64,000 nt of DNA, taken from NCBI RefSeq assembly GCF_021531995.1, contig NZ_JAFBIZ010000001.1, forward strand, positions 1-64,000, in the 5' to 3' direction. Within the stretch, counting starts at the first letter, position 1. The number at the start of each line of letters is the position of its first letter. Positions 1-64,000 of the stretch are shown here, in pieces. A program made the translations under genes and the position numbers. The notes under the pieces are model-generated. The model saw only the letters and a list, made by a program, of their open reading frames with translations, was not told the DNA's origin and made no database searches. The DNA comes from Faecalicatena contorta. GTDB taxonomy: Bacteria; Bacillota; Clostridia; Lachnospirales; Lachnospiraceae.

Positions 1-17
1 ATACGTATACTTATACC

Positions 18-67
18 AAAAAAAAGCACATGACATCTGATGCTTTCATCATCAAATGCCATGTGCT
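18..67 (-). terminator. Rho-independent terminator of pnp
   Basis: Read on the minus strand, an 18-nt arm beginning AGCACATG pairs with an arm ending CATGTGCT, with a few mismatches or wobbles, and a run of eight T follows. It begins 12 bases after the pnp stop codon and so ends the pnp transcript. Confidence 0.9.
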
Positions 68-79
68 AATTTTACACTT

Positions 80-2167
80 TTATTCAGCTACATCTTTCAT
101 GCTGAAGGACATTCTTCCCATCTTGTCTTTTCCAAGGCAGACCACCTTTACTACATCTCCGAGTGTCAGCACATCCTCTACTCGATTGATTCTTTCTTTT
201 GAAATCTTGGAAATGTGTACCATTCCTTCTTTTCCAGGTGCAAATTCTACGAATGCACCAAATTCTTTGATGCTGACCACTTTTCCTTCCAGAACCTGTC
301 CAGCTTCAAAGTCTGTAACAATGATATAGATCAGCTTGCGTGCCTTATCCATGCTCTCTGCATCTGTTCCGCAGATGGACACAGAGCCATCATCTGTAAT
401 ATCAATCTTAACGCCTGTCTGGTCAATGATTGCATTGATTGTCTTTCCTCGCTGTCCCACTACATCACCAATCTTCTGTGGATCGATCTGCATCTGGATA
501 ATCTTCGGTGCATACGGTCCTACTTCCGGTCTTGGTTCTGCGATTGCTTTGGACATTACCTCATCAATGATGTAGAGTCTTGCTTTTCTAGTCTTTGCGA
601 TTGCTTCTTCAATGATCGGTCTTGTCAATCCATGAATTTTGATGTCCATCTGAATTGCTGTGATACCCTTATGCGTTCCTGCAACCTTGAAGTCCATATC
701 TCCGAAGAAGTCTTCCAGGCCCTGAATATCTGTCAGTACAAGATAATCCTCATCGGTATCTCCCGTTACCAAACCACAGGAAATACCTGCAACTGCAGAT
801 TTGATCGGAACACCTGCAGCCATCAATGACATAGAAGATGCACATACACTTGCCTGTGAAGTGGATCCATTGGATTCAAATGTCTCAGATACGGTACGGA
901 TCGCATATGGGAACTCTGTCTCATCCGGCAGTACCGGAATCAGTGCACGCTCAGCAAGCGCTCCATGTCCGATCTCACGACGTCCCGGTCCTCTGGAAGG
1001 TCTTGTCTCACCTACAGAGTAAGACGGGAAATTGTAATGATGCATGTATCTCTTAGTGGTTTCAGATTCATCCAGACCATCGAGTCTCTGTGCCTCAGCA
1101 AGAGGTGCAAGTGTTGTAATATTACAGATTTGTGTCTGTCCACGTGTAAACATTGCGGAACCATGCACTCTCGGAATCAGATCAATCTCTGCAGCCAGCG
1201 GTCTGATCTGATCGATCTCTCTGCCATCCGGACGCTTGTGATCCTTTAAGATCATCTTGCGAACCGTCTTTTTCTGATACTGATATATAGCATCCGGAAG
1301 AACTGCAAGCCATTCTTCATTTTCAGCAAATGCCTCTTCCAGTTTTGCAGTGATCACACGAATATTCTCTTCTCTTGTCTGTTTATCATCTGTGAACACA
1401 GCTTCTTCCATCTCAGCCGGTGTTACAATCTCTCTGATTGCAGCGAATAACTCTTCCGGAACTGCACAGCTCTCATATGCATGCTTCGGCTTTCCACATT
1501 CTGCAACGATCGTATCGATAAATGCGATCACCTGCTGGTTCACTTCATGTGCTGCAAAGATTGCATCTATCATTGTCTGTTCCGGAACCTCATTGGCTCC
1601 TGCTTCAATCATGATTACTTTTTCTTTTGTTGATGCAACCGTCAGAGCAAGATCGGATACTTCCTTCTGCGCTGCAGTAGGGTTAAATACAAACTCTCCG
1701 TCAACCAGTCCTACCTGAGTTGTAGAGATCGGTCCATCAAACGGAATATCAGATATTGTCGTAGCAATTGCCGCTCCAAGCATCGCCGTAAGTTCCGGTG
1801 AACAGTCCTGATCTACAGACAGAACCAGATTCTCCAGTGTTACATCGTTACGATAATCCTTTGGGAACAGAGGTCTCATCGGGCGATCAATCACACGACA
1901 GGTAAGGATTGCATTCTCCGTTGCTTTTCCTTCTCTCTTATTAAATCCTCCCGGAATCTTTCCAACAGCATATAATCTTTCATTATACTCAACACTAAGT
2001 GGGAAGAAATCAACACCTTCTCTTGGCTTCTCTGATGCAGTTGCCGTACAAAGGACTGTAGTATCACCATAGTGCATCAGAACTGCACCGTTCGCCTGTT
2101 TCGCTACTCTGTCGACATCAACTCTCAGAGTTCTTCCGGCTAATTCCATTTCAAACTTCTTATACAT
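80..2167 (-). CDS. pnp: Polyribonucleotide nucleotidyltransferase (PNPase)
   Basis: This is a phosphate-dependent 3'-to-5' exoribonuclease that degrades mRNA in the cytoplasm, usually as a trimer and in contact with other RNA-decay proteins. The 695-aa protein has the full family layout: two RNase PH-like domains separated by a helical linker, a KH domain near residue 565 with the loop VGQRGKT, and a C-terminal S1 domain ending near residue 690. The second RNase PH domain keeps the acidic residues of the catalytic site (SCGLVTGDTDED and the following DMDF). The ATG follows the ribosome binding site AAAGGAG. It has its own promoter and leader and lies downstream of rpsO, the usual order. The leader holds a long hairpin that could serve autoregulation. 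Confidence 0.97.
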   Translation of the reverse strand: MYKKFEMELAGRTLRVDVDRVAKQANGAVLMHYGDTTVLCTATASEKPREGVDFFPLSVEYNERLYAVGKIPGGFNKREGKATENAILTCRVIDRPMRPLFPKDYRNDVTLENLVLSVDQDCSPELTAMLGAAIATTISDIPFDGPISTTQVGLVDGEFVFNPTAAQKEVSDLALTVASTKEKVIMIEAGANEVPEQTMIDAIFAAHEVNQQVIAFIDTIVAECGKPKHAYESCAVPEELFAAIREIVTPAEMEEAVFTDDKQTREENIRVITAKLEEAFAENEEWLAVLPDAIYQYQKKTVRKMILKDHKRPDGREIDQIRPLAAEIDLIPRVHGSAMFTRGQTQICNITTLAPLAEAQRLDGLDESETTKRYMHHYNFPSYSVGETRPSRGPGRREIGHGALAERALIPVLPDETEFPYAIRTVSETFESNGSTSQASVCASSMSLMAAGVPIKSAVAGISCGLVTGDTDEDYLVLTDIQGLEDFFGDMDFKVAGTHKGITAIQMDIKIHGLTRPIIEEAIAKTRKARLYIIDEVMSKAIAEPRPEVGPYAPKIIQMQIDPQKIGDVVGQRGKTINAIIDQTGVKIDITDDGSVSICGTDAESMDKARKLIYIIVTDFEAGQVLEGKVVSIKEFGAFVEFAPGKEGMVHISKISKERINRVEDVLTLGDVVKVVCLGKDKMGRMSFSMKDVAE

Positions 2168-2208
2168 ATTATTCTCCTTTTATGAAATCTTCTGTGAACC
2201 GAATTTTC

Positions 2209-2262
2209 CCGAAACTACTGAAAAATATACTTTTCTGCAAATACACTTTTCAGTGGTCTCGG
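2209..2262 (-). promoter_or_regulatory. Long hairpin in the pnp leader
   Basis: On the minus strand the arm CCGAGACCACTGAAAA (2247-2262) pairs with TTTTCAGTAGTTTCGG (2209-2224). All 16 positions pair, two of them as G-U. It lies between the pnp promoter and its ribosome binding site. In E. coli a comparable leader stem is cut by RNase III and removed by PNPase to limit pnp expression; the same role here is inference. Confidence 0.65.
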
Positions 2263-2291
2263 ATAAACTATATCAATTCACAATCTTAATT

Positions 2292-2300
2292 ATTATACCA
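2292..2300 (-). promoter_or_regulatory. Extended -10 promoter of pnp
   Basis: Minus-strand sequence TGGTATAAT is a perfect -10 box with the TG extension. The region 17 bases upstream (TGGCAT) is a poor -35, as is common for extended -10 promoters. It gives a leader of about 120 nt before pnp. Confidence 0.7.
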
Positions 2301-2353
2301 TAGTTCTCAGAAATATGCCACCATATTTTAAAATATCTGATTTGATTTGAGTC

Positions 2354-2384
2354 CAAAAAATGGGACGTCCTTCCGAACGTCCCA
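2354..2384 (-). terminator. Terminator of rpsO
   Basis: On the minus strand TGGGACGT and ACGTCCCA form a perfect 8-bp stem around a short loop, followed by a run of T. It sits just after the rpsO stop codon and upstream of the pnp promoter, so pnp depends mainly on its own promoter. Confidence 0.9.
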
Positions 2385-2396
2385 AAATAGCTGATA

Positions 2397-2663
2397 TTAT
2401 TTTCTCAATCCAAGTTTTTCGATCAGTGTACGATATCTTTCAATATCTGTCTTCTTAAGATATGCAAGAAGTCCTCTTCTCTGACCAACCATCTTCAGAA
2501 GTCCTCTTCTTGAATGATGATCCTTCGGATTGTTCTTGAAGTGCTCTGTCAGGTCATTGATTCTTGCTGTCAGAATTGCAATCTGTACTTCCGGTGAACC
2601 TGTGTCTCCGGCTGTTCTTCCATACTGAGCTACAATCTGTTCTTTCTGTTCTTTTGAAATCAT
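2397..2663 (-). CDS. rpsO: 30S ribosomal protein S15
   Basis: S15 is a primary 16S rRNA-binding protein that helps organise the central domain of the small subunit. The 88-aa protein is family length and has the typical S15 sequence, including [17 protein letters not shown] near the N-terminus and the [10 protein letters not shown] segment. The ATG follows a strong AGGAGG site. It has its own promoter and terminator. S15 often represses its own mRNA by binding a leader structure; the leader here (2664-2750) could do this, but I cannot define a fold with confidence. Confidence 0.98.
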
Positions 2664-2757
2664 TGTTACATCCTCCTAAAAATCTAATCTTTAACGCCTG
2701 ATATTAAGTAATGGTTGGAGTATCCAGTTACCGAACACCGGCTTTTACCATTTGTTA

Positions 2758-2786
2758 AGTATATCATACAGAAGACATAAAGTAAA
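2758..2786 (-). promoter_or_regulatory. Sigma-A promoter of rpsO
   Basis: Minus strand: TTTACT (2781-2786), a 17-base spacer, then TATACT (2758-2763). It begins close to the 3' end of the upstream cotransporter gene. Confidence 0.75.
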
Positions 2787-2800
2787 GCAAAAATTTACAA

Positions 2801-4453
2801 TTATTCTTCTTCCTCTTCTTCCGGATCATTTCCGTCCGGCTCCAGAATTGCAAATGCGATATTTGTTGCATGATCGGCAACACGTTCGAGTCCGGATACT
2901 GTATCTGAGAATATCATTCCCGCTTCCGGTGTACATTTATTCTTGGTCAGACGCTTCACATGCGCTTTCTGAAGTCTCTTTTCCTCTGCATCGATTTCAT
3001 CTTCCAAATTTAAGATTTCACGCATATGTTCATGGTTGTCATTAGTAAACATATCCAGTGAATACTCCAGGATTGTCACAACCTTATCCATCATATCCTG
3101 AAGCTGTTTCTTGGCTTTGTCGCTCAGTTCAACATCCTCTTCCACTCTCATTTTTGCAGAATCTGCAAGGTTCTCTGCATGATCACCGATACGTTCGATA
3201 TCATTTACCACATGGAAAAGAGCTCCAATCAGTCCTGCATCCGCAATCGGCAGATCCATCTCATTGACCCGGACCAGATAATCGGTAATCTTCCGGTTCA
3301 GGAAATCCACATATTTCTCCCTCTGGTATACTTCCCGCATCTTTTCTTCATCCAGCATACAAAGCGCTTCCATACCTGTTTTCAGATTCTGTATCGCAAC
3401 TTTTCCCATATGTTCGATCTCGCGTATTACATCACGTACAGCCGTAGTGGATGACATCATGGAACCCTCTCCGATATAAAGAAGCTCATATTCGTCATCT
3501 GCCGTTGCATCTTTCCCCGGCACGATCTTATAGGTTGCTTTCACGATCCATCCCATGAACGGGAACATCATAGCCACCTCAAGCACCTTCATAAGCGTAT
3601 GAACATTTGCAACCGAACGCGCCAGACTGCCTCCGGATATGTATAGAATCATATTTGTAAATGGTTTGATCGCAACAAGCAGGATACAGAAGAAGATTGT
3701 TGAACCAATCAGGTTAAACAGGAAATGAATCAGCGCTGCACGCTTTGCATCCTTCTTTCCGCTGAGACTCGCTACCAGGGCTGACACACAGGAACCGATA
3801 TTACAGCCCAGAATCATAAACGGACATATCGTAAACTCCAAAAGTCCCTGAGACACCATCAGCAGGATAATACCTACCGTTGCAGAAGAGCTCTGCAGCA
3901 CTGCCGTAATCAGAAAGCCTACCAGGATCGCTGCAAACGGATTCGTCAGGGATGCGAGAAAATTCAGGATCTCCGGTGAATTTTTTACAGCCGTCATGCT
4001 GTCTGACATAATACTGAGTCCCATGAACAGAATACCAAATCCCAGAATAACTTCTCCGATTTTTTTGATACTCTGCTTTTTACAGAACATTACCATAATG
4101 ACACCGATGATAACTATCAATGGTGCAATGTCTGACAGATTGAAAGCAATCAGTTGTCCGGTTATTGTCGTACCGATATTGGCACCCAGAATAACGCCTG
4201 ACGCCTGCATCAGATTCATGAGTCCTGAGTTAACAAAACTGACCACCATTACCGTAGTCGCATTAGATGACTGAATAATCGCAGTAAAAACGATTCCTAC
4301 TACCATTCCTATAAATCTGTTCTTTGTAAAAAACTCCAGGATACTCCTCATCTTGGCGCCAGCTGCTTTTTCCAGACCTTCGCTCATCATTTTCATTCCA
4401 TAGAGGAAGAAACCCAGTCCTCCAAACAGCAGAAAAATTGTTGTGATCCCCAT
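2801..4453 (-). CDS. Na/Pi cotransporter family protein with PhoU-like tail
   Basis: This is a membrane protein of the NptA/Na-Pi cotransporter II family, expected to take up phosphate with sodium. The first 320 or so residues hold about nine hydrophobic segments with two family repeats rich in polar residues (QSSNATTVM near residue 60, QSSSATVGI near 185), the hallmark of the QSS motifs. The last 200 residues are a charged helical PhoU-like domain ending in a run of Glu. The family length is 540-560 aa; this one is 550. It starts 12 bases after ribF and is probably the last gene of the rimP-infB-ribF operon. I see no Pho box. Substrate is inferred from the family. Confidence 0.88.
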   Translation of the reverse strand: MGITTIFLLFGGLGFFLYGMKMMSEGLEKAAGAKMRSILEFFTKNRFIGMVVGIVFTAIIQSSNATTVMVVSFVNSGLMNLMQASGVILGANIGTTITGQLIAFNLSDIAPLIVIIGVIMVMFCKKQSIKKIGEVILGFGILFMGLSIMSDSMTAVKNSPEILNFLASLTNPFAAILVGFLITAVLQSSSATVGIILLMVSQGLLEFTICPFMILGCNIGSCVSALVASLSGKKDAKRAALIHFLFNLIGSTIFFCILLVAIKPFTNMILYISGGSLARSVANVHTLMKVLEVAMMFPFMGWIVKATYKIVPGKDATADDEYELLYIGEGSMMSSTTAVRDVIREIEHMGKVAIQNLKTGMEALCMLDEEKMREVYQREKYVDFLNRKITDYLVRVNEMDLPIADAGLIGALFHVVNDIERIGDHAENLADSAKMRVEEDVELSDKAKKQLQDMMDKVVTILEYSLDMFTNDNHEHMREILNLEDEIDAEEKRLQKAHVKRLTKNKCTPEAGMIFSDTVSGLERVADHATNIAFAILEPDGNDPEEEEEE

Positions 4454-4465
4454 TCGTATTCTCCT

Positions 4466-5392
4466 TTATTTCTCAAATGTGAAAAAATGTTTCCCAGATT
4501 CTATATCTCTGTCAATACAGCTTTTCAGCTCGTCCACAGTGTCAAACTTACGTTCCGACCTGCAAAACTTCAATAATTCAACAGTGACTTCTTTTCCATA
4601 AGCATCTCCATGAAAATCAAACAGAAAACTTTCTGTCAGCACTCTGTTCTGATCACTCACGGTCGGATTCACGCCTACATTTGATATGCCCTGATATCTC
4701 CGCCCATCCATCCATATATAACACAGATACACTCCGTAAGGTGGAACGATCTTATCCGACGGCCATGACACATTCAATGTCGGAAAACCAAGCGTTCTTC
4801 CAAGCTTCCTTCCATGCTCCACTCTTCCGCTTACACTATAATGATATCCCAGAAGTTTCCGGACAAGTTCCATGTCTCCCTGCTTCAGGACCTCCTTGAT
4901 ATAAGTACTGCTGATGATCCTGTCATGATATCGTTCTTTTTCCATCACAAACAGTTCATATCCGAAGATCTTCGCATACTTTGACAACATGTGAACATCT
5001 CCATGCTTTTCATATCCAAACTGAAAATCAGTTCCTACCACAACATATTTTGCATGAAAAAGCTGTTTTATAATGTTCTGAATAAAATCTTCCGCATGCA
5101 TCTGCCGAAAATTCTGCGTAAAGGGACACTCTACCAGATAATCCACTTTTCCATTCAGATGCACCTTGCGTTCCTCCCCCGTCATAAGCACCTGTGGGAA
5201 AATCCCTTTTCCCTCCCACAAAGGATGCATGTCAAAGGAGCATACAACGCTGCAGATACCTTCCTTTTCACTTAATTCGCGTACCTTATCTACCAGAATC
5301 TGATGTCCTCTGTGCAGACCATCAAATTTCCCGAAGGTAACCGCCGTTTTTCTGTCATCATGATAATGTGACAGCCAACTGATATATTGCAT
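4466..5392 (-). CDS. ribF: Bifunctional riboflavin kinase / FAD synthetase
   Basis: RibF phosphorylates riboflavin to FMN and then adenylates FMN to FAD. The N-terminal nucleotidyltransferase half has the signature FGKFDGLHRGHQ near residue 20, and the C-terminal flavokinase half has GRTLGFPTLNV and the GVYLCYIWMDG segment. The length of 308 aa is normal. The start codon is preceded by AGAGGG. It lies 20 bases downstream of truB, the same truB-ribF order as in Bacillus, at the end of the translation-factor operon. Confidence 0.96.
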   Translation of the reverse strand: MQYISWLSHYHDDRKTAVTFGKFDGLHRGHQILVDKVRELSEKEGICSVVCSFDMHPLWEGKGIFPQVLMTGEERKVHLNGKVDYLVECPFTQNFRQMHAEDFIQNIIKQLFHAKYVVVGTDFQFGYEKHGDVHMLSKYAKIFGYELFVMEKERYHDRIISSTYIKEVLKQGDMELVRKLLGYHYSVSGRVEHGRKLGRTLGFPTLNVSWPSDKIVPPYGVYLCYIWMDGRRYQGISNVGVNPTVSDQNRVLTESFLFDFHGDAYGKEVTVELLKFCRSERKFDTVDELKSCIDRDIESGKHFFTFEK

Positions 5393-5412
5393 GTTTGTCC
5401 CTCTAATCGTAA

Positions 5413-6336
5413 TTATTCCTCACAAAAGAACATCTTTACAATCCGATATTCTTTCTTTTCCTCCTGCCAGTTATAAAGCCCTATAAAATGTTCCTGCTCA
5501 TCATATAATCTGATACATTCGCCGTCACATTCCGGCTGAGGAGTCTTCCCATTCTCCCCGTATACCGCACTGCATGGCAGGGAATTTCCATTCTTTGCCA
5601 GAAAATCCCAGGATTTTCTGACGATAAGCTTACGATATTGCAGAAACATACTGTCAATCGGAGTAATCACATCCATTAACCGGCCTTCCTGCTTCTTCCT
5701 GGCAATCTCATCCAGGGTCAGACTTTCTCCGATTTCAAAGTGGCTTACCCGTGTACGTGTCAGTTCTTCCATGCAGCCTCCGCATCCCAGTTTTTCACCT
5801 ATATCATGGCACAGAGTACGGATATACGTTCCTTTCGAACAGGACACCCGCATTTTCACTCTCGGGATCTGTATCTCGAGTATCTCTATCTCATGAATGA
5901 TCACTTTTCGGGATTTGCGCTCTACCACTTTCCCTTCGCGGGCAAGTTCGTACAGTTTTTTTCCTCCTACCTTCAAAGCGGAATACATCGGCGGAACCTG
6001 TTCATATTCTCCGGCAAAACTATTTATGGCCGCGAATACCATCTCTTCACTCAGATCTTTCGTATCATTCGTTTCAAGAATCTGTCCGCTGATATCCTGT
6101 GTATCTGTAGACTGACCCAGAAGAAGAACCGTCTCATAGGTCTTATCTTTATCTGTCAAAAGATCACACAGCTTGGTAGCTTTCCCGAGGCAGACCGGAA
6201 GTACTCCCACAGCATCCGGATCCAGTGTACCCGTATGTCCGATCTTCTTCTGACCTGTAATTCCCCGAAGCTTTGCTACCACATCGTGAGATGTATAGCC
6301 TTTTTCCTTGTACACATTTAATATCCCATGTATCAT
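5413..6336 (-). CDS. truB: tRNA pseudouridine(55) synthase
   Basis: TruB isomerises U55 in the T loop of tRNAs to pseudouridine and can act as a tRNA folding chaperone. The catalytic aspartate lies in HTGTLDPDAVGVLP (Asp39). The 307-aa length matches bacterial TruB with its small C-terminal extension. A CAGGAG site precedes the ATG. The gene lies 12 bases after nrnA and 20 before ribF in the ribosome-maturation operon. Confidence 0.96.
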   Translation of the reverse strand: MIHGILNVYKEKGYTSHDVVAKLRGITGQKKIGHTGTLDPDAVGVLPVCLGKATKLCDLLTDKDKTYETVLLLGQSTDTQDISGQILETNDTKDLSEEMVFAAINSFAGEYEQVPPMYSALKVGGKKLYELAREGKVVERKSRKVIIHEIEILEIQIPRVKMRVSCSKGTYIRTLCHDIGEKLGCGGCMEELTRTRVSHFEIGESLTLDEIARKKQEGRLMDVITPIDSMFLQYRKLIVRKSWDFLAKNGNSLPCSAVYGENGKTPQPECDGECIRLYDEQEHFIGLYNWQEEKKEYRIVKMFFCEE

Positions 6337-6348
6337 ATAACACTCCTG

Positions 6349-7314
6349 TTACTCTACTGTCTTCCTCATCTGCAGTTCAATCTGCTCAGACAGATTATTC
6401 AGTACGTCATGAGGTGATCCGTGCATAGTAAAGCCTGCAGCTTTCCGGTGACCTCCTCCGCCAAAATATTGCGCAATACGGCTTACATCTATCTTATCTT
6501 TTGACCGGAGACTCACTTTATAGATATTCGTTTTCTGCTCATACATGAAAATGGCCACTTCAACGCCCTTTGTCACCCGAAGCTGGCTTACAATCCCCTC
6601 CAGATCCTTGGGCGTCACTCCATAGAATTCCATAACATTATTTTTTACATAAGAAGCGATACATGCTCCGTCCATAAACACAATACTTTCCAGGAGCGCT
6701 CTCCCTAGGATCTGGTTTTGTGCATATGTCTTCTCATAAAATGTATCCTGTATGATTCTCGGACCATCCACCCCTTTTTCCAGAAGCCCTGCAGCTATCC
6801 GCATCGTATCCGGACTCGTACAGGAATACTGAAATACGCCTGTATCATGTACAATTCCCAGATACAAAGAAGAAGCTGTCTCAAGAGAAATTTTATCCTC
6901 TTCCAGCAGTCTGCAGATAAGTTCAGAAGTGGAACTGGCATCCGGAACTACATAATTCTCCTCAGCAAATCCTTTGTTACTGATATGATGATCCACGCAA
7001 AGCGTATGTTTTGCAGCATCAAACAGTGGTACAGAAAATTCCAGTCTGTCCTTGTCACCGCAATCCAGACAGATAAACAGATCATAAACCGTCTGCTCTT
7101 CTGGTATCTCGTGCCGAATCTCTTTTGCAACTTCTATGAACTGAAAGGATTCCGGAATCTCTTCCAGATAAACATCTACTCTTTTGTCTTTACAGTTCTC
7201 GCGGATATACTGATACAGCCCAAGACATGAACCCACACAGTCACCATCCGGACGAGCATGGCCGCCGATTGCAACAGAACCGGCATCCATTAACATCTTA
7301 TTCAGAATATTCAT
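6349..7314 (-). CDS. nrnA: DHH/DHHA1 nanoRNase / pAp phosphatase
   Basis: NrnA degrades 2-5 nt RNAs and dephosphorylates 3'-phosphoadenosine 5'-phosphate. Motifs seen: GHARPDGDCVGS near the start, LDCGDKDR, VDHHISN, and the DHHA1 glycine motif GGGGHRKAAGF near the C-terminus, all metal- or substrate-binding elements of the family. The reading frame opens at a GTG at 7326, with ATG codons at 7323 and 7314. I choose 7314 because the ribosome binding sequence AGGTGAT is then spaced 7 bases from the start. The gene overlaps the rbfA end by 17 bases. In Bacillus it also sits between rbfA/ylxP and truB. Confidence 0.93.
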   Translation of the reverse strand: MNILNKMLMDAGSVAIGGHARPDGDCVGSCLGLYQYIRENCKDKRVDVYLEEIPESFQFIEVAKEIRHEIPEEQTVYDLFICLDCGDKDRLEFSVPLFDAAKHTLCVDHHISNKGFAEENYVVPDASSTSELICRLLEEDKISLETASSLYLGIVHDTGVFQYSCTSPDTMRIAAGLLEKGVDGPRIIQDTFYEKTYAQNQILGRALLESIVFMDGACIASYVKNNVMEFYGVTPKDLEGIVSQLRVTKGVEVAIFMYEQKTNIYKVSLRSKDKIDVSRIAQYFGGGGHRKAAGFTMHGSPHDVLNNLSEQIELQMRKTVE

Positions 7315-7690
7315 CGGTATCATCACCTTCCGTTTTCAAGCCTCTGGTTACTTCTTCGATCTTTTTCGACATATTAACGCCATATTCAATCGACTGATCC
7401 AGCACGAACCGGATCTCCGGTGTATTCCGGAGATTCAATGTTCTTGCCAGTTCCCGGCGGATATATCCTTCCGCACTCTGCAGTCCCAGGATTGTCTGTT
7501 CCTGCTCATGTTCGTCTCCCAGCACACTGATGTATGCCTTACATGTTTTCAGATCCGGGGCAACCTCAGCGGTTACCACAGAAGTCCATGGTGCAACACG
7601 CGGGTCTTTGATCCCGCCACGGATAATGTTGCTGAGTTCTCTCTGAACTTCTGTGTTTACCCGGGTATTCTTTATACTTCTTTTTCTCAT
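7298..7690 (-). CDS. rbfA: Ribosome-binding factor A
   Basis: RbfA is a small KH-fold protein that binds the pre-30S subunit and helps mature the 5' end of 16S rRNA. The 130-aa sequence has the conserved RVNTEVQRELSNIIRGGIKDPRV opening segment (residues about 9-31) and the KTCKAYISVLG strand. It lies 15 bases after infB and overlaps nrnA, with AGGGAG before the ATG. Confidence 0.95.
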   Translation of the reverse strand: MRKRSIKNTRVNTEVQRELSNIIRGGIKDPRVAPWTSVVTAEVAPDLKTCKAYISVLGDEHEQEQTILGLQSAEGYIRRELARTLNLRNTPEIRFVLDQSIEYGVNMSKKIEEVTRGLKTEGDDTDEYSE

Positions 7691-7705
7691 ATATTACTCC
7701 CTGAA

Positions 7706-10540
7706 TTATCTTGGAATCTCGACCATCTTAAATGCTTCTACAAGGTCGCCTTCCTTCACATCATTAAAGTTGGCAAATACGAATCCACACTCATATCCGG
7801 CTCTCACTTCTTTTACGTCATCTTTAAAACGTCTCAGAGATGCCAGCGGTCCTTCAAAGATTACGATTCCGTCACGAGTCAGACGTACAGAACAGTCTCT
7901 TTCAAATGTTCCATCAAGCACATAAGAACCGGCAATCGTTCCGACACCGGAAGCCTTGAATGTCTGACGCACTTCCGCATGACCCAGTACCTTCTCTTCA
8001 AATACAGGATCCAGCATACCCTTCATAGCAGCCTCCACATCCTCGATCGCATTATAAATGACGCGATACAGACGGATATCTACACCTTCTCTGTCTGCAG
8101 TCTCCTTTGCAGTTACATCCGGACGGACATTAAATCCAATGATGATTGCATTTGACGCAGATGCCAGGCTGACATCGGATTCATTGATTGCACCTACACC
8201 TCCATGAATAATCTTCACCACAACTTCATCATTGGAAAGCTTCAGAAGACTCTGCTTAATTGCTTCCACAGATCCCTGAACATCCGCTTTGACTACAATG
8301 CCAAGTTCTTTCAGATTACCTTCCTGAATCTGTGTAAAGAGATCATCCAGAGACAACTTGGACTTCGTATCTTCCAGAAGTTTTACTTTACTCTGAGAGA
8401 TAAATGTATCTGCAAAGCTTCTTGCTTCTTTATCGTTAGCACATCCGACAAATACTTCTCCTGCATTCGGAACGTCATTGAGTCCCAGAATTTCTACCGG
8501 AGTAGAAGGACCTGCCTCTTTTACACGCTTACCCTTATCATCCATCATGGCTCTTACTTTACCATGTGCAGAGCCGGCAGCAATAGAATCCCCAACTCTC
8601 AAAGTTCCCTTCTGCACCAGAATATTTGCCACGGAACCTCTTCCTTTATCCAGTTTTGCTTCCAGAACCAGACCTCTTGCACGACGATTCGGATTTGCCT
8701 TAAGTTCCATCACTTCAGCCGTCAGAACGATCATCTCCATCAGATCTTCCAGTCCTTCTCCAGTCTTGGCAGATACCGGTACAAAGATGGTGCTTCCACC
8801 CCAGTCTTCCGGAATCAGTTCATATTCTGTCAGTTCCTGTTTCACACGTTCGATATTTGCACTTGGCTTATCAATCTTATTTACCGCAACAATAATCTCA
8901 ACACCTGCGGCTTTTGCATGGTTGATTGCTTCTACGGTCTGCGGCATCACACCATCGTCTGCAGCAACGACCAAGATCGCAATATCCGTAGAACTTGCTC
9001 CACGCATACGCATTGCCGTAAATGCCTCATGTCCCGGTGTGTCGAGGAATGTGATCTTCTCCCCGTTGATCTCTACAACATATGCACCGATGTGCTGTGT
9101 GATTCCTCCCGCTTCTTTGTCAATCACATTGGTATGACGGATTGCATCCAGAAGAGATGTCTTACCATGGTCAACGTGACCCATAACACATACAACCGGC
9201 GGACGTTTTTTCATCTTCTTTTCGTCCTCTTCATCTTCCCTGAGAAGTTCCTCGATTACATCTACAACCTCTTCCTTCTCACAGAGAACATCGAACTCCA
9301 GTGCGATCTCTTCTGCAGTTTCGTAATCAATTTCCTGGTTAACGGTTACAATCTTACCCTGCATAAACAATTTCTTTACAATGACAGAAGGAACGATCTT
9401 CATTTTATCAGCCAGATCTTTAATTGTAAGAACTTCCGGAATTACGATGGATTTTACTTCTTCTTCCACCTTCTGAGCTTTCTGCTGCGGCTTCTGAAGC
9501 TGCTGTTTCGGCTCATTTTTCTTTTTGCCCTTCATCATGCCGTCCTCGTCATCTCCATGACGATAGTCTCTTTTCTTATAATCGTCCTTACCCTTTCCCT
9601 TGCTCCTCTGTGGCTTCTGACCTTCGATTGCAGGTGCCGGAATACTGGAATTATTTCTTCTGTCACTGCCGCGTCTGTCTGATCTTTCTCCCTGCTTACG
9701 TCCCTGATTTCTGTCTCTTCCGTCACGGCCGTCTCTTCCGTCACGGCTGTCACGGCCGTCTCTTCCGTCACGATCTGTACCAAATCGCTCCTGACGTCCG
9801 TTCTGTGGACGATCTCCACGCTGAAATCTCTGTCCGCCTCTGTTGTCACGGGCGTCTCTGTTATCACGATTTTCTCTGTTTTCGCGAGTTTCTCTGCTAT
9901 CACGGCTGTCACGGCCGTCTCTTCCGTCACGTACCGGTCTTGTATCACGGCTGTCTGATCGTCTGTCAAAAGTTCTTTCACTTTTTTCCTGACGTCTCGG
10001 AGCCTGATTTTTTTCATTGGAAACCGTCTGCTTCTCCTGCACTTTTTCTACCGGTTTTTCCGGACGCTTTTCTGCCTCCGGCTTCTCCTGTGGCTGTACC
10101 ACCGGACGTTTTACCTGCTCCTGTGGCTTTTCAGCCGGCTTCTGCTGTGGTTTTTCCAAACGTTTCTCAGTCTGAGGCTTCTCTGCAGATGCCCCGGCTG
10201 CCGGTTTCTTTGCCGGACGTCCGTTATTCACCTGTAATGGTCTGCCCTGTGACGGATTCTGTCTGTTTCCACCAGGTCTTCTTCCCTGCTTACCACCGTT
10301 TTGTGTGTTCTGCGGACGGAACACATGTACAATATTCTTCTTCTTCGGAGCTTCCGCCTCTGTCTTCTCTACACTCTTTTCACCCTTCGGAAAAGCCTTT
10401 CTGACTGCTTCTGCATCTGCTTCCTCTACTGCACTCATATGTGTTCGTACTTCTATGTTTTTACTTTTCAGGAAATCAACGATTTCCTTATTGGAAACCC
10501 CCAATTCCTTCGCTAATTCATATACTTTGATTTTTGACAT
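7706..10540 (-). CDS. infB: Translation initiation factor IF-2
   Basis: IF-2 is the GTPase that recruits fMet-tRNA to the 30S subunit and drives subunit joining. At 944 aa it is long for a Firmicute. Order of parts: an IF2-N domain (residues 1-50), a roughly 320-residue low-complexity linker (Pro/Lys/Gln-rich, then Arg/Asp/Gly-rich), a second IF2-N domain (about 360-430), the GTPase with GHVDHGKT at about 455 and NKID at about 558, then domains II-IV. The RD-rich block is made of near-repeats at DNA level. The ATG follows a purine-rich site and the gene lies 14 bases after ylxQ. Confidence 0.97.
9719..9931 (-). repeat. Direct repeats coding the Arg-Asp-Gly linker of IF-2
   Basis: A 31-bp sequence starting CACGGCTGTCACGG occurs exactly at 9742-9772 and again at 9901-9931, and a partial copy precedes the first at about 9719. 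Shorter TCACGG/CGTCT words fill the stretch between. The protein product is an Arg-Asp-Gly-Ser repeat (units such as [10 protein letters not shown]). The region is prone to slipped-strand change but stays in frame here. Confidence 0.8.
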
Positions 10541-10554
10541 ATTGTCTGCCTCCT

Positions 10555-10878
10555 CTATGCAATTGTATTATCTTCTGTGTCCATATACTTCCTGATCCCT
10601 TTTGCAAATCCCTCATCCAAAATGGCGAGAGAAGCACGAAATTCTTTTCCCATTGCATGCCCCAGGGTATCTTTATCTTTATAAAAATAAATCGGCACCC
10701 GGTAAAAGTCACACATATTTTTAAATTTTTTCTTTGTATTATCAGAAGCATCATCTGCAACAATCACAAGTACTGCCCTTCCTGTCTTAACTTCTTTTTC
10801 CGTACAGAACTCGCCGCTTACGGTTTTACCCGCTTTCGTTGCCAGACTGATGAGTGACAAAACTCTATTCTGACTCAA
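10555..10878 (-). CDS. ylxQ: YlxQ, L7Ae-family RNA-binding protein
   Basis: This small protein of the L7Ae/L30e/Gadd45 fold is expected to bind kink-turn RNA; the exact cellular target is not established. The open frame can begin at an ATG at 10908, but a TTG at 10876-10878 has a much better ribosome binding site (AAAGGAG, 10 bases upstream) and gives an N-terminus ([17 protein letters not shown]) matching YlxQ proteins. That start gives 107 aa and a 14-base overlap with ylxR. The gene sits between ylxR and infB, its standard place. Confidence 0.88.
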
Positions 10879-11152
10879 GTGACTCCAACTCCTTTTCCAA
10901 TGCTTCATACACTTCTTTCGGAATTGCCTGCTTAAAAGAACGCTCCAGACCTTTGTTTTTCACTGCTTTTTCCAGGCATTCTTTTGACGGGCAAAGGTAA
11001 GCTCCTCTTCCATTCTTTCTTCCGGTTGCATCCAGAAGGAATTCTCCCTGTGAAGTATGAATGACACGAATCATCTCTTTTTTACTCTTCATTTCCTGGC
11101 AGCCTACGCATTTACGCATAGGCAGTTTCTTATTTGCACCCACGCACTTCAC
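10865..11152 (-). CDS. ylxR: YlxR, DUF448 RNA-binding protein
   Basis: A 95-aa basic protein of the YlxR family, encoded next to nusA in most Firmicutes. Reports link the family to RNA binding and to RNase P or transcription control, but the role is not settled. It has the paired cysteines RKCVGCQE near the N-terminus and GRKNGRGAYLC with a second Cys pair after it. The first start is a GTG that follows the nusA stop codon directly, with GAGG upstream; an ATG 11 codons later (MRKCVG) is the alternative. It overlaps ylxQ. Confidence 0.9.
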   Translation of the reverse strand: MKCVGANKKLPMRKCVGCQEMKSKKEMIRVIHTSQGEFLLDATGRKNGRGAYLCPSKECLEKAVKNKGLERSFKQAIPKEVYEALEKELESLESE

Positions 11153-12325
11153 CTATTCCTCTATATCATCTACTTCTTCAAATTCGATCTCCGGATCTTC
11201 TTCTGTATATTCTTCCTCGTAAGGCTCTTCATATTCCTCTTCATAAACACCTTCACTCAGTTCCATATAGTTTTCCGGAAGTTCACCAGATTCAATCGCC
11301 TGTGTCTCACTCTTAATATCGATCTTATATCCGGTAAGTCTTGCTGCCAGTCTTGCATTCTGTCCTTCTTTGCCAATTGCCAGTGACAACTGATAATCCG
11401 GAACGATTACACTTGCAGTCTTTTCATCCGGATCTGCCATTACAGAGATGACTTTTGCCGGACTCAGAGCATTTTCAATAAAGATTGCCGGATTATCGCT
11501 CCAGTTAATGATATCAATCTTTTCTTCATGAAGTTCATTGACGATAGCATTCACTCTGGCTCCGTTCATACCTACGCATGCACCCACCGGATCTACATCC
11601 GGATCATTGGACCACACTGCAATCTTGGTTCTGCTTCCTGCTTCTCTGGCAATACTCTTGATCTCTACGATACCATCCTTCACTTCCGTTACCTCTGATT
11701 CAAACAGACGTTTTACCAGTTCCGGATGTGTACGTGATACCAGGATCTTCGGTCCTTTTGTTGTGTTCTTTACTTCTACAATATACAGTTTGATACGGTC
11801 TGTCGGTTTGAACACCTCGCCTTTCACCTGCTCATTCTCTGTCAGCATTGCATCTGCCTTGCCAAGGTTAACGCTGATATTTTTCCCAACATAACGCTGT
11901 ACAACACCTGTAACAATATCTTTCTCTTTTTCAAAATACTGATCATATACGACTTTTCGTTCTTCTTCACGAATTTTCTGAAGAATCAGGTTTTTCGCAT
12001 TCTGTGTTGCGATACGTCCGAACGCTTTGGATTCGATCGGAACATGAACCACATCACCAACCTCATATTTACTGTCAATCTGCTTTGCAGCTTCCAGGCT
12101 GATCTGTTCCAGCTTATCTTCCACTTCTTCTACGACCGTTTTTTCTGCATACAGCTGATAATCACAGGTTTCTCTGTCCATGATCAGTTTGATATTGTCC
12201 GTCTTTCCAAAATGATTCTTACATGCATTCATAAGAGAATTTTCAATTGCATCCAGCAGAGTCTCTTTGCTGATGTCTTTCTCTTTCTCCAGGATATTCA
12301 ATGCTTCTAATAATTCTGTATTCAT
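11153..12325 (-). CDS. nusA: Transcription termination/antitermination factor NusA
   Basis: NusA binds RNA polymerase and nascent RNA and influences pausing, termination and antitermination. The 390-aa protein has an N-terminal polymerase-binding domain (1-125), an S1 domain (about 135-200), and two KH domains ([14 protein letters not shown] near 250 and [15 protein letters not shown] near 317). A Glu-rich acidic tail of about 40 residues follows. The ATG has a strong AAGGAGG site. It is the second gene of the operon after rimP and is a candidate to regulate its own leader hairpin at 12843-12871. Confidence 0.97.
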
Positions 12326-12349
12326 GATATTTCCTCCTTTATCTGATCC

Positions 12350-12817
12350 TTAAAAATCAAAAGCCAGTCGAATTAAAGCAATATTGCCTTTTTCAAATGT
12401 CTTTTCTGTTCCGTTTTCCATCTCTATCGTTACTGTCGTTTCATCATAAGCTCTGAGAATACCGGTAAATTCTTTCTGTTTTTCAATCATTCGATAAGTG
12501 CGGATCTCAACCTCTTCGCCAAGACTCCGCTTAAAGTCTTTCTCCTTTTTCAGTGGTCTTCCAAGCCCCGGGGAACTGACTTCCAGAATATATGCATCAT
12601 CAATATAATCCTTTTCATCCAGAATATCTGAAAGTTTTCTGCTCACCGTCTCACAGTCATTTACCGTAATTCCGCCCGGCTTATCGATATATGCACGCAG
12701 ATACCAGTTGCTTCCTTCTTTTACATATTCCACATCCACCAGTTCAAATCCATGTTCTTCCACGATCGGCTGCAAAATCTCTTCTGTTTTCTGTTCGTAA
12801 ACTTCTCTTTTTGACAA
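12350..12817 (-). CDS. rimP: Ribosome maturation factor RimP
   Basis: RimP binds the 30S subunit during assembly. The frame is open from an ATG at 12865, but that start would lie inside a perfect hairpin. A TTG at 12815-12817 is preceded at 9 bases by AAGGAGG and gives a 155-aa protein, the usual RimP length, starting with SKREVYEQKTEEILQPI. Family features seen are the FELVDVEYVKEG strand, the RAYIDKPGGI segment and YILEVSSPGLGRPL. It is the first gene of the nusA-infB operon. Confidence 0.94.
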   Translation of the reverse strand: MSKREVYEQKTEEILQPIVEEHGFELVDVEYVKEGSNWYLRAYIDKPGGITVNDCETVSRKLSDILDEKDYIDDAYILEVSSPGLGRPLKKEKDFKRSLGEEVEIRTYRMIEKQKEFTGILRAYDETTVTIEMENGTEKTFEKGNIALIRLAFDF

Positions 12818-12842
12818 TGTAAAATTCCTCCTTATCAAACAA

Positions 12843-12871
12843 AGAAGAGTGAACTTTGCGTTCACTCTTCT
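12843..12871 (-). promoter_or_regulatory. Perfect 12-bp hairpin in the rimP-nusA leader
   Basis: Minus strand: AGAAGAGTGAAC, loop GCAAA, then GTTCACTCTTCT, followed by the weak T tract TTGTTTG. It lies between the operon promoter and the rimP ribosome binding site, so it cannot be the terminator of the upstream gene. It may be an attenuator or a 5' stabiliser of the operon mRNA. Confidence 0.8.
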
Positions 12872-12898
12872 GCCGATTGACTTATGTTACTAGAAATA

Positions 12899-12927
12899 AG
12901 TATAGCACTTCATATCCTGAAAATCAA
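12899..12927 (-). promoter_or_regulatory. Sigma-A promoter of the rimP-nusA-infB operon
   Basis: Minus strand: TTGATT (12922-12927), a 17-base spacer, then TATACT (12899-12904). It gives a leader of roughly 75 nt that contains the 12-bp hairpin. Confidence 0.85.
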
Positions 12928-12973
12928 GCGTTTCTTCAAGAAATCTCTTTTTTTGCAAAATCTATCTTATCTC

Positions 12974-13810
12974 CTATACGTCTCCGTTTTTAAATGCCAT
13001 CATCATTTCATTTGTAAGGCTTAAGTCTTCTTCCTTTACCGGCATCTTCTCCCGTTCAAACCATTCCGCCAGAGCAAGCTCATCCTGATCCAGCGTAATA
13101 GAATCATCTCCGTCTAATTCGCAGAAAAATCCAAGCAGCAGTGTATCTGTAAATGACCACGGCTGACTTTTATAGTATCGGATATTTTTTACTTTCAGAC
13201 CAACTTCCTCCATAACTTCTCTGCGAACGGTCTCCTCAATCGACTCCCCGATTTCATTAAATCCTGCAAGAAGTGCATACTTTTTATATTCTCTTCCGGC
13301 ATATTTTGACATCAGAATCTTATTGCCATGTGTCAGCCCGATAATGACTGCCGGACAGATCTTCGGAAATTCCATCAGTCCACACTGCGGACAACGCATC
13401 ATACGCTCCTTTTCATCCTGAATCATAAGCTCTCCACATCGGCCACAGTAGCGCCGTGACTGATACCAGCGATAGAGCTGCCATCCTGTTAAAGCTGCAA
13501 ACTGCCGATATTTGGGTCTGGCACTTCGAAAATACTGCTTATCTTCCAGGTGATATTCCGGAAAATTATCCGGATCAATTCCATTCGCCAGATAGTATCT
13601 CTGACCGTCGATGGAAAACAGATACGTATAATTCTTCCAGATCTCACTACTGTATTTTTTGGCCTCACCAAACGTCAGAAAGGCAATCTCATCATCTTCT
13701 GTTCTGATCAGTATTCTTCTTCCTTCATAATATAACAGTATACTGTCATCTTCCGGCGGCTGTGGCCGGTATTCATTTCTATATTCATGTGGTTCGATAT
13801 TCTGTATCAT
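12974..13810 (-). CDS. nudC: NAD(+) diphosphatase (NudC-type Nudix hydrolase)
   Basis: NudC hydrolyses NADH/NAD to NMN and AMP and can remove NAD caps from RNA. The 278-aa protein has the family's zinc ribbon (CGRCGEL and CPQCG near residues 125-145) and a complete Nudix box, G-x5-E-x7-REV-x-EE-x-G, starting at GFNEIGE near residue 183. A typical SQPWSF-type motif follows at about 220 (KSQPWSF), which separates NudC from other Nudix enzymes. It starts 5 bases after parC and is likely cotranscribed with it. No terminator is visible before the rimP promoter. Confidence 0.94.
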   Translation of the reverse strand: MIQNIEPHEYRNEYRPQPPEDDSILLYYEGRRILIRTEDDEIAFLTFGEAKKYSSEIWKNYTYLFSIDGQRYYLANGIDPDNFPEYHLEDKQYFRSARPKYRQFAALTGWQLYRWYQSRRYCGRCGELMIQDEKERMMRCPQCGLMEFPKICPAVIIGLTHGNKILMSKYAGREYKKYALLAGFNEIGESIEETVRREVMEEVGLKVKNIRYYKSQPWSFTDTLLLGFFCELDGDDSITLDQDELALAEWFEREKMPVKEEDLSLTNEMMMAFKNGDV

Positions 13811-13815
13811 ATTGT

Positions 13816-16056
13816 TTATCCTCTGTATTTCGTCCCATTTCCATCCCGCTTTGCAAGCTTCAACCGATTCAGGGTTACTTCTTTTTCATTATATGTGATT
13901 CTGCACTCTGTTCCTTCCTCAAACAGATATGCCTGTTCCAGTTCATCATTCTTTTTCAGACGGATTCCGCGTACTCCGACAGCTCCTTTTTTCTTATCCG
14001 TCACCTCTTCTGCCGAAAAGCGAAGAAAATATCCATCTTTGGTCTGTAATACGATCTGCTGATTATCCGTAATGACCTGAACACTGACAAGTTCATCCTC
14101 CGGCTGAAGTTTCGTTGCTGCTATTGTTCGCTTTGCAACCTGGAACTCTGTTCCCTCGACTTTTTTGATCATTCCCTGCTTTGTAGCAAAAAAGATCTTC
14201 GCATAACGCATCTGTTCCGCGTCACACAAATATACAATCTCCTCCTGGGTGCTGTCATAATTGCTCACATTGTCAATCGGAAGTCCTTTATCACGGAACT
14301 TCCCATACGGGAGATCCATAACCTTGATCTGATGCATCTTTCCGGTATTGGTAAAAAGACAGATCTTCCCGGTATTCATACAGCTGAATATATATTTATT
14401 TTCCTGATCAGCCGCATCTTTGTTTCTCTCATAGGTACTGATATCCACCGTTTTTGCATATCCGAATCGATCCATCAGGAAGATCACTTCCTGTTCCTCG
14501 ACCTTCTTTTCCTCATACACCGCTTCTTCGACATTTTCAACGACTGTCCGGCGCTTTGTCGCATATTCCTTCTTTATTTTATCCAGATCTTCTATGATCA
14601 CATTCGCCATGGAGTCATAGTGATTCAGGATGTCCTCGAATTTTACAATGTTTTTCAGAGTCTCTTCATGTTCCTTCATCAGAGCCTCGATCTCCAGACC
14701 GATCAGCTTATACAGACGCATTTCAAGAATCGCAGTTGCCTGTCTCTCTGTAAATCGGAGCATGGAAGCCATCTTTTTGGAAATGCTGGATTTAAACTTG
14801 ATATTCTCTGTAAGCCCTTTGGTCAGACATGCTTTTGCATCTTTGATGTTCTGACTTCCGCGCAGTATTTCAATAATCAGATCTATGACATCACATGCTT
14901 TGATCAGACCCTCCTGGATCTCTTTTTTATCCTGCTCTTTTTTCAGAAGTGTCTGATACTTTCTGGTTGTCATCTCGAACTGAAAATCCACGTGATGTTC
15001 AATGATCCGCTTAAGCCCCATTGTTTCAGGTCTTCCATCTGCTACTGCAAGCATATTTACTCCGAATGTATCTTCCAGACGCGTCTTTTTATAAAGCATA
15101 TTCTTCAGATTCTCTACATCTGCTCCTTTTTTCAGTTCAATGACAATTCGGATTCCTTCTTTGGAAGACTGATTGGAGATATCTACAATGTCTGTCGTTT
15201 TCTTAGTTTCTACCAGAGCGCAGACATCATTCAGGAACTTGCCGATCCCGGCTCCGATCATCGTGTATGGGATCTCTGTAATGATCAGGCGCTTTTTACC
15301 GCCTTTCACCTCTTCAACCTCTACTTTTCCACGAATCTTGATCTTTCCGGTTCCTGTCTCATAGATCTGCAAAAGATCATCCTTGTTCACAACGATCCCG
15401 CCGGTCGGAAAATCTGGTCCCTTGATGTACTTCATCAACTGCCTGGTGCTGATCTCGTCATTTTTCATATATGCCTTAACGCCATCGATCACTTCTCCCA
15501 GATTGTGCGTCGGAATACTGGTCGCCATACCAACCGCAATTCCCTCCGCTCCGTTTATCAGCAGGTTCGGAATACGAACCGGAAGCACCTGTGGTTCTTT
15601 TTCGGTCTCATCAAAGTTCGGAACAAAATCAACGATATCTTTATCCAGATCTGCCAGATACGCTTCCTGTGTGATCTTTGCAAGACGCGCTTCTGTATAA
15701 CGCATAGCTGCGGCTCCGTCTCCCTCGATGGATCCAAAGTTGCCATGACCGTCGACCAGTACTCTGCCCTTTTTAAAATCCTGCGCCATGACAACCAGCG
15801 CTTCATAGATAGAACTGTCCCCATGCGGATGGTATTTACCCATGGTGTCTCCGACGATACGGGCACATTTCCGGTACGGCTTATCATACCGGATTCCAAG
15901 CTCGTACATATCATAAAGCGTACGCCTCTGCACCGGCTTTAATCCGTCTCTGACATCCGGCAGAGCACGGGAAACGATGACACTCATCGCATAATCTATA
16001 TATGATTTTTTCATTACATCAGAATATTCCGTTCTGATTATCTGTGAATCCTGCAT
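13816..16056 (-). CDS. parC: DNA topoisomerase IV subunit A
   Basis: This is the breakage-reunion subunit of a type IIA topoisomerase. The catalytic tyrosine is Tyr120 in AAMRYTEARL. The quinolone-determining region reads HGDSSIYEAL with the sensitive residues Ser81 and Glu85. The 746-aa length and a C-terminal domain without a GyrA box (QRRGGxG) favour ParC over GyrA, although a GyrA-like GVRGIRL occurs in a later blade. The gene follows parE after 49 bases, and nudC follows it. Function as topo IV rather than gyrase is inferred from the missing box. Confidence 0.87.
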   Translation of the reverse strand: MQDSQIIRTEYSDVMKKSYIDYAMSVIVSRALPDVRDGLKPVQRRTLYDMYELGIRYDKPYRKCARIVGDTMGKYHPHGDSSIYEALVVMAQDFKKGRVLVDGHGNFGSIEGDGAAAMRYTEARLAKITQEAYLADLDKDIVDFVPNFDETEKEPQVLPVRIPNLLINGAEGIAVGMATSIPTHNLGEVIDGVKAYMKNDEISTRQLMKYIKGPDFPTGGIVVNKDDLLQIYETGTGKIKIRGKVEVEEVKGGKKRLIITEIPYTMIGAGIGKFLNDVCALVETKKTTDIVDISNQSSKEGIRIVIELKKGADVENLKNMLYKKTRLEDTFGVNMLAVADGRPETMGLKRIIEHHVDFQFEMTTRKYQTLLKKEQDKKEIQEGLIKACDVIDLIIEILRGSQNIKDAKACLTKGLTENIKFKSSISKKMASMLRFTERQATAILEMRLYKLIGLEIEALMKEHEETLKNIVKFEDILNHYDSMANVIIEDLDKIKKEYATKRRTVVENVEEAVYEEKKVEEQEVIFLMDRFGYAKTVDISTYERNKDAADQENKYIFSCMNTGKICLFTNTGKMHQIKVMDLPYGKFRDKGLPIDNVSNYDSTQEEIVYLCDAEQMRYAKIFFATKQGMIKKVEGTEFQVAKRTIAATKLQPEDELVSVQVITDNQQIVLQTKDGYFLRFSAEEVTDKKKGAVGVRGIRLKKNDELEQAYLFEEGTECRITYNEKEVTLNRLKLAKRDGNGTKYRG

Positions 16057-16105
16057 TTTTTATCTCCTACACTTCTCCAACACTTTTCTATACATATTTT
16101 CCTTT

Positions 16106-18028
16106 TTAAATATCAAGCTCCGCTTCTGTAGCATTTTCAAAGATGAATGTTCTTCTTGGCGGCACCTCAGAACCCATCAGCATCTCTGTCACACTGGATG
16201 CCATTCTTGCATCCTCGATCTCAACCAGCTTCAGCATTCGACTCTCCGGATTCAGAGTAGTCTCCCACAGCTGTTCAGCATCCATTTCTCCAAGACCTTT
16301 GTACCTCTGAAGTGTAAATGGCCCCTCATGTGTCTTGCGATATCGTTCCAGTGCCTTATCGTCGTACAGATATTCTTCTTCCCCTTTTTTGGGCATAGCT
16401 TTATATAGAGGAGGCATCGCAATATATACGTGACCCTCATAGATCAGTTCCGGCATAAATCGATAAAACAGAGTAAGAAGCAGCGTTGAAATATGTGCTC
16501 CGTCCACGTCGGCATCCGCCATGATAATAATCTTGTCATAACGAAGCTTTTTTATATCAAAATCATTGCCGTATCCTTCCGAGAATCCACAGCCAAACGC
16601 ATTGATCATTGTCTTGATCTCTGCATTTGCAAGAACCTTATCAATGCTCGCTTTTTCCACATTCAGAATCTTTCCCCGAATCGGCAGAATCGCCTGATAC
16701 ATCCTGTCACGTGCAGTCTTGGCCGATCCTCCTGCAGAATCTCCCTCAACAATAAAGATCTCACACTTGCTGGCATCTCTGCTCTCACAGTTGGCAAGCT
16801 TTCCATTGCTGTCAAAAGAATACTTCTGTTTTGTCAGGAGATTCGTCTTGGCACGTTCTTCTGTTTTTCGGATCTTTGCTGCCTTCTCGGCACATCCGAT
16901 GACTTTTTTCAGCGTCTCCAGATTACGGTCAAAATACCGGATAATCTCATCATTTGTCACTTTACTGCAGGCCTTCGCCGCATCAGGATTGTCAAGCTTT
17001 GTCTTGGTCTGCCCTTCAAATCTCGGATCCGGATGCTTGATCGAAACGATCGCCGTCATTCCATTTCGAATATCTGCACCCGTAAAATTAGAATCCTTTT
17101 CCTTCAGGATCCCCAATTCTCTGGCATACTGATTGATGACCGTCGTAAAAGTAGTCTTAAATCCGGTCAGATGTGTTCCGCCTTCCGCGTTATAAATATT
17201 GTTGCAAAATCCAAGAACATTCTCATGAAATTCATTCACATACTGAAAGGCCACTTCTACCTCAATACCTTCTGCTGTTCCTTTAAAGTATACCGGCTCA
17301 TGAACCGACTCATTCTTACTGTTCAGTTCACGGATAAATCCCAGAATCCCGTCCGGCTCGTGGTACACAATATGTTCTACTTCACTTCCGCGCCTGTCTT
17401 CAAATATAATCGTAAGAGATGGATTCAGATATGCCGTCTCATGCATACGGCTTTTTACTTCTTCAGCTTTGAATCTTGTCTTTTCAAATATGGTATCATC
17501 CGGCAGAAAGTTTACCTTCGTACCGGTTTTTCTCGTTTTTGCAATCTTTGGAAGCAGTCCGTCTTCCAGTTCGATGACCGGCTTTCCTCTCTCATATCTG
17601 TCATGATGTACGTAGCCATCTCTGCTGATCTCCACATCCATGTACACAGAAAGTGCATTGACAACAGAGGATCCCACTCCATGGAGTCCTCCACTGGTCT
17701 TATATGCAGAATCATCAAACTTACCGCCCGCATGAAGTGTCGTGTATACAACTCGTTCTGCAGAAACACCCGTTGCATGAAGATCAACCGGAACTCCACG
17801 CCCATTGTCCGCTACCGTTGCAGACCCGTCTTTTTCAAGCGTCACCCGGATCTCACTGCAGTATCCGGCCAGATGTTCGTCCACAGAATTATCAACAATT
17901 TCATAGATCAGATGATTCAATCCCTTTGTTGACACACTTCCTATATACATTCCCGGTCTTTTTCTGACCGCCTCCAGTCCCTCCAAGATGGCAATACTCT
18001 CTGCATCATATGTATTCTTTTTCGCCAT
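16106..18028 (-). CDS. parE: DNA topoisomerase IV subunit B
   Basis: This is the ATPase subunit that partners ParC. The GHKL ATP site is seen at EIVDNSVDEHLAG (about residue 44) and GGLHGVGSSVVNAL (about 113). The Toprim domain follows with EGDSAGGSA (about 430) and DADVDGAHI (about 507), and the C-terminus has the QRYKGLGEM motif. The length is 640 aa, typical of ParE/GyrB. A 15-base inverted repeat GTCTGT-GAA-ACAGAC (18056-18070) lies in its leader. A -10-like TATAAT sits at 18085-18090 without a clear -35. Confidence 0.92.
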   Translation of the reverse strand: MAKKNTYDAESIAILEGLEAVRKRPGMYIGSVSTKGLNHLIYEIVDNSVDEHLAGYCSEIRVTLEKDGSATVADNGRGVPVDLHATGVSAERVVYTTLHAGGKFDDSAYKTSGGLHGVGSSVVNALSVYMDVEISRDGYVHHDRYERGKPVIELEDGLLPKIAKTRKTGTKVNFLPDDTIFEKTRFKAEEVKSRMHETAYLNPSLTIIFEDRRGSEVEHIVYHEPDGILGFIRELNSKNESVHEPVYFKGTAEGIEVEVAFQYVNEFHENVLGFCNNIYNAEGGTHLTGFKTTFTTVINQYARELGILKEKDSNFTGADIRNGMTAIVSIKHPDPRFEGQTKTKLDNPDAAKACSKVTNDEIIRYFDRNLETLKKVIGCAEKAAKIRKTEERAKTNLLTKQKYSFDSNGKLANCESRDASKCEIFIVEGDSAGGSAKTARDRMYQAILPIRGKILNVEKASIDKVLANAEIKTMINAFGCGFSEGYGNDFDIKKLRYDKIIIMADADVDGAHISTLLLTLFYRFMPELIYEGHVYIAMPPLYKAMPKKGEEEYLYDDKALERYRKTHEGPFTLQRYKGLGEMDAEQLWETTLNPESRMLKLVEIEDARMASSVTEMLMGSEVPPRRTFIFENATEAELDI

Positions 18029-18178
18029 TCCTACTATATCCTTTCTATGCTTTCCGTCTGTTTCACAGACTTTTCCATGCTGCGATTATATTAGCACAAA
18101 AAAAATGTATTCGTCTACACTAACTCTTTTTTTCTTCCGAAGCCATGCAAAACAGATCATGATAAAAAGGTGATATAT

Positions 18179-19366
18179 TCACTTTGTCAACACAATACTC
18201 AGCGTATCAGCAAGAACCTCCATTGCATTCTTCATCTCTTCCACTGTATTCGTCTGAGCTCCGGCCTCAATCAGCAGTGTCTTCGGTTTTAAATGCATAT
18301 TGTACCGATATGCCCGAAGAAATATACGTCTGGTAAAGCCCGGATACTTATCTGTTGCCGCAATCTGCATCTGAAGAGAAAATGCCAGATTATCTTCTAT
18401 GTATGGGTTCGCCAGATAACTGATGTCTCCATTTGCTCTCGTCCTGCTAAGCCCATTAAAAAACATGATCTGCGCCGTTGGTTTTCCGTTAATCTGTGTC
18501 ACCAGATGTGTGGTATCTGCAACTCCATCACGATGCAGATCAATGACAACTTCAATACTCGGATTTTCTGAGAGAATAGCCTGGATATTTGGTTCCGCAA
18601 GCTGATACGCCTTACTTCTGTCCAGTTTCCCGTCAACATAATCATAAACACCTGTATGGTGCATGGTTTCGATCCCATATTTCTGATTCAGTATTTCTGC
18701 CAGATAGCTCCCGATTCCAACGATTGTTGTATTTACATCTCCAGCGACAGAATCAGCAAATGCCTCCTGCGAATGTGTATGATAGATTAACACCTTTGGA
18801 CTATCAGACGAGGAATCGATCTTCAGGTCTTTTGCCATAAGCTTCTTTGCATTCATCAGTTCCGGATCTGCCATGGTACTGCTGTCAACTGTATAAAAAT
18901 TACCAAGCAGATATTCATAGTCGGACAATCTCTCCATAGAAGTATCGATCGCCGTTCCAGAAGAAGTAACGGTTTCCTGAGACTGTATGTCTTCACCGAT
19001 CAGATTTCCGTTTTCATCAATGGCATTTTCATCATTTGCCTGTTTTGCAAGTATCATCTCATAAGTTTCCTGATCCTCAATATCCGTCAGAATCTCTTTT
19101 TTATCCTCTATATACATCCCCAATGGGACCAGCTGCATGGATTTTCCGGCAATCCACTGATGAAACGACATCTTTTTTTCTTCCTCAACATATACAAATG
19201 ATGCAAGATAGGTCTGTTTTGCAACATCCATCACAAGATAATTCATATGATCCATAATCTCTTCTTCTGCCGGTTTCGGGCTCTTTTCTATCAGGTATAC
19301 TGCACCGATACCGGCAGCAGCGATCACAGCCATTCTGGCAAACTTCTGTTTTTGCTTTGCACCCAC
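18179..19366 (-). CDS. spoIIP: Stage II sporulation protein P
   Basis: SpoIIP is a membrane-anchored amidase/endopeptidase that, with SpoIID and SpoIIM, thins septal peptidoglycan to drive engulfment. The 395-aa protein has an N-terminal membrane anchor (residues about 10-26), a spacer, and the SpoIIP catalytic domain with VLIYHTHSQEAF (about 195), a VVIDLHRDGV motif and LIEAGAQTNT near the end. The first codon is GTG. It lies 52 bases after gpr, the Bacillus gpr-spoIIP order. I could not assign a sporulation promoter. Confidence 0.94.
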   Translation of the reverse strand: MGAKQKQKFARMAVIAAAGIGAVYLIEKSPKPAEEEIMDHMNYLVMDVAKQTYLASFVYVEEEKKMSFHQWIAGKSMQLVPLGMYIEDKKEILTDIEDQETYEMILAKQANDENAIDENGNLIGEDIQSQETVTSSGTAIDTSMERLSDYEYLLGNFYTVDSSTMADPELMNAKKLMAKDLKIDSSSDSPKVLIYHTHSQEAFADSVAGDVNTTIVGIGSYLAEILNQKYGIETMHHTGVYDYVDGKLDRSKAYQLAEPNIQAILSENPSIEVVIDLHRDGVADTTHLVTQINGKPTAQIMFFNGLSRTRANGDISYLANPYIEDNLAFSLQMQIAATDKYPGFTRRIFLRAYRYNMHLKPKTLLIEAGAQTNTVEEMKNAMEVLADTLSIVLTK

Positions 19367-19418
19367 ATCATCACTCTGCCTTTCCTTCTTCTATCACTAT
19401 ATGAGCAACTTTTGCATA

Positions 19419-20399
19419 TTATGAGCATGTCCCTCCGGAAAGAAGAATGTTTAACGATTCTGATATGGTATAACTGATCCTTTTTACGGTCTCATCGATA
19501 TCCTTTGGTGTCACAAATAATCCGTTCAGATGCGGTGATATCAATTCTCTGATCAGGTCATATTTTTCTGCCGCATTATATCCCTGCATTACTACACCCA
19601 CTCCTTTCAGCGTCTCTGAACTTTCCAGTGCGGCGATCAGATTCTCCATCGTATCATTGACAATCGTTACTGCATCCACAACCGTGGGAACACCTATTGC
19701 GATCACTGGAACTCCAACTGACTCTCTGGTAATCGCATTTCTATGGTTTCCAACTCCTGAGCCTGGATGGATCCCTGTATCAGCAATCTGAATCGTACGG
19801 TTCAGTCGTCTGGAACTTCGCGCAGCAAGCGCATCTATCGCAATAATCAGATCCGGTTTCGTCTCTGACACAATCCCTTTCATAATCTCAACCGTCTCCA
19901 TACCGGTCTGTGCCATCACGCCCGGCACAATAGCACTTGCCAGACGGATATCATCCTCTCCGATTGCATATTTTCCATATTCACGTACAATATGCCTGGT
20001 AATATTCAGATGATCAACAACATACGGGCCAAGTGCATCCGGAGTCACTTTCCGATTTCCCAGGCCTGCTATGAGTACTGAACAGTCCTTTTCTCTTTTC
20101 CCGACAAGCTTTTTCACAAATGTCTCCAGGTATCCGGCAAGCTCTTTCGAAACCTCCCGGTGATAATCTTCATCCGGAACGACCATGTTCGGAACTTCCA
20201 TCGTAATGTAAGTACCAACCGGCTTCTGCATGATTCTGGCGCCTTTTTCCGTTTCGATTTTTACTGTAGTGACCTTGATCTCCTTTTCTTCATTATATGA
20301 CTCCTCCAGTATAACTCCCTGGACTTCCACGTGATCAGATTCAAATCGTTCCTTCTGTTCTAATGCCAGATCAGTTCGAATACTATATTTTTCAATCAT
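19419..20399 (-). CDS. gpr: Germination protease GPR
   Basis: GPR is the aspartic-like protease that cleaves small acid-soluble proteins at germination; a substrate gene is at 48856. The frame opens at 20423, but the ATG at 20397-20399 has AAAGGA spaced 8 bases upstream and gives the family N-terminus (IEKYSIRTDLALE), including the short propeptide cleaved during activation. That gives 326 aa. The region with GLGNRKVTPDALGP and AIDALAARSSRRLN is typical of the family. It precedes spoIIP and is divergent from rpsT. Confidence 0.94.
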   Translation of the reverse strand: MIEKYSIRTDLALEQKERFESDHVEVQGVILEESYNEEKEIKVTTVKIETEKGARIMQKPVGTYITMEVPNMVVPDEDYHREVSKELAGYLETFVKKLVGKREKDCSVLIAGLGNRKVTPDALGPYVVDHLNITRHIVREYGKYAIGEDDIRLASAIVPGVMAQTGMETVEIMKGIVSETKPDLIIAIDALAARSSRRLNRTIQIADTGIHPGSGVGNHRNAITRESVGVPVIAIGVPTVVDAVTIVNDTMENLIAALESSETLKGVGVVMQGYNAAEKYDLIRELISPHLNGLFVTPKDIDETVKRISYTISESLNILLSGGTCS

Positions 20400-20423
20400 G
20401 ATGTTTTCCTTTCTTGATGTCAT

Positions 20424-20602
20424 TATTGTTCTCCGCTCCGCAGCTACCCTCCGCTTCTCATCTGTTCAGACGCGCCCATTCGCAAAACGCGCTCCACGTT
20501 TTTCCGCTGCTTCGCAGCTCTTTTTGCTCATATACGGGCGCTCACCCCATAATAGAGATTATATGCTCACTCATGCAAGCATGGCTCGCACTTAATCTCT
20601 AT
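20424..20602 (-). other. GC-rich hairpin element upstream of gpr
   Basis: This 330-base gap between gpr and rpsT holds no recognisable gene. On the minus strand it contains a 10-bp inverted repeat ATAGAGATTA/TAATCTCTAT (20552-20561 and 20593-20602) whose 31-base loop carries CATGC-TT-GCATG. A GCTGC-GAA-GCAGC hairpin follows (20506-20518), then recurring purine words (GCGGAGCGGAG, GGAGCGCG) down to just before the gpr start. The base composition is unlike the surrounding intergenic DNA. A 21-codon open frame (MSKKSCEAAEKRG...) crosses it, but I do not call it a gene. It could be a dispersed repeat or a structured leader. Confidence 0.55.
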
Positions 20603-20653
20603 CATGGCTGAACTGATGGTTTATATTTTTTCCAATATTTTGGGAAATATGTA

Positions 20654-20682
20654 TTGACAGAACACAATACTTGGTCTAAAAT
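20654..20682 (+). promoter_or_regulatory. Sigma-A promoter of rpsT
   Basis: TTGACA (20654-20659), a 17-base spacer and TAAAAT (20677-20682). It is one of the closest matches to consensus in the window, as expected for a ribosomal protein gene. Confidence 0.9.
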
Positions 20683-20687
20683 AGATT

Positions 20688-20757
20688 CGTATATTTCGTT
20701 AGAACGTCCGTGTCCGGCTCTAACGAACTGGAAAATCGATGAAGATCGAAATATATG
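20688..20757 (+). promoter_or_regulatory. Structured 5' leader of rpsT
   Basis: Within the rpsT leader, TTCGTTAGA (20695-20703) pairs perfectly with TCTAACGAA (20719-20727). A second pairing joins CGTATATTTCG (20688-20698) to CGAAATATATG (20747-20757), with one G-U pair. The two stems share four bases at 20695-20698, so they compete or stack. The distal strand ends 5 bases before the GGAGG ribosome binding site. This is a plausible site for feedback control by S20. Confidence 0.6.
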
Positions 20758-20775
20758 ATATCGGAGGTGGACAAA

Positions 20776-21039
20776 TTGGCTAACATTAAATCTGCAAAGA
20801 AAAGAATTTTAGTAAACGAAACAAAAGCTGCTAGAAACAAAGCAATCAAATCTAAAGTAAAAACTTGCGTAAAGAAAGTTGAAACAGCTGTAGCTAACAA
20901 GGATGCCGCTGCTGCTGCAGAGGCATTAAAAGTTGCAATCGTTGAAATCAACAAGGCAGGAAGCAAGGGTGTATATCACAAGAATACATGCTCAAGAAAG
21001 ATTTCCCGTTTAACGAAAGCTGTTAACGGAATTGCTTAA
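20776..21039 (+). CDS. rpsT: 30S ribosomal protein S20
   Basis: S20 binds the 5' domain and helix 44 of 16S rRNA. The frame opens at an ATG at 20755, but a TTG at 20776-20778 follows GGAGGTGG by 5 bases and gives the family N-terminus ANIKSAKKRILVNE and the family length of 87 aa. The protein is Lys/Ala-rich throughout with the conserved GVYHKNTCSRKISRL end. It is a single-gene unit with a consensus promoter, a structured leader and its own terminator. It is one of only three plus-strand genes in the window. Confidence 0.96.
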   Translation: MANIKSAKKRILVNETKAARNKAIKSKVKTCVKKVETAVANKDAAAAAEALKVAIVEINKAGSKGVYHKNTCSRKISRLTKAVNGIA

Positions 21040-21063
21040 TAATAAAAAAAGAGTTGCATGAGA

Positions 21064-21094
21064 AACAGCCATCCCGTCAGTGGCTGTTTTTTTT
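21064..21094 (+). terminator. Terminator of rpsT
   Basis: AACAGCCA (21064-21071) pairs with TGGCTGTT (21081-21088) and is followed by a run of T to 21094. Confidence 0.92.
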
Positions 21095-21120
21095 GCATTC
21101 TTGATTTTTTTCATAATCTA

Positions 21121-21150
21121 AACAGGACGCGGCGTAGGCTGCGTCCTGTT
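21121..21150. terminator. Hairpin between convergent rpsT and ilvC
   Basis: AACAGGACGC (21121-21130) pairs perfectly with GCGTCCTGTT (21141-21150). There is no T run on the minus side and only a broken one on the plus side, so its efficiency as an ilvC terminator is uncertain. The word CTGCGTCCTGTT recurs in the hairpin at 24333-24361. Confidence 0.6.
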
Positions 21151-21184
21151 TTCATCTTTCTATAATATTCAATTCAGCCGATAA

Positions 21185-22228
<1,044 letters not shown>

Positions 22229-22284
22229 TTAAAATAATTTGCTTTATATTGTTAAACAGAGCAATACCCTGTTTAATAGCTGAA

Positions 22285-22806
22285 TTAAATCTTTTCAATA
22301 TTACCTTCCTGATCGATCAATGTAACATTTTTCATTCCACGAGTCAGACCTGTAATACCTGTTCTTGCAAGTTCAAGGATCTCATATCCCTCCAACAGGT
22401 TCAGGAAAGCCTCCAGCTTGGACTTTGTACCGGTAAGCTCTACCATAAGAGACTCCTTCTCAACGTCAACGATTTTCGCACGGAAAATATCTGCAACCGA
22501 TATGATCTCTGCCCGTTCTGCTTTATTCGCACGAACCTTTACCATAATCAATTCACGATACACAGAATTATCCGGATCCAGAACCTTGATCTCAATGATA
22601 TCCTCCAGCTTTCTAACCTGCTTTTCAATCTGCGATAAGATCAACTCATCTCCGCTTGCCACAATTGTAATTCTGGTAAATCTTGGATCTGCGGTAACGC
22701 CTGCAGAGATACTGTCGATGCTGTATCCCCGTCTGCTGAACAGACCTGATATACGGCTTAATACACCAGAATTGTTATCTACCAATAATGAATAAACTCT
22801 TTGCAT
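22285..22806 (-). CDS. ilvN: Acetolactate synthase small (regulatory) subunit
   Basis: The regulatory subunit carries the valine-binding ACT domain of acetolactate synthase. The frame opens at 22833, but the ATG at 22804-22806 (MQRVYSLLVDNNSGVL) has GAGAGGTG upstream and matches family starts, giving 173 aa. The N-terminal ACT domain (3-75) includes the GVLSRISGLFSRRGY helix, and the C-terminal IlvN domain follows. The catalytic subunit ilvB is not adjacent, so this ilvN-ilvC pair must work with an enzyme encoded elsewhere. It has its own strong promoter and no T-box. Confidence 0.95.
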   Translation of the reverse strand: MQRVYSLLVDNNSGVLSRISGLFSRRGYSIDSISAGVTADPRFTRITIVASGDELILSQIEKQVRKLEDIIEIKVLDPDNSVYRELIMVKVRANKAERAEIISVADIFRAKIVDVEKESLMVELTGTKSKLEAFLNLLEGYEILELARTGITGLTRGMKNVTLIDQEGNIEKI

Positions 22807-22857
22807 ATTGCACCTCTCTTCAACATTTTTCAAAAACAGAGTGCGTTCTGTTTTTTA

Positions 22858-22886
22858 ATCATAACAATATCGCTTCTCTTTGTCAA
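22858..22886 (-). promoter_or_regulatory. Sigma-A promoter of ilvN-ilvC
   Basis: Minus strand: TTGACA (22881-22886), a 17-base spacer, TATGAT (22858-22863). The leader is only about 45 nt and begins with a small A/T hairpin (AAAAACAGA...TCTGTTTTT, about 22832-22855). No T-box or leader peptide with branched-chain codons is visible. Confidence 0.85.
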
Positions 22887-22911
22887 GTGAATCACATTAC
22901 TTTTTTTATAT

Positions 22912-23559
22912 TTAGACGATTTTCAGAATATCCTTTGGTGTTTCTACGATATACGAAGCCCCTGCATGTTCCAGTTCCTCCCGGCTCCCGAATCCATACA
23001 ACACCCCGATACAATCAATCCCTGCCAGCTTTGCACCCGTCACATCATGCATACGGTCTCCCACCATAATTACAGAAGACCGATTCTCAATCTTACATGC
23101 CTGCAGCGCGTATTCGATCACTTCCACTTTTGTTGCCCTGCCTCCGCCAATCTCCATCCCTGCTACATAATCAAAATAATCGGTCAGATGAAAATAATCC
23201 AGGATCCTTTTTGCGAAAACTTCTGGTTTTGAAGTTGCCACAACAAGCTTCTTTTGCTTCTCTTTCAGAGCTTTCAATGTTGGCTCCAGTCCTTCATACA
23301 CCTGATTTTCATAAATTCCTTGATCCTGATAATACTCTCGGTAATACAGAATTGCCTTTCGACACGTTTCTTCATCAAATCCGTAATATTTTGCATAGGA
23401 ATCTCTCAATGGAGGACCGATAAAAGAATACAGTTCTTTTCGTTCCGGCGGTTCGATACCGAATTTCTTCAGTGAATAGATCACTGCATTTGTAATTCCC
23501 ATGGAAGAATCCACGATCGTCCCATCCAGATCCAAAAAACAAGTTTTATACGTCTTCAT
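22912..23559 (-). CDS. HAD-family phosphatase (phosphoglycolate phosphatase-like)
   Basis: This is a HAD superfamily hydrolase of subfamily IA, about 215 aa. Motif I is FLDLDGTIVD near residue 8, motif II is VVATSKP near 110, and motif IV is MVGDRMHD near 165. The cap domain inserted after motif I is the helical type of phosphoglycolate phosphatases and nucleotidases. The open frame extends to 23643, but the ATG at 23557-23559 has AAGGAG upstream and places motif I at its normal position. It follows traX by 14 bases. The substrate cannot be deduced from sequence. Confidence 0.85.
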   Translation of the reverse strand: MKTYKTCFLDLDGTIVDSSMGITNAVIYSLKKFGIEPPERKELYSFIGPPLRDSYAKYYGFDEETCRKAILYYREYYQDQGIYENQVYEGLEPTLKALKEKQKKLVVATSKPEVFAKRILDYFHLTDYFDYVAGMEIGGGRATKVEVIEYALQACKIENRSSVIMVGDRMHDVTGAKLAGIDCIGVLYGFGSREELEHAGASYIVETPKDILKIV

Positions 23560-23573
23560 TATGACTCTACTCC

Positions 23574-24275
23574 TTAAACCCATAATAGATTTATCAACCA
23601 TAACAGCATAAGATGCCCCGGGTAGAAAATGTAAAAAAACCATTTCTTATATCTTCCTTTTTCCACAGCGCATTTTCCATTGTAGAAATACAGAATCACG
23701 ATTCCCGAAGCAATCAATCCCACGCAGCTCATGACCGTGTGCATCAGGGATTCCGGCACCGAATAATAGGGAACGCACGATATCAGATTCGTAGTTCCAA
23801 ACAATACCACTGACACTGCATAAGACATCATTGTCTTTTTTCTGTCATCTTTACTCCATACAAACAGCCATGTAAAAATCGCCGCAAGCCATGCCCAGTC
23901 TGCAAAGGAAGTACAAAAAACCAGAAGCAGAGCCAGGATTCTTCTCTCTGCAGGATCATTGACATTTTCCAGCACGCAGATCAACAGAAAGCAAATAAAC
24001 AACGTGAACATCATATTCAGATTCCCTGTCTTTAGTGCCAGAGAATATGGAATCTGCGAAAGACAGCCGAACAAAAACAGTCGCTGTGCGTACTTCACTT
24101 TCGATCTAGTATACCCATATCCCTCTACGAGAAAAAAACACATGGTAATCGCCGTAAAATATCCGGTATCAATCAAGCATTCATGCATAAGACTTCCCGG
24201 AATCAGAAACACATGTGCAAAATGGTTACAGAACATGGTAATCATCGCAATCAGCTTAATCACATCTCGATTCAT
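23574..24275 (-). CDS. TraX-family membrane protein
   Basis: A 233-aa polytopic membrane protein with about seven to eight hydrophobic segments, matching the TraX family first described for F-pilin N-acetylation. Recognisable parts are the opening IKLIAMITMFCNHFAHVF and a GYGYTRSKVKYAQRL-type segment near residue 55. Chromosomal TraX-like proteins are common in clostridia and not tied to conjugation; the real substrate is unknown. The ATG follows GGAGGAG. It is upstream of the HAD gene and probably cotranscribed with it. Confidence 0.78.
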   Translation of the reverse strand: MNRDVIKLIAMITMFCNHFAHVFLIPGSLMHECLIDTGYFTAITMCFFLVEGYGYTRSKVKYAQRLFLFGCLSQIPYSLALKTGNLNMMFTLFICFLLICVLENVNDPAERRILALLLVFCTSFADWAWLAAIFTWLFVWSKDDRKKTMMSYAVSVVLFGTTNLISCVPYYSVPESLMHTVMSCVGLIASGIVILYFYNGKCAVEKGRYKKWFFYIFYPGHLMLLWLINLLWV

Positions 24276-24332
24276 ATATCAACTCCTCCTGGTCAGAACA
24301 CGCTTGCGGATCCTGGTCTGTCAATGCAACTG

Positions 24333-24361
24333 AGGACGCAGTCTGTCTAAGACTGCGTCCT
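24333..24361. terminator. Perfect 12-bp hairpin downstream of gpmI
   Basis: AGGACGCAGTCT (24333-24344) pairs with AGACTGCGTCCT (24350-24361) around a 5-base loop. No T run follows on the minus strand, so it may be a weak terminator or an mRNA 3' stabiliser. Its right arm shares CTGCGTCCTGTT with the hairpin after ilvC. Confidence 0.6.
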
Positions 24362-24399
24362 GTTATCTCTTTGATACTATATTCTTTTCACAATATACT

Positions 24400-25941
24400 T
24401 TATTCTCTTACCAGTAAGGATTTTCCTGTCATTTCCTGCGGCTGTTCCATACCCATAAGTTCAATCAGCGTAGGAGCAATATCTGCAAGACATCCACCTT
24501 CTCTTAATCGCAGAGAAGGGTCTGCATTAACCAGAATAAACGGCACCGGATTAGTCGTATGTGCTGTGAATGGCTCACCGGTTTCATCATCGATCAGCTG
24601 TTCTGCATTTCCGTGATCCGCACAGATGAACATCTGCCCATCTACTTCTTTGATTGCGTCAACAGCTTTGCCTACACACTCATCTACTGCTTCGATTGCC
24701 TTGATCGCAGCATCTTCCACACCGGTATGTCCTACCATATCCGGGTTGGCAAAATTAATAATGATCACGTCATATTTTCCAGATTTGATCGCTTCCACCA
24801 GCTTATCACATACTTCATAAGCGCTCATTTCCGGTTTCAGATCATAGGTTGCTACCTTTGGAGATTTTACCAGAATTCTGTCTTCGCCTTCATTTGGTTC
24901 TTCTACACCGCCATTAAAGAAGAAGGTAACATGTGCGTATTTTTCCGTCTCAGCAATACGTGCCTGCTTCTTTCCATTCTTTGCAAGGAACTCACCAAAT
25001 GTATTCGTAATCTCTTCCTTTACGAATGCCACCTGTTTATTTGCAATTGTCACATCATATTCCGTAAAGCATACAAATGTAGTTTTTACTCGCTCTCCAC
25101 GATCGAATCCTGCAAATTCTTCATCACAGAATGTTCTTGTGATCTCTCTTGCACGGTCCGGACGGAAATTGAAGAATATAATCGAATCATCATTCTTGAT
25201 CGTTGCAGTCGGAACGCCATCTTTTACAACAACTGTAGGAAGAACGAATTCATCCGTCTCGTCTTTGTCATAAGAAGCCTGAATACCAGCCGGTCCTCCA
25301 ACCGCTTTTTCTCCTTCACCGAATACCAGAGCACGATAAGCCTTCTCCACACGATCCCAACGATTATCACGGTCCATTGCATAGTAACGCCCCATAACCG
25401 TAGCTACTTCACCGACACCGATCTCCTGCATCTTTGTTTCCAGCTGTTCTACATACCCTTTTCCGGAAGCCGGTGGTGTATCACGTCCGTCCAGGAAGCA
25501 GTGTACATATACCTTTTCAATTCCCTGCTTTTTTGCCAGTTCCAGAAGTCCATAGATATGCTCATTGTGGCTGTGTACGCCTCCGTCAGAAACCAGTCCC
25601 ATCAGATGAAGGGAAGAATTGTTTTTCTTTACATTTTCACATGCTGCAAGGAGTGCCTTATTTTCAAAAAAGTCTCCATCCTGAATTGCTTTTGTAATCT
25701 TGGTCAGGTCCTGATATACGATACGACCTGCTCCCATATTCAGATGACCAACCTCAGAATTACCCATCTGTCCATCCGGAAGTCCAACTGCCATTCCACT
25801 TGCATTTCCCTTTACAAACGGATACTCTGCCATTAATTTATCCATAACCGGAGTCTTGCCCTCTGCCACGGCATTTCCGGTAATTTTCTCATTTAATCCA
25901 TAACCGTCTAAGATCATAAGTACTGTTGGTTTTTTACTCAT
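24400..25941 (-). CDS. gpmI: 2,3-bisphosphoglycerate-independent phosphoglycerate mutase
   Basis: GpmI interconverts 3- and 2-phosphoglycerate using two Mn ions. The frame opens at 26025, but the ATG at 25939-25941 ([15 protein letters not shown]) is spaced 8 bases from GGAGGAG and yields the standard 513 aa. The phosphatase-site serine is in [13 protein letters not shown] (about residue 60), and the metal-binding C-terminal motif [11 protein letters not shown] is near 440. It is the third gene after pgk and tpiA. A hairpin in the tpiA-gpmI gap may lower its expression. Confidence 0.96.
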
Positions 25942-26027
25942 TTTCATTTCTCCTCCAATTATATCGCACATCAGATTATTCTCTGAAAAATCATCCATGT
26001 ATGTGTTGCCGCTAAAACAGCACAAAA

Positions 26028-26060
26028 GCCGCAGGAAGCAATATTCCTGCCTCCTACGGC
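26028..26060 (-). terminator. Intercistronic hairpin between tpiA and gpmI
   Basis: Minus strand: GCCGTAGGA can pair with TCCTGCGGC (one G-U), or the inner GCAGGAA with TTCCTGC. The two stems share one arm. TTTTGTGCTGTTTT follows. This looks like a partial terminator between tpiA and gpmI that would lower gpmI expression. Confidence 0.7.
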
Positions 26061-26073
26061 AAATACTATCTGC

Positions 26074-26823
26074 TTATTTGTAGTTTACGATCTTTCCAAA
26101 ATCAGCTTTCAGAGAAGCACCGCCTACAAGACCGCCGTCAATGTCAGCCTGTGCAAATAATTCAGCTGCGTTTCCTGCATTTACAGATCCACCATACTGA
26201 ATACGAATTGCTTCTGCTGTCGCCTCATCATATACCTCAGCGATGCATGCACGGATACCTGCACACACTTCTTCTGCCTGCTCTGTTGTAGCTGTCTTTC
26301 CGGTGCCGATTGCCCAGATTGGCTCATAAGCGATCACTGCTTCTTTTGCCTGATCTGCGGTCACATTCTGGAATCCAACCTTCACCTGCTGACGGATAAA
26401 GTCCATAGTTACGCCCTGTTCTCTCTGTTCCAGAGTCTCACCACAGCACATGATCGGTGTAAGACCATGCTCAAACGCTTTCAGCATCTTCTTGTTGATA
26501 TCTTCATTGGTCTCTCCAAAATACTCTCTTCTCTCAGAATGTCCGAGAATAACATATTTTACACCGGCATCTGTCAGCATATTCGGAGCGATCTCTCCAG
26601 TATATGCACCCTTTTCTTCAAAGTACATATTTTCAGCACCAACCTGAATGTTGCTTCCTTTTACAGCTTCAACAACCGGAACGATGTCGATTGCCGGAAC
26701 GCAGAATACAACATCAACGTCTTCGCTTGCTACCAGTGGTTTTAATTCTTCAACTAAGGCAACTGCCTCGCTTGGAGTCTTGTTCATTTTCCAGTTACCT
26801 GCAACAATTTTCTTTCTTGCCAT
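26074..26823 (-). CDS. tpiA: Triosephosphate isomerase
   Basis: TpiA interconverts dihydroxyacetone phosphate and glyceraldehyde 3-phosphate. The 249-aa TIM barrel has the substrate lysine in GNWKMNKT (Lys12), the catalytic histidine in ILGHSERR (about 96), the catalytic glutamate in [11 protein letters not shown] (about 168), and the phosphate loop GGASLK near the C-terminus. AAGGAG precedes the ATG. It lies 83 bases after pgk. Confidence 0.98.
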
Positions 26824-26906
26824 AATAAAAATTCTCCTTACTACTTATATTCCGTATGCACGCTGTGGTATGTTCAAACCAAATTCGAAAACGCCTCATC
26901 AGGTGC

Positions 26907-28100
26907 TTACTTATCATTCGCTGCTGCTACACCCGGCAGTTCCTTTCCTTCAAGGAATTCCAGTGATGCTCCGCCACCTGTGGAGATATGTGTCATCTTG
27001 TCACCGAATCCCAGCTGGTTCACTGCTGCTGCAGAGTCACCACCACCGATGATGGTTGTTGCATCAGTATCAGCAAGTGCTCCCGCAACCGCCTCTGTTC
27101 CGTGAGCAAATTTCGGCATCTCAAAGCATCCCATTGGTCCGTTCCATACAACCGTCTTTGCATCCTGAACCGCCTCACAGAAGATCTTCTCTGTCTCAGG
27201 TCCGATATCCAGACCTTCCCATCCTTCTGGAATCTCTCCTGCCTTTACAATCTTGGAATTAGCATCATTTGAAAAATCATCCGCAATAATGTTATCTACA
27301 GGAAGTAATAATTTAACACCTTTTGTCTTTGCCTTTTCAATCATATCAAGTGCATACTGGCAGTAATCTTCCTCTAACAGAGATTTTCCAACACTTCCAC
27401 CCTGTGCTTTTGAAAATGTATATGCCATTCCTCCACCGATGATCAGCGTATCTACTTTATCAAGCAGATTCTCAATTACAGAGATCTTGCTGGATACTTT
27501 TGCTCCGCCGAGAATTGCCACGAATGGTCTCTCCGGGTTATTTACTGCATTTCCAAGGAAATCGATCTCCTTCTGCATCAGATATCCAACAACTGCAGTA
27601 TCTACAAACTGGGTCACACCAACATTTGAGCAGTGAGCACGATGTGCAGTACCAAATGCATCATTTACAAACACATCACACAGAGATGCCAGTTCCTTGC
27701 TGAACGCTTCTCCGTTCTTTGTCTCTTCGATTCTGTAACGTGTATTTTCAAGAAGGATTACCTCTCCGTCTTTCATTGCTTCTACTGCAGCTTTTGCATT
27801 CGGACCAACCACTTCAGGATCAGCAGCAAATTTTACTTCCTGTCCAAGCAGTTCAGACAGGCGAACAGCTACCGGTGCCAGAGACAATTCCGGTTTTGGC
27901 TCTCCCTTCGGTTTACCAAGGTGAGAACAAAGAATAATCTTTCCACCGTCAGCAATTAATTTCTTAATTGTCGGAAGTGCCGCAACAAGACGGTTCTCAT
28001 CTGTGATTTTTCCGTCAATAAGCGGAACATTAAAATCGCATCTTACCAGCACTCTTTTTCCTTTTACATTAATATCATCTACTGATTTTTTATTAAGCAT
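26907..28100 (-). CDS. pgk: Phosphoglycerate kinase
   Basis: Pgk makes ATP from 1,3-bisphosphoglycerate in glycolysis. The 397-aa two-domain protein has [14 protein letters not shown] near residue 18, the basic-patch segment CSHLGKPKG near 60, and the C-terminal nucleotide loop GGGDSAAAV near 350. AAGGAGG precedes the ATG. It starts the pgk-tpiA-gpmI unit downstream of the gap terminator; I see no strong promoter of its own, so some expression may come from readthrough. Confidence 0.98.
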
Positions 28101-28126
28101 ATGACTGCCTCCTTTTCTACTGCATT

Positions 28127-28161
28127 AAAAAGGGATCCGGTCCAATAAGACCGGACCCTTT
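28127..28161 (-). terminator. Terminator between gap and pgk
   Basis: Minus strand: AAGGGTCCGGTC pairs with GACCGGATCCCTT (one bulge or mismatch), then a run of T. It lies about 55 bases after the gap stop codon. Confidence 0.9.
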
Positions 28162-28215
28162 GTGAGTCTTATACAATAGCCCTTTGCGATATGCAATCAG
28201 CACAATTCGCGAATA

Positions 28216-29229
28216 TTAAGCTAATTCAGCAAAGTATTTGATTGTTCTAACCATCTGGCTTGTGTAAGAGTTCTCATTGTCATACCATGATACAACCTGA
28301 ACTTCTGTTGTTCCGTTATCTAATGGCAGAACCATTGTCTGTGTTGCATCAAATAAAGAACCAAATCTCATACCTACGATATCGCTAGAAACGATCTCAT
28401 CTGTATTGTATCCGAAAGATTCGTTAGATGCAGCCTTCATAGCCTCATTGATCTGATCTACAGTAACTTCTCCTTCAACTACAGCTGTCAGGATTGTTGT
28501 AGAACCTGTTGGGGTTGGTACACGCTGAGCAGATCCGATTAATTTTCCGTTCAGTTCAGGAATAACAAGTCCGATTGCTTTTGCAGCACCTGTGCTGTTT
28601 GGAACAATGTTAACTGCAGCTGCACGAGATCTTCTCAAATCACCTTTTCTCTGTGGTCCATCAAGTGTCATCTGATCACCTGTATAAGCGTGAATTGTGC
28701 ACATGATACCGGATTTGATCGGAGCAAGGTCATTTAATGCTTTTGCCATAGGAGCTAAGCAGTTTGTTGTACAGGAAGCTGCAGAAATAACTGTATCTTC
28801 AGCTGTAAGTGTGTTGTGGTTAACATTATATACGATAGTTGGCAGGTCTTTTCCAGCTGGTGCGGAAATAACAACTTTTCTAGCGCCTGCTTTGATATGA
28901 GCAGATGCTTTTTCTTTAGAGGTATAGAAACCTGTACATTCAAGAACAACGTCTACACCAATTTCTCCCCAAGGAAGCTCTTCTGCGTTAGCTTTTGCGT
29001 AGATTTTGATTTCTTTTCCATCAACAATGATAGAATCTTCTGTTGCTTCTACTTTATCAGCCAAAGCATATTTTCCCTGTGAAGAATCATACTTTAATAA
29101 GTGTGCGAGCATCTTTGGAGATGTTAAGTCGTTGATTGCAACAACTTCATATCCTTCTGCTCCAAACATCTGTCTGAATGCAAGACGTCCGATACGTCCA
29201 AATCCATTAATCGCTACTTTTACTGCCAT
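28216..29229 (-). CDS. gap: Glyceraldehyde-3-phosphate dehydrogenase (type I)
   Basis: Gap oxidises and phosphorylates glyceraldehyde 3-phosphate with NAD. The 337-aa protein begins with the Rossmann motif [16 protein letters not shown], has the catalytic cysteine in [12 protein letters not shown] (about residue 154) and the catalytic histidine in [10 protein letters not shown] about 25 residues later. An aspartate after the second strand (INDLTSP) fits NAD preference. AGGAGG precedes the ATG. It has a strong promoter and a strong terminator, giving high expression on its own. Confidence 0.98.
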
Positions 29230-29333
29230 GATTAATTCCTCCTAAAGTTTGTTTATTAACTGGTTTCGCAGTCTTCTATGGTGAACTCCTTAACACTTTA
29301 CCCAAAATTGTTAAAGATTCATCAACTGAAACA

Positions 29334-29362
29334 ATTGTACTAAATCTGATACAAAAATTCAA
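29334..29362 (-). promoter_or_regulatory. Sigma-A promoter of gap
   Basis: Minus strand: TTGAAT (29357-29362), a 17-base spacer, TACAAT (29334-29339). The leader is about 100 nt. I do not see a convincing repressor palindrome. Confidence 0.83.
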
Positions 29363-29387
29363 GTGCTTTCTTTGGGTTTTCCTTTTT

Positions 29388-30191
29388 TTATTGAAGTTGC
29401 TTAAAAACCGGCTTTCGCCCGCAAAATTCTGTATAATATTTAAACCCGCAGCCCCTTAAAATATCGGACACCTTATAAAAATCATACGCAATATGCTCTG
29501 GTTTATGTCCATCTGCACCTACCGTAATAATCTCACCGCCAAGTTCCCGGTATCTTTTCAGCACATCCGGATGTGGATGTGCAAACGGAAGCCCATATTT
29601 TAAACCGGCTGTATTCAGTTCAATTCCTCTGCCTTTTTCGATTACCGTTTTCAATATCTCATCAATCAGATCCTTATACTTATGGTAAGAATACGCTTTT
29701 TCCTTATTCTCTCCATATCGGACCATATAATCCAGATGTCCCAGAACATCATAATCTTCATACAGTCTTACATCTTCCAGCGTCTCTTCCAGTACAGCTC
29801 GATAGATCTCTTCATCCGTGTGTCCGTTAAAAATCTCTCCGTAGGCAATATCCATCTTCCATATACAGTGCACGGATCCAATCACAAAATCAAACGGATA
29901 CTTCTTGACAAATTCCCGGTAATATGATTCCAGATATGGTTGAATCCCAAGTTCCACTCCGATTCTTACATCAATCTGATCTCTGTATTTTTCCTTCAGC
30001 GGCGGAAGCACCCGGAAATACTCTTTCGGATCAAATATATCTTCCGGTCCCCAGTCCATATTGTCTTTGTCATAATGATCGGTAAAACAGATCACTTCCA
30101 GCCCCTTTTCTATCGCCCCCCGAATCATCTCTTCCGGCGTAGACGAAGAGTCATGTGAAAAATTTGTATGCATATGCACGTCTGCTCTCAT
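29388..30191 (-). CDS. PHP-domain phosphatase (histidinol-phosphatase HisJ family)
   Basis: A 267-aa PHP-domain metal-dependent phosphoesterase. Metal ligands seen are the opening HMHTNFSHD, CFTDHYD near residue 36, GVELGIQ near 77, a GSVHC motif near 108 and VGADGHKPEH near the end, which is the HisJ pattern. Histidinol phosphate is the usual annotated substrate, but there are no his genes nearby and its position at the end of the isc-mnmA operon does not support a histidine role. It starts 4 bases after mnmA with AGGAG upstream. The PHP family is firm; the substrate is not. Confidence 0.85.
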   Translation of the reverse strand: MRADVHMHTNFSHDSSSTPEEMIRGAIEKGLEVICFTDHYDKDNMDWGPEDIFDPKEYFRVLPPLKEKYRDQIDVRIGVELGIQPYLESYYREFVKKYPFDFVIGSVHCIWKMDIAYGEIFNGHTDEEIYRAVLEETLEDVRLYEDYDVLGHLDYMVRYGENKEKAYSYHKYKDLIDEILKTVIEKGRGIELNTAGLKYGLPFAHPHPDVLKRYRELGGEIITVGADGHKPEHIAYDFYKVSDILRGCGFKYYTEFCGRKPVFKQLQ

Positions 30192-30195
30192 AATA

Positions 30196-31296
30196 TTACT
30201 TGTCTCCTATAATTGTTCCTCCACCCAGAACATACTCACCATCATACAGTACAACAGCCTGGCCGGGTGTGATTGCTCTCTGCGGTTCATCAAATGTACA
30301 TAATATCTCATCTTCATCTGTTTTCTCAACTGTACACCATGCACCTCTGTGATTATAGCGGATTTTTGCCCACACACGTTTTCTTTCTGTCAGATCCTCT
30401 TCCGACATGAAATTTACCCGGTTTGCTCTCACATAATATGACATCGATTCCTCATTTGTTCCAACAACAACCTCATTCGTATCCGGACGAATCTCCAATA
30501 CAAACACCGGATGTCCAAGGGAAAGTCCCAGTCCTTTTCTCTGACCAACTGTATAGTGAATGATTCCTCTATGCTTTCCCACAACAGTTCCGTCTGCCAG
30601 AACAAAGTTGCCCGGACACAGACGCTTTCCTGTATCCGCATCTACATGTTCTTCAATATAAGAAGCATAATCTCCATCCGGTACGAAACAGATATCCTGG
30701 CTGTCCGGCTTGTTTGCCACACGAAGCCCAATCTCCTGCGCAATGGCACGAATCTGATCTTTCTCATATTCTCCCACCGGCATAAGTGTATGTGCCAGCT
30801 GATCCTGCGTCAGATTGTACAATGCATAAGTCTGGTCCTTTCCGTTTGACGCCGATGTGCCAATCGCATACCGACCGTTCGCAAGCCGTTCAATCCTCGC
30901 ATAATGTCCGGTTGCAATATAATCCGCTCCAATATCCATGCTGCGTTTTAAAAGCGCTTCCCATTTTACATAGCGGTTGCATGCAATACATGGATTCGGA
31001 GTTCTTCCGTTAAGATAATCATCCATAAAGTAGTCGATGACATGTTTTTTAAATTCCTGCTTGAAATTCATGACATAATATGGAATATTCAGAGACGCAG
31101 CCACTCTTCTTGCATCTTCAACCGCTGAGATTCCACAGCATCCTCCCTGTTCTTCCTGCACAATCTCTTCTTCGTCCTGCCAGATCTGCATCGTCACTCC
31201 GATCACATCATATCCCTGTTTCTTCAGTAAATATGCAGCAACGGAAGAGTCCACGCCTCCTGACATGCCGACTACAACTTTCTTTTTTTCCATCAT
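30196..31296 (-). CDS. mnmA: tRNA-specific 2-thiouridylase MnmA
   Basis: MnmA adenylates and thiolates U34 of the Lys, Glu and Gln tRNAs. The 366-aa protein has the PP-loop [15 protein letters not shown] at residue 10 and two catalytic cysteines, in [12 protein letters not shown] (about 102) and [12 protein letters not shown] (about 200). The sulfur comes from a cysteine desulfurase, and iscS is two genes upstream in the same operon, so supply and use are linked. Two adjacent ATG codons (31296 and 31293) are both possible starts after GGGGAACG. It lies 12 bases after iscU. Confidence 0.97.
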
Positions 31297-31308
31297 CGTT
31301 CCCCGGCT

Positions 31309-31752
31309 TTAATACTCTTCTTCTTCCGCTTCTTCGCCTTCATGAATATCTGATTTCGGCTTTTCCAATCCTTCAATTTTGATATCATGTTTCTGTGCAT
31401 AGTCCCACAGTGCAGCGTGAATTGCTTCTTCCGCAAGCAGAGAACAATGTACCTTCACCGGCGGGAGTCCGTCCAGCGCTTCCATAACCGCTTTATTGGT
31501 TACCTGCATAGCCTCCTGAACAGTCTTTCCTTTCACCATCTCCGTTGCCATGCTGCTGGTCGCAACGGCAGCTCCACAGCCAAATGTTTTAAACTTTACA
31601 TCCTGTATAATCTGGTTCTCATCAATATCCAGATATATTCTCATGATATCTCCACATTTGGCATTTCCTACAGTTCCAACACCACTCGGATTCTCTATCT
31701 CGCCAACATTTCTCGGATGTTCAAAATGGTCCATTACTTTTTCTGAATACAT
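31309..31752 (-). CDS. iscU: Iron-sulfur cluster scaffold protein (IscU/NifU N-domain)
   Basis: IscU is the scaffold on which IscS-derived sulfur and iron form a cluster. The 147-aa protein has all three cluster cysteines: KCGDIMRIYL (about residue 33), FGCGAAVATSS (about 60) and VHCSLLAEEA (about 103). The C-terminus adds an acidic tail of about ten Glu/Asp residues, seen in clostridial members. It follows iscS by 48 bases with a clean AAAGGAG site. Confidence 0.95.
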   Translation of the reverse strand: MYSEKVMDHFEHPRNVGEIENPSGVGTVGNAKCGDIMRIYLDIDENQIIQDVKFKTFGCGAAVATSSMATEMVKGKTVQEAMQVTNKAVMEALDGLPPVKVHCSLLAEEAIHAALWDYAQKHDIKIEGLEKPKSDIHEGEEAEEEEY

Positions 31753-31800
31753 ATATTATCTCCTTTTCATATCTGTCTTATTTTTATTATTTATTTCTGA

Positions 31801-32976
31801 TTATTTTTTGATAAAATCCTCATAAAGAGGAGACATCTCTCTTAAGTGTGTAACAATCTCTTTCAGATTATCCACTACATAATCAATATCTTCTCTGCTG
31901 ATCTCTTCATTCAGAGTCAAACGCAGTGATCCATGTGCGATCTCATGAGGAAGACCGATTGCCAGGAGTACATGGGACGGATCAAGAGAGCCTGAAGTAC
32001 ATGCAGAACCACTGGATGCACAGATTCCCTTCATATCCAGTTTGATCAGCAGTGATTCTCCTTCCACAAACTGGAAACTGAAGTTTGCATTGTTTGGAAG
32101 TCGGTCTGTTCTGTGTCCATTCAGGCGGCTGTAAGGGATCTCATTCAACACACGATCGATCAGATAATCTCTGACTTCTCTCTCTTTTGTGGTTCTTTCT
32201 GTCATTGACTCAGCTGCACGTTTTGCCGCAGTTCCGATTCCGATAATTCCGGGAACATTTTCCGTTCCGGCACGACGTTTTCTTTCCTGCGCACCGCCAT
32301 GTACAAAGGAACGGATCTTAACACCGGTACGGATATATAAAAATCCAATTCCCTTCGGGCCATTGAACTTATGTCCGCTGGCACTCAGCATATCTATATG
32401 ATACTCATCTACATTGATCGGAAGCTGTCCGTATGCCTGAACCGCATCGGTATGGAACAGAATTCCATGCTCATGTGCGATCTCTCCGATCTCCTTAATC
32501 GGCTGTATCGTTCCGATCTCATTATTTGCAAACATCACTGAGATCAGAATCGTTGTTGGACGAATCGCCGCTTTCAGATCATCCAGTTTCACTTTTCCGT
32601 CCTCATCCACATCAAGATAAGTCACTTCAAATCCTCTTTTTTCCAGATACTCTGCAGAATGAAGGATGGCATGATGTTCAATCTTTGTAGTAATAATATG
32701 ATTTCCCTTCTGCCCGTAAGCTTCTGCAGTTGCCTTTAACGCCCAGTTATCCGACTCTGAGCCGCCGGCTGTAAAATAGATCTCATTCGCCTTTGCTCCC
32801 AGTGTCTGTGCAATAATATCTCTCTGCTGGCTGATCGCCTCTTTATTCCCGGCAGCAAAACTGTATACAGTAGATGGATTACCGAATTTTTCTGTAAAAT
32901 ATGGAAGCATTGCCTCTACTACTTCCGGTGCTGTTTTCGTTGTTGCTGCATTGTCCAAATATAATAATCTGCTCAT
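31801..32976 (-). CDS. iscS: Cysteine desulfurase IscS/NifS
   Basis: This PLP enzyme releases sulfur from cysteine as a persulfide for Fe-S assembly and tRNA thiolation. The 391-aa protein has the PLP lysine in SASGHKFNGPKG (about residue 203), the HTDAVQAYG segment just before it, and the active cysteine in SSGSACTSG (about 327) on a long flexible loop, which marks group I desulfurases. It lies 31 bases after iscR. Confidence 0.97.
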   Translation of the reverse strand: MSRLLYLDNAATTKTAPEVVEAMLPYFTEKFGNPSTVYSFAAGNKEAISQQRDIIAQTLGAKANEIYFTAGGSESDNWALKATAEAYGQKGNHIITTKIEHHAILHSAEYLEKRGFEVTYLDVDEDGKVKLDDLKAAIRPTTILISVMFANNEIGTIQPIKEIGEIAHEHGILFHTDAVQAYGQLPINVDEYHIDMLSASGHKFNGPKGIGFLYIRTGVKIRSFVHGGAQERKRRAGTENVPGIIGIGTAAKRAAESMTERTTKEREVRDYLIDRVLNEIPYSRLNGHRTDRLPNNANFSFQFVEGESLLIKLDMKGICASSGSACTSGSLDPSHVLLAIGLPHEIAHGSLRLTLNEEISREDIDYVVDNLKEIVTHLREMSPLYEDFIKK

Positions 32977-33007
32977 TCTTTTTTCCTCCGTTTTCTCTTA
33001 GCATTCA

Positions 33008-33466
33008 TTATTGATTACATCTATGGCTGGTACATTCGCCTTCCGGATTCAGATCCCTGCTCTCCCGTACCAGTTCGTCCAGCATGATCTCATTGACCGT
33101 CTGGTTGATACTGTCATTGATCTTCTGCCACACATACTTCGTTACACATCCATCGGAAGCCATACATCCTTCTTCCGAATAAAACGCCGCACATTTTACC
33201 GGTTCCAGACTCCCTTCCAGCGCCCGTAATATATCACCGACCGATATCTCTTCTGCCTTTTTTGCAAGAACATATCCTCCCGATGCTCCACGGATGCTCT
33301 TCACCAGATCCGCCTTTTTTAACAGCGCAAACAATTGTTCCAGATATCTTTCCGAAATATTCTGCCGTAGAGCAACACTTCCAATTGAGACCGGTTCCTC
33401 TTCGCTGTATCTGGCAAGATCGATCATTGCTCTGAGCCCATACCTTCCTTTTGTGGAAAGCTTCAT
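33008..33466 (-). CDS. iscR: Rrf2-family regulator IscR
   Basis: IscR is a winged-helix repressor that senses Fe-S status through a bound cluster. The frame opens at 33544, overlapping the -35 box, but the ATG at 33464-33466 (MKLSTKGRYGLRAM) has AAGGTGAT upstream and gives 152 aa, the family length. The three cluster cysteines are present and spaced as in IscR (KCAAFYSEEGCMASDGC, near residue 95-110). It heads the iscR-iscS-iscU-mnmA operon and probably controls it. I could not define an operator. Confidence 0.93.
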   Translation of the reverse strand: MKLSTKGRYGLRAMIDLARYSEEEPVSIGSVALRQNISERYLEQLFALLKKADLVKSIRGASGGYVLAKKAEEISVGDILRALEGSLEPVKCAAFYSEEGCMASDGCVTKYVWQKINDSINQTVNEIMLDELVRESRDLNPEGECTSHRCNQ

Positions 33467-33515
33467 CGTATCACCTTCTTTTAATCCCCAGTGTTTTGCT
33501 AGGATTTCTTTATGT

Positions 33516-33544
33516 AGAATATCACTGCTTTTGTGTTCTGTCAA
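33516..33544 (-). promoter_or_regulatory. Sigma-A promoter of the isc operon
   Basis: Minus strand: TTGACA (33539-33544), a 17-base spacer, TATTCT (33516-33521). The leader is about 45 nt. It lies back to back with the flippase promoter. Confidence 0.85.
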
Positions 33545-33560
33545 GCACCAATCTGCAATA

Positions 33561-33569
33561 TGATATAAT
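33561..33569 (+). promoter_or_regulatory. Extended -10 promoter of the flippase gene
   Basis: TGATATAAT is a perfect -10 with the TG extension. The -35 area is weak and lies over the -35 of the divergent isc promoter, so IscR binding could affect both. Confidence 0.65.
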
Positions 33570-33595
33570 AACAGGTAATTTTACAGGAGGCAGTC

Positions 33596-34921
33596 ATGTC
33601 CCGTACACGAACCATTTTAAAAGGAACTTTCATTTTAACGATGACTGGTTTTATTACCCGTTTCATGGGTTTTTTTTATCGTATGTTTTTAAGTCATACA
33701 TTCGGCGAAGAAAACATCGGGCTGTATCAGCTTGTATTTCCTGTCTATGCACTCTGCTTTTCCCTCACCTGTGCCGGTATTGAACTTGCGCTCTCCAGAT
33801 GCACTGCAAAATATGTTGCAGAAAACAAAAAAAAAGAAGCCTGTGAGCTTCTTGGTACCAGTCTGATCCTAACAATAAGTACATCCTGTGCGATTACATT
33901 CTTGATCCAGAGATATGCCGCTGATATCTCTACCATTTTTCTGCATGATATACGATGCTTCGATCTTCTTGTCATGCTTTCCTACGCGTTTCCTTTTGCA
34001 TCTGTTCACAGCTGCATCTGTGGATACTATCTTGGACTGAAGCGGACTTATATACCGGCAGTCTCTCAATTAGTTGAGCAGACAGTACGCATAGGCAGTG
34101 TCTGGCTGATCTATCTGTACAGTACACGTCAGGGACTGACTCCCGGCATATCCATCGCAGTAGCCGGCCTGATTGCCGGAGAAGTCTTTTCTTCTCTTTA
34201 TTGTCTGCAGCACATCTCCAGGAAACAACACTTCAGGAGTTCCCTTCTTCCTGATCCGTTTTCTTTTTTGAAACATTGCCATGAATTGCTGAAACTGTCA
34301 CTGCCTCTTACCGGAAGCCGGGTTCTTCTCAATATCCTTCAGAGCATTGAAGCCGTATCCATTCCACTGTATCTGCAGAACTATGGCATGTCTGTCGGTA
34401 AAGCATTAAGCATCTATGGTGTGTTAACAGGCATGGCGCTTCCCTGCATCTTATTTCCCTCTGCGATCACAAACTCTGTCTCCACAATGCTTCTTCCGAC
34501 CGTTGCTGAGGTTCAGACACAGAATACCAGAGGCGAGATGCGCTTTCTGACAAGAAAAGTGGTCTGCTCCTGTATTTTTCTTGGAAGTATATGTTGCGCT
34601 CTCCTTTTATTATCCGGGAAATGGATAGGTCGTTTTTTATTCCACAGTACGATGGCAGGAGACTTTATTCTTACACTTGCCTGGATGTGCCCGTTTCTGT
34701 ATACTAACACTTCCCTGACCAGCATTATTAACGGAATCGGTAAAACAACCCTATCCTTCCTTATTCAAACTCTTAGTCTGGGAATACGAATCTCAGGTGT
34801 CTTCTTTCTGATTCCGGCATTTGGGATATCCGGATACCTGTGGGGACTTCTGGCAAGTCAGCTTTTTGTATTCTGTACTTCCCTCATCTACCTGAGATAT
34901 TACTTAAATAGGGAGTACTGA
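33596..34921 (+). CDS. SpoVB-type oligosaccharide flippase (MOP superfamily)
   Basis: A 441-aa integral membrane protein of the polysaccharide/lipid II flippase group (SpoVB, MurJ-like). It has about twelve hydrophobic segments and family features such as FITRFMGFFYRMFLS at residue 17, a PLTGSRVLLNILQSIEA segment near 238 and LPTVAEVQ near 300. Bacillus SpoVB is needed for spore cortex synthesis; this homologue is shorter than SpoVB (about 520 aa) and its exact cargo is unknown. AGGAGG precedes the ATG. It runs divergently from iscR and converges on spoIIM, with only 41 bases between the stop codons and no clear terminator there. Confidence 0.85.
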   Translation: MSRTRTILKGTFILTMTGFITRFMGFFYRMFLSHTFGEENIGLYQLVFPVYALCFSLTCAGIELALSRCTAKYVAENKKKEACELLGTSLILTISTSCAITFLIQRYAADISTIFLHDIRCFDLLVMLSYAFPFASVHSCICGYYLGLKRTYIPAVSQLVEQTVRIGSVWLIYLYSTRQGLTPGISIAVAGLIAGEVFSSLYCLQHISRKQHFRSSLLPDPFSFLKHCHELLKLSLPLTGSRVLLNILQSIEAVSIPLYLQNYGMSVGKALSIYGVLTGMALPCILFPSAITNSVSTMLLPTVAEVQTQNTRGEMRFLTRKVVCSCIFLGSICCALLLLSGKWIGRFLFHSTMAGDFILTLAWMCPFLYTNTSLTSIINGIGKTTLSFLIQTLSLGIRISGVFFLIPAFGISGYLWGLLASQLFVFCTSLIYLRYYLNREY

Positions 34922-34962
34922 TGTGGCAACATCTTTTTATTCTCTATATTCAAGACCACCTG

Positions 34963-35502
34963 TCAGAGTGCCTGCAGAAATAACTGCATGATTACAGGAT
35001 TCACGTAACATTCAGTCAGAATTCCAAGCATCATACACAGTGCCAGACATATAGTTTTCGATATATTCCATCTGTTGATCGGATATGCAAGAATATACCA
35101 GAGAAGAATCAGATAGCCACCCGCGTAAAATACTGCCTGAGGAATCATTCCGATCAGACATAATATTAATCCTTTTACTCCCATCTTCATGACAGCCGAT
35201 GTAAGTAATATACCGCCAAGAAAGCATGTCCAGAGCAGAAAAGCGTACACAACCAATTTACGGATCTTTGTTGTCCCGCCAATGATCAATACAGAAAGCG
35301 GCATCAGTCTGATTCTGATAATATACCAGACATACTCTGTTGTCCTGATATCCGTCTGACGATATTGTTCCAAAAAAAACACATTAAAGATTCCCATGCT
35401 CATGATATAATTCTTCGAAACAAGGTTTCCATACAGAATCCCAGAAAAAAAGCCCAGCATAGAAAACATAACACAATACTTTTTGCTTTCCGGTATCTTC
35501 AC
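34963..35502 (-). CDS. spoIIM: Stage II sporulation protein M
   Basis: SpoIIM is a membrane protein of the SpoIID-SpoIIM-SpoIIP engulfment machine. The 179-aa protein has about five membrane segments, the conserved GMIPQAVFYAGGYLIL motif (about residue 115) and the ECYVNPVIMQLFL end typical of the family. The frame opens at 35523, but a GTG at 35500-35502 is spaced 8 bases from GGGAGG and gives a KIPESKKY N-terminus. SpoIIP is encoded at 18179, while SpoIID is not in the window. Confidence 0.85.
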   Translation of the reverse strand: MKIPESKKYCVMFSMLGFFSGILYGNLVSKNYIMSMGIFNVFFLEQYRQTDIRTTEYVWYIIRIRLMPLSVLIIGGTTKIRKLVVYAFLLWTCFLGGILLTSAVMKMGVKGLILCLIGMIPQAVFYAGGYLILLWYILAYPINRWNISKTICLALCMMLGILTECYVNPVIMQLFLQAL

Positions 35503-35558
35503 AAATATTCCTCCCTTTGCCAAGATACTTCATTATATGCCGGGCATTTTTATATATT

Positions 35559-36104
35559 CTATTTTTGCATCAGATATTTTGATTCATATGCCAGTATCGC
35601 AGCCATAGTTTTGGAATCTTCAATCCTGCCTGCAAAGATCATATCTTTTAATTCCTGCAGTGTATATGCTTTTGCATCCACATATTCGTCTTCATCCAGA
35701 TGCTGTCTGGAAGGAATCAGATTTTTTGCAACATAGATATCAATCTTTTCGTCACAGAAAGCTACTGTTGTACGTATTGTTACCAGCCACTCCAGATCAT
35801 CCGAGCGATAACCGGTCTCTTCTTCCAGTTCTCTCGCTGCACATACAATCCCTGCTTCTTTCGGATCATCCAGTTTTCCTGCCGGAATCTCAAGTGTCAT
35901 TCTCTCTAATGCATTACGATATTGTCTTACCATCAGGATTCTTCCGTCATCCAGCACCGGTACAACGGCTGCCGCACCATCATGATGAATAAAATCCCAT
36001 TCTGCTGTATTACCATTGGCAAAGCTCATATGATCTTTGTATACATTCAGGATAACCCCCTTATATGCCAGTTCTCTGCCTATTCTCTTTACCTCGTTAT
36101 CCAT
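35559..36104 (-). CDS. nudF: Nudix hydrolase, ADP-ribose pyrophosphatase type
   Basis: It is expected to hydrolyse ADP-ribose to AMP and ribose 5-phosphate. The Nudix box is complete: GKLDDPKEAGIVCAARELEE followed by ETG, near residue 90. The VRQYRNALERMTLEIPAG segment before it is the ADP-ribose pyrophosphatase signature. The frame opens at 36170; I choose the ATG at 36102-36104 (MDNEVKRIGREL), spaced 6 bases from AGGAGGTG, giving 181 aa. It lies between rny and spoIIM. Confidence 0.9.
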   Translation of the reverse strand: MDNEVKRIGRELAYKGVILNVYKDHMSFANGNTAEWDFIHHDGAAAVVPVLDDGRILMVRQYRNALERMTLEIPAGKLDDPKEAGIVCAARELEEETGYRSDDLEWLVTIRTTVAFCDEKIDIYVAKNLIPSRQHLDEDEYVDAKAYTLQELKDMIFAGRIEDSKTMAAILAYESKYLMQK

Positions 36105-36185
36105 ATTTTTCACCTCCTGCTTTTTCATATCTCCTCGCAGCAACAAACCATTATGGTCTTTTGGGGACATTGTTCCTCATAGAAT

Positions 36186-36235
36186 AAAAACAAGGAAGCC
36201 CCGCTCATAACTTTCCGTTATTATACGAAACTTCC
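36186..36235 (-). terminator. Possible terminator downstream of rny
   Basis: Minus strand: GGAAG and CTTCC bracket an inner ATAAC-GGAAA-GTTAT hairpin and are followed by TTGTTTTTATT. The stem is broken, so the call is weak. A TATAAT within it could also serve as a -10 for the Nudix gene. Confidence 0.35.
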
Positions 36236-36249
36236 CCTTCATTTATCTT

Positions 36250-37803
36250 CTACTTGGCATAGTCCGTAACTCGTGACTCACGAATTACATTGACCTTAAT
36301 CTGTCCTGGATATTCTAACTCATACTCAATCTGTTTAGCGATATCTCTGGCCATTAATACCATGTCTGCGTCAGATACCTGTTCTGGAACTACCATAACG
36401 CGAATCTCTCTACCTGCCTGAATTGCAAAAGATTTATCAACACCCTTAAACTGGTTGGTGATATCTTCTAATTGTTTTAACCTGTTTGTATATGTTTCTA
36501 ATGTTTCTCTTCTTGCGCCTGGTCTTGCTGCAGATATCGTATCCGCTGCTTGAACCACACACGCAATCAAAGTTTCTGGTTCGACGTCGCCGTGATGAGC
36601 CTCAACTGCATTGATAACAGTTGCTGACTCCTTATATTTTCTACAAAGGTCCACACCGATCTGAATGTGAGAACCTTCGACATCATGATCAATAGATTTT
36701 CCTATATCATGCAGGAGACCTGCACGTTTGGCGATTCTGACATCCAGTCCGATCTCGCCCGCTAAAAGACCTGAAAGTTGAGCAACCTCAACAGAATGTC
36801 TGAGAGCATTCTGTCCGTAGCTGGTTCTGAACTTCATACGTCCAAGAAGTCTGATAAGTTCCGGATGAATACCGTGAACTCCCACTTCCAGAGCTGCTGC
36901 TTCTCCTTCTTCCCTGATCATGGCATCTACTTCTTTTTGCGCCTTTTCAACCATCTCTTCAATCCTTGCCGGATGAATTCGTCCGTCAACGATCAGTTTT
37001 TCAAGCGCAATTCTGGCGACTTCTCTTCTTATTGGATCAAAGCCTGACAATACGACGGCTTCCGGAGTATCATCGATAATCAGCTCAACACCTGTTAATG
37101 TCTCTAATGTACGAATGTTACGTCCTTCACGTCCAATAATTCTTCCTTTCATTTCATCACTCGGAAGCTGCACAACCGAAATTGTAGTTTCCGCAACATG
37201 ATCTGCCGCACATCTCTGGATAGCAGTAACGACATATTCCTTTGCCTTTTTATCTGCTTCTTCCTTTGCCTGCGCTTCCAATTCTTTAATCATCTTCGCA
37301 GTATCATGCTTAACATCTTCTTCAACAGTTTTTAACAAATATTCTTTTGCTTGTTCGGAGGTAAGTCCTGAGATTCTTTCTAGTTCCTGTACTCTTTGCT
37401 TGCCCAGCTCTTCCACTTTCGCTTCGCGCTGTCTCAGCTGTTCTTCTTTCGCTGCAAATCCTGCTTCCCGCTTCTCGATAGCATCTGCCTTTTTGTCTAA
37501 AGCCTCTTCTTTGGAAAGTACACGCTTTTCGTAACGCTGCAATTCCGATCTGCGTTCTTTCGTCTCCTTTTCAAGTTCATTCTTGTTTTTGATAGACTCT
37601 TCTTTAATTTCCAAAAGAGACTCCTTCTTTTTGGCCTCAGCCGTCTTTACTGCATCATCTATGATCTGTCTTGCTTTGCTTTCTGCGTTGCCAATCTTTG
37701 ACTCCGCATTTTTCTTCAGATTAGAGACTGTCACAAAATGGCTGATAACTGCCGCTGCGATGATAAGCACGATTGCCACAGCAATCCATATTCCCATCGG
37801 CAC
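36250..37803 (-). CDS. rny: Ribonuclease Y
   Basis: RNase Y is the membrane-anchored endoribonuclease that starts mRNA decay in many Firmicutes; PNPase, encoded at the left of the window, is a usual partner. The 517-aa protein has an N-terminal membrane helix (residues 4-25), a long coiled coil (about 28-190), a KH domain with [11 protein letters not shown] (about 217), and an HD domain with [10 protein letters not shown] (about 365). The first codon is GTG, 7 bases after GGAGG; an ATG two codons later is possible. The ribosome binding site can fold as AGGAG-GTG-CTCCT. It lies 92 bases after recX. Confidence 0.96.
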
Positions 37804-37850
37804 AGGAGCACCTCCTTATTTAGTTTTCATTGTACAAATACAACACTTAA

Positions 37851-37879
37851 ATTTTATACTTTTTTCACAAATATGTCAA
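37851..37879 (-). promoter_or_regulatory. Sigma-A promoter of rny
   Basis: Minus strand: TTGACA (37874-37879), a 17-base spacer, TAAAAT (37851-37856). The leader of about 45 nt carries a short TTGTA-TTTG-TACAA hairpin. Confidence 0.87.
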
Positions 37880-37895
37880 GCACTCCGTCAGAAAC

Positions 37896-38486
37896 TTACA
37901 CTATATTGTGTACCTCCTCGTAGGAAAAGCCTTTTCGCACCAGATATACCATCATTTTCTGCCTTTTTTCCCATCCGGCAGTCTTTGGATCATAACCTTT
38001 TTTTCTCAAAAGTGTCTCTATCGCACATCTGGAATCCTCTTTGTGATAGCACTCATCCAGTGCTTCTTCAATCAGTTCTGCAGCCAGACCTTTTCCGCAA
38101 AGCAATGCGTATATTTCTTTTCTGCTCTTTTTATCTTTACGATACTCCACAAAATTTCTCGCATACTCTCTGTCATTGATATACCCGAAAGACTTTACAT
38201 ATTCTATAGCTTCATCCACAATATCTTCCGGGTATCCGTTCTGATTAAGCTTTGTTCTCAGCTGCATCTCTGTTCTGCCCATATCTGTCAGCAAGTGCAT
38301 CGCTCTGAGCTTCGCTCTCTTCGCTGATTCTTTTCGAAGTGCATGATATGTTTCTTCTTCCAAAATGGCATCAACTGCGATATGATAGCGAGACAGTTCG
38401 CCTTTATACAATGTAAAAGCGAACTGTCCGTCTACATACACTTTATATCTTGTCTTTGATGCCGGTTCAATACTGGTAACCGTCAT
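37896..38486 (-). CDS. recX: Recombination regulator RecX
   Basis: RecX binds RecA filaments and limits their activity. The 196-aa protein has the three-helix repeats of the family, with the ALRKESAKRAKLRAMHLL and YINDREYARNFVEYRK segments. It starts 2 bases after the recA stop codon, with GAGGAAG inside the recA end, so the two are translationally linked. SOS control through the recA promoter is expected. Confidence 0.92.
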   Translation of the reverse strand: MTVTSIEPASKTRYKVYVDGQFAFTLYKGELSRYHIAVDAILEEETYHALRKESAKRAKLRAMHLLTDMGRTEMQLRTKLNQNGYPEDIVDEAIEYVKSFGYINDREYARNFVEYRKDKKSRKEIYALLCGKGLAAELIEEALDECYHKEDSRCAIETLLRKKGYDPKTAGWEKRQKMMVYLVRKGFSYEEVHNIV

Positions 38487-38488
38487 AT

Positions 38489-39568
38489 CTATTCTTCCTC
38501 TTTTGCAGCCGAAGCCTTTCTTCCGGAGGTCTTTGCCGGAGCCGGCTTTTCTTCTGTTGTCTCTTCCGATTCTTCTCCGATATGGTAATGGATCCGGATC
38601 TTTTTTTCCAGTTCCTCCATGATCTCCGGATGTTCGGAGAGATAAATCTTTGCATTCTCACGTCCCTGACCGATCTTATCCCCGTTATAGGCAAACCAGG
38701 ATCCACTCTTGCTTACCAGATTACAGTTTACTGCAAGATCCAGAATGTCTCCTTCCTGAGAAATTCCCTTTCCAAACATAATATCAAATTCCGCTTCTTT
38801 AAACGGAGGTGCGATCTTATTCTTGACAACTTTCACGCGAGTTCTGTTTCCAATCATCTCTCCGTTCTGTTTCAGTGTCTCAATCCTTCTGACATCCATA
38901 CGAACAGAAGCATAGAACTTCAGCGCACGTCCGCCGGTCGTTGTCTCCGGATTACCAAACATTACTCCGACTTTTTCACGCAGCTGATTGATAAATATAA
39001 CCACGCAATTGGACTTGCTGATCACCGGGGTAAGCTTACGAAGCGCCTGAGACATCAATCTTGCCTGAAGACCCACATGACTGTCTCCCATGTCGCCTTC
39101 AATCTCCTGCTTTGGCACAAGTGCGGCAACCGAGTCAATAACAATGATATCCATGGCGCCAGATCTTACCATCGTCTCGGTAATCTCCAGAGCCTGATCA
39201 CCACTGTCCGGCTGAGATATATATAATTCATCAATATCTACACCAATATTCTTCGCATAGACTGGATCCAGCGCATGCTCTGCATCAATAAATCCGGCGA
39301 TCCCGCCTCTTTTCTGTACTTCAGCAATCATATGCAGTGCAACCGTTGTCTTACCACTGGATTCCGGTCCGTATATCTCAACAATACGTCCCTTGGGAAC
39401 TCCCCCAAGTCCAAGGGCCAGATCCAGACTCAGAGAACCGGTTGGAATCGTCTCAACTGCAACCTGTGCAGACGGGTCACCCAGACGCATGACGGTTCCC
39501 TTTCCATAGTCCTTCTCTAATTTTGCAATCGCAGCATCAAGTGCGCGTTTTTTATTCTCATTTACCAT
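38489..39568 (-). CDS. recA: Recombinase RecA
   Basis: RecA forms filaments on single-stranded DNA for strand exchange and triggers LexA self-cleavage. The frame opens at 39592, inside the SOS box region, but the ATG at 39566-39568 ([13 protein letters not shown]) is spaced 7 bases from GGAGAAGGAG and gives 359 aa. Walker A is GPESSGKTT (about residue 67), Walker B is [12 protein letters not shown] (about 140), and the DNA loop region follows. The tail is acidic and Lys-rich. It has its own promoter with an SOS box. Confidence 0.98.
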
Positions 39569-39592
39569 ATTTACTTCTCCTTCTCCGTGCAT

Positions 39593-39606
39593 CGAACGAG
39601 TGTTCG
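39593..39606 (-). promoter_or_regulatory. LexA (SOS) box of recA
   Basis: CGAAC-ACTC-GTTCG on the minus strand, a perfect 5-bp inverted repeat that fits the Gram-positive SOS consensus CGAAC-N4-GTTCG. It lies just downstream of the -10, where LexA would block initiation or escape. lexA itself is not in the window. Confidence 0.9.
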
Positions 39607-39619
39607 TTTTCTGATTAAT

Positions 39620-39648
39620 ATAGTATTATACTTCTCTCTAAATGTCAA
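39620..39648 (-). promoter_or_regulatory. Sigma-A promoter of recA
   Basis: Minus strand: TTGACA (39643-39648), a 17-base spacer, TACTAT (39620-39625). A TATAAT also occurs 12 bases after the -35, too close to be used with it. Confidence 0.75.
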
Positions 39649-39679
39649 TCAAAAAATGTTTCTACCTTTGGAAATTCTT

Positions 39680-39693
39680 TTACAGATCTGTAA
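39680..39693. promoter_or_regulatory. Perfect 14-bp palindrome upstream of recA
   Basis: TTACAGATCTGTAA lies about 32 bases upstream of the recA -35. It could be a protein-binding site; I cannot name the protein. Confidence 0.4.
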
Positions 39694-39762
39694 GCAGGAA
39701 TACTGCATGACTTCTTATAAGATATCATTAAAATACCACAATTTTCCCATTGCCGTCAACAA

Positions 39763-39811
39763 GGATCGATACAAAAAATATAGAAGCATTCCATATTTTT
39801 CACATCGATCC
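39763..39811 (-). other. 23-bp hairpin between the GH13 gene and recA
   Basis: Two 23-nt arms (39763-39785 and 39789-39811) flank a 3-base loop. In the minus-strand RNA all 23 positions pair, four of them as G-U; in the plus-strand RNA those four would be A-C mismatches. This bias indicates the structure is kept as RNA on the minus strand. It lies 49 bases after the GH13 stop codon. No T run follows, so it is not a standard terminator. Confidence 0.7.
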
Positions 39812-39859
39812 CTGTCCGTATTTTCTGTGTATATTTTAAATGATATTTCTATTCTGTAA

Positions 39860-41545
39860 TTACTTCACACTGAGCACAACCACATCACATGGATATAGCG
39901 TAACCTTCGTCTCTCCAATTTCCAGCTTCCGTTCTGTATTACCAAGAAGCATCTGCTCTGACACAGTCCCAAGTTCCCGCATAAGATCCACCGTCTGCTC
40001 GCGAATTCCGAAATTTGCAAGAACCACAACCTGCGCTGTCTCTGCTCGCCTGGCAAATGCAAATATCTGTTCATCCTTTTCCAGAAATGGAATAAATTCT
40101 CCCTGTGCAAATACCTCCCGCCACTTCGGATCTTTTTTCAGGCGAATCAGTTTTCGATAATAATTCAGCACAGAATTCGGATTCTTTTCCTGAGATGCCA
40201 CATTGATCTCCCGATAATTTTCATTTACTTTAATCCAGGGGATTCCATCCGTGAACCCTGCAGATGCACTGTCATCCCACTGCATTGGAGTTCTCGCATT
40301 ATCACGGCTGTGGCGGCAACACGCCTCCAATGCCTCCTCCTTGCTGCAGCCGGCATCCAGTGCTGCCTGATACTGATGGTAAGTATCAATATCATCATAT
40401 TCGTTCACATCACTCATCCGGCAGTTAACCATTCCAATCTCCTGTCCCTGGTAGATAAATGGAATTCCTCGAAGGAGCAGACTTATGGTTCCAAGCATCT
40501 TTGCTCCGTCCGGTGTCTTTGCATGTTCTGGAAGATAACGGCTAGCCCCTCTTGGTTCATCATGATTTTCAATGATGTTGGCCAGGAACGCCTTTCCCTG
40601 ACACCTCAGCTGAGAATCTATGATCGTCTTTTTCCACTCCGTGAATTCAGCCTCTTTCGCATCATACCACCCTTTTTCACCTTCTGTCAGAATATGCGGC
40701 GCAAAATCAAACATCGTAGAAAAATACCCATCATCTCCCACAAACTGCTCAAGCTCGGATTCTTTCATATTAAAGACTTCTCCTACCGTAAATGCATCGT
40801 ACTTTGCAAATGTCTCTTGCTTTAACTCGCCCAGAAACTCCCCAATCCCCTCTGCCTCTTCTACCATATGCACACAGGATCTCAATCCGTCCGGTCCATC
40901 TGGTTCACAATCCGGAAATGTAAGATTTTTCTTAATATTAATGATCGCGTCAATACGAAATCCGGCAATCCCTTTATCCAGCCACCAGTTTACCATCTCA
41001 AAAAGTTCCTGCCGGACTCTGGGATTTTCCCAGTTCAGATCCGGCTGCTCTTTTGCAAACATATGCAGGTAATACTTGTCCGTTCCCGGCACCTGTTCCC
41101 ATGCACTTCCTCCGAAATAAGACCGGTAATTGTTCGGCGGATTCCCGTTTTTCCCTTTCACAAAATAAAAGTAATCTGCATATTCCCCTTCCGGATCCTT
41201 AAGCGCCTTCTGAAACCATTCATGTCTGTCCGAACAGTGATTGATTACCAGATCCATCACGATCTGAATATGATGCTCTTTCGCCTTTTCCAACAGTTCA
41301 TCGAATTCTTCCATGGTCCCGAATTCTTCTGCAATCTTATAATAATCAGATATATCATATCCCTGATCTACAAAAGGAGACTGATAGACAGGAGACAGCC
41401 ACAGCAGGTCAATTCCCAGACTTTCCAGGTAATCCAGTTTTTCAATAATCCCCCGCAGGTCTCCGATTCCATCACCATTGCTGTCTTTAAAACTCTTGGG
41501 ATAGATCTGATATGCAACTTTATCATGCCACCATTTTGTCTTCAT
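39860..41545 (-). CDS. GH13 alpha-glucosidase (oligo-1,6-glucosidase type)
   Basis: A 561-aa cytoplasmic glycoside hydrolase of family 13, subfamily near oligo-1,6-glucosidase (MalL) and trehalose-6-phosphate hydrolase. The catalytic residues fit that family's numbering: Asp199 in GFRIDAI, Glu256 in VGEVFN and Asp329 in IENHDEPR. No signal peptide is present, so it acts on imported oligosaccharides. Residue 200, Val in 1,6-specific and Thr in 1,4-specific enzymes, is Ala here, so the bond preference is unclear. GGAGG precedes the ATG. It follows an AraC regulator gene and has an activator-type promoter. Confidence 0.9.
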   Translation of the reverse strand: MKTKWWHDKVAYQIYPKSFKDSNGDGIGDLRGIIEKLDYLESLGIDLLWLSPVYQSPFVDQGYDISDYYKIAEEFGTMEEFDELLEKAKEHHIQIVMDLVINHCSDRHEWFQKALKDPEGEYADYFYFVKGKNGNPPNNYRSYFGGSAWEQVPGTDKYYLHMFAKEQPDLNWENPRVRQELFEMVNWWLDKGIAGFRIDAIINIKKNLTFPDCEPDGPDGLRSCVHMVEEAEGIGEFLGELKQETFAKYDAFTVGEVFNMKESELEQFVGDDGYFSTMFDFAPHILTEGEKGWYDAKEAEFTEWKKTIIDSQLRCQGKAFLANIIENHDEPRGASRYLPEHAKTPDGAKMLGTISLLLRGIPFIYQGQEIGMVNCRMSDVNEYDDIDTYHQYQAALDAGCSKEEALEACCRHSRDNARTPMQWDDSASAGFTDGIPWIKVNENYREINVASQEKNPNSVLNYYRKLIRLKKDPKWREVFAQGEFIPFLEKDEQIFAFARRAETAQVVVLANFGIREQTVDLMRELGTVSEQMLLGNTERKLEIGETKVTLYPCDVVVLSVK

Positions 41546-41586
41546 AAATAATATCCTCCATCAAAGCTTCTTCATTCTTTATTCGA

Positions 41587-41619
41587 ATTATACCTTCCTA
41601 AGGAAAAGAATTCTTCTCC
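41587..41619 (-). promoter_or_regulatory. Activator-type promoter of the GH13 gene
   Basis: A perfect -10 TATAAT (minus strand, 41587-41592) has no recognisable -35. In its place is an imperfect 18-bp palindrome, GGAGAAGAATTCTTTTCC on the minus strand (41602-41619). This is the arrangement of an activator-dependent promoter, and the AraC gene next to it is the likely activator. Confidence 0.5.
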
Positions 41620-41639
41620 TATCTTGAGAACATATTATA

Positions 41640-42521
41640 CTATTTTGACTTTTTCTGACCGAATTGCCGATATGCTGACGGAGTCATATTCTTTGTCTTC
41701 TGAAATCTCCGGATAAAATATCCCACATTATCATAACCGCAGCGAAACGCGATATCCGTAATCTTATCCTCCGTCTGTGACAATGCTTCAGCCGCATGAT
41801 TAATCCGAATATCATTCACATATTCTGTGACCGTTTTCCCTGTAATCTTTTTAAAATAACGGCAGAAATACTGTGGATTCATTCCTGCAACGCCCGCAAT
41901 CTCATCCACGGACAATTTTCGTCCGTATGCTTCATGTATGAAACTCAGTACCCTTTTCATTACATTGATCCGGTCTGAATCTGAAACTTCTCTGACCGGA
42001 ACATTTTCCAGCATTCCCTGTTCATACAGACATGCCAGCATCTGATAAAGTCCTGCCTTTATCCTCAGCTTTGATCCAAGATCCTTTCTCAGAATCTGAC
42101 TGTACATATTCCGGTAGATATGGCTGATTTCATCCCACGCTTCCTGACGCGGATCAATCACTCTCGGAAAACGGATCCTCCCTTCCAGAAGAGGACGGAT
42201 AATCTGATACTGAGTCAGATCATAATATTCAAAACTCAACATATGCCTGCGAAAGACCAGTGCACTTTCTTTTTGTTTTTCTTCCAGCAGAACAGAATGA
42301 ATCTCCTGTGGTTCAATAAACACCAGAGCCGGTGCATCTACCGTCATTTCTTTCATATTAACAGACATATGAAACCTGCCCTTTTCCAGACAGATCATCT
42401 CAGCTTCATCATGCCAGTGAAGAGGCACCGGAAACCGGTATGTTCCCTCCCACTGATAGACCGCCATCGGAAATTCCGCCGTCCCGTGAACAGCATCTTC
42501 CTTTAACTTACTGATCTCCAT
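41640..42521 (-). CDS. AraC-family transcriptional regulator
   Basis: A 293-aa regulator with an N-terminal cupin-like sensor (about 20-150, including VPLHWHDEAEMI) and a C-terminal double HTH (about 190-290, with IAGVAGMNPQYFCRYFKKITG and IAFRCGYDNVGYFIRRFQK). This is the layout of sugar-responsive AraC regulators. The frame opens at 42548, overlapping ybaK; the ATG at 42519-42521 (MEISKLKED) avoids the overlap and has AGAGGG upstream. It precedes the GH13 gene by 94 bases and probably activates it. Confidence 0.9.
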   Translation of the reverse strand: MEISKLKEDAVHGTAEFPMAVYQWEGTYRFPVPLHWHDEAEMICLEKGRFHMSVNMKEMTVDAPALVFIEPQEIHSVLLEEKQKESALVFRRHMLSFEYYDLTQYQIIRPLLEGRIRFPRVIDPRQEAWDEISHIYRNMYSQILRKDLGSKLRIKAGLYQMLACLYEQGMLENVPVREVSDSDRINVMKRVLSFIHEAYGRKLSVDEIAGVAGMNPQYFCRYFKKITGKTVTEYVNDIRINHAAEALSQTEDKITDIAFRCGYDNVGYFIRRFQKTKNMTPSAYRQFGQKKSK

Positions 42522-42535
42522 GCCTAACCCTCTTA

Positions 42536-43000
42536 TCATTCTCTGCACACATCGATCCAGGCTTTAGAACGGCTGTACTGTTCCAGCTCCGGTATCGTAA
42601 GCTCAATCATACTGTTGCCGCTTCCTGCCGCCGGAAATACCGTTTCAAATCGTTTCAGTGATTCATCCAGATATACATCTATGCCTTCATGAATTCCAAA
42701 CGGGCACACGCCGCCTACAGCATGTCCGATCATCGGTTCGACATCTTCAAACTTCAGCATATGTGCTTTACATCCAAAATACTTTCGATACTTTTTATTA
42801 TCAATCTTTCGATCCCCAGCCGTCACGATCAGAATTGCTGATTCTCCCATATAGAAAGACAATGTCTTTGCTATACGCTGCGGTTCGCATCCCAGCGCCT
42901 CTGCCGCTTCCTCAACCGTAGCACTGGAATGCTCTTCTTCTCTTACCCTTTCTTCCATTCCATATTGTCTGAAATATTCTCTTACTTTTTCGATAGACAT
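42536..43000 (-). CDS. YbaK/EbsC-family aminoacyl-tRNA deacylase
   Basis: A 154-aa protein of the YbaK/ProX/EbsC superfamily, which removes wrongly attached amino acids from tRNA. It has the family's core lysine (AKTLSFYMGESAILIVTAGDRKID, in which the KT pair is near residue 45) and the GGVCPFGI loop near 97. Which mischarged tRNA it edits cannot be told from this sequence. AAAGGAG precedes the ATG. It is the first gene of a unit with araC and possibly the GH13 gene. Confidence 0.88.
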   Translation of the reverse strand: MSIEKVREYFRQYGMEERVREEEHSSATVEEAAEALGCEPQRIAKTLSFYMGESAILIVTAGDRKIDNKKYRKYFGCKAHMLKFEDVEPMIGHAVGGVCPFGIHEGIDVYLDESLKRFETVFPAAGSGNSMIELTIPELEQYSRSKAWIDVCRE

Positions 43001-43039
43001 TTACTTTCGTCTCCTTTTGTATATTGACACATTTTCTTT

Positions 43040-43068
43040 ATTATAAAAGCATCACCCCTGAAAATCAA
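43040..43068 (-). promoter_or_regulatory. Sigma-A promoter of ybaK-araC
   Basis: Minus strand: TTGATT (43063-43068), a 17-base spacer, TATAAT (43040-43045). Confidence 0.87.
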
Positions 43069-43086
43069 CCGCCGTCCCTCTTTCCA

Positions 43087-44322
43087 TCAGAGGCACAGCT
43101 TTTTCACAAGCCATAACAGGCACCACTTCAGATCCCGTTTTTCCACCGTTTCTGACGTTACAACCGAAAACACACCTATTTCCTGTTCTTCGAGGTAATA
43201 GCTTATGCTTCCCACTTTCTTCCCTGCTTTTACAGGCGCTTTCAGTTCCTGAGTGATCTGTTTTTCTGTCCGGATGCTTTCTCCCTCGCCGAGTAGTATT
43301 CTGAGACTTCCGCCCTTTTCTTCAAACTCCAGCGACACCCCGACACGATCTGCATATGGATTCTGATCCGATACGGCACCAGACACAGACAACTTTGGGA
43401 GCGACAGTTCCTTCCATACATTTTGATAATGATAGTGTTCAATTCCATATTCCATAAGCTTTCTGGTATCTGCCCATTTATACCCTTTATGATCCGGCCA
43501 TCCGCACGCCAGAAGTGCAACAATAAATGTACGGTCATCTCTTCTTAAGGCACCCACATAACAATACCCCGCTTCTCCGGTAAATCCGGTTTTCCCGGTC
43601 AAAGCCCCCTCCATCATATCCAGAAATGCGTTGTGGTTATTACAGGAAAATGAACGGCTCTGGTCCACATTCTGAAACTGATAGGATCTGGTCGCGGTAA
43701 TCTCCAGAAACTCCTCTTTTGATGGAGATTCCATGATACAGTATCTCATGATCCTCGCAAGATCAGTGGCAGTCGTCGAATGAATTCCTCCATCATCTTC
43801 TCCATCCAGACCATTTGGTGTTACAAAATAAGTATGGTCACACCCGATCTTTTTCGCCTTCTGATTCATCATGTCAGCAAAAGCCTCTGATGTTCCAGCC
43901 ATTCCCTCTGCAATGATCACCGCAGTGTCATTATGAGACTCCAGCATCAAAGAATACAGCAGATCTCTGAGATAAAATTCTTCTCCAACCTGCACCCCAA
44001 GCTTCACTTTGGGCTGTCCGGCCGCATATTCTGATACCGTCACCGTCTGTCCATCTTCCATCTGCTCCAGCGCGAGAATGCACGTCATAATCTTTGTCGT
44101 ACTCGCCATCGGTCTTATGACATCTTCTTCTTTTCCAAACAAAACACGCCCACTGTCAGCGTCCATCAATACCGCCGACCGGGCGTACAGGTTTTCCGGC
44201 ATGTCCTCTGTCTTCTGTCCTCCGTTTTCTTCTGCGCAAAGAGGCAGCACAGACAACCAGAAAAGTACAATCATCAGGATCAGACTCTGCCATATACGTA
44301 TCTTTTTCATTCCATACACCAT
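43087..44322 (-). CDS. D-alanyl-D-alanine carboxypeptidase (DacB/DacF type)
   Basis: A low-molecular-weight penicillin-binding protein that trims the terminal D-Ala of peptidoglycan peptides outside the membrane. The 411-aa precursor has a signal peptide (residues 5-30), the active-site STTK (Ser74, Lys77), SHN (129-131), a KTG motif near 239, and a C-terminal beta domain with a hydrophobic/amphipathic tail. The first ATG and an ATG at codon 5 are both possible. It lies 55 bases after scpB; in Bacillus the sporulation enzyme gene dacB is near scpA-scpB, so a cortex role is plausible but not shown. Confidence 0.92.
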   Translation of the reverse strand: MVYGMKKIRIWQSLILMIVLFWLSVLPLCAEENGGQKTEDMPENLYARSAVLMDADSGRVLFGKEEDVIRPMASTTKIMTCILALEQMEDGQTVTVSEYAAGQPKVKLGVQVGEEFYLRDLLYSLMLESHNDTAVIIAEGMAGTSEAFADMMNQKAKKIGCDHTYFVTPNGLDGEDDGGIHSTTATDLARIMRYCIMESPSKEEFLEITATRSYQFQNVDQSRSFSCNNHNAFLDMMEGALTGKTGFTGEAGYCYVGALRRDDRTFIVALLACGWPDHKGYKWADTRKLMEYGIEHYHYQNVWKELSLPKLSVSGAVSDQNPYADRVGVSLEFEEKGGSLRILLGEGESIRTEKQITQELKAPVKAGKKVGSISYYLEEQEIGVFSVVTSETVEKRDLKWCLLWLVKKLCL

Positions 44323-44377
44323 ACATCACCATGTTAATGTAATATATGTGTCTTCCAACACTTCTATGCCGGTATTC

Positions 44378-44956
44378 TCAGATATCCAGCCGAAGCTGCA
44401 CTTCCTCCTCTGCTTCTTCTTTAAAACTTTCCACCTGTTCCGGATTCAGACTTGGAAGTTCTTCCAGTGACTGCACACTGAATCTTCGCAGGAACTCTTC
44501 TGTTGTCCCAAAAAGAATCGGCTTTCCCGGTGCATCCATTCTTCCACGCTCACACACAAGGTTGTATTCTACCAGTTTATTAACCGCATGATCAGACTTC
44601 ACTCCACGGATCTTCTCAATCTCCAGCTTCGTTACAGGCTGCTTGTATGCAATGATCGCAAGCGTCTCAAGCAGAACATCTGTAAGCGCATATCGCTTCG
44701 GCTGCTTTGCCACCCGGATCAGATACTCATACATTTCTTTTTTGGTACACATCTGAAAGGAATTATCCAGTTCAATGATCCTCACACCTCTGTCCTGCGC
44801 GTCATATTTGTCCATCAGCTGATGTATGATCTTGCGTGTTGTAGCTTCATCATGTTCTATTGCAGATGCAATTTTACTTAACTCCACGGATTCTCCCATG
44901 GTAAATAAAATTGCTTCAATTACACCTTCCAACTTACTAATCTCCAATTCTTCCAT
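44378..44956 (-). CDS. scpB: Segregation and condensation protein B
   Basis: ScpB is the winged-helix kite subunit of the SMC-ScpAB condensin that compacts and separates the chromosome. The frame opens at 44980, overlapping scpA, but the ATG at 44954-44956 (MEELEISKLEGVIEAILF) has GAAAGG upstream and leaves 1 base between the genes. That gives 192 aa, family length. The RYALTDVLLETLAIIAYKQPVTK segment near residue 90 is the family signature. Confidence 0.95.
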   Translation of the reverse strand: MEELEISKLEGVIEAILFTMGESVELSKIASAIEHDEATTRKIIHQLMDKYDAQDRGVRIIELDNSFQMCTKKEMYEYLIRVAKQPKRYALTDVLLETLAIIAYKQPVTKLEIEKIRGVKSDHAVNKLVEYNLVCERGRMDAPGKPILFGTTEEFLRRFSVQSLEELPSLNPEQVESFKEEAEEEVQLRLDI

Positions 44957-44957
44957 T

Positions 44958-45722
44958 CTACCTTTCCCCATTATCGTCATCCACTCTGGATGTTATGGTA
45001 ATCTCATCAAATGGCTGATTCTGCTCAATATAGATTACGCCTTCCTTCATCAGCTGTAGAATCGCCAGAAATGTAACCACCACCTGCGTTCTTGAACTCT
45101 GACTGGATAAAAGTTCCCGAAAATCAAACTTTTTGTGCTCTCTTGCATACGCAGTTACATAAGAAAGCTTATCCGGAAGTGTCACTTCTTCCTTTTCAAT
45201 CTTTCCAAACTTACTGCGGACCGGATCCACCTTATCGACCTGACGCTTCATCACATCCTGAAATATCCGGTTCAGCTTCGCCAGTGTAAGATCCCCAAGA
45301 AGTGCATCCATATTCACCGGTTCTTCATATTCCCGCACCTCTTCCGGAATCGTCGGATCCTTATACATCACCTGTTCTGCATCCAGCTCCCTGTCTTTCA
45401 GTTCGTAAGACATGTACTTATACATCTTATACTCCAGAAGCTGTTCCACCAGTTCCTGTCTTGGATCTTCTTCCTCCCCTTCTTCATTTACTTCCTTCGG
45501 AAGAAGCATCCGGCACTTAATATCCAGAAGTGTAGCTGCCATGACAAGGAACTCACTCATGACATTCAGATCCTCTTCCTCCATGGCCTTAATATATTCC
45601 ATATATTGATTTGTGATTTCCACAATCGGGATATCGTATATATCAATTTTATTTTTATCAATCAGATGCAGGAGCAGATCCAGAGGACCTTCAAACACCT
45701 GAAGTTTTACCGGAATTCCCAT
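44958..45722 (-). CDS. scpA: Segregation and condensation protein A
   Basis: ScpA is the kleisin that closes the SMC ring. The 254-aa protein has the N-terminal KLQVFEGPLDLLLHLIDKNKIDIYDIPI motif region (about residues 6-33) and a C-terminal winged helix (about 180-250). The middle is acidic. GAGGAAAAG precedes the ATG. It starts the scpA-scpB-carboxypeptidase unit from a clear promoter. Confidence 0.96.
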   Translation of the reverse strand: MGIPVKLQVFEGPLDLLLHLIDKNKIDIYDIPIVEITNQYMEYIKAMEEEDLNVMSEFLVMAATLLDIKCRMLLPKEVNEEGEEEDPRQELVEQLLEYKMYKYMSYELKDRELDAEQVMYKDPTIPEEVREYEEPVNMDALLGDLTLAKLNRIFQDVMKRQVDKVDPVRSKFGKIEKEEVTLPDKLSYVTAYAREHKKFDFRELLSSQSSRTQVVVTFLAILQLMKEGVIYIEQNQPFDEITITSRVDDDNGER

Positions 45723-45803
45723 TGCTTTTCCTCATTTTTCATCTATCTTCTATTCATGGCCCTGTCAGACACGGACATGATACCCGGTCATAATAACTTT
45801 ACT

Positions 45804-45832
45804 ATTATACAGGATTTTTCTTCATTACTCAA
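45804..45832 (-). promoter_or_regulatory. Sigma-A promoter of scpA-scpB
   Basis: Minus strand: TTGAGT (45827-45832), a 17-base spacer, TATAAT (45804-45809). The -35 box overlaps the stop codon of the upstream metallophosphoesterase gene. Confidence 0.88.
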
Positions 45833-46698
45833 GCATTATCGCCGGAAAACTCCAGCACGATCAATTCCGGCGGATTCAGGATCCGGATCGGCACAGAATG
45901 CGTCCCAAGTCCTCTGCTCACAACCGTAACCGTATCTTTCTCACGGTAGATACCTCCGGAATATTGCGGAAACAATCTGAAATTTGGTGCAATGACTCCG
46001 CCAATTCCCGGAATTCTGGCCACACCTCCATGATAGTGACCACAGAGAATCAGGTCCGCACCCCAGGCCTGATATTCTTTTACATAATCCGGATTATGCG
46101 CAAGAAGAATCTGATATCCTGCTCCCGGTCTCCCTATCAGCTCAGTGATGACAGATACCGGAAGTTTCTCTGACCCAAAATGTCTGTATCCCGAAAGAGG
46201 AATCTCAAGCCCTGTAATCACAAACCTGACACCCCCCAGCTCCCATACAGACGATTCATTTTCCAGAATATGAATCCCTGCTTTCACAAGCTGTTCCTTA
46301 TATGTCTCGTATGACTGCTCATAGTGTTCCGGAAGTTCTTTTAACTTCTGCTCATGATTGCCATTGGCATAATAGACCGGGCAGATATCCGGAAGCTTTG
46401 CAAGAAAAGCCATCGTCCCCTCATACGAATTTCCATCCTTTCTGACCAGCATATCACCCCCGATCAGAATACCGTCCGGGTGAATCCTTCCAATCTCCTC
46501 CAGCAGTTTCTCATTATCTTTTCCATAGCTTCGATTATGCAGATCACTCAGGAATAATACACGTTTAACTTCTTTTAACTGAGCAAACTTTGATGATGTG
46601 ATCTGATAAAATGTAGTTTTAAAATTCCGAAGTTCTCTGAGATTTTCCAGCAGAACAAGTACAATCATTATAATTAAAATGCCAAGTATAATCTTCAA
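45829..46698 (-). CDS. Membrane-anchored metallophosphoesterase
   Basis: A 289-aa calcineurin-like phosphoesterase with an N-terminal membrane helix (residues 2-20), similar to YaeI/YkuE-type enzymes. Metal-binding motifs in order are LSDLHN (about 50), GGDML (about 80), GNHEQ (about 117), LAHNPD (about 198) and CGHYHGG (about 218). The start is a TTG, 7 bases after GGGAGAG. Homologues act on lipid-linked or nucleotide phosphates, but the substrate here is unknown. It is a single-gene unit between the second carboxypeptidase gene and scpA. Confidence 0.87.
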   Translation of the reverse strand: MKIILGILIIMIVLVLLENLRELRNFKTTFYQITSSKFAQLKEVKRVLFLSDLHNRSYGKDNEKLLEEIGRIHPDGILIGGDMLVRKDGNSYEGTMAFLAKLPDICPVYYANGNHEQKLKELPEHYEQSYETYKEQLVKAGIHILENESSVWELGGVRFVITGLEIPLSGYRHFGSEKLPVSVITELIGRPGAGYQILLAHNPDYVKEYQAWGADLILCGHYHGGVARIPGIGGVIAPNFRLFPQYSGGIYREKDTVTVVSRGLGTHSVPIRILNPPELIVLEFSGDNA

Positions 46699-46725
46699 AT
46701 GCTTCTCTCCCTTTCGTCTTGCATC

Positions 46726-46754
46726 ATTATATAATTATTCGTAAGAATTTGCAA
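46726..46754 (-). promoter_or_regulatory. Sigma-A promoter of the metallophosphoesterase gene
   Basis: Minus strand: TTGCAA (46749-46754), a 17-base spacer, TATAAT (46726-46731). It starts 11 bases after the strong terminator of the upstream gene, so the two are insulated. Confidence 0.87.
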
Positions 46755-46765
46755 TCAGAGAAAGG

Positions 46766-46816
46766 AAAACAGGAATTGTTTCCCTGTCAGTCGTACAGGG
46801 AAACAATTCCTGTTTT
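46766..46816 (-). terminator. Perfect 22-bp terminator after the second carboxypeptidase gene
   Basis: Arms 46766-46787 and 46795-46816 are exact reverse complements around a 7-base loop. On the minus strand the stem is followed by CCTTTCTCTG after its own T-rich end. It could end transcription in either direction. Confidence 0.88.
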
Positions 46817-46831
46817 ATTATGCGCTTTCTG

Positions 46832-48043
46832 TTACAGAAGGAATTCTTCCAGTGTATCACTCACCGCGCTTTGATAATTCATTTTTTCCACAGTCTCTTT
46901 CGCAACAATATCCACACTTCCAATCTTCTGTTCTTCAAGATAGTATCCGACTTCACCCACCTTCTGTCCTTTTTTTACCGGCGCTCTCACCGGTTCCTTC
47001 ACTTCTACTTTTCGCTCGATCTGACTCAGGTTCGCTCCCGTTGTATCTACATAGGAAAACATTTTCTCCTGCCTGACATTCACGATCTTTTCCACTCCCT
47101 TTGACACTTTGACCGGTTCTATGGACAATACTTCTTTTTCTTCATAACATTGACATTTTCCAAACCCATGATTCAAAAGTGTAATGGCATCTTTTACCCT
47201 CGTTTTGCTGTCCGGAGCCGCCATAATCACTGCAATCAGATCTGTTCCATCCTTTCTGGCCGTTGCAGAAACACAGAATTTCGCTTTGCTGGTAGAGCCA
47301 GTCTTCAGTCCGGTGGCATATTCATACTGGCGAATCAGCTTATTTGTGTTAGTAAGCCCAAATTCCGAAGTTCCTTTTTTTGTAGTATGCGTAATATTCT
47401 CCATCCATATCTTACAATAATCATAGATCTGAGGATATGTAGTGATAAGCTCCCTGGACATCCGTGCAATATCTCTCGCCGTGGTAAGATGTCCATCCGT
47501 ATCCAGTCCGTTACAGTTCACAAAATGTGTATTCTCCATTCCAAGCTCTCCGGCACGCCGATTCATCTGCGCAACGAATTCTTCTTCATTTCCGCAGATG
47601 TATTCCGCCATCGCCACACAGGCGTCATTAGCACTTGCAACCGAGATACATTTGATCATGGTTTCAACCGTCTGCGTCTCTCCCGGCTCCAGAAACACCT
47701 GTGAACCTCCCATAGACGCAGCATATTCCGAGGTAGTCACCTCATCCTCGATCCCTATCTGACCTGACTCGAGTGCATCAAAGATTAAAAGGAGCGTCAT
47801 CACCTTCGTCACACTTGCTGGCGGAAGCTGTTCATCCGGATTCTTTTCATAGATTATCTGGCCGGTCGAAGCCTCCATCAGGATTGCAGAAGGAGCAGTG
47901 ATCTGCAGCCCTGATTCCTGCTGTTCTGTTTTCTGTTGTTCCTCCGCTGTCTGGCCGTCATTTTCGTCCTCTCTTGCTGACGTCGCATATACAGGCTGTA
48001 TACACAGCATCAGGCTTATGAATACCGCCAGAATCCTTGCCAT
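46832..48043 (-). CDS. D-alanyl-D-alanine carboxypeptidase (DacF type)
   Basis: A second low-molecular-weight penicillin-binding protein, 403 aa, paralogous to the one at 43087. It has a signal peptide cut near residue 20, an acidic Gln/Glu-rich linker (22-46), SVTK at Ser77-Lys80, SAN at 137-139, a KTG in TGLKTGSTS, and the C-terminal PBP5-like domain with a PVKKGQKVGEVGYYLEE segment. The tail lacks a strong membrane helix but has an amphipathic end. AGGAG precedes the ATG. Two such enzymes in 5 kb suggests separate vegetative and sporulation roles, which is inference. Confidence 0.93.
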   Translation of the reverse strand: MARILAVFISLMLCIQPVYATSAREDENDGQTAEEQQKTEQQESGLQITAPSAILMEASTGQIIYEKNPDEQLPPASVTKVMTLLLIFDALESGQIGIEDEVTTSEYAASMGGSQVFLEPGETQTVETMIKCISVASANDACVAMAEYICGNEEEFVAQMNRRAGELGMENTHFVNCNGLDTDGHLTTARDIARMSRELITTYPQIYDYCKIWMENITHTTKKGTSEFGLTNTNKLIRQYEYATGLKTGSTSKAKFCVSATARKDGTDLIAVIMAAPDSKTRVKDAITLLNHGFGKCQCYEEKEVLSIEPVKVSKGVEKIVNVRQEKMFSYVDTTGANLSQIERKVEVKEPVRAPVKKGQKVGEVGYYLEEQKIGSVDIVAKETVEKMNYQSAVSDTLEEFLL

Positions 48044-48131
48044 ATTCCTCTCCTCGCTGTTTTACGTCTGTTATTATCATTTTAATAACATGATCAGAAG
48101 AATATTCCTGAAACGCTAAGACCGGAACCGT

Positions 48132-48175
48132 AAAAAGCTGCTGCAAAACGATTTTTCATTTTACAGCAGCCTTTT
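48132..48175 (-). terminator. Terminator of the 52-aa HTH gene
   Basis: Minus strand: GCTGCTGTAAAA pairs with TTTTGCAGCAGC (one G-U), then TTTTT. It begins directly after the HTH stop codon. Confidence 0.85.
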
Positions 48176-48178
48176 CAT

Positions 48179-48337
48179 CTAGTCATTACTATCCATATTC
48201 GGTGTTGTTTTATTCTGTTCCAGTGTACTCAGATATCCGACCGAAAGTCCTGTATACTGAGACAATGTTTTTATAGTCATTAGTTTCTTCTTCCTGTGAG
48301 ATCGTATTCTGTCTCCGAGATGACTGATATCCAGCAT
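48179..48337 (-). CDS. Short XRE-type helix-turn-helix protein, 52 aa
   Basis: A 53-codon frame beginning MLDISHLGDRIRSHRKKK and continuing through LSQYTGLSVGYLSTLEQNK to TTPNMDSND. This is a clear XRE/Cro HTH: helix 1 (GDRIRSHRKKK), the turn helices (IKTLSQYTGLS and VGYLSTLEQNK) and the start of the conserved TTPN turn. It ends where the fifth helix would begin, so it is a minimal or truncated domain, yet it has its own promoter, an AAAGGAG site 10 bases before the ATG, and a terminator directly after the stop. That argues for a real gene rather than debris. It is divergent from hicB. Confidence 0.75.
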   Translation of the reverse strand: MLDISHLGDRIRSHRKKKLMTIKTLSQYTGLSVGYLSTLEQNKTTPNMDSND

Positions 48338-48382
48338 ATTATCTGTTCTCCTTTTCTCGCGTTAAAGTTTTAACTATCTTTT

Positions 48383-48411
48383 ATGCTATCTTATTTTATC
48401 CACCTTGGCAA
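48383..48411 (-). promoter_or_regulatory. Promoter of the 52-aa HTH gene
   Basis: Minus strand: TTGCCA (48406-48411), a 17-base spacer, TAGCAT (48383-48388). It lies back to back with the hicB promoter, about 30 bases apart. Confidence 0.65.
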
Positions 48412-48442
48412 GCATTATTTTCAGATCTCTCACATTTTTCTA

Positions 48443-48471
48443 TTGTTTTCTGTCACGAAAGCACTTATAAT
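48443..48471 (+). promoter_or_regulatory. Promoter of hicB
   Basis: TTGTTT (48443-48448), a 17-base spacer, TATAAT (48466-48471). The -10 is perfect and the -35 weak. Confidence 0.7.
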
Positions 48472-48506
48472 ATGGTACTGGACACCAATATATTCAGGAG
48501 GCATTT

Positions 48507-48785
48507 ATGAAATTTATATATCCCGCAGTATTTCACAAAACAGAAAATGGCAGATATGAAGGTTACTTTCCTGACCTGGAATGTTGTTACGGAGAAGGCG
48601 AGACCCTGGACGATGCGATTGACAGTGCCAATGATGCCATGCGCGACTGGATTACACTGGAGCTCTCAGAAGAGGAACCTCTGATGCCATATGTTTCTGA
48701 TATCAGTGATATGAACCTGAAAGAGGGAGAAATCGTCAGAAACATATCTGTAAATATCCGTTTCTACGAAGGGTGGGACGAATAG
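48507..48785 (+). CDS. Orphan HicB-family protein
   Basis: A 92-aa protein with the HicB antitoxin fold: YPAVFHKTENGRYEGYFPDL at residue 5, GEGETLDDAIDSANDAMRDWI near 32, then a short charged C-terminal strand. In HicAB systems HicB neutralises the HicA mRNA interferase and often carries a DNA-binding domain. Here no hicA frame lies on either side and there is no HTH or RHH segment after the HicB fold. AGGAGG precedes the ATG and a terminator follows. It may be a stand-alone member with another role, perhaps together with the divergent HTH protein. Confidence 0.85.
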   Translation: MKFIYPAVFHKTENGRYEGYFPDLECCYGEGETLDDAIDSANDAMRDWITLELSEEEPLMPYVSDISDMNLKEGEIVRNISVNIRFYEGWDE

Positions 48786-48800
48786 ATTTGATACACACTG

Positions 48801-48840
48801 AAAATGGGACCGTTGCAGCGCCTCTGCAATAGTCCCATTT
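48801..48840. terminator. Bidirectional terminator between hicB and the SASP gene
   Basis: AATGGGAC and GTCCCATT pair, with an inner TTGCAG/CTGCAA stem. T tracts follow on both strands (better on the minus strand). It ends hicB and the convergent SASP transcript. Confidence 0.85.
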
Positions 48841-48855
48841 CATTATTCTTTCTGA

Positions 48856-49062
48856 TTATTTACCAGCCATCTGTTTTTCCTGCTGTTCGATCATTTTCTT
48901 CACCATATAACCGCCAACAGAACCATTCTGTCTGGATGTCAGGTCTCCGTTATATCCATCAGATAACGGTACTCCCAGTTCACTTGCAACCTCATATTTA
49001 AATTTGTCTAATGCGCCCTTTGCTTCAGGTACGGCTGCTCTGTTTGATGAACGATTTGCCAT
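48856..49062 (-). CDS. Alpha/beta-type small acid-soluble spore protein
   Basis: SASPs coat and protect spore DNA and are digested by GPR at germination. The 68-aa protein has the family core: the GPR site in KYEVASELGV (residues 23-32; cleavage after Glu in the EVA context), GYNGDLTSRQNGSVGGYMVKK near 37-57, and a short polar tail. AAGGAGGAG precedes the ATG. A -10-like TATACTA lies at 49109-49115, but I could not match a full sigma-G or sigma-F promoter. Confidence 0.96.
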   Translation of the reverse strand: MANRSSNRAAVPEAKGALDKFKYEVASELGVPLSDGYNGDLTSRQNGSVGGYMVKKMIEQQEKQMAGK

Positions 49063-49123
49063 TGTTATACTCCTCCTTCTTGTAACTTTTTCTTTGTTGT
49101 TACATCCATAGTATATGGAGGAA

Positions 49124-51154
49124 TCAGATTATTACACTAGAAGTGTTTTCATAATCTGGCAGATTTTTCAGCCATTGCTGATCCGTTCTTTCAATCTCTT
49201 CTGCAGCTTCACTGGCCATCTGAAGAATTCCTGCATCCTGATACACATCGCCGATCCTGAAGTTCATAAGTCCGCTCTGACGGATTCCGAACAAATCGCC
49301 CGGTCCCCGAAGGCGCAGATCTTCACTTGCAATTTTAAATCCATCATTGGAATGATTCAGAATATCCAGTCTTTCTTTTGTCTCTTTTGATTTAGACGCA
49401 CTCATGAAGATGCAATAAGACTGGTATTTTCCTCTTCCAACACGTCCCCGCAGTTGATGGAGCTGTGCCAGACCGAATCTTTCTGCATTTTCAATCATCA
49501 TGACGGTCGCATTCGGAACATCAATTCCAACCTCAATTACCGTTGTAGATACCAGAATCTGTATTTCATTTTTCCCAAAACGATCCATAATATCATCTTT
49601 TTCCGGCTGCTTCATCTTCCCATGCAGATATGAAACTCTGACTGCATCTCCCATCTCCTGCTGCAGTCTCTGTGTATAATCGATTACATTTTCAGCTTCA
49701 AGATTTTCGCTTTCTTCCACCATCGGACAGATAATATAACATTGTCTGCCCTCTGCAATCTGCTTTTTCATAAATGCATATGCTGTCTTCCGGTATCCCG
49801 TATCAACCACACAATTCTTGATTGGAAGGCGGTTTGCCGGCAGTTCGTCCATCACCGAGATATCAAGATCACCATACAGGATGATTGCCAGTGTACGCGG
49901 TATCGGAGTCGCACTCATAACCAGGACATGTGGCTCCCCGCCTTTTCTGGCAAACGTTTCTCTCTGCTTGACTCCAAACCTGTGTTGCTCATCGGTGACT
50001 ACAAGTGCAAGGTTATCGTAACTGACTGCCCCCTGAATCAGCGCATGCGTTCCGATTATAATTCTGGCAAGTCCACATTCAATCCTGTCATATGCTTTTC
50101 TCTTTTCTCTGGCTGTCATAGAACCTGTTAATAATACAATTTTAACAGGGATGTGATAGGTTTCAAACATTCTGGTAATCGATTCATAATGTTGCCTTGC
50201 AAGCACTTCTGTCGGTGCCATCATCGCTCCCTGATATCCGTTCAACGCAACCGCAAGGAGCGCCAGTACTGCCACGATCGTCTTACCCGATCCCACATCT
50301 CCCTGTATAAGCCTGGACATGACCGTATCCGATGCCATGTCAGAGGATATTTCTTTCCAGACCTTCTTCTGAGCCCCCGTCAACTCATACGGAAGATTCT
50401 GAATCAGCAGATCAACTTCAGGCTTCGGCTCGATCACATATTCATTGGCAAGCTTTTCATTTTTTTCTTTCAGTTTTCGAAGAGACAGGATAAATCCCAG
50501 AAATTCCTCGAACACCAATCGCTCTCTGGCATGGTAAAATACTTCCTTGTCTTCCGGAAAATGAATCCCGCGTATCGCATAATTATATTCCGCAAGACCA
50601 TACTTTATCCGCAACTCTTTCGGAAAGATATCTCTGGTCAAATCCAGACCGTCCAGAGCCTGTTTCATAGCCTTCATCACCATATGATTCGTCAGCCCCG
50701 CCGTAAGACTGTAGATTGGCTGCATGGCATCAAGCTTTTCTGCATATTTATCAGCCGGATAAAATATCTCAGGATGTTCCATCACCAGAGTTCCTTTTTT
50801 ATTCACAATTCTCCCCCGCAGAGTAATCGATCCTCCGTTCGAGAGTGTGTTTCTGAGAAATGGCATGCGAAACCAGACGACTTTCAATGTACCGGTAAGG
50901 TCTTTTACATGGATCGTCGTGATCTGCATATTACGGTTTCCAGACACCTGTACCCTTCCATATATGGCACCGGCTACTGTCTGTGTCTTCTCTTCTTCCA
51001 GTTCGTTAATTGGAACAGCCTTCTCGTATATGTCATAACCTCTTGGATAATAATGAATCAGATCCCCAACCGTCTCTATGTGAATCTTCTGGAAAAGCTT
51101 TTTTGTCTTTTCTCCGATTCCTTTTAATTCCCCAATATCCGTTTTTTCAATCAT
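49124..51154 (-). CDS. recG: ATP-dependent DNA helicase RecG
   Basis: RecG reverses stalled forks and branch-migrates Holliday junctions. The 676-aa protein has the N-terminal wedge OB-fold (about 55-160), Walker A GDVGSGKTI (about 288), the DEQH box (about 390), motif VI with QLRGRVGRG (about 560) and the TRG motif region. The frame opens at 51238, but the ATG at 51152-51154 (MIEKTDIGELKGIGEK) has CGGAG upstream and matches family starts. It follows fakA by 111 bases as in Bacillus; the gap holds a perfect palindrome (51204-51217). Confidence 0.96.
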   Translation of the reverse strand: MIEKTDIGELKGIGEKTKKLFQKIHIETVGDLIHYYPRGYDIYEKAVPINELEEEKTQTVAGAIYGRVQVSGNRNMQITTIHVKDLTGTLKVVWFRMPFLRNTLSNGGSITLRGRIVNKKGTLVMEHPEIFYPADKYAEKLDAMQPIYSLTAGLTNHMVMKAMKQALDGLDLTRDIFPKELRIKYGLAEYNYAIRGIHFPEDKEVFYHARERLVFEEFLGFILSLRKLKEKNEKLANEYVIEPKPEVDLLIQNLPYELTGAQKKVWKEISSDMASDTVMSRLIQGDVGSGKTIVAVLALLAVALNGYQGAMMAPTEVLARQHYESITRMFETYHIPVKIVLLTGSMTAREKRKAYDRIECGLARIIIGTHALIQGAVSYDNLALVVTDEQHRFGVKQRETFARKGGEPHVLVMSATPIPRTLAIILYGDLDISVMDELPANRLPIKNCVVDTGYRKTAYAFMKKQIAEGRQCYIICPMVEESENLEAENVIDYTQRLQQEMGDAVRVSYLHGKMKQPEKDDIMDRFGKNEIQILVSTTVIEVGIDVPNATVMMIENAERFGLAQLHQLRGRVGRGKYQSYCIFMSASKSKETKERLDILNHSNDGFKIASEDLRLRGPGDLFGIRQSGLMNFRIGDVYQDAGILQMASEAAEEIERTDQQWLKNLPDYENTSSVII

Positions 51155-51203
51155 ATTATCTCCGATATATCCAAAAAATACAGAAAACCAGACTCCGATT
51201 CTC

Positions 51204-51217
51204 CCGGGATATCCCGG
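51204..51217. other. Perfect palindrome upstream of recG
   Basis: CCGGGATATCCCGG lies in the fakA-recG gap, next to a small CTCT-GAA-AGAG stem on the minus strand. It could form a leader hairpin or be a protein site. Nothing else supports a role. Confidence 0.35.
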
Positions 51218-51265
51218 AACTCTTTCAGAGCTGGTCATCTTCTGTTATATTACATCATTTTAAAA

Positions 51266-52939
51266 TTATTCTACAGCAAGAACATAATAATAGATCGGCT
51301 GTCCACCGGAATGCACATCAATATCAACATCCGGATATAATGCTTCAATCTCGCCGGAAAACCTCTCAGCATCCTCTTCTGTTACATCCTCTCCGTAATA
51401 CAGGCTAATCAGTTCTGAATCCTCATCAACCAGCTGAGCAAGCATATCCTTTGTTGTTGCCTCAATATCTTTGCCTACAGACAGGATTCCGTGATCTCCA
51501 ATACCCATGATATCACCTTCATGGATCTCTTTATCATCGATATGCGTGTCTCTGACTGCGTACGTCACCTGTCCGGTCTTTACATTCTGAATCTCTTCCA
51601 GCATCGTCTCTTCATTTGCTGAAGCATCTTCGTCCGGCATATAATTGATAATTGCAGTAATTCCCTGCGGTACAGTTTTTGTAGGAATCACTACGATCTC
51701 TTTGTCTTCTACCAGCGCTTTTGCCTGGTTAGCAGCAAGAACGATATTCTTGTTATTCGGAAGGATAAAGATCGTGTCAGCATTCACCTGATCAATCGCA
51801 TTGAGCATGTCCTCAGTACTTGGATTCATCGTCTGTCCGCCTTCAATGATATAGTCTGCACCCAGTTCTCTGAAAATATCATTCAATCCTTCCCCTATGG
51901 ATACAGCAATGAATCCCATTGGTTTTCTTGGCTCTGCTTCTTTCTTTTTTGCATCCTCCTGAGCCTGCTGAGCTGACAGCTTTTCCGCATCACGAATCAG
52001 CTTCTCCTGATGCTCTTCACGCATATTATCAATCTTCATACGTGACAGCTGTCCATAAGTCAGCGCTCTCTGGATTGCAAGTCCCGGATCATTCGTATGA
52101 ACGTGAATCTTTACAACATCATCATCTGCCACACATACAATAGAATCACCGATAGAACTTAAATATCCTTTAAAATCACGTTCGTCCTCTTCGGTAAATT
52201 CTTTTTCTGTCAAAATGATAAATTCTGTACAGTAACCAAACTTAATATCTGCAGTATCCTCTGCATTTACTTTTGTGACGGTCACACCCGCACTCGGTTT
52301 TATTGCACTGTAATCAACTTCTTTTCCCTGGAATGCATCATATGCCCCCTTAAGGACTTCAAGAAGCCCCCGTCCACCGGAATCTACCACTCCTGCCTCC
52401 TTCAAAACCGGCAGCATCTCCGGAGTCTTTGCGAGTACTTCCTCTGCATATTCCAACACTTTTGGCAAAAAGACTTCCAGATCATCCGTCTCATTTGCCA
52501 TCTCAGCAGCCTTTTCTGCAATTCCGCTTGCAACGGTAAGAATCGTTCCCTCTTTGGGCTTCATAACTGCTTTGTATGCAGTATCTCTTGCTCTGGAACA
52601 TGCCGCAGCAAGCCCCAGTACATCGATTTCTTTTTCTTCACGGATGGATTTTGTAAATCCTCTCAAAAGTTGTGACAATATAACACCGGAATTACCTCTT
52701 GCTCCGCGCAAAGATCCTGATGAAATCGCTTTGGCAAGATCTTTCATATCCGGACATTCAAGAGCTGTTACCTCTTTTGCAGCAGCCATAATCGTAAGAG
52801 ACATATTGGTTCCGGTATCCCCGTCCGGTACCGGAAATACGTTTAATTCGTTAATATATTCTTTCTTAGCTTCAATATTCTGGGCACCTGCTAAAAACAT
52901 CTTTGCAAGCATGTCCACATTTATTGTTTTCGTAGCCAC
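51266..52939 (-). CDS. fakA: Fatty acid kinase subunit FakA / DAK2-domain protein (YloV)
   Basis: FakA phosphorylates fatty acids presented by a FakB (DegV-family) carrier. The 557-aa protein has the N-terminal DAK2 nucleotide domain with the metal-binding FPVPDGDTGTNM (about residue 34) and GARGNSGVILSQ (about 78), a middle domain with histidine HVHTNDPG (about 276) and a C-terminal FakA-type domain. FakB is not in the window. It follows asp23 by 27 bases, the common yloU-yloV order. Function is inferred from the family. Confidence 0.9.
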   Translation of the reverse strand: MATKTINVDMLAKMFLAGAQNIEAKKEYINELNVFPVPDGDTGTNMSLTIMAAAKEVTALECPDMKDLAKAISSGSLRGARGNSGVILSQLLRGFTKSIREEKEIDVLGLAAACSRARDTAYKAVMKPKEGTILTVASGIAEKAAEMANETDDLEVFLPKVLEYAEEVLAKTPEMLPVLKEAGVVDSGGRGLLEVLKGAYDAFQGKEVDYSAIKPSAGVTVTKVNAEDTADIKFGYCTEFIILTEKEFTEEDERDFKGYLSSIGDSIVCVADDDVVKIHVHTNDPGLAIQRALTYGQLSRMKIDNMREEHQEKLIRDAEKLSAQQAQEDAKKKEAEPRKPMGFIAVSIGEGLNDIFRELGADYIIEGGQTMNPSTEDMLNAIDQVNADTIFILPNNKNIVLAANQAKALVEDKEIVVIPTKTVPQGITAIINYMPDEDASANEETMLEEIQNVKTGQVTYAVRDTHIDDKEIHEGDIMGIGDHGILSVGKDIEATTKDMLAQLVDEDSELISLYYGEDVTEEDAERFSGEIEALYPDVDIDVHSGGQPIYYYVLAVE

Positions 52940-52966
52940 TTCCTTTGTTCCTCCTTAACCTAAATA

Positions 52967-53326
52967 CTAATCGATGACTCTGACGCCTTCAATATAGACA
53001 TTAATCTTATCAACCGGCATTCCGGAGAATTCTTCAACTCTGTATTTTACATCACTGATCAGATTTTCAGTAACAGCAGAAATACTTACGCCATACGCCA
53101 CAATAATATGGAAGTTAATACTGATATGATTTTCCTCATCAATGTTTACCTGAATTCCTCTTGTAAGGCTTTCCTTCTTAAGCAGATGAACAAGCCCGTC
53201 TTTCATATTCACAGCAGCCATACCAACAATACCAAAGCATTCAACAGCTACCGTTCCTGCGTATTTTGCAATCACTTCCGGATCAATCGTTACGATTCCC
53301 AGATCTGTACTCATACATCCTTTCAT
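52967..53326 (-). CDS. Asp23/Gls24-family envelope stress protein (YloU)
   Basis: A 119-aa protein of the Asp23/Gls24 family, linked in other Firmicutes to cell envelope stress. It has the family motifs IVTIDPEVIAKYAGTVAVE near residue 9, FHIIVAYGVSI near 72, and VNVYIEGV-like INVYIEGVRV at the end. GGAGG precedes the ATG. It has its own promoter and leads asp23-fakA-recG. Confidence 0.92.
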   Translation of the reverse strand: MKGCMSTDLGIVTIDPEVIAKYAGTVAVECFGIVGMAAVNMKDGLVHLLKKESLTRGIQVNIDEENHISINFHIIVAYGVSISAVTENLISDVKYRVEEFSGMPVDKINVYIEGVRVID

Positions 53327-53377
53327 ATCTACAACCTCCGATTCTAATCTATCTCATACAGACATAATATTAAGAAT

Positions 53378-53406
53378 ATTATACTCTGCTTTTCTTTATA
53401 TTACAA
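53378..53406 (-). promoter_or_regulatory. Sigma-A promoter of asp23-fakA-recG
   Basis: Minus strand: TTGTAA (53401-53406), a 17-base spacer, TATAAT (53378-53383). Confidence 0.87.
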
Positions 53407-53440
53407 CACGAAAACCATGGATCCGTTCAACAAGGGCAAT

Positions 53441-53476
53441 AAAAAACCCAGATTCCAAAGCGAAATCTGAGTTTTA
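53441..53476 (-). terminator. Terminator of rpmB
   Basis: Minus strand: AAACTCAGATT pairs with AATCTGGGTTT (one G-U), followed by TTTTTATT. It starts 8 bases after the rpmB stop codon. Confidence 0.9.
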
Positions 53477-53483
53477 ATTTCTC

Positions 53484-53672
53484 CTATGCACGCTCAACTT
53501 TTCCTGATTTTAAACAAGAAGTACAAACATACATCTTCTTTGTAGCTCCGTTTTCTGTTTTAACACGAACAGACTTTACATTAGACTTCCACATCTTTGG
53601 TGTTTTTCTATTAGAGTGGCTTACATTATTTCCAAAGTGAGCACCCTTTTCACAAATAGCACATTTTGCCAT
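53484..53672 (-). CDS. rpmB: 50S ribosomal protein L28
   Basis: L28 is a small basic protein of the large subunit. The 62-aa sequence starts AKCAICEKGAHFGNNVSHSN and has the matching cysteine pair CTSCLKSGK near the end, so this is the zinc-binding (C+) form. AGGAGG precedes the ATG. It has its own promoter and terminator and lies before asp23-fakA, as in Bacillus. Confidence 0.97.
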   Translation of the reverse strand: MAKCAICEKGAHFGNNVSHSNRKTPKMWKSNVKSVRVKTENGATKKMYVCTSCLKSGKVERA

Positions 53673-53728
53673 GACTGCACCTCCTAACGCTCATAATAAG
53701 TTCTTAATACAAACTCGCAACAATAGTT

Positions 53729-53757
53729 ATTTTAACAGAACAATTCACGAATTGCAA
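53729..53757 (-). promoter_or_regulatory. Sigma-A promoter of rpmB
   Basis: Minus strand: TTGCAA (53752-53757), a 17-base spacer, TAAAAT (53729-53734). Confidence 0.82.
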
Positions 53758-53795
53758 GTATTATTTCATATTTTTATAGAAACCTGACAACTTTT

Positions 53796-53933
53796 TTAAC
53801 CACAGAACAGACAATACCCTGCGGCTACGCAAAACACAATACATAAAACTTCTAAAAATGTATTGGGCAGAACAAATGTCAGTACGATACCGACTGCCAC
53901 CCAGAACAGGGCAAACCCGACAACTCGTTTCAC
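53796..53933 (-). CDS. Small membrane protein, 45 aa, unknown function
   Basis: A 46-codon frame from a GTG at 53931-53933, reading MKRVVGFALFWVAVGIVL then TFVLPNTFLEVLCIVF and ending CVAAGYCLFCG. It has two hydrophobic helices (about 5-21 and 25-44) joined by PNTF, so it is a likely hairpin membrane protein. GGGGTGG lies 4-5 bases before the start; a GTG three codons earlier is also possible. It follows ytfJ by 48 bases in the same direction. I do not recognise a named family. Confidence 0.65.
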   Translation of the reverse strand: MKRVVGFALFWVAVGIVLTFVLPNTFLEVLCIVFCVAAGYCLFCG

Positions 53934-53981
53934 GCATGCCACCCCTGCCTTTTTCTCTATCTTATGCACTGCAGTACACTA

Positions 53982-54374
53982 TTATTCCCCGGAAGCCTCA
54001 TCCAGGATACTGTTCACATCCTCTTCTGTCATCTTATCTTCCTTTTTGGAAGTAAAGCGATCCATAACATCCGGTATCATATCAAGGATCTTGGTCATGG
54101 TATCCTGATTCTTGATATTGACAAGCCTGGTATGACCGTTCTGAATCACAAGAACTGCGCTAGGTGTCATCTTTCCTCCTATTCCACCGGCTCCTTTCTC
54201 CTTTTTGTCGTCACTGAATGCTCCGGCTCCGACTGCAAACGACACATCTACCAGCGGAAGGATGATCGTATCCTCAATATGAATTGCATCTCCGACTACC
54301 GTTTTCGTAGATACGACCCCATCCATTCCATGAAACAGGGCTTCTACTGTTCCCTTAAAATTATTATCTGCCAT
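53982..54374 (-). CDS. ytfJ: Sporulation protein YtfJ (GerW family)
   Basis: A 130-aa protein of the YtfJ/GerW family, linked in Bacillus to spore germination. It has the N-terminal VEALFHGMDGVVSTKTVVGD segment, the glycine-rich VGAGAFSDD and GAGGIGGKMTPSAVLV stretch near residue 65-90, and a charged C-terminus. It lies 21 bases after the ytfI-like gene, the same pair as in Bacillus. Confidence 0.9.
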   Translation of the reverse strand: MADNNFKGTVEALFHGMDGVVSTKTVVGDAIHIEDTIILPLVDVSFAVGAGAFSDDKKEKGAGGIGGKMTPSAVLVIQNGHTRLVNIKNQDTMTKILDMIPDVMDRFTSKKEDKMTEEDVNSILDEASGE

Positions 54375-54395
54375 ATTCTTTCCTCCTGTTTTATC

Positions 54396-55403
54396 TTATA
54401 ATTCAAAACTCCTGATATCATGATAGGTTTTCCGGACTTCCTTACACCATAACAGATTCCAGAGCAGGCATACTGCCGAAATCAGTCTGATACCACTGCT
54501 CACCTCCGCAGAGCCTTCCAGAATCTTCTGTTCAAAATCCGGCTGCACATGCAGATGATCACCGATAAAAGGATAGATGACACTCAAAGCAGCCAACACC
54601 TGCCCGGTCATGCATGGATCCTCAAATCCATAATGAATATCCGCATGTACCCGTTTCGGTTTCCATCTTCTCAAAAGTTTAAAAACTTCCTTTTTCACTT
54701 TGCAAAATGCCTTCTGATGTACTTCATCCGTCAGGGCCTCTGTAATCTTGTTCTTTTTCTCTGATAATAGCTTCATTTTATCACAGATCTTTTGAATTGT
54801 ACATTTGATCTTCTGGAATATTCCTCGGATCTTATCTCCCAACTTCTGAATCAACGTTTTCTTTTTCGGATCAGAAGTGCGGCCTTTTCTTTCAGTTCTT
54901 TCAGATAATCCGGATTTTTCTTCAGCTTTTTGCGGAATGCTTTTGTCACACCCATCACTTTTTTCCAGCCGTTTTTCTTCCGCAGGCTCTTCTTTTTTTT
55001 CTTCCAGACTCTTTTGATCTGTTTCCAATATTTCTTCAGATTCTTCTTCCATTTCTTTTTCAATTTTTTCTGCAAGTTCTTTTGCCAGTTCTTCTTCATC
55101 CTCTTCCACCTCTTCTTCAACGGTCACGGAATCCTCCTGTTCATTTTTCAACACCTTCCAGGCGATCCTGATCCGCCAGCTCAGCTTTTTCTCACTATAA
55201 GAAACATCCGCTCTTATCAGATGCAAAAGCCATGTCACCTTTCCGACAGCCCTGATTGTATCCGGATTGCCTTCACATGAGGCATCAGCACGATATCGGA
55301 CCGGTACAAAAAGAACAATACAAACCAGTAATACCAGTATTCCCAGCACTACCGCAATGATAATCCCTATGATTTTTAAGATTAATAATAGAATATGTAG
55401 CAT
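54396..55403 (-). CDS. DUF2953 protein, YtfI-like
   Basis: A 335-aa protein with one or two N-terminal membrane segments (residues 3-33), a soluble middle containing a strongly charged Glu/Lys coiled region (about 95-190), and the C-terminal DUF2953 core with HADIHYGFEDPCMTGQVLAA (about 255) and a last hydrophobic segment. The charged insert makes it longer than Bacillus YtfI (about 220 aa). It is paired with ytfJ and starts 1 base after the 107-aa gene. The function is unknown; a sporulation link is inferred from the pairing. Confidence 0.82.
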   Translation of the reverse strand: MLHILLLILKIIGIIIAVVLGILVLLVCIVLFVPVRYRADASCEGNPDTIRAVGKVTWLLHLIRADVSYSEKKLSWRIRIAWKVLKNEQEDSVTVEEEVEEDEEELAKELAEKIEKEMEEESEEILETDQKSLEEKKEEPAEEKRLEKSDGCDKSIPQKAEEKSGLSERTERKGRTSDPKKKTLIQKLGDKIRGIFQKIKCTIQKICDKMKLLSEKKNKITEALTDEVHQKAFCKVKKEVFKLLRRWKPKRVHADIHYGFEDPCMTGQVLAALSVIYPFIGDHLHVQPDFEQKILEGSAEVSSGIRLISAVCLLWNLLWCKEVRKTYHDIRSFEL

Positions 55404-55404
55404 C

Positions 55405-55728
55405 TTATTCTTCCTGTTCTTTTTTTAATATATAAGCCCGGATATCCGTTCCTCTGGTCTCATTATACACTTCCTGCGTAATAAGTTCCACTAATTCTAC
55501 AGCGTCATCATATCCTTTTGCTATTCCGACCACCAGAAAATCATCTTTAGGAAAACCGGGCTGTAATAATACGATGGAATTATAAATCTCCAGATGATTC
55601 GCCTCATTTTGCGCCAGTGTAATAATATGGATATTGGGCTGAAATTTATCTTCCTCCAGCTTGCGAATGATCTTCTCTTCCTTTTTTTTCAGTCCTTCCA
55701 TCAGATACAGATGTCTGTAATATCTCAT
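55405..55728 (-). CDS. Conserved hypothetical protein, 107 aa
   Basis: A 107-aa soluble protein, rich in Glu, Lys and Ile, beginning RYYRHLYLMEGLKKKEEKII and ending in a KKEQEE tail. The predicted fold alternates helices and strands (NIHIITLA, FLVVGIAKGYDDAVELV, DIRAYILK), which could be a small alpha/beta domain. I do not recognise the family. AAAGGAG precedes the ATG. It lies between the PBP gene and the ytfI-like gene and nearly abuts the latter, so the two are cotranscribed. Confidence 0.75.
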   Translation of the reverse strand: MRYYRHLYLMEGLKKKEEKIIRKLEEDKFQPNIHIITLAQNEANHLEIYNSIVLLQPGFPKDDFLVVGIAKGYDDAVELVELITQEVYNETRGTDIRAYILKKEQEE

Positions 55729-55793
55729 CTTTTCTGCTCCTTTTTGTGTCTCTTATAGCATACCCGTTTTTCAGATTTTCAGTCGGTATCAGA

Positions 55794-57326
55794 TTAATAA
55801 TAATATGCATCAAAAATCTGTTTTGCAATATTCACAGCCTTTGCAGTTCCATCGGAAGATTCAATGATGATGCTGACTACAAGCTCCGGATTATCTACAT
55901 TGCTCATTCCGATGAACCATGAATGGTCTTTTTCCTTGTCAGAACTGTACTCAGCAGTTCCCGTCTTACCTGCAGCTGTATAGCTCTGACCCGCAAGCAC
56001 GGATGCAGTTCCATAATCCACAACACTCTTCATATACTCCTTCAGCTGCGCTGCTTCTTCTGTCGTCATTAACTGTCTGTACTCTTCCGGTTCCGTTTCT
56101 TTTACGGTCGTTCCAGAATAATTGGTTACTTTATCGATCAGATATGGTTTCATCAATGTTCCGCCATTGGCGATTGCAGACGTAATCAACGCCATATGAT
56201 ACGGACTCACCTGTGTCTCTCCCTGTCCCATGGCAGTCATCATCTTTGTCCCGTTTCCTGCGGATGAATCCAGCGTAAAACTGCTCTTACTATAAGGCAG
56301 ATCACATGGAAGCTTTGAATCAAACAGAACTTCCTTCGCCGTTTTTTTGAAGGAATCCGAATCCAGCAACAGTCCGATATTAGAGAATGAAGCATTACAG
56401 GAATATGCAAGACTATCCTGAAGGTTCAGCTGTCCATGCACATTTCCGTTATAACAGTGAATCGTAATCCCATCCTGTTCGATCGCCCCTGTACAATTAT
56501 AGGTGTAAGAAGAATAATCCGAATATTCTCTCATATATTCAAGTGCTGTAACCACTTTGAAAGTCGATCCCGGTGCATATTGCCCCTGCGTCGCACGATT
56601 CAGAAGCGCACTGTTTTCATCCGTATTCAGGCTGTCCCAGTTCACATCGACCGTATTGGGATCATAATCAGGCTTTGATACCATAGCCAGAATCTTACCG
56701 GTTTTCGGATCCATAACAACAACTGCACCCTTATAGCTGCCAAGTGCATTATACGCTGCCTGCTGAAGTGTCAGATCCAGTGTTGTCACTACCGTATCTC
56801 CCGTATTTTTCTGATCCTGAAATTCATTCTTTAATTTTTCCAGAAAAAATGCATTGGATGTCAGAAGATCATAATTTGCAACAGATTCAATCCCGGATTT
56901 TCCATGCGTGCTGTATCCTACAACATGAGCAAACATATTGCCAAATGGATATTCTCTGATCTCCGAACCATCTTCAGCCACACTGGTCTGAGCCAGTATG
57001 TTCCCGTTTTTATCAACGATTTTTCCCCGTGCTACCCGGTCTGCATTCGAATCCTGTCTTGCATTATATGGACTTCGGATTATGTCGGCACTTTTCTCCA
57101 CCTGAAAATAAGTAATATACCCCATCAGCACCAGGAATAACGCTACAAAGATATATGTCACCCTAGCGAACTCTTTGTTTCTTTCCCGCTTTGCTCTGGC
57201 TTTTTTCTTGTCCTGACGTCTGGCTTCCTTTCGCTCTCTTCGCGGCATTGCTTCCACTTCTTCTTTGCGCTTTTTCCTCTTGTCCGCTTCTCTTTGCTCG
57301 TAACCTTTCTTTTTTCTTTCTTTCAA
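55794..57326 (-). CDS. Class B penicillin-binding protein (PBP2/PbpA type)
   Basis: A peptidoglycan transpeptidase that partners the SEDS protein encoded just upstream. The 510-aa protein has a long basic N-terminus (1-50), one membrane helix (about 56-73), a short dimerisation region, and the transpeptidase motifs STFK (Ser254, Lys257), SCN (309-311) and KTG (454-456). It is short for PBP2 and resembles PbpA of RodA-PbpA pairs. The frame opens at a TTG at 57326 with GAGGAAG upstream, overlapping the ftsW-like gene by 164 bases; an ATG at 57248 (overlap 86) is the main alternative. Confidence 0.9.
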   Translation of the reverse strand: MKERKKKGYEQREADKRKKRKEEVEAMPRRERKEARRQDKKKARAKRERNKEFARVTYIFVALFLVLMGYITYFQVEKSADIIRSPYNARQDSNADRVARGKIVDKNGNILAQTSVAEDGSEIREYPFGNMFAHVVGYSTHGKSGIESVANYDLLTSNAFFLEKLKNEFQDQKNTGDTVVTTLDLTLQQAAYNALGSYKGAVVVMDPKTGKILAMVSKPDYDPNTVDVNWDSLNTDENSALLNRATQGQYAPGSTFKVVTALEYMREYSDYSSYTYNCTGAIEQDGITIHCYNGNVHGQLNLQDSLAYSCNASFSNIGLLLDSDSFKKTAKEVLFDSKLPCDLPYSKSSFTLDSSAGNGTKMMTAMGQGETQVSPYHMALITSAIANGGTLMKPYLIDKVTNYSGTTVKETEPEEYRQLMTTEEAAQLKEYMKSVVDYGTASVLAGQSYTAAGKTGTAEYSSDKEKDHSWFIGMSNVDNPELVVSIIIESSDGTAKAVNIAKQIFDAYYY

Positions 57327-58635
57327 TATCGTCTTCCTCGTCTTCCCTTAATATATACAATCCCTGTATAATCGCAAACATGATCAGTGTACTGATCAGA
57401 GAACTTCCTCCATAACTTACAAGCGGCAGCGTCACACCTGTAGAAGGAATGAACTTCACGGCACCGCCAATGGTCAAAAAAACCTGGAATATATAGCAGG
57501 TTCCAAGCCCAAGTGCAACCATTTTATAGAACATATTATGAAGCTGCATGGCAATATTCAGGAACATTACATAGCAGCTGACACAGATCAATATCAGACA
57601 CAGAGCAAATATCAACCCCATCTCTTCCGAAATCGCAGAAAATATAAAGTCTTCTGCCGCTACCGGTATGGTATCGGGCTGTCCCTGATACAGACCGGTT
57701 CCAAACCATCCTCCGGTTCCGATCGCAAATAGCGACTGCGCCACCTGATAGCCTCCGTTATCATAAGATGCAAACGGATCTTTCCACACAATCACCCGTG
57801 TTCTCACATGACTGAACAGATAATAGGCCACTACAGAGGCAACACTTCCCGCTCCGAGTCCGGCAAGAATATATAACGGCTGATGTGTTGCCACATAAAG
57901 CATGACAAGATACACCACAAATATGATCAGTGCTGCTCCAAGATCCTTTGATACTACAAGGATCAATACATGAAATGCTGCAATGGCCGTGGTGATCACA
58001 ATCTCTTTAAATTCCATGGAACGTTTAAAGCTCGCTGCCACAAAAAATACAAAGATAATCTTTACAAGCTCCGAAGGCTGAATACTGATCCCGCCGATTG
58101 TGAATCCAAGCATCGCGCCATACGATACCCGACCGACGATCAGTACAATCCCCAGTGACACGATACCCGCAGCGGCATACAGAATTCTCCACTCTGAAAG
58201 GAGCCTGAACTTTCGGATAATAACCGGTATGATCAGACAAAGTGCAATTCCTCCGGCTGCAATAAGATACTGCTTCGACGCCTTATTATAATCCAGTCTT
58301 GTAATCATGATAAACCCGATGCTTAAAAGCATACACATGTTATTGACTACCAGTCTGGACACTCTCGGATAGATCACCGTATACAGAACGATCGTGGCCC
58401 CCAGAAGCGTCACCTGCATCAAATATAATGCCAGGATCTTAATATCATTCTTTTCCAGATACATGACCAGAAAAGCAATCAGATGGATCATAAACATCAG
58501 CACATTCTGTTTTCTGAGCATCCTCTTCTTCTTATCCGGATCAAAATATCCAAAGATACTAAAACACAGATATGTGTACACTGTAACTAATACAATCATC
58601 AGATATTTTGACAATTCTACAATAATATTAACCAA
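57163..58635 (-). CDS. FtsW/RodA/SpoVE-family peptidoglycan polymerase
   Basis: SEDS proteins polymerise lipid II into glycan strands and work with a class B PBP. The 490-aa protein has about twelve or more membrane segments, including several extra ones at the N-terminus, the SYGAMLGFTIGGISIQPSE motif near residue 160-185, the catalytic aspartate in PVAAEDFIFS near residue 300, and GGSSLISTLIMFAIIQG near 405. The cytoplasmic tail of about 70 residues is Lys/Arg/Gln-rich. The start codon is TTG with GGTGG upstream. It lies 8 bases after the U32 gene, and the PBP gene overlaps its end. Confidence 0.9.
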   Translation of the reverse strand: MVNIIVELSKYLMIVLVTVYTYLCFSIFGYFDPDKKKRMLRKQNVLMFMIHLIAFLVMYLEKNDIKILALYLMQVTLLGATIVLYTVIYPRVSRLVVNNMCMLLSIGFIMITRLDYNKASKQYLIAAGGIALCLIIPVIIRKFRLLSEWRILYAAAGIVSLGIVLIVGRVSYGAMLGFTIGGISIQPSELVKIIFVFFVAASFKRSMEFKEIVITTAIAAFHVLILVVSKDLGAALIIFVVYLVMLYVATHQPLYILAGLGAGSVASVVAYYLFSHVRTRVIVWKDPFASYDNGGYQVAQSLFAIGTGGWFGTGLYQGQPDTIPVAAEDFIFSAISEEMGLIFALCLILICVSCYVMFLNIAMQLHNMFYKMVALGLGTCYIFQVFLTIGGAVKFIPSTGVTLPLVSYGGSSLISTLIMFAIIQGLYILREDEEDDIERKKKERLRAKRSGQEEKAQRRSGSNAAKRAKGSQTSGQEKSQSKAGKKQRVR

Positions 58636-58643
58636 CTTTCCAC

Positions 58644-60779
58644 CTACTTTACTCCTCTTTTAAAGTGCCCGCGCGTATAATCCATATCTGGCGTAAGCAC
58701 TGTCTCTCCACCTGAAAATGCAGTTCCATATATCTCAATCATCTCCCGCACCACATTCGCATCTTCCCGGCAAAAATCCAACCGGACTTCCGCCGGATGA
58801 AGAGCCATGATCTCATCCGCTTTATCGGCCAGATATAATGGTGCCGAATTATAGATGATATTATAGCAATAGCGACAGCATTTTCTCACAGAAAACTGCT
58901 TCTGATACCGATCGGTAATGGAAAGATATCCTTCTTTTCCATCACATCCCGAACTGCTCTTCTGAATACATCCCGCCGTGATCATGACAGGCTGATAGCC
59001 ATACACAATCAAAGCAGCCCCTTCGATATTCAGTGATTTCAGTTCTCGATCATTTAATTCTGCCGGTGCAGTATATCTGCAGATCCCCTGCTCTTTGGCA
59101 AACTGCTTTGCAGACTGGTTCCAGACATACACATTGGAGTCGGAACGGATTTCCTTCGAATATCCATGCAGCTTCAGCCATTCCAGGCTTTCAAGATTCC
59201 GCACCATCACACCGTCATATATGGTTACCATCTCGTCATAGATCTTCTCAAACCGGGATATCACCGGATCTCTGAAGATGTAAGGCATCGCAAGAATATA
59301 CCGGATCCCCGGTCTTTTTCCTGCCCTGAGCTTTTGTATGATCCTGCCATCCATACCGGACAGACTTTCCACATATATACTCGAAACCCTCTCAGACATT
59401 ATCGCCTGCTCAAGCTGTTCTTCATCCTGAACAAGAACCGTAAGCTCCGGACACTCCTGCACGGAAATTACCGCTTCTTCCCTGCTGTCCTGAATCGGTC
59501 TCATCTCAGGGATCTCCCGGTGATATTCCGCCAGAACCGTCTGTGTCAGACATCGGATTGCCTCTCTTCGCAGTTCGTTTAATGCCTGCATCGGAAGGAA
59601 AACATTACCTTCCATCTGAATCACAAGCCTGTCAAATGTATATTCTGTGTTGCCGGTTTTTCTGATCTGCTTCTCCACTCTGTCTGCGTCAAGCGGCTGA
59701 CGCATCGCCTCCTGTACCGGTTCTCCTTCACATATGACCTGTCTGCCCTGATAATTCAACATCAGTTTAGCATTCTGTCCGACAGAAAGTATTAATTTCC
59801 CATTAATTTTTTCTTGTAATTTGACTTCTTTCCATTCTGTCTCTTCTTTTTTTTCAATTCCCGGCCTCTGAAACGAAATCATATCTTTTCCGTTATGCTG
59901 ATGATAGTACCCCTTTGTATATCCTCTCCTCTGATATACGCGCAGAAGATCTTCTTTATCCCGCTGAGATACACGATATCCGTCCTTTCCTTTTTCGAAA
60001 TACAGATCTGCATACTTCCGATACATTTTAACAACCGTATAGACATAATCCGGCTGCTTCATTCTGCCCTCGATTTTAAAAGAGTCTATCCCGGCCTCTA
60101 TCAGTTCCGGAAGGAAATCAATGGTACACAGATCCTTCAGACTCATAATATCTTCCGGCTTTCTCCCCTGTACACGGTATGGAAGACGGCATGGCTGTGC
60201 ACACTGTCCCCGGTTGCCGCTTCTGCCCCCGATCATACTGCTGAGCAGACATTGACCGGAATAGCAATAGCACAATGCACCATGCACAAAACATTCCATC
60301 TCCAGTCCTGTCTTCTGCTTCATCGAACAAATCTCATCCAGCGAAAGCTCCCTTGCCGGTACAACTCTTGTAATTCCGTACTCCTTTACACAGGAGGCCC
60401 CCAGAGCATTTGTTATCGTCATCTGGGTACTGGCATGTACGGAAAGATCCGGAAACCACTGTCGGATACACCTCATCACACCGGTATCCTGTACAATCAC
60501 TGCATCCAGCCCTCTCTGATAATACGGCAGCAGATATTCATATAATTCATTCAATTCCCGATCTTTCAGAAGCGTATTCACCGTCAGATAGATCTTTCTG
60601 CCATGAATATGCACGTAATCAATCGCTTCCAGAAGATCCTCCTGTGACAGATTTCTGGCATATGCTCTTGCTCCGTATCTGCTTCCTCCCAGATATACAG
60701 CATCTGCGCCTGCACTGATTGCAGACCTCAGACTTTCATATGATCCGGCCGGTGCCAGTATTTCTACATTGCTGTCCAT
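58644..60779 (-). CDS. Peptidase U32-family protein (RlhA/TrhP-like RNA hydroxylation)
   Basis: Despite the name, characterised U32 proteins of this type (RlhA, TrhP) hydroxylate C2501 of 23S rRNA or U34 of tRNA. The 711-aa protein starts MDSNVEILAPAGSYESL, has the HASTQMTITN segment (about 140), conserved cysteines in ECFVHGALCYCYSGQC and GQCAQPCR (about 185-215) that bind a cluster in the family, the DUF3656-type middle and a RKCCRYCYNIIYN cysteine cluster near 655. The frame opens at 60803; the ATG at 60777-60779 has AAAGGA upstream. Which RNA it modifies is not clear. Confidence 0.88.
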   Translation of the reverse strand: MDSNVEILAPAGSYESLRSAISAGADAVYLGGSRYGARAYARNLSQEDLLEAIDYVHIHGRKIYLTVNTLLKDRELNELYEYLLPYYQRGLDAVIVQDTGVMRCIRQWFPDLSVHASTQMTITNALGASCVKEYGITRVVPARELSLDEICSMKQKTGLEMECFVHGALCYCYSGQCLLSSMIGGRSGNRGQCAQPCRLPYRVQGRKPEDIMSLKDLCTIDFLPELIEAGIDSFKIEGRMKQPDYVYTVVKMYRKYADLYFEKGKDGYRVSQRDKEDLLRVYQRRGYTKGYYHQHNGKDMISFQRPGIEKKEETEWKEVKLQEKINGKLILSVGQNAKLMLNYQGRQVICEGEPVQEAMRQPLDADRVEKQIRKTGNTEYTFDRLVIQMEGNVFLPMQALNELRREAIRCLTQTVLAEYHREIPEMRPIQDSREEAVISVQECPELTVLVQDEEQLEQAIMSERVSSIYVESLSGMDGRIIQKLRAGKRPGIRYILAMPYIFRDPVISRFEKIYDEMVTIYDGVMVRNLESLEWLKLHGYSKEIRSDSNVYVWNQSAKQFAKEQGICRYTAPAELNDRELKSLNIEGAALIVYGYQPVMITAGCIQKSSSGCDGKEGYLSITDRYQKQFSVRKCCRYCYNIIYNSAPLYLADKADEIMALHPAEVRLDFCREDANVVREMIEIYGTAFSGGETVLTPDMDYTRGHFKRGVK

Positions 60780-60841
60780 ACCCGTTTCCTTTCTGCTAGT
60801 CATCTGTTATAGACGTAATCATTTCATGTTCCTCAAAGAGT

Positions 60842-60864
60842 AAAAAAAGCTGTCAAAAGACAGC
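60842..60864 (-). terminator. Terminator of zapA
   Basis: Minus strand: GGCTGTC-TTTT-GACAGC followed by seven T. It starts directly after the zapA stop codon. Confidence 0.9.
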
Positions 60865-61278
60865 CTATTTTTTACGATTATTCTTGATCTCCGTTTCAAG
60901 CTGTACGATCTTCATCTGCAGCTCTTTATTTTCTTCTTTCAGCTTGTCCATTGCCTTTTCTGCATTTTCCAGCTTAATCTGAACGGAAATCAATTCATGC
61001 TTCAGATCATACATTTCTTTATCTTTTGCTTCTATATCACTTTCCAAAGTACCGCCCTGTTTCTTGGCCTTAAAGTAATCATCCGCAATATTCAGCGCCA
61101 GAAGAATACTTCTCGTCTCAGCACTTTGCTTACGATACCCTTCACTGTTACTGCATTCCTCTATCTTGTGATTCAGATAAGTGGATACTTTCTGCAGATA
61201 ATCTTCACTTTCAAATCCGCTTAAAGTAAACACCTTGCCTCCTATTAATACTTCCGTATAGTTTTTTGATGATGCCAT
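60865..61278 (-). CDS. zapA: Cell division protein ZapA
   Basis: ZapA binds FtsZ and cross-links filaments at the division site. The 137-aa protein has the ZapA core (residues 5-85: TEVLIGGKVFTLSGFESEDYLQ and the LLALNIADDY helix) followed by a long coiled coil rich in Glu and Lys (about 75-135). It is longer than Bacillus ZapA (85 aa), as is usual for clostridia. AGGAGG precedes the ATG. It has a promoter inside the end of the upstream gap and a terminator right after. Confidence 0.9.
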   Translation of the reverse strand: MASSKNYTEVLIGGKVFTLSGFESEDYLQKVSTYLNHKIEECSNSEGYRKQSAETRSILLALNIADDYFKAKKQGGTLESDIEAKDKEMYDLKHELISVQIKLENAEKAMDKLKEENKELQMKIVQLETEIKNNRKK

Positions 61279-61316
61279 AAGAAGCCTCCTCGAACTTTCT
61301 ATAATTTCTGATAACT

Positions 61317-61345
61317 ATTATAAACTAATCTCACATAAAAACCAA
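61317..61345 (-). promoter_or_regulatory. Sigma-A promoter of zapA
   Basis: Minus strand: TTGGTT (61340-61345), a 17-base spacer, TATAAT (61317-61322). It lies just downstream of the ruvB stop codon. Confidence 0.82.
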
Positions 61346-61355
61346 CTGTTTTTCG

Positions 61356-62354
61356 TTATTTTTGAATCAAAATACCCAGATGTACATATGCATGGTCTGT
61401 TACGATCCGCCCTCTTGGGGTTCTCTGTATAAATCCATTTTTCAGAAGATAAGGCTCATACACATCCTCGATTGTTCCTGCATCTTCACCAATGGCAGCT
61501 GCAAGTGTGTCCAGTCCGACCGGACCTCCCTGAAACTTTTCAATCATGGTGAGCAAGATTCCACGGTCTGTCTGATCCAGTCCTTCCTTATCCACGTCCA
61601 GAAGATCCAGTGCATAATCTGCAACCTCTTCTGTAATATAGCCATCATATTTGACCTGTGCAAAATCACGCACGCGTTTCAGCAGACGATTGGCAAGTCT
61701 CGGAGTGCCTCTCGACCTTCTTGCGAGTGCATAAGCACCTTTTTCATCAATTCCAACATCCAACACCTGTGCGGACCGAACAATGATAGCCTTCAGTTCT
61801 TCAATTGTATAGAATTCCATACGATTTACCACACCAAACCGATCCCGAAGCGGAGCAGTCAGCATTCCTGCCCTTGTCGTCGCGCCCACAAGCGTAAACT
61901 TCGGCAGATCCAGGCGAATCGATCTTGCACCGGCACCTTTTCCGATCATAATATCAATTGCAAAGTCCTCCATCGCCGGATACAACACCTCTTCTACCTG
62001 ACGGTTCAGCCGGTGGATCTCATCAACAAACAATACATCACCCTCCTGAAGATTATTCAGGATTGCCGCCATATCTCCGGGTTTTTCAATCGCCGGACCG
62101 GACGTGATCTTCATATTAACATTCATTTCATTTGCAATGATTCCTGCAAGCGTTGTCTTTCCAAGCCCCGGAGGCCCATAGAAAAGTACATGATCCAGTG
62201 CCTCATTTCTCGCTTTCGCCGCTTCAATGTAGATCTTCAGCATCTCTTTTGCTTTTTCCTGTCCAATATAATCTTCCAGAAGCTGCGGTCTTAAATGATT
62301 TTCAAATCTCTGATCTTCTTCCAGATTCTCTGTTGTGATAATTCTTCTGCTCAT
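61356..62354 (-). CDS. ruvB: Holliday junction helicase motor RuvB
   Basis: RuvB hexamers pump DNA through the RuvA-bound Holliday junction. The 332-aa protein has Walker [12 protein letters not shown] (about residue 54), Walker B DEIHRL (about 107), a sensor/arginine-finger segment ([17 protein letters not shown], about 210) and the C-terminal winged helix with [10 protein letters not shown]. The frame opens at a GTG at 62366, but the ATG at 62352-62354 ([14 protein letters not shown]) fits family starts. It follows ruvA by 18 bases. Confidence 0.97.
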
Positions 62355-62372
62355 CTCATCTTCCACCCTGTA

Positions 62373-62993
62373 CTAAAACATCATTTTTTTGAGTGCCTGT
62401 TTCAATACTTCTTCTACTTTCATATCTTCCGTTATCTCAACCTGTTTTACCGCTTTCAGAGCCTCTGCACTTCCATATCCCAGTGCAGTCAGAGCCTGCA
62501 CTGCTTCACTCTGTACTTCCGCACAGCCTGCATCCGAAGTTCCAGAAGCCGATGACATTTCACCATCTGAGATATGTTCCAGTGCATCCTCCAGCTTCAG
62601 CTTATCCTTGAGTTCCAGTATCAACTTTTCAGCCGTCTTCTTTCCAATCCCCGGAGCTGCCTGGATCGCTTTTACATCATTGGATGCCACTGCAAACCGC
62701 AGATCATCCGGACCGAGAGCAGACAGAATTCCAAGTGCACCTTTCGGGCCGATTCCATTTACCCCGATCAGCATACGAAACACGGACAATTCATCCCTCG
62801 TCAGGAAACCATACAACTGCATCATATCCTCTTTTACATGCAGATATGTGTGAATCTTTACTTCTTTTCCTGTACGCGGCAGCATTCCCATGGCTCGACC
62901 TGCCATATATACTCCATATCCTATACCTCCCACATCAATGATAACCCGGTCCTCTTCCATCGCCGCAAGAGTTCCCCTTACATATGCAATCAT
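62373..62993 (-). CDS. ruvA: Holliday junction-binding protein RuvA
   Basis: RuvA tetramers bind the four-way junction and load RuvB. The 206-aa protein begins MIAYVRGTLAAMEEDRVIIDVGGIGY (OB domain), has two helix-hairpin-helix segments (NGIGPKGALGIL near 76 and PGIGKKTAEKLIL near 112), and a C-terminal RuvB-binding domain after a flexible Ser/Ala linker. AGGAGG precedes the ATG. It follows the Gx-transporter gene by 8 bases. Confidence 0.97.
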   Translation of the reverse strand: MIAYVRGTLAAMEEDRVIIDVGGIGYGVYMAGRAMGMLPRTGKEVKIHTYLHVKEDMMQLYGFLTRDELSVFRMLIGVNGIGPKGALGILSALGPDDLRFAVASNDVKAIQAAPGIGKKTAEKLILELKDKLKLEDALEHISDGEMSSASGTSDAGCAEVQSEAVQALTALGYGSAEALKAVKQVEITEDMKVEEVLKQALKKMMF

Positions 62994-63001
62994 AACTCCT
63001 C

Positions 63002-63493
63002 CTAAAATCTTATATTTTTCAGCCTTCTTAACATTTCATTCGACAGTATTCCAATCAAAAGTCCTGTCACAAGTCCTGCAATCATCAATACCGGAAAATA
63101 ATATGCCACACTGAATGTCTCAACAACCAGCATTGCTACAATCAACTGCCCGGCATTATGGAAAACGCCTCCGGCGACACTGATTCCCATGACACTGAAC
63201 CCATTCTGACGTTTCAGTACCGCCATCACCGTTAAACTCAGAAGTCCTCCCGCAAGGCTGTACAGAATACTAAAATAATTCCCGAACAGAAATCCTGAAA
63301 GGAGTATTCGAACCACCGATAACAGATAAACTTTCCGCAGCGGCAGCTTATACAGTGCCACTACAATAATCAGATTGGCCAATCCAAGCTTCACTCCCGG
63401 AATTCCGAAGTTGATCGGAATCAGGGTCTCCACATAACTGAAGATCAGCGCAAGTGCAGTCAAAACTCCAAAATATGCCACTCTGCTTTTCAT
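63002..63493 (-). CDS. Gx transporter family / heptaprenyl diphosphate synthase component I-like membrane protein
   Basis: A 163-aa membrane protein with five hydrophobic segments, of the family annotated as heptaprenyl diphosphate synthase component I or Gx transporter (like ECF-type S components). Conserved segments include FGVLTALALIFSYVETLIP, GIPGVKLGLANLIIV and GVFHNAGQL. The family's name is historical; transport of a redox or isoprenoid-related small molecule is likelier but unproven. GGAGG precedes the ATG. It lies 9 bases after the NusG-II gene, a recurrent pair in Firmicutes. Confidence 0.83.
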   Translation of the reverse strand: MKSRVAYFGVLTALALIFSYVETLIPINFGIPGVKLGLANLIIVVALYKLPLRKVYLLSVVRILLSGFLFGNYFSILYSLAGGLLSLTVMAVLKRQNGFSVMGISVAGGVFHNAGQLIVAMLVVETFSVAYYFPVLMIAGLVTGLLIGILSNEMLRRLKNIRF

Positions 63494-63502
63494 GATCTCC
63501 TC

Positions 63503-63877
63503 CTAATTCGCAATATCATCATATTCACTCTGTTCGCTGTTTTTTACTTCCACCACAACTTGATTCGGAAGACAGATGATGCTTTCTCCGTTCTTCGACA
63601 CTGCCTTCTGATGGACACACAATTTATCCGGACAATCCGCTTCTGTCATGTCGGCTTTTCCATCTTTAATCTGAAGGATGTTTGTCCCTCCATTGATTTC
63701 TATCGTCTGCACCTCAGAAAGACGATAGGTTCCCTGCTCTTCACCATCAACTTTTATGATCACGACTCCCTTACCGGCATCCTGCATTTTTTCATGCATC
63801 AGATAGGCAAATGCCGCGATACAGATGATCCCAAAGATCAGAATCAGATCATTTCTTTTCCATTTATGATTCATCAT
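63503..63877 (-). CDS. NusG domain II-containing membrane-anchored protein
   Basis: A 124-aa protein with an N-terminal membrane helix (residues 10-26) and an extracytoplasmic NusG-II (KOW-like) domain. The domain has the family motif DCPDKLCVHQ (about 82) and the SIICLPNQVVVEV strand at 102-114. Despite the name it is not a transcription factor. In several Firmicutes it sits with Gx-transporter and ApbE-type flavin transferase genes in extracellular redox clusters; none of the latter is in the window. Two adjacent ATG codons follow AAAAGGGG. It is the first gene of the operon with ruvA-ruvB. Confidence 0.85.
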   Translation of the reverse strand: MMNHKWKRNDLILIFGIICIAAFAYLMHEKMQDAGKGVVIIKVDGEEQGTYRLSEVQTIEINGGTNILQIKDGKADMTEADCPDKLCVHQKAVSKNGESIICLPNQVVVEVKNSEQSEYDDIAN

Positions 63878-63902
63878 TCTACCCCTTTTCGGTCTACGCC
63901 CT

Positions 63903-63931
63903 ATTCTAGCACAAGAATTCTAACTCAGCAA
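63903..63931 (-). promoter_or_regulatory. Promoter of the NusG-II/Gx/ruvAB operon
   Basis: Minus strand: TTGCTG (63926-63931), a 17-base spacer, then TAGAAT (63903-63908) with TG one base before it. No SOS box of the CGAAC-N4-GTTCG type is visible in 63878-63960. Confidence 0.65.
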
Positions 63932-63965
63932 TAAGTAACCCGGGATTCATTTTTCCCAGATTCCA

Positions 63966-63974
63966 TGCTATAAT
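63966..63974 (+). promoter_or_regulatory. Plus-strand extended -10 promoter at the window edge
   Basis: TGCTATAAT, a perfect -10 with the TG extension, preceded by a poor -35. It would drive a gene beyond the right end of the window. Confidence 0.55.
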
Positions 63975-64000
63975 ACCTGTGTCAAACTAATGTCTGCATC

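Follow-up and report, generated by a model that had tools for sequence, protein, structure and literature searches.

What does a long RNA hairpin do in the gap between a GH13 gene and recA, where its last bases run into a predicted recA promoter? The locus lies in the window, by which we mean the whole 64,000-nucleotide stretch of Faecalicatena contorta DNA that was analyzed; its genome (G000:C111), from the family Lachnospiraceae, comprises 3.25 Mb in 320 contigs. On the minus strand, the genes follow in the order of a D-alanyl-D-alanine carboxypeptidase gene, a tRNA-editing-domain gene, an araC-family gene, and the GH13 gene, after which come the gap and recA (Table 1). The initial annotation described the gap as 290 bases long and as containing the hairpin, a 14-bp palindrome, and the recA promoter. 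The length is about 290 nt if the ATG at 39568 is the recA start, and the palindrome is present and perfect. The single promoter must be replaced by two promoter-like sites: P2, which is touched by the hairpin, and P1, which lies beside the LexA box.

Table 1. Features of the GH13–recA gap and its flanking genes (window coordinates)
Feature	Coordinates	Strand	Basis
GH13 gene (alpha-amylase family, Pfam PF00128); its transcript would bear the hairpin	39860–41545	minus	
RNA hairpin, 28 bp	39758–39816	minus	folding
23-bp core of the hairpin	39763–39811	minus	folding and shuffles
TTGTT directly 3' of the 23-bp core; weak final stem pairs and/or T-rich terminator tail	39758–39762	minus	
P2, predicted distal recA promoter: TTGACG, 18 nt, TATTTT, with TG before the -10 element	39730–39759	minus	
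Perfect 14-bp palindrome TTACAGATCTGTAA, between P2 and P1	39680–39693		
P1, predicted proximal recA promoter: TTGACA, 17 nt, TACTAT	39620–39648	minus	
CGAACACTCGTTCG, assigned as the LexA (SOS) box by its motif; kept across the family	39593–39606	minus	
recA, from an ATG preceded by a ribosome-binding site; 39592 is the start of the longest ORF	38489–39568	minus	

Structure of the hairpin and its contact with the predicted promoter P2

RNA folding of the 49-nt core on the minus strand produced an uninterrupted 23-bp stem closed by a 3-nt loop, with an energy of -23.4 kcal/mol. The 23-bp hairpin originally reported is thus exact, and none of 200 dinucleotide shuffles folded as well (z -8.1). 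The plus strand of the same segment reached -15.0 kcal/mol and contained mismatches. When the flanks are included, the stem in fact extends to 28 bp without a mismatch, again with a 3-nt loop, and the energies become -32.4 kcal/mol for the minus strand and -18.5 kcal/mol for the opposite strand. This stem consists of 6 G-C, 16 A-U, and 6 G-U pairs, and begins 43 nt past the stop codon of GH13. Its last five pairs are G-U, A-U, C-G, A-U, and G-U, then G-C and G-C, and its final two bases are also the first two bases of the P2 -35 box (TTGACG). The four imperfections of the core are G-U pairs on the minus strand and A-C mismatches on the plus strand, as had been stated. Taken alone, this pattern constitutes modest evidence for a minus-strand RNA, because four out of four on one strand is expected in 1 of 8 cases by chance when the changes are free to hit either arm.

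A chance occurrence of P2 is improbable, because other genera carry comparable words at comparable spacings ahead of recA. Of 397 family genomes, 20 matched a strict P2 pattern, and recA stands at 5 of these 20 loci (the window, ET55, G324, G232, and G263). Since the reversed control of the pattern gave 9 matches, most of the 15 matches away from recA are not far above background. The extended -10 element of P2 (TGTGnTATTTT, with TTGACG) recurs in a subset of the Lachnospiraceae.

A conserved dyad, TACAGATCTGTA (39681–39692), forms the core of the palindrome TTACAGATCTGTAA and sits between both recA promoters. It is kept as TACAnnTCTGTA in ET55, G001, G002, and G232. Thirteen P2-bearing genomes were examined for the dyad; it is exact in five, the window included, and one mismatch off in G263 and G324, for a total of seven. 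TACAnnTCTGTA may be a better lead than the hairpin itself.

Recurrence of the hairpin in related genomes

A search for GH13 homologues covered 397 genomes. Close relatives are few: three genomes are available for the genus of the window, and a single one for each of the genera of ET55, G324, and G232. The hairpin is absent in both relatives from the same genus, G001 and G002. In G002, a tRNA-editing-domain gene occupies the place of GH13, the genome has no GH13 match at E <= 1e-200, and its sequence aligns with the gap from the -35 box onward, immediately past the hairpin. In G001, another gene precedes recA, and its GH13 gene is located some 0.32 Mb away. GH13 is the gene immediately before recA in the window, ET55, G232, and G307, and probably also in G164, in which two contigs meet at this point. 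In G037, a maa-like gene stands between the two. The GH13 contig of G164 (end of L204) and its recA contig (start of L205) have exactly 55 bases in common, P2 among them, before diverging; this is probably an assembly-graph overlap, or else strain variation. In G236 (L177), a TAA codon lies within the matched GH13 frame, which may indicate a pseudogene or an error in the assembly.

Hairpins at the same place were found after GH13 in Faecalicatena contorta ET55 (-26.3 in the sense versus -14.2 in the antisense strand) and after a maa-like gene in G324 (-26.4 versus -15.8), where the stop codon of the upstream gene falls within the hairpin. Both end in TGTTGACG, resembling the TTGTTGACG of the window, and both stems likewise take in the first two bases of the -35 box. 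They are shorter or interrupted compared with that of the window.

The region before P2 was surveyed in 14 P2-bearing genomes, of which 12 were folded under 13 entries, G324 was added, and G156 was read but not folded. This set was chosen from the retrieved loci by visual inspection and pattern matching and is not a random sample; G192 may be another member. Three of the 14 have a hairpin abutting the -35 box, one (G164) has a hairpin spanning it, one (G037) has a small abutting hairpin, and three have a T-tailed terminator. No hairpin was recognized before P2 in the remaining six (G001, G002, G307, G263, the genome of L093, and G156). The T-tailed cases include G232, which has the second-best GH13 match among the 397 genomes, that of the window aside, and carries GH13 next to recA; there, GH13 and P2 are separated by an ordinary terminator composed of a G-C-rich hairpin and TTTTT. 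The other two cases are G146 and G353, whose T-tailed hairpins likewise precede P2. In G307, GH13 is adjacent to recA with its frame running into P2. An inverted repeat, ACCGCCGGG ... CCGGCGGT, was observed in G037 and G353 (L134 near 3817 and L122 near 868). It starts in the P2 -35 box and closes downstream in the recA leader, placing the whole promoter inside a potential hairpin.

The pairing was compared over the ten outermost pairs in three genomes only (the window, ET55, and G324), with arms placed by hand and leaning towards pairing; MAFFT had put the longer hairpin of the window out of register. G164, with its hairpin spanning the -35 box and its 55-base contig overlap, was left out. 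All ten positions pair in each genome in the sense RNA, and eight of ten in the antisense. Crossing the arms of the window with those of ET55 or G324 leaves 8/10 pairs, and crossing ET55 with G324 leaves 10/10. At two positions, the window and the other two genomes differ by compensatory changes (G-C to C-G and U-A to G-C); the remaining variable pairs change only between A-U and G-U or between G-C and G-U. The comparison is supportive of kept minus-strand RNA pairing and is not proof of it; the three hairpins could be homologous or could have arisen separately. The proposed selection on a minus-strand RNA thus gains support from hairpins at the same place in ET55 and G324, their greater stability in the sense strand, and the compensatory and G-U-keeping changes. 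Judged by the refuting condition given with that proposal, the outcome is mixed: compensatory changes turned up, but G307 has both genes adjacent without a hairpin.

The tail of the stem compared with other gene ends

The hairpin was initially said to have no T run after it. Strictly this holds, but T accounts for four of the five bases that follow the 23-bp stem (TTGTT), and the final two T also open the -35 box. The window hairpin ends in TTGTTGACG, and a U tract of about 7–9 nt is not found after the stem. For the TTNTTT motif in the non-template strand, the window offers a partial match, TTGTTG, which is one T short, and the tails of ET55 and G324 have no match. We scored the tails by T count with decreasing weight. 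The window scores 2.55 past the 23-bp core, 1.72 past the last G-C pair, and 0.02 past the full 28-bp stem, where the tail becomes GACGG without a T run. For comparison, the terminators of G232 and G146 score 3.83 and 4.95, respectively, and the tails in ET55 and G324 are weaker than that of the window.

Gene-end hairpins were surveyed in 182,117 sampled bases of the same genome (the window and 20 further stretches). Among 84 gene ends with room, 29 have a hairpin of -10 kcal/mol or better. An earlier table of 88 gene ends had omitted the GH13–recA hairpin, since a spurious plus-strand ORF blocked the gap; longer ORFs were used in the survey of 29 hairpins. The tail of the window hairpin is poor, yet it is within the range of the gene-end hairpins of this genome, because 10 of the 29, this one included, score 1.72 or less; nine of the other 28 have poorer T tails. 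The survey region also contains an ordinary terminator in contrast to the GH13–recA hairpin, a perfect inverted repeat of 22 bp that carries a T run and lies at the end of a carboxypeptidase gene (46766–46816). The gene-end hairpins near about 21150–21184 and 24333–24399 share common arms close to GGACGCAG ... CTGCGTCC, and perhaps represent one terminator copied.

Proposed termination at the promoter edge and competing explanations

We propose, with a probability of roughly 0.6, that the hairpin is a suboptimal, factor-aided intrinsic terminator of the araC–GH13 unit, with terminal bases that also belong to the -35 box. The position, structure, strand preference, and recurrence across genera are established, and termination itself is the proposal. 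A polymerase leaving GH13 would make the 28-bp hairpin and slow over TTGTTGAC; RNA release at the edge of the recA promoter would be partial and probably aided by NusA/NusG, and the read-through RNA would enter the recA leader. The dismissal of a usual terminator in the initial annotation was premature: T-tailed terminators occupy the homologous place in G232, G146, and G353, and poorer tails occur elsewhere in this genome, which make a terminator the likelier reading. Insulation of recA is not required, since no hairpin was recognized before P2 in 6 of the 14 P2-bearing genomes, including G307.

The hairpin resembles intrinsic (Rho-independent) terminators in being a strong sense-strand structure shortly past a stop codon, where relatives have ordinary ones, and differs from them in its A-U-rich stem (6/28 G-C pairs) and in having TTGTT for a T run. 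Many B. subtilis terminators are described as requiring NusA and/or NusG, and the NusG-dependent ones as having A-U and G-U pairs at the stem base, an interrupted U tract, and a TTNTTT pause motif (PMC8060035). The window hairpin comes near this class in its terminal A-U and G-U pairs, among which one C-G lies, in an interrupted but very short U tract, and in a sequence, TTGTTG, near the motif. The NusG of this genome contains WYVVRNTRG, which lines up with WYVVRNTPG in a NusG chain of solved structure; it has the tyrosine and the NT residues of a pausing NusG, which contact the non-template strand, at the spacing given in PMC8060035. In contrast to this class, the window hairpin is strong, not weak, one T of the motif is missing, and ET55 and G324 are without the motif; its factor dependence is a prediction. 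The weak terminal pairs, TTGTTG, and the NusG WYVVRNT together favor a suboptimal, factor-aided terminator. According to PMC8745188, the S. aureus sbrB terminator has natural mispairings and reads through to yield an RNA antisense to lexA. The window hairpin is similar in being a possibly leaky terminator adjoining an SOS gene, whereas its read-through RNA would be sense to recA, unlike the sbrB RNA as described there (PMC8745188).

The 28 uninterrupted pairs are long for a terminator, no T run follows the full stem, and the sense-strand pairing is kept, all of which would also fit a 3' stabilizer that shields the RNA from exonucleases or an RNase III processing site. A stem of 28 uninterrupted pairs is a good RNase III substrate. 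A GH13–recA read-through RNA would then be cut in, or trimmed to, the long stem, fixing the GH13 3' end and separating the two mRNAs without termination. We consider this unlikely, as G232, G146, and G353 carry ordinary terminators at this position, and length is not the conserved property, given the shorter or interrupted stems of ET55 and G324. Two bases belong to both the stem and the -35 box in three genera, the G164 hairpin extends across the whole box, and the weak tails imply read-through. These features could point to a control element, in which incomplete termination ties transcription of the sugar enzyme to the level of recA or the hairpin over the -35 box alters P2. Such a role is very improbable in view of an upstream gene that varies between genera (GH13 or maa-like) and of the many relatives without the hairpin. 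A fused terminator–promoter, with the terminator end serving as the P2 -35 bases and leaky, NusA/NusG-sensitive termination setting the transcription that enters or blocks recA apart from SOS, would similarly be a long shot.

A neutral or chance hairpin without function would agree with the six of 14 P2-bearing genomes in which none was recognized, but is highly unlikely for a fold far outside the shuffles that recurs at one place. The least probable reading is a DNA-level inverted repeat, either an operator or the remnant of a small mobile element. The near-perfect repeat with its tiny loop would suit it, but the genome holds one match only, the arm sequences vary between genera, and the asymmetries preserve RNA pairing on one strand; a plasmid collection yielded no match to the hairpin. 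Part of a small RNA, as also suggested originally, is unsupported, as no Rfam family reached its gathering score in the window, and a permissive Rfam search returned only sub-threshold matches to eukaryotic or viral families.

The hairpin is most likely ordinary in kind and unusually tightly packed against the promoter of the next gene. If the suboptimal terminator is the right reading, the sharing of bases with the -35 box would explain the missing T run, and the 3' end of a gene can press against the next promoter in this manner. It would also be a case missed by terminator finders that demand a T run. Furthermore, the predicted distal recA promoter, conserved among some Lachnospiraceae, would bear on the control of recA outside the SOS response.
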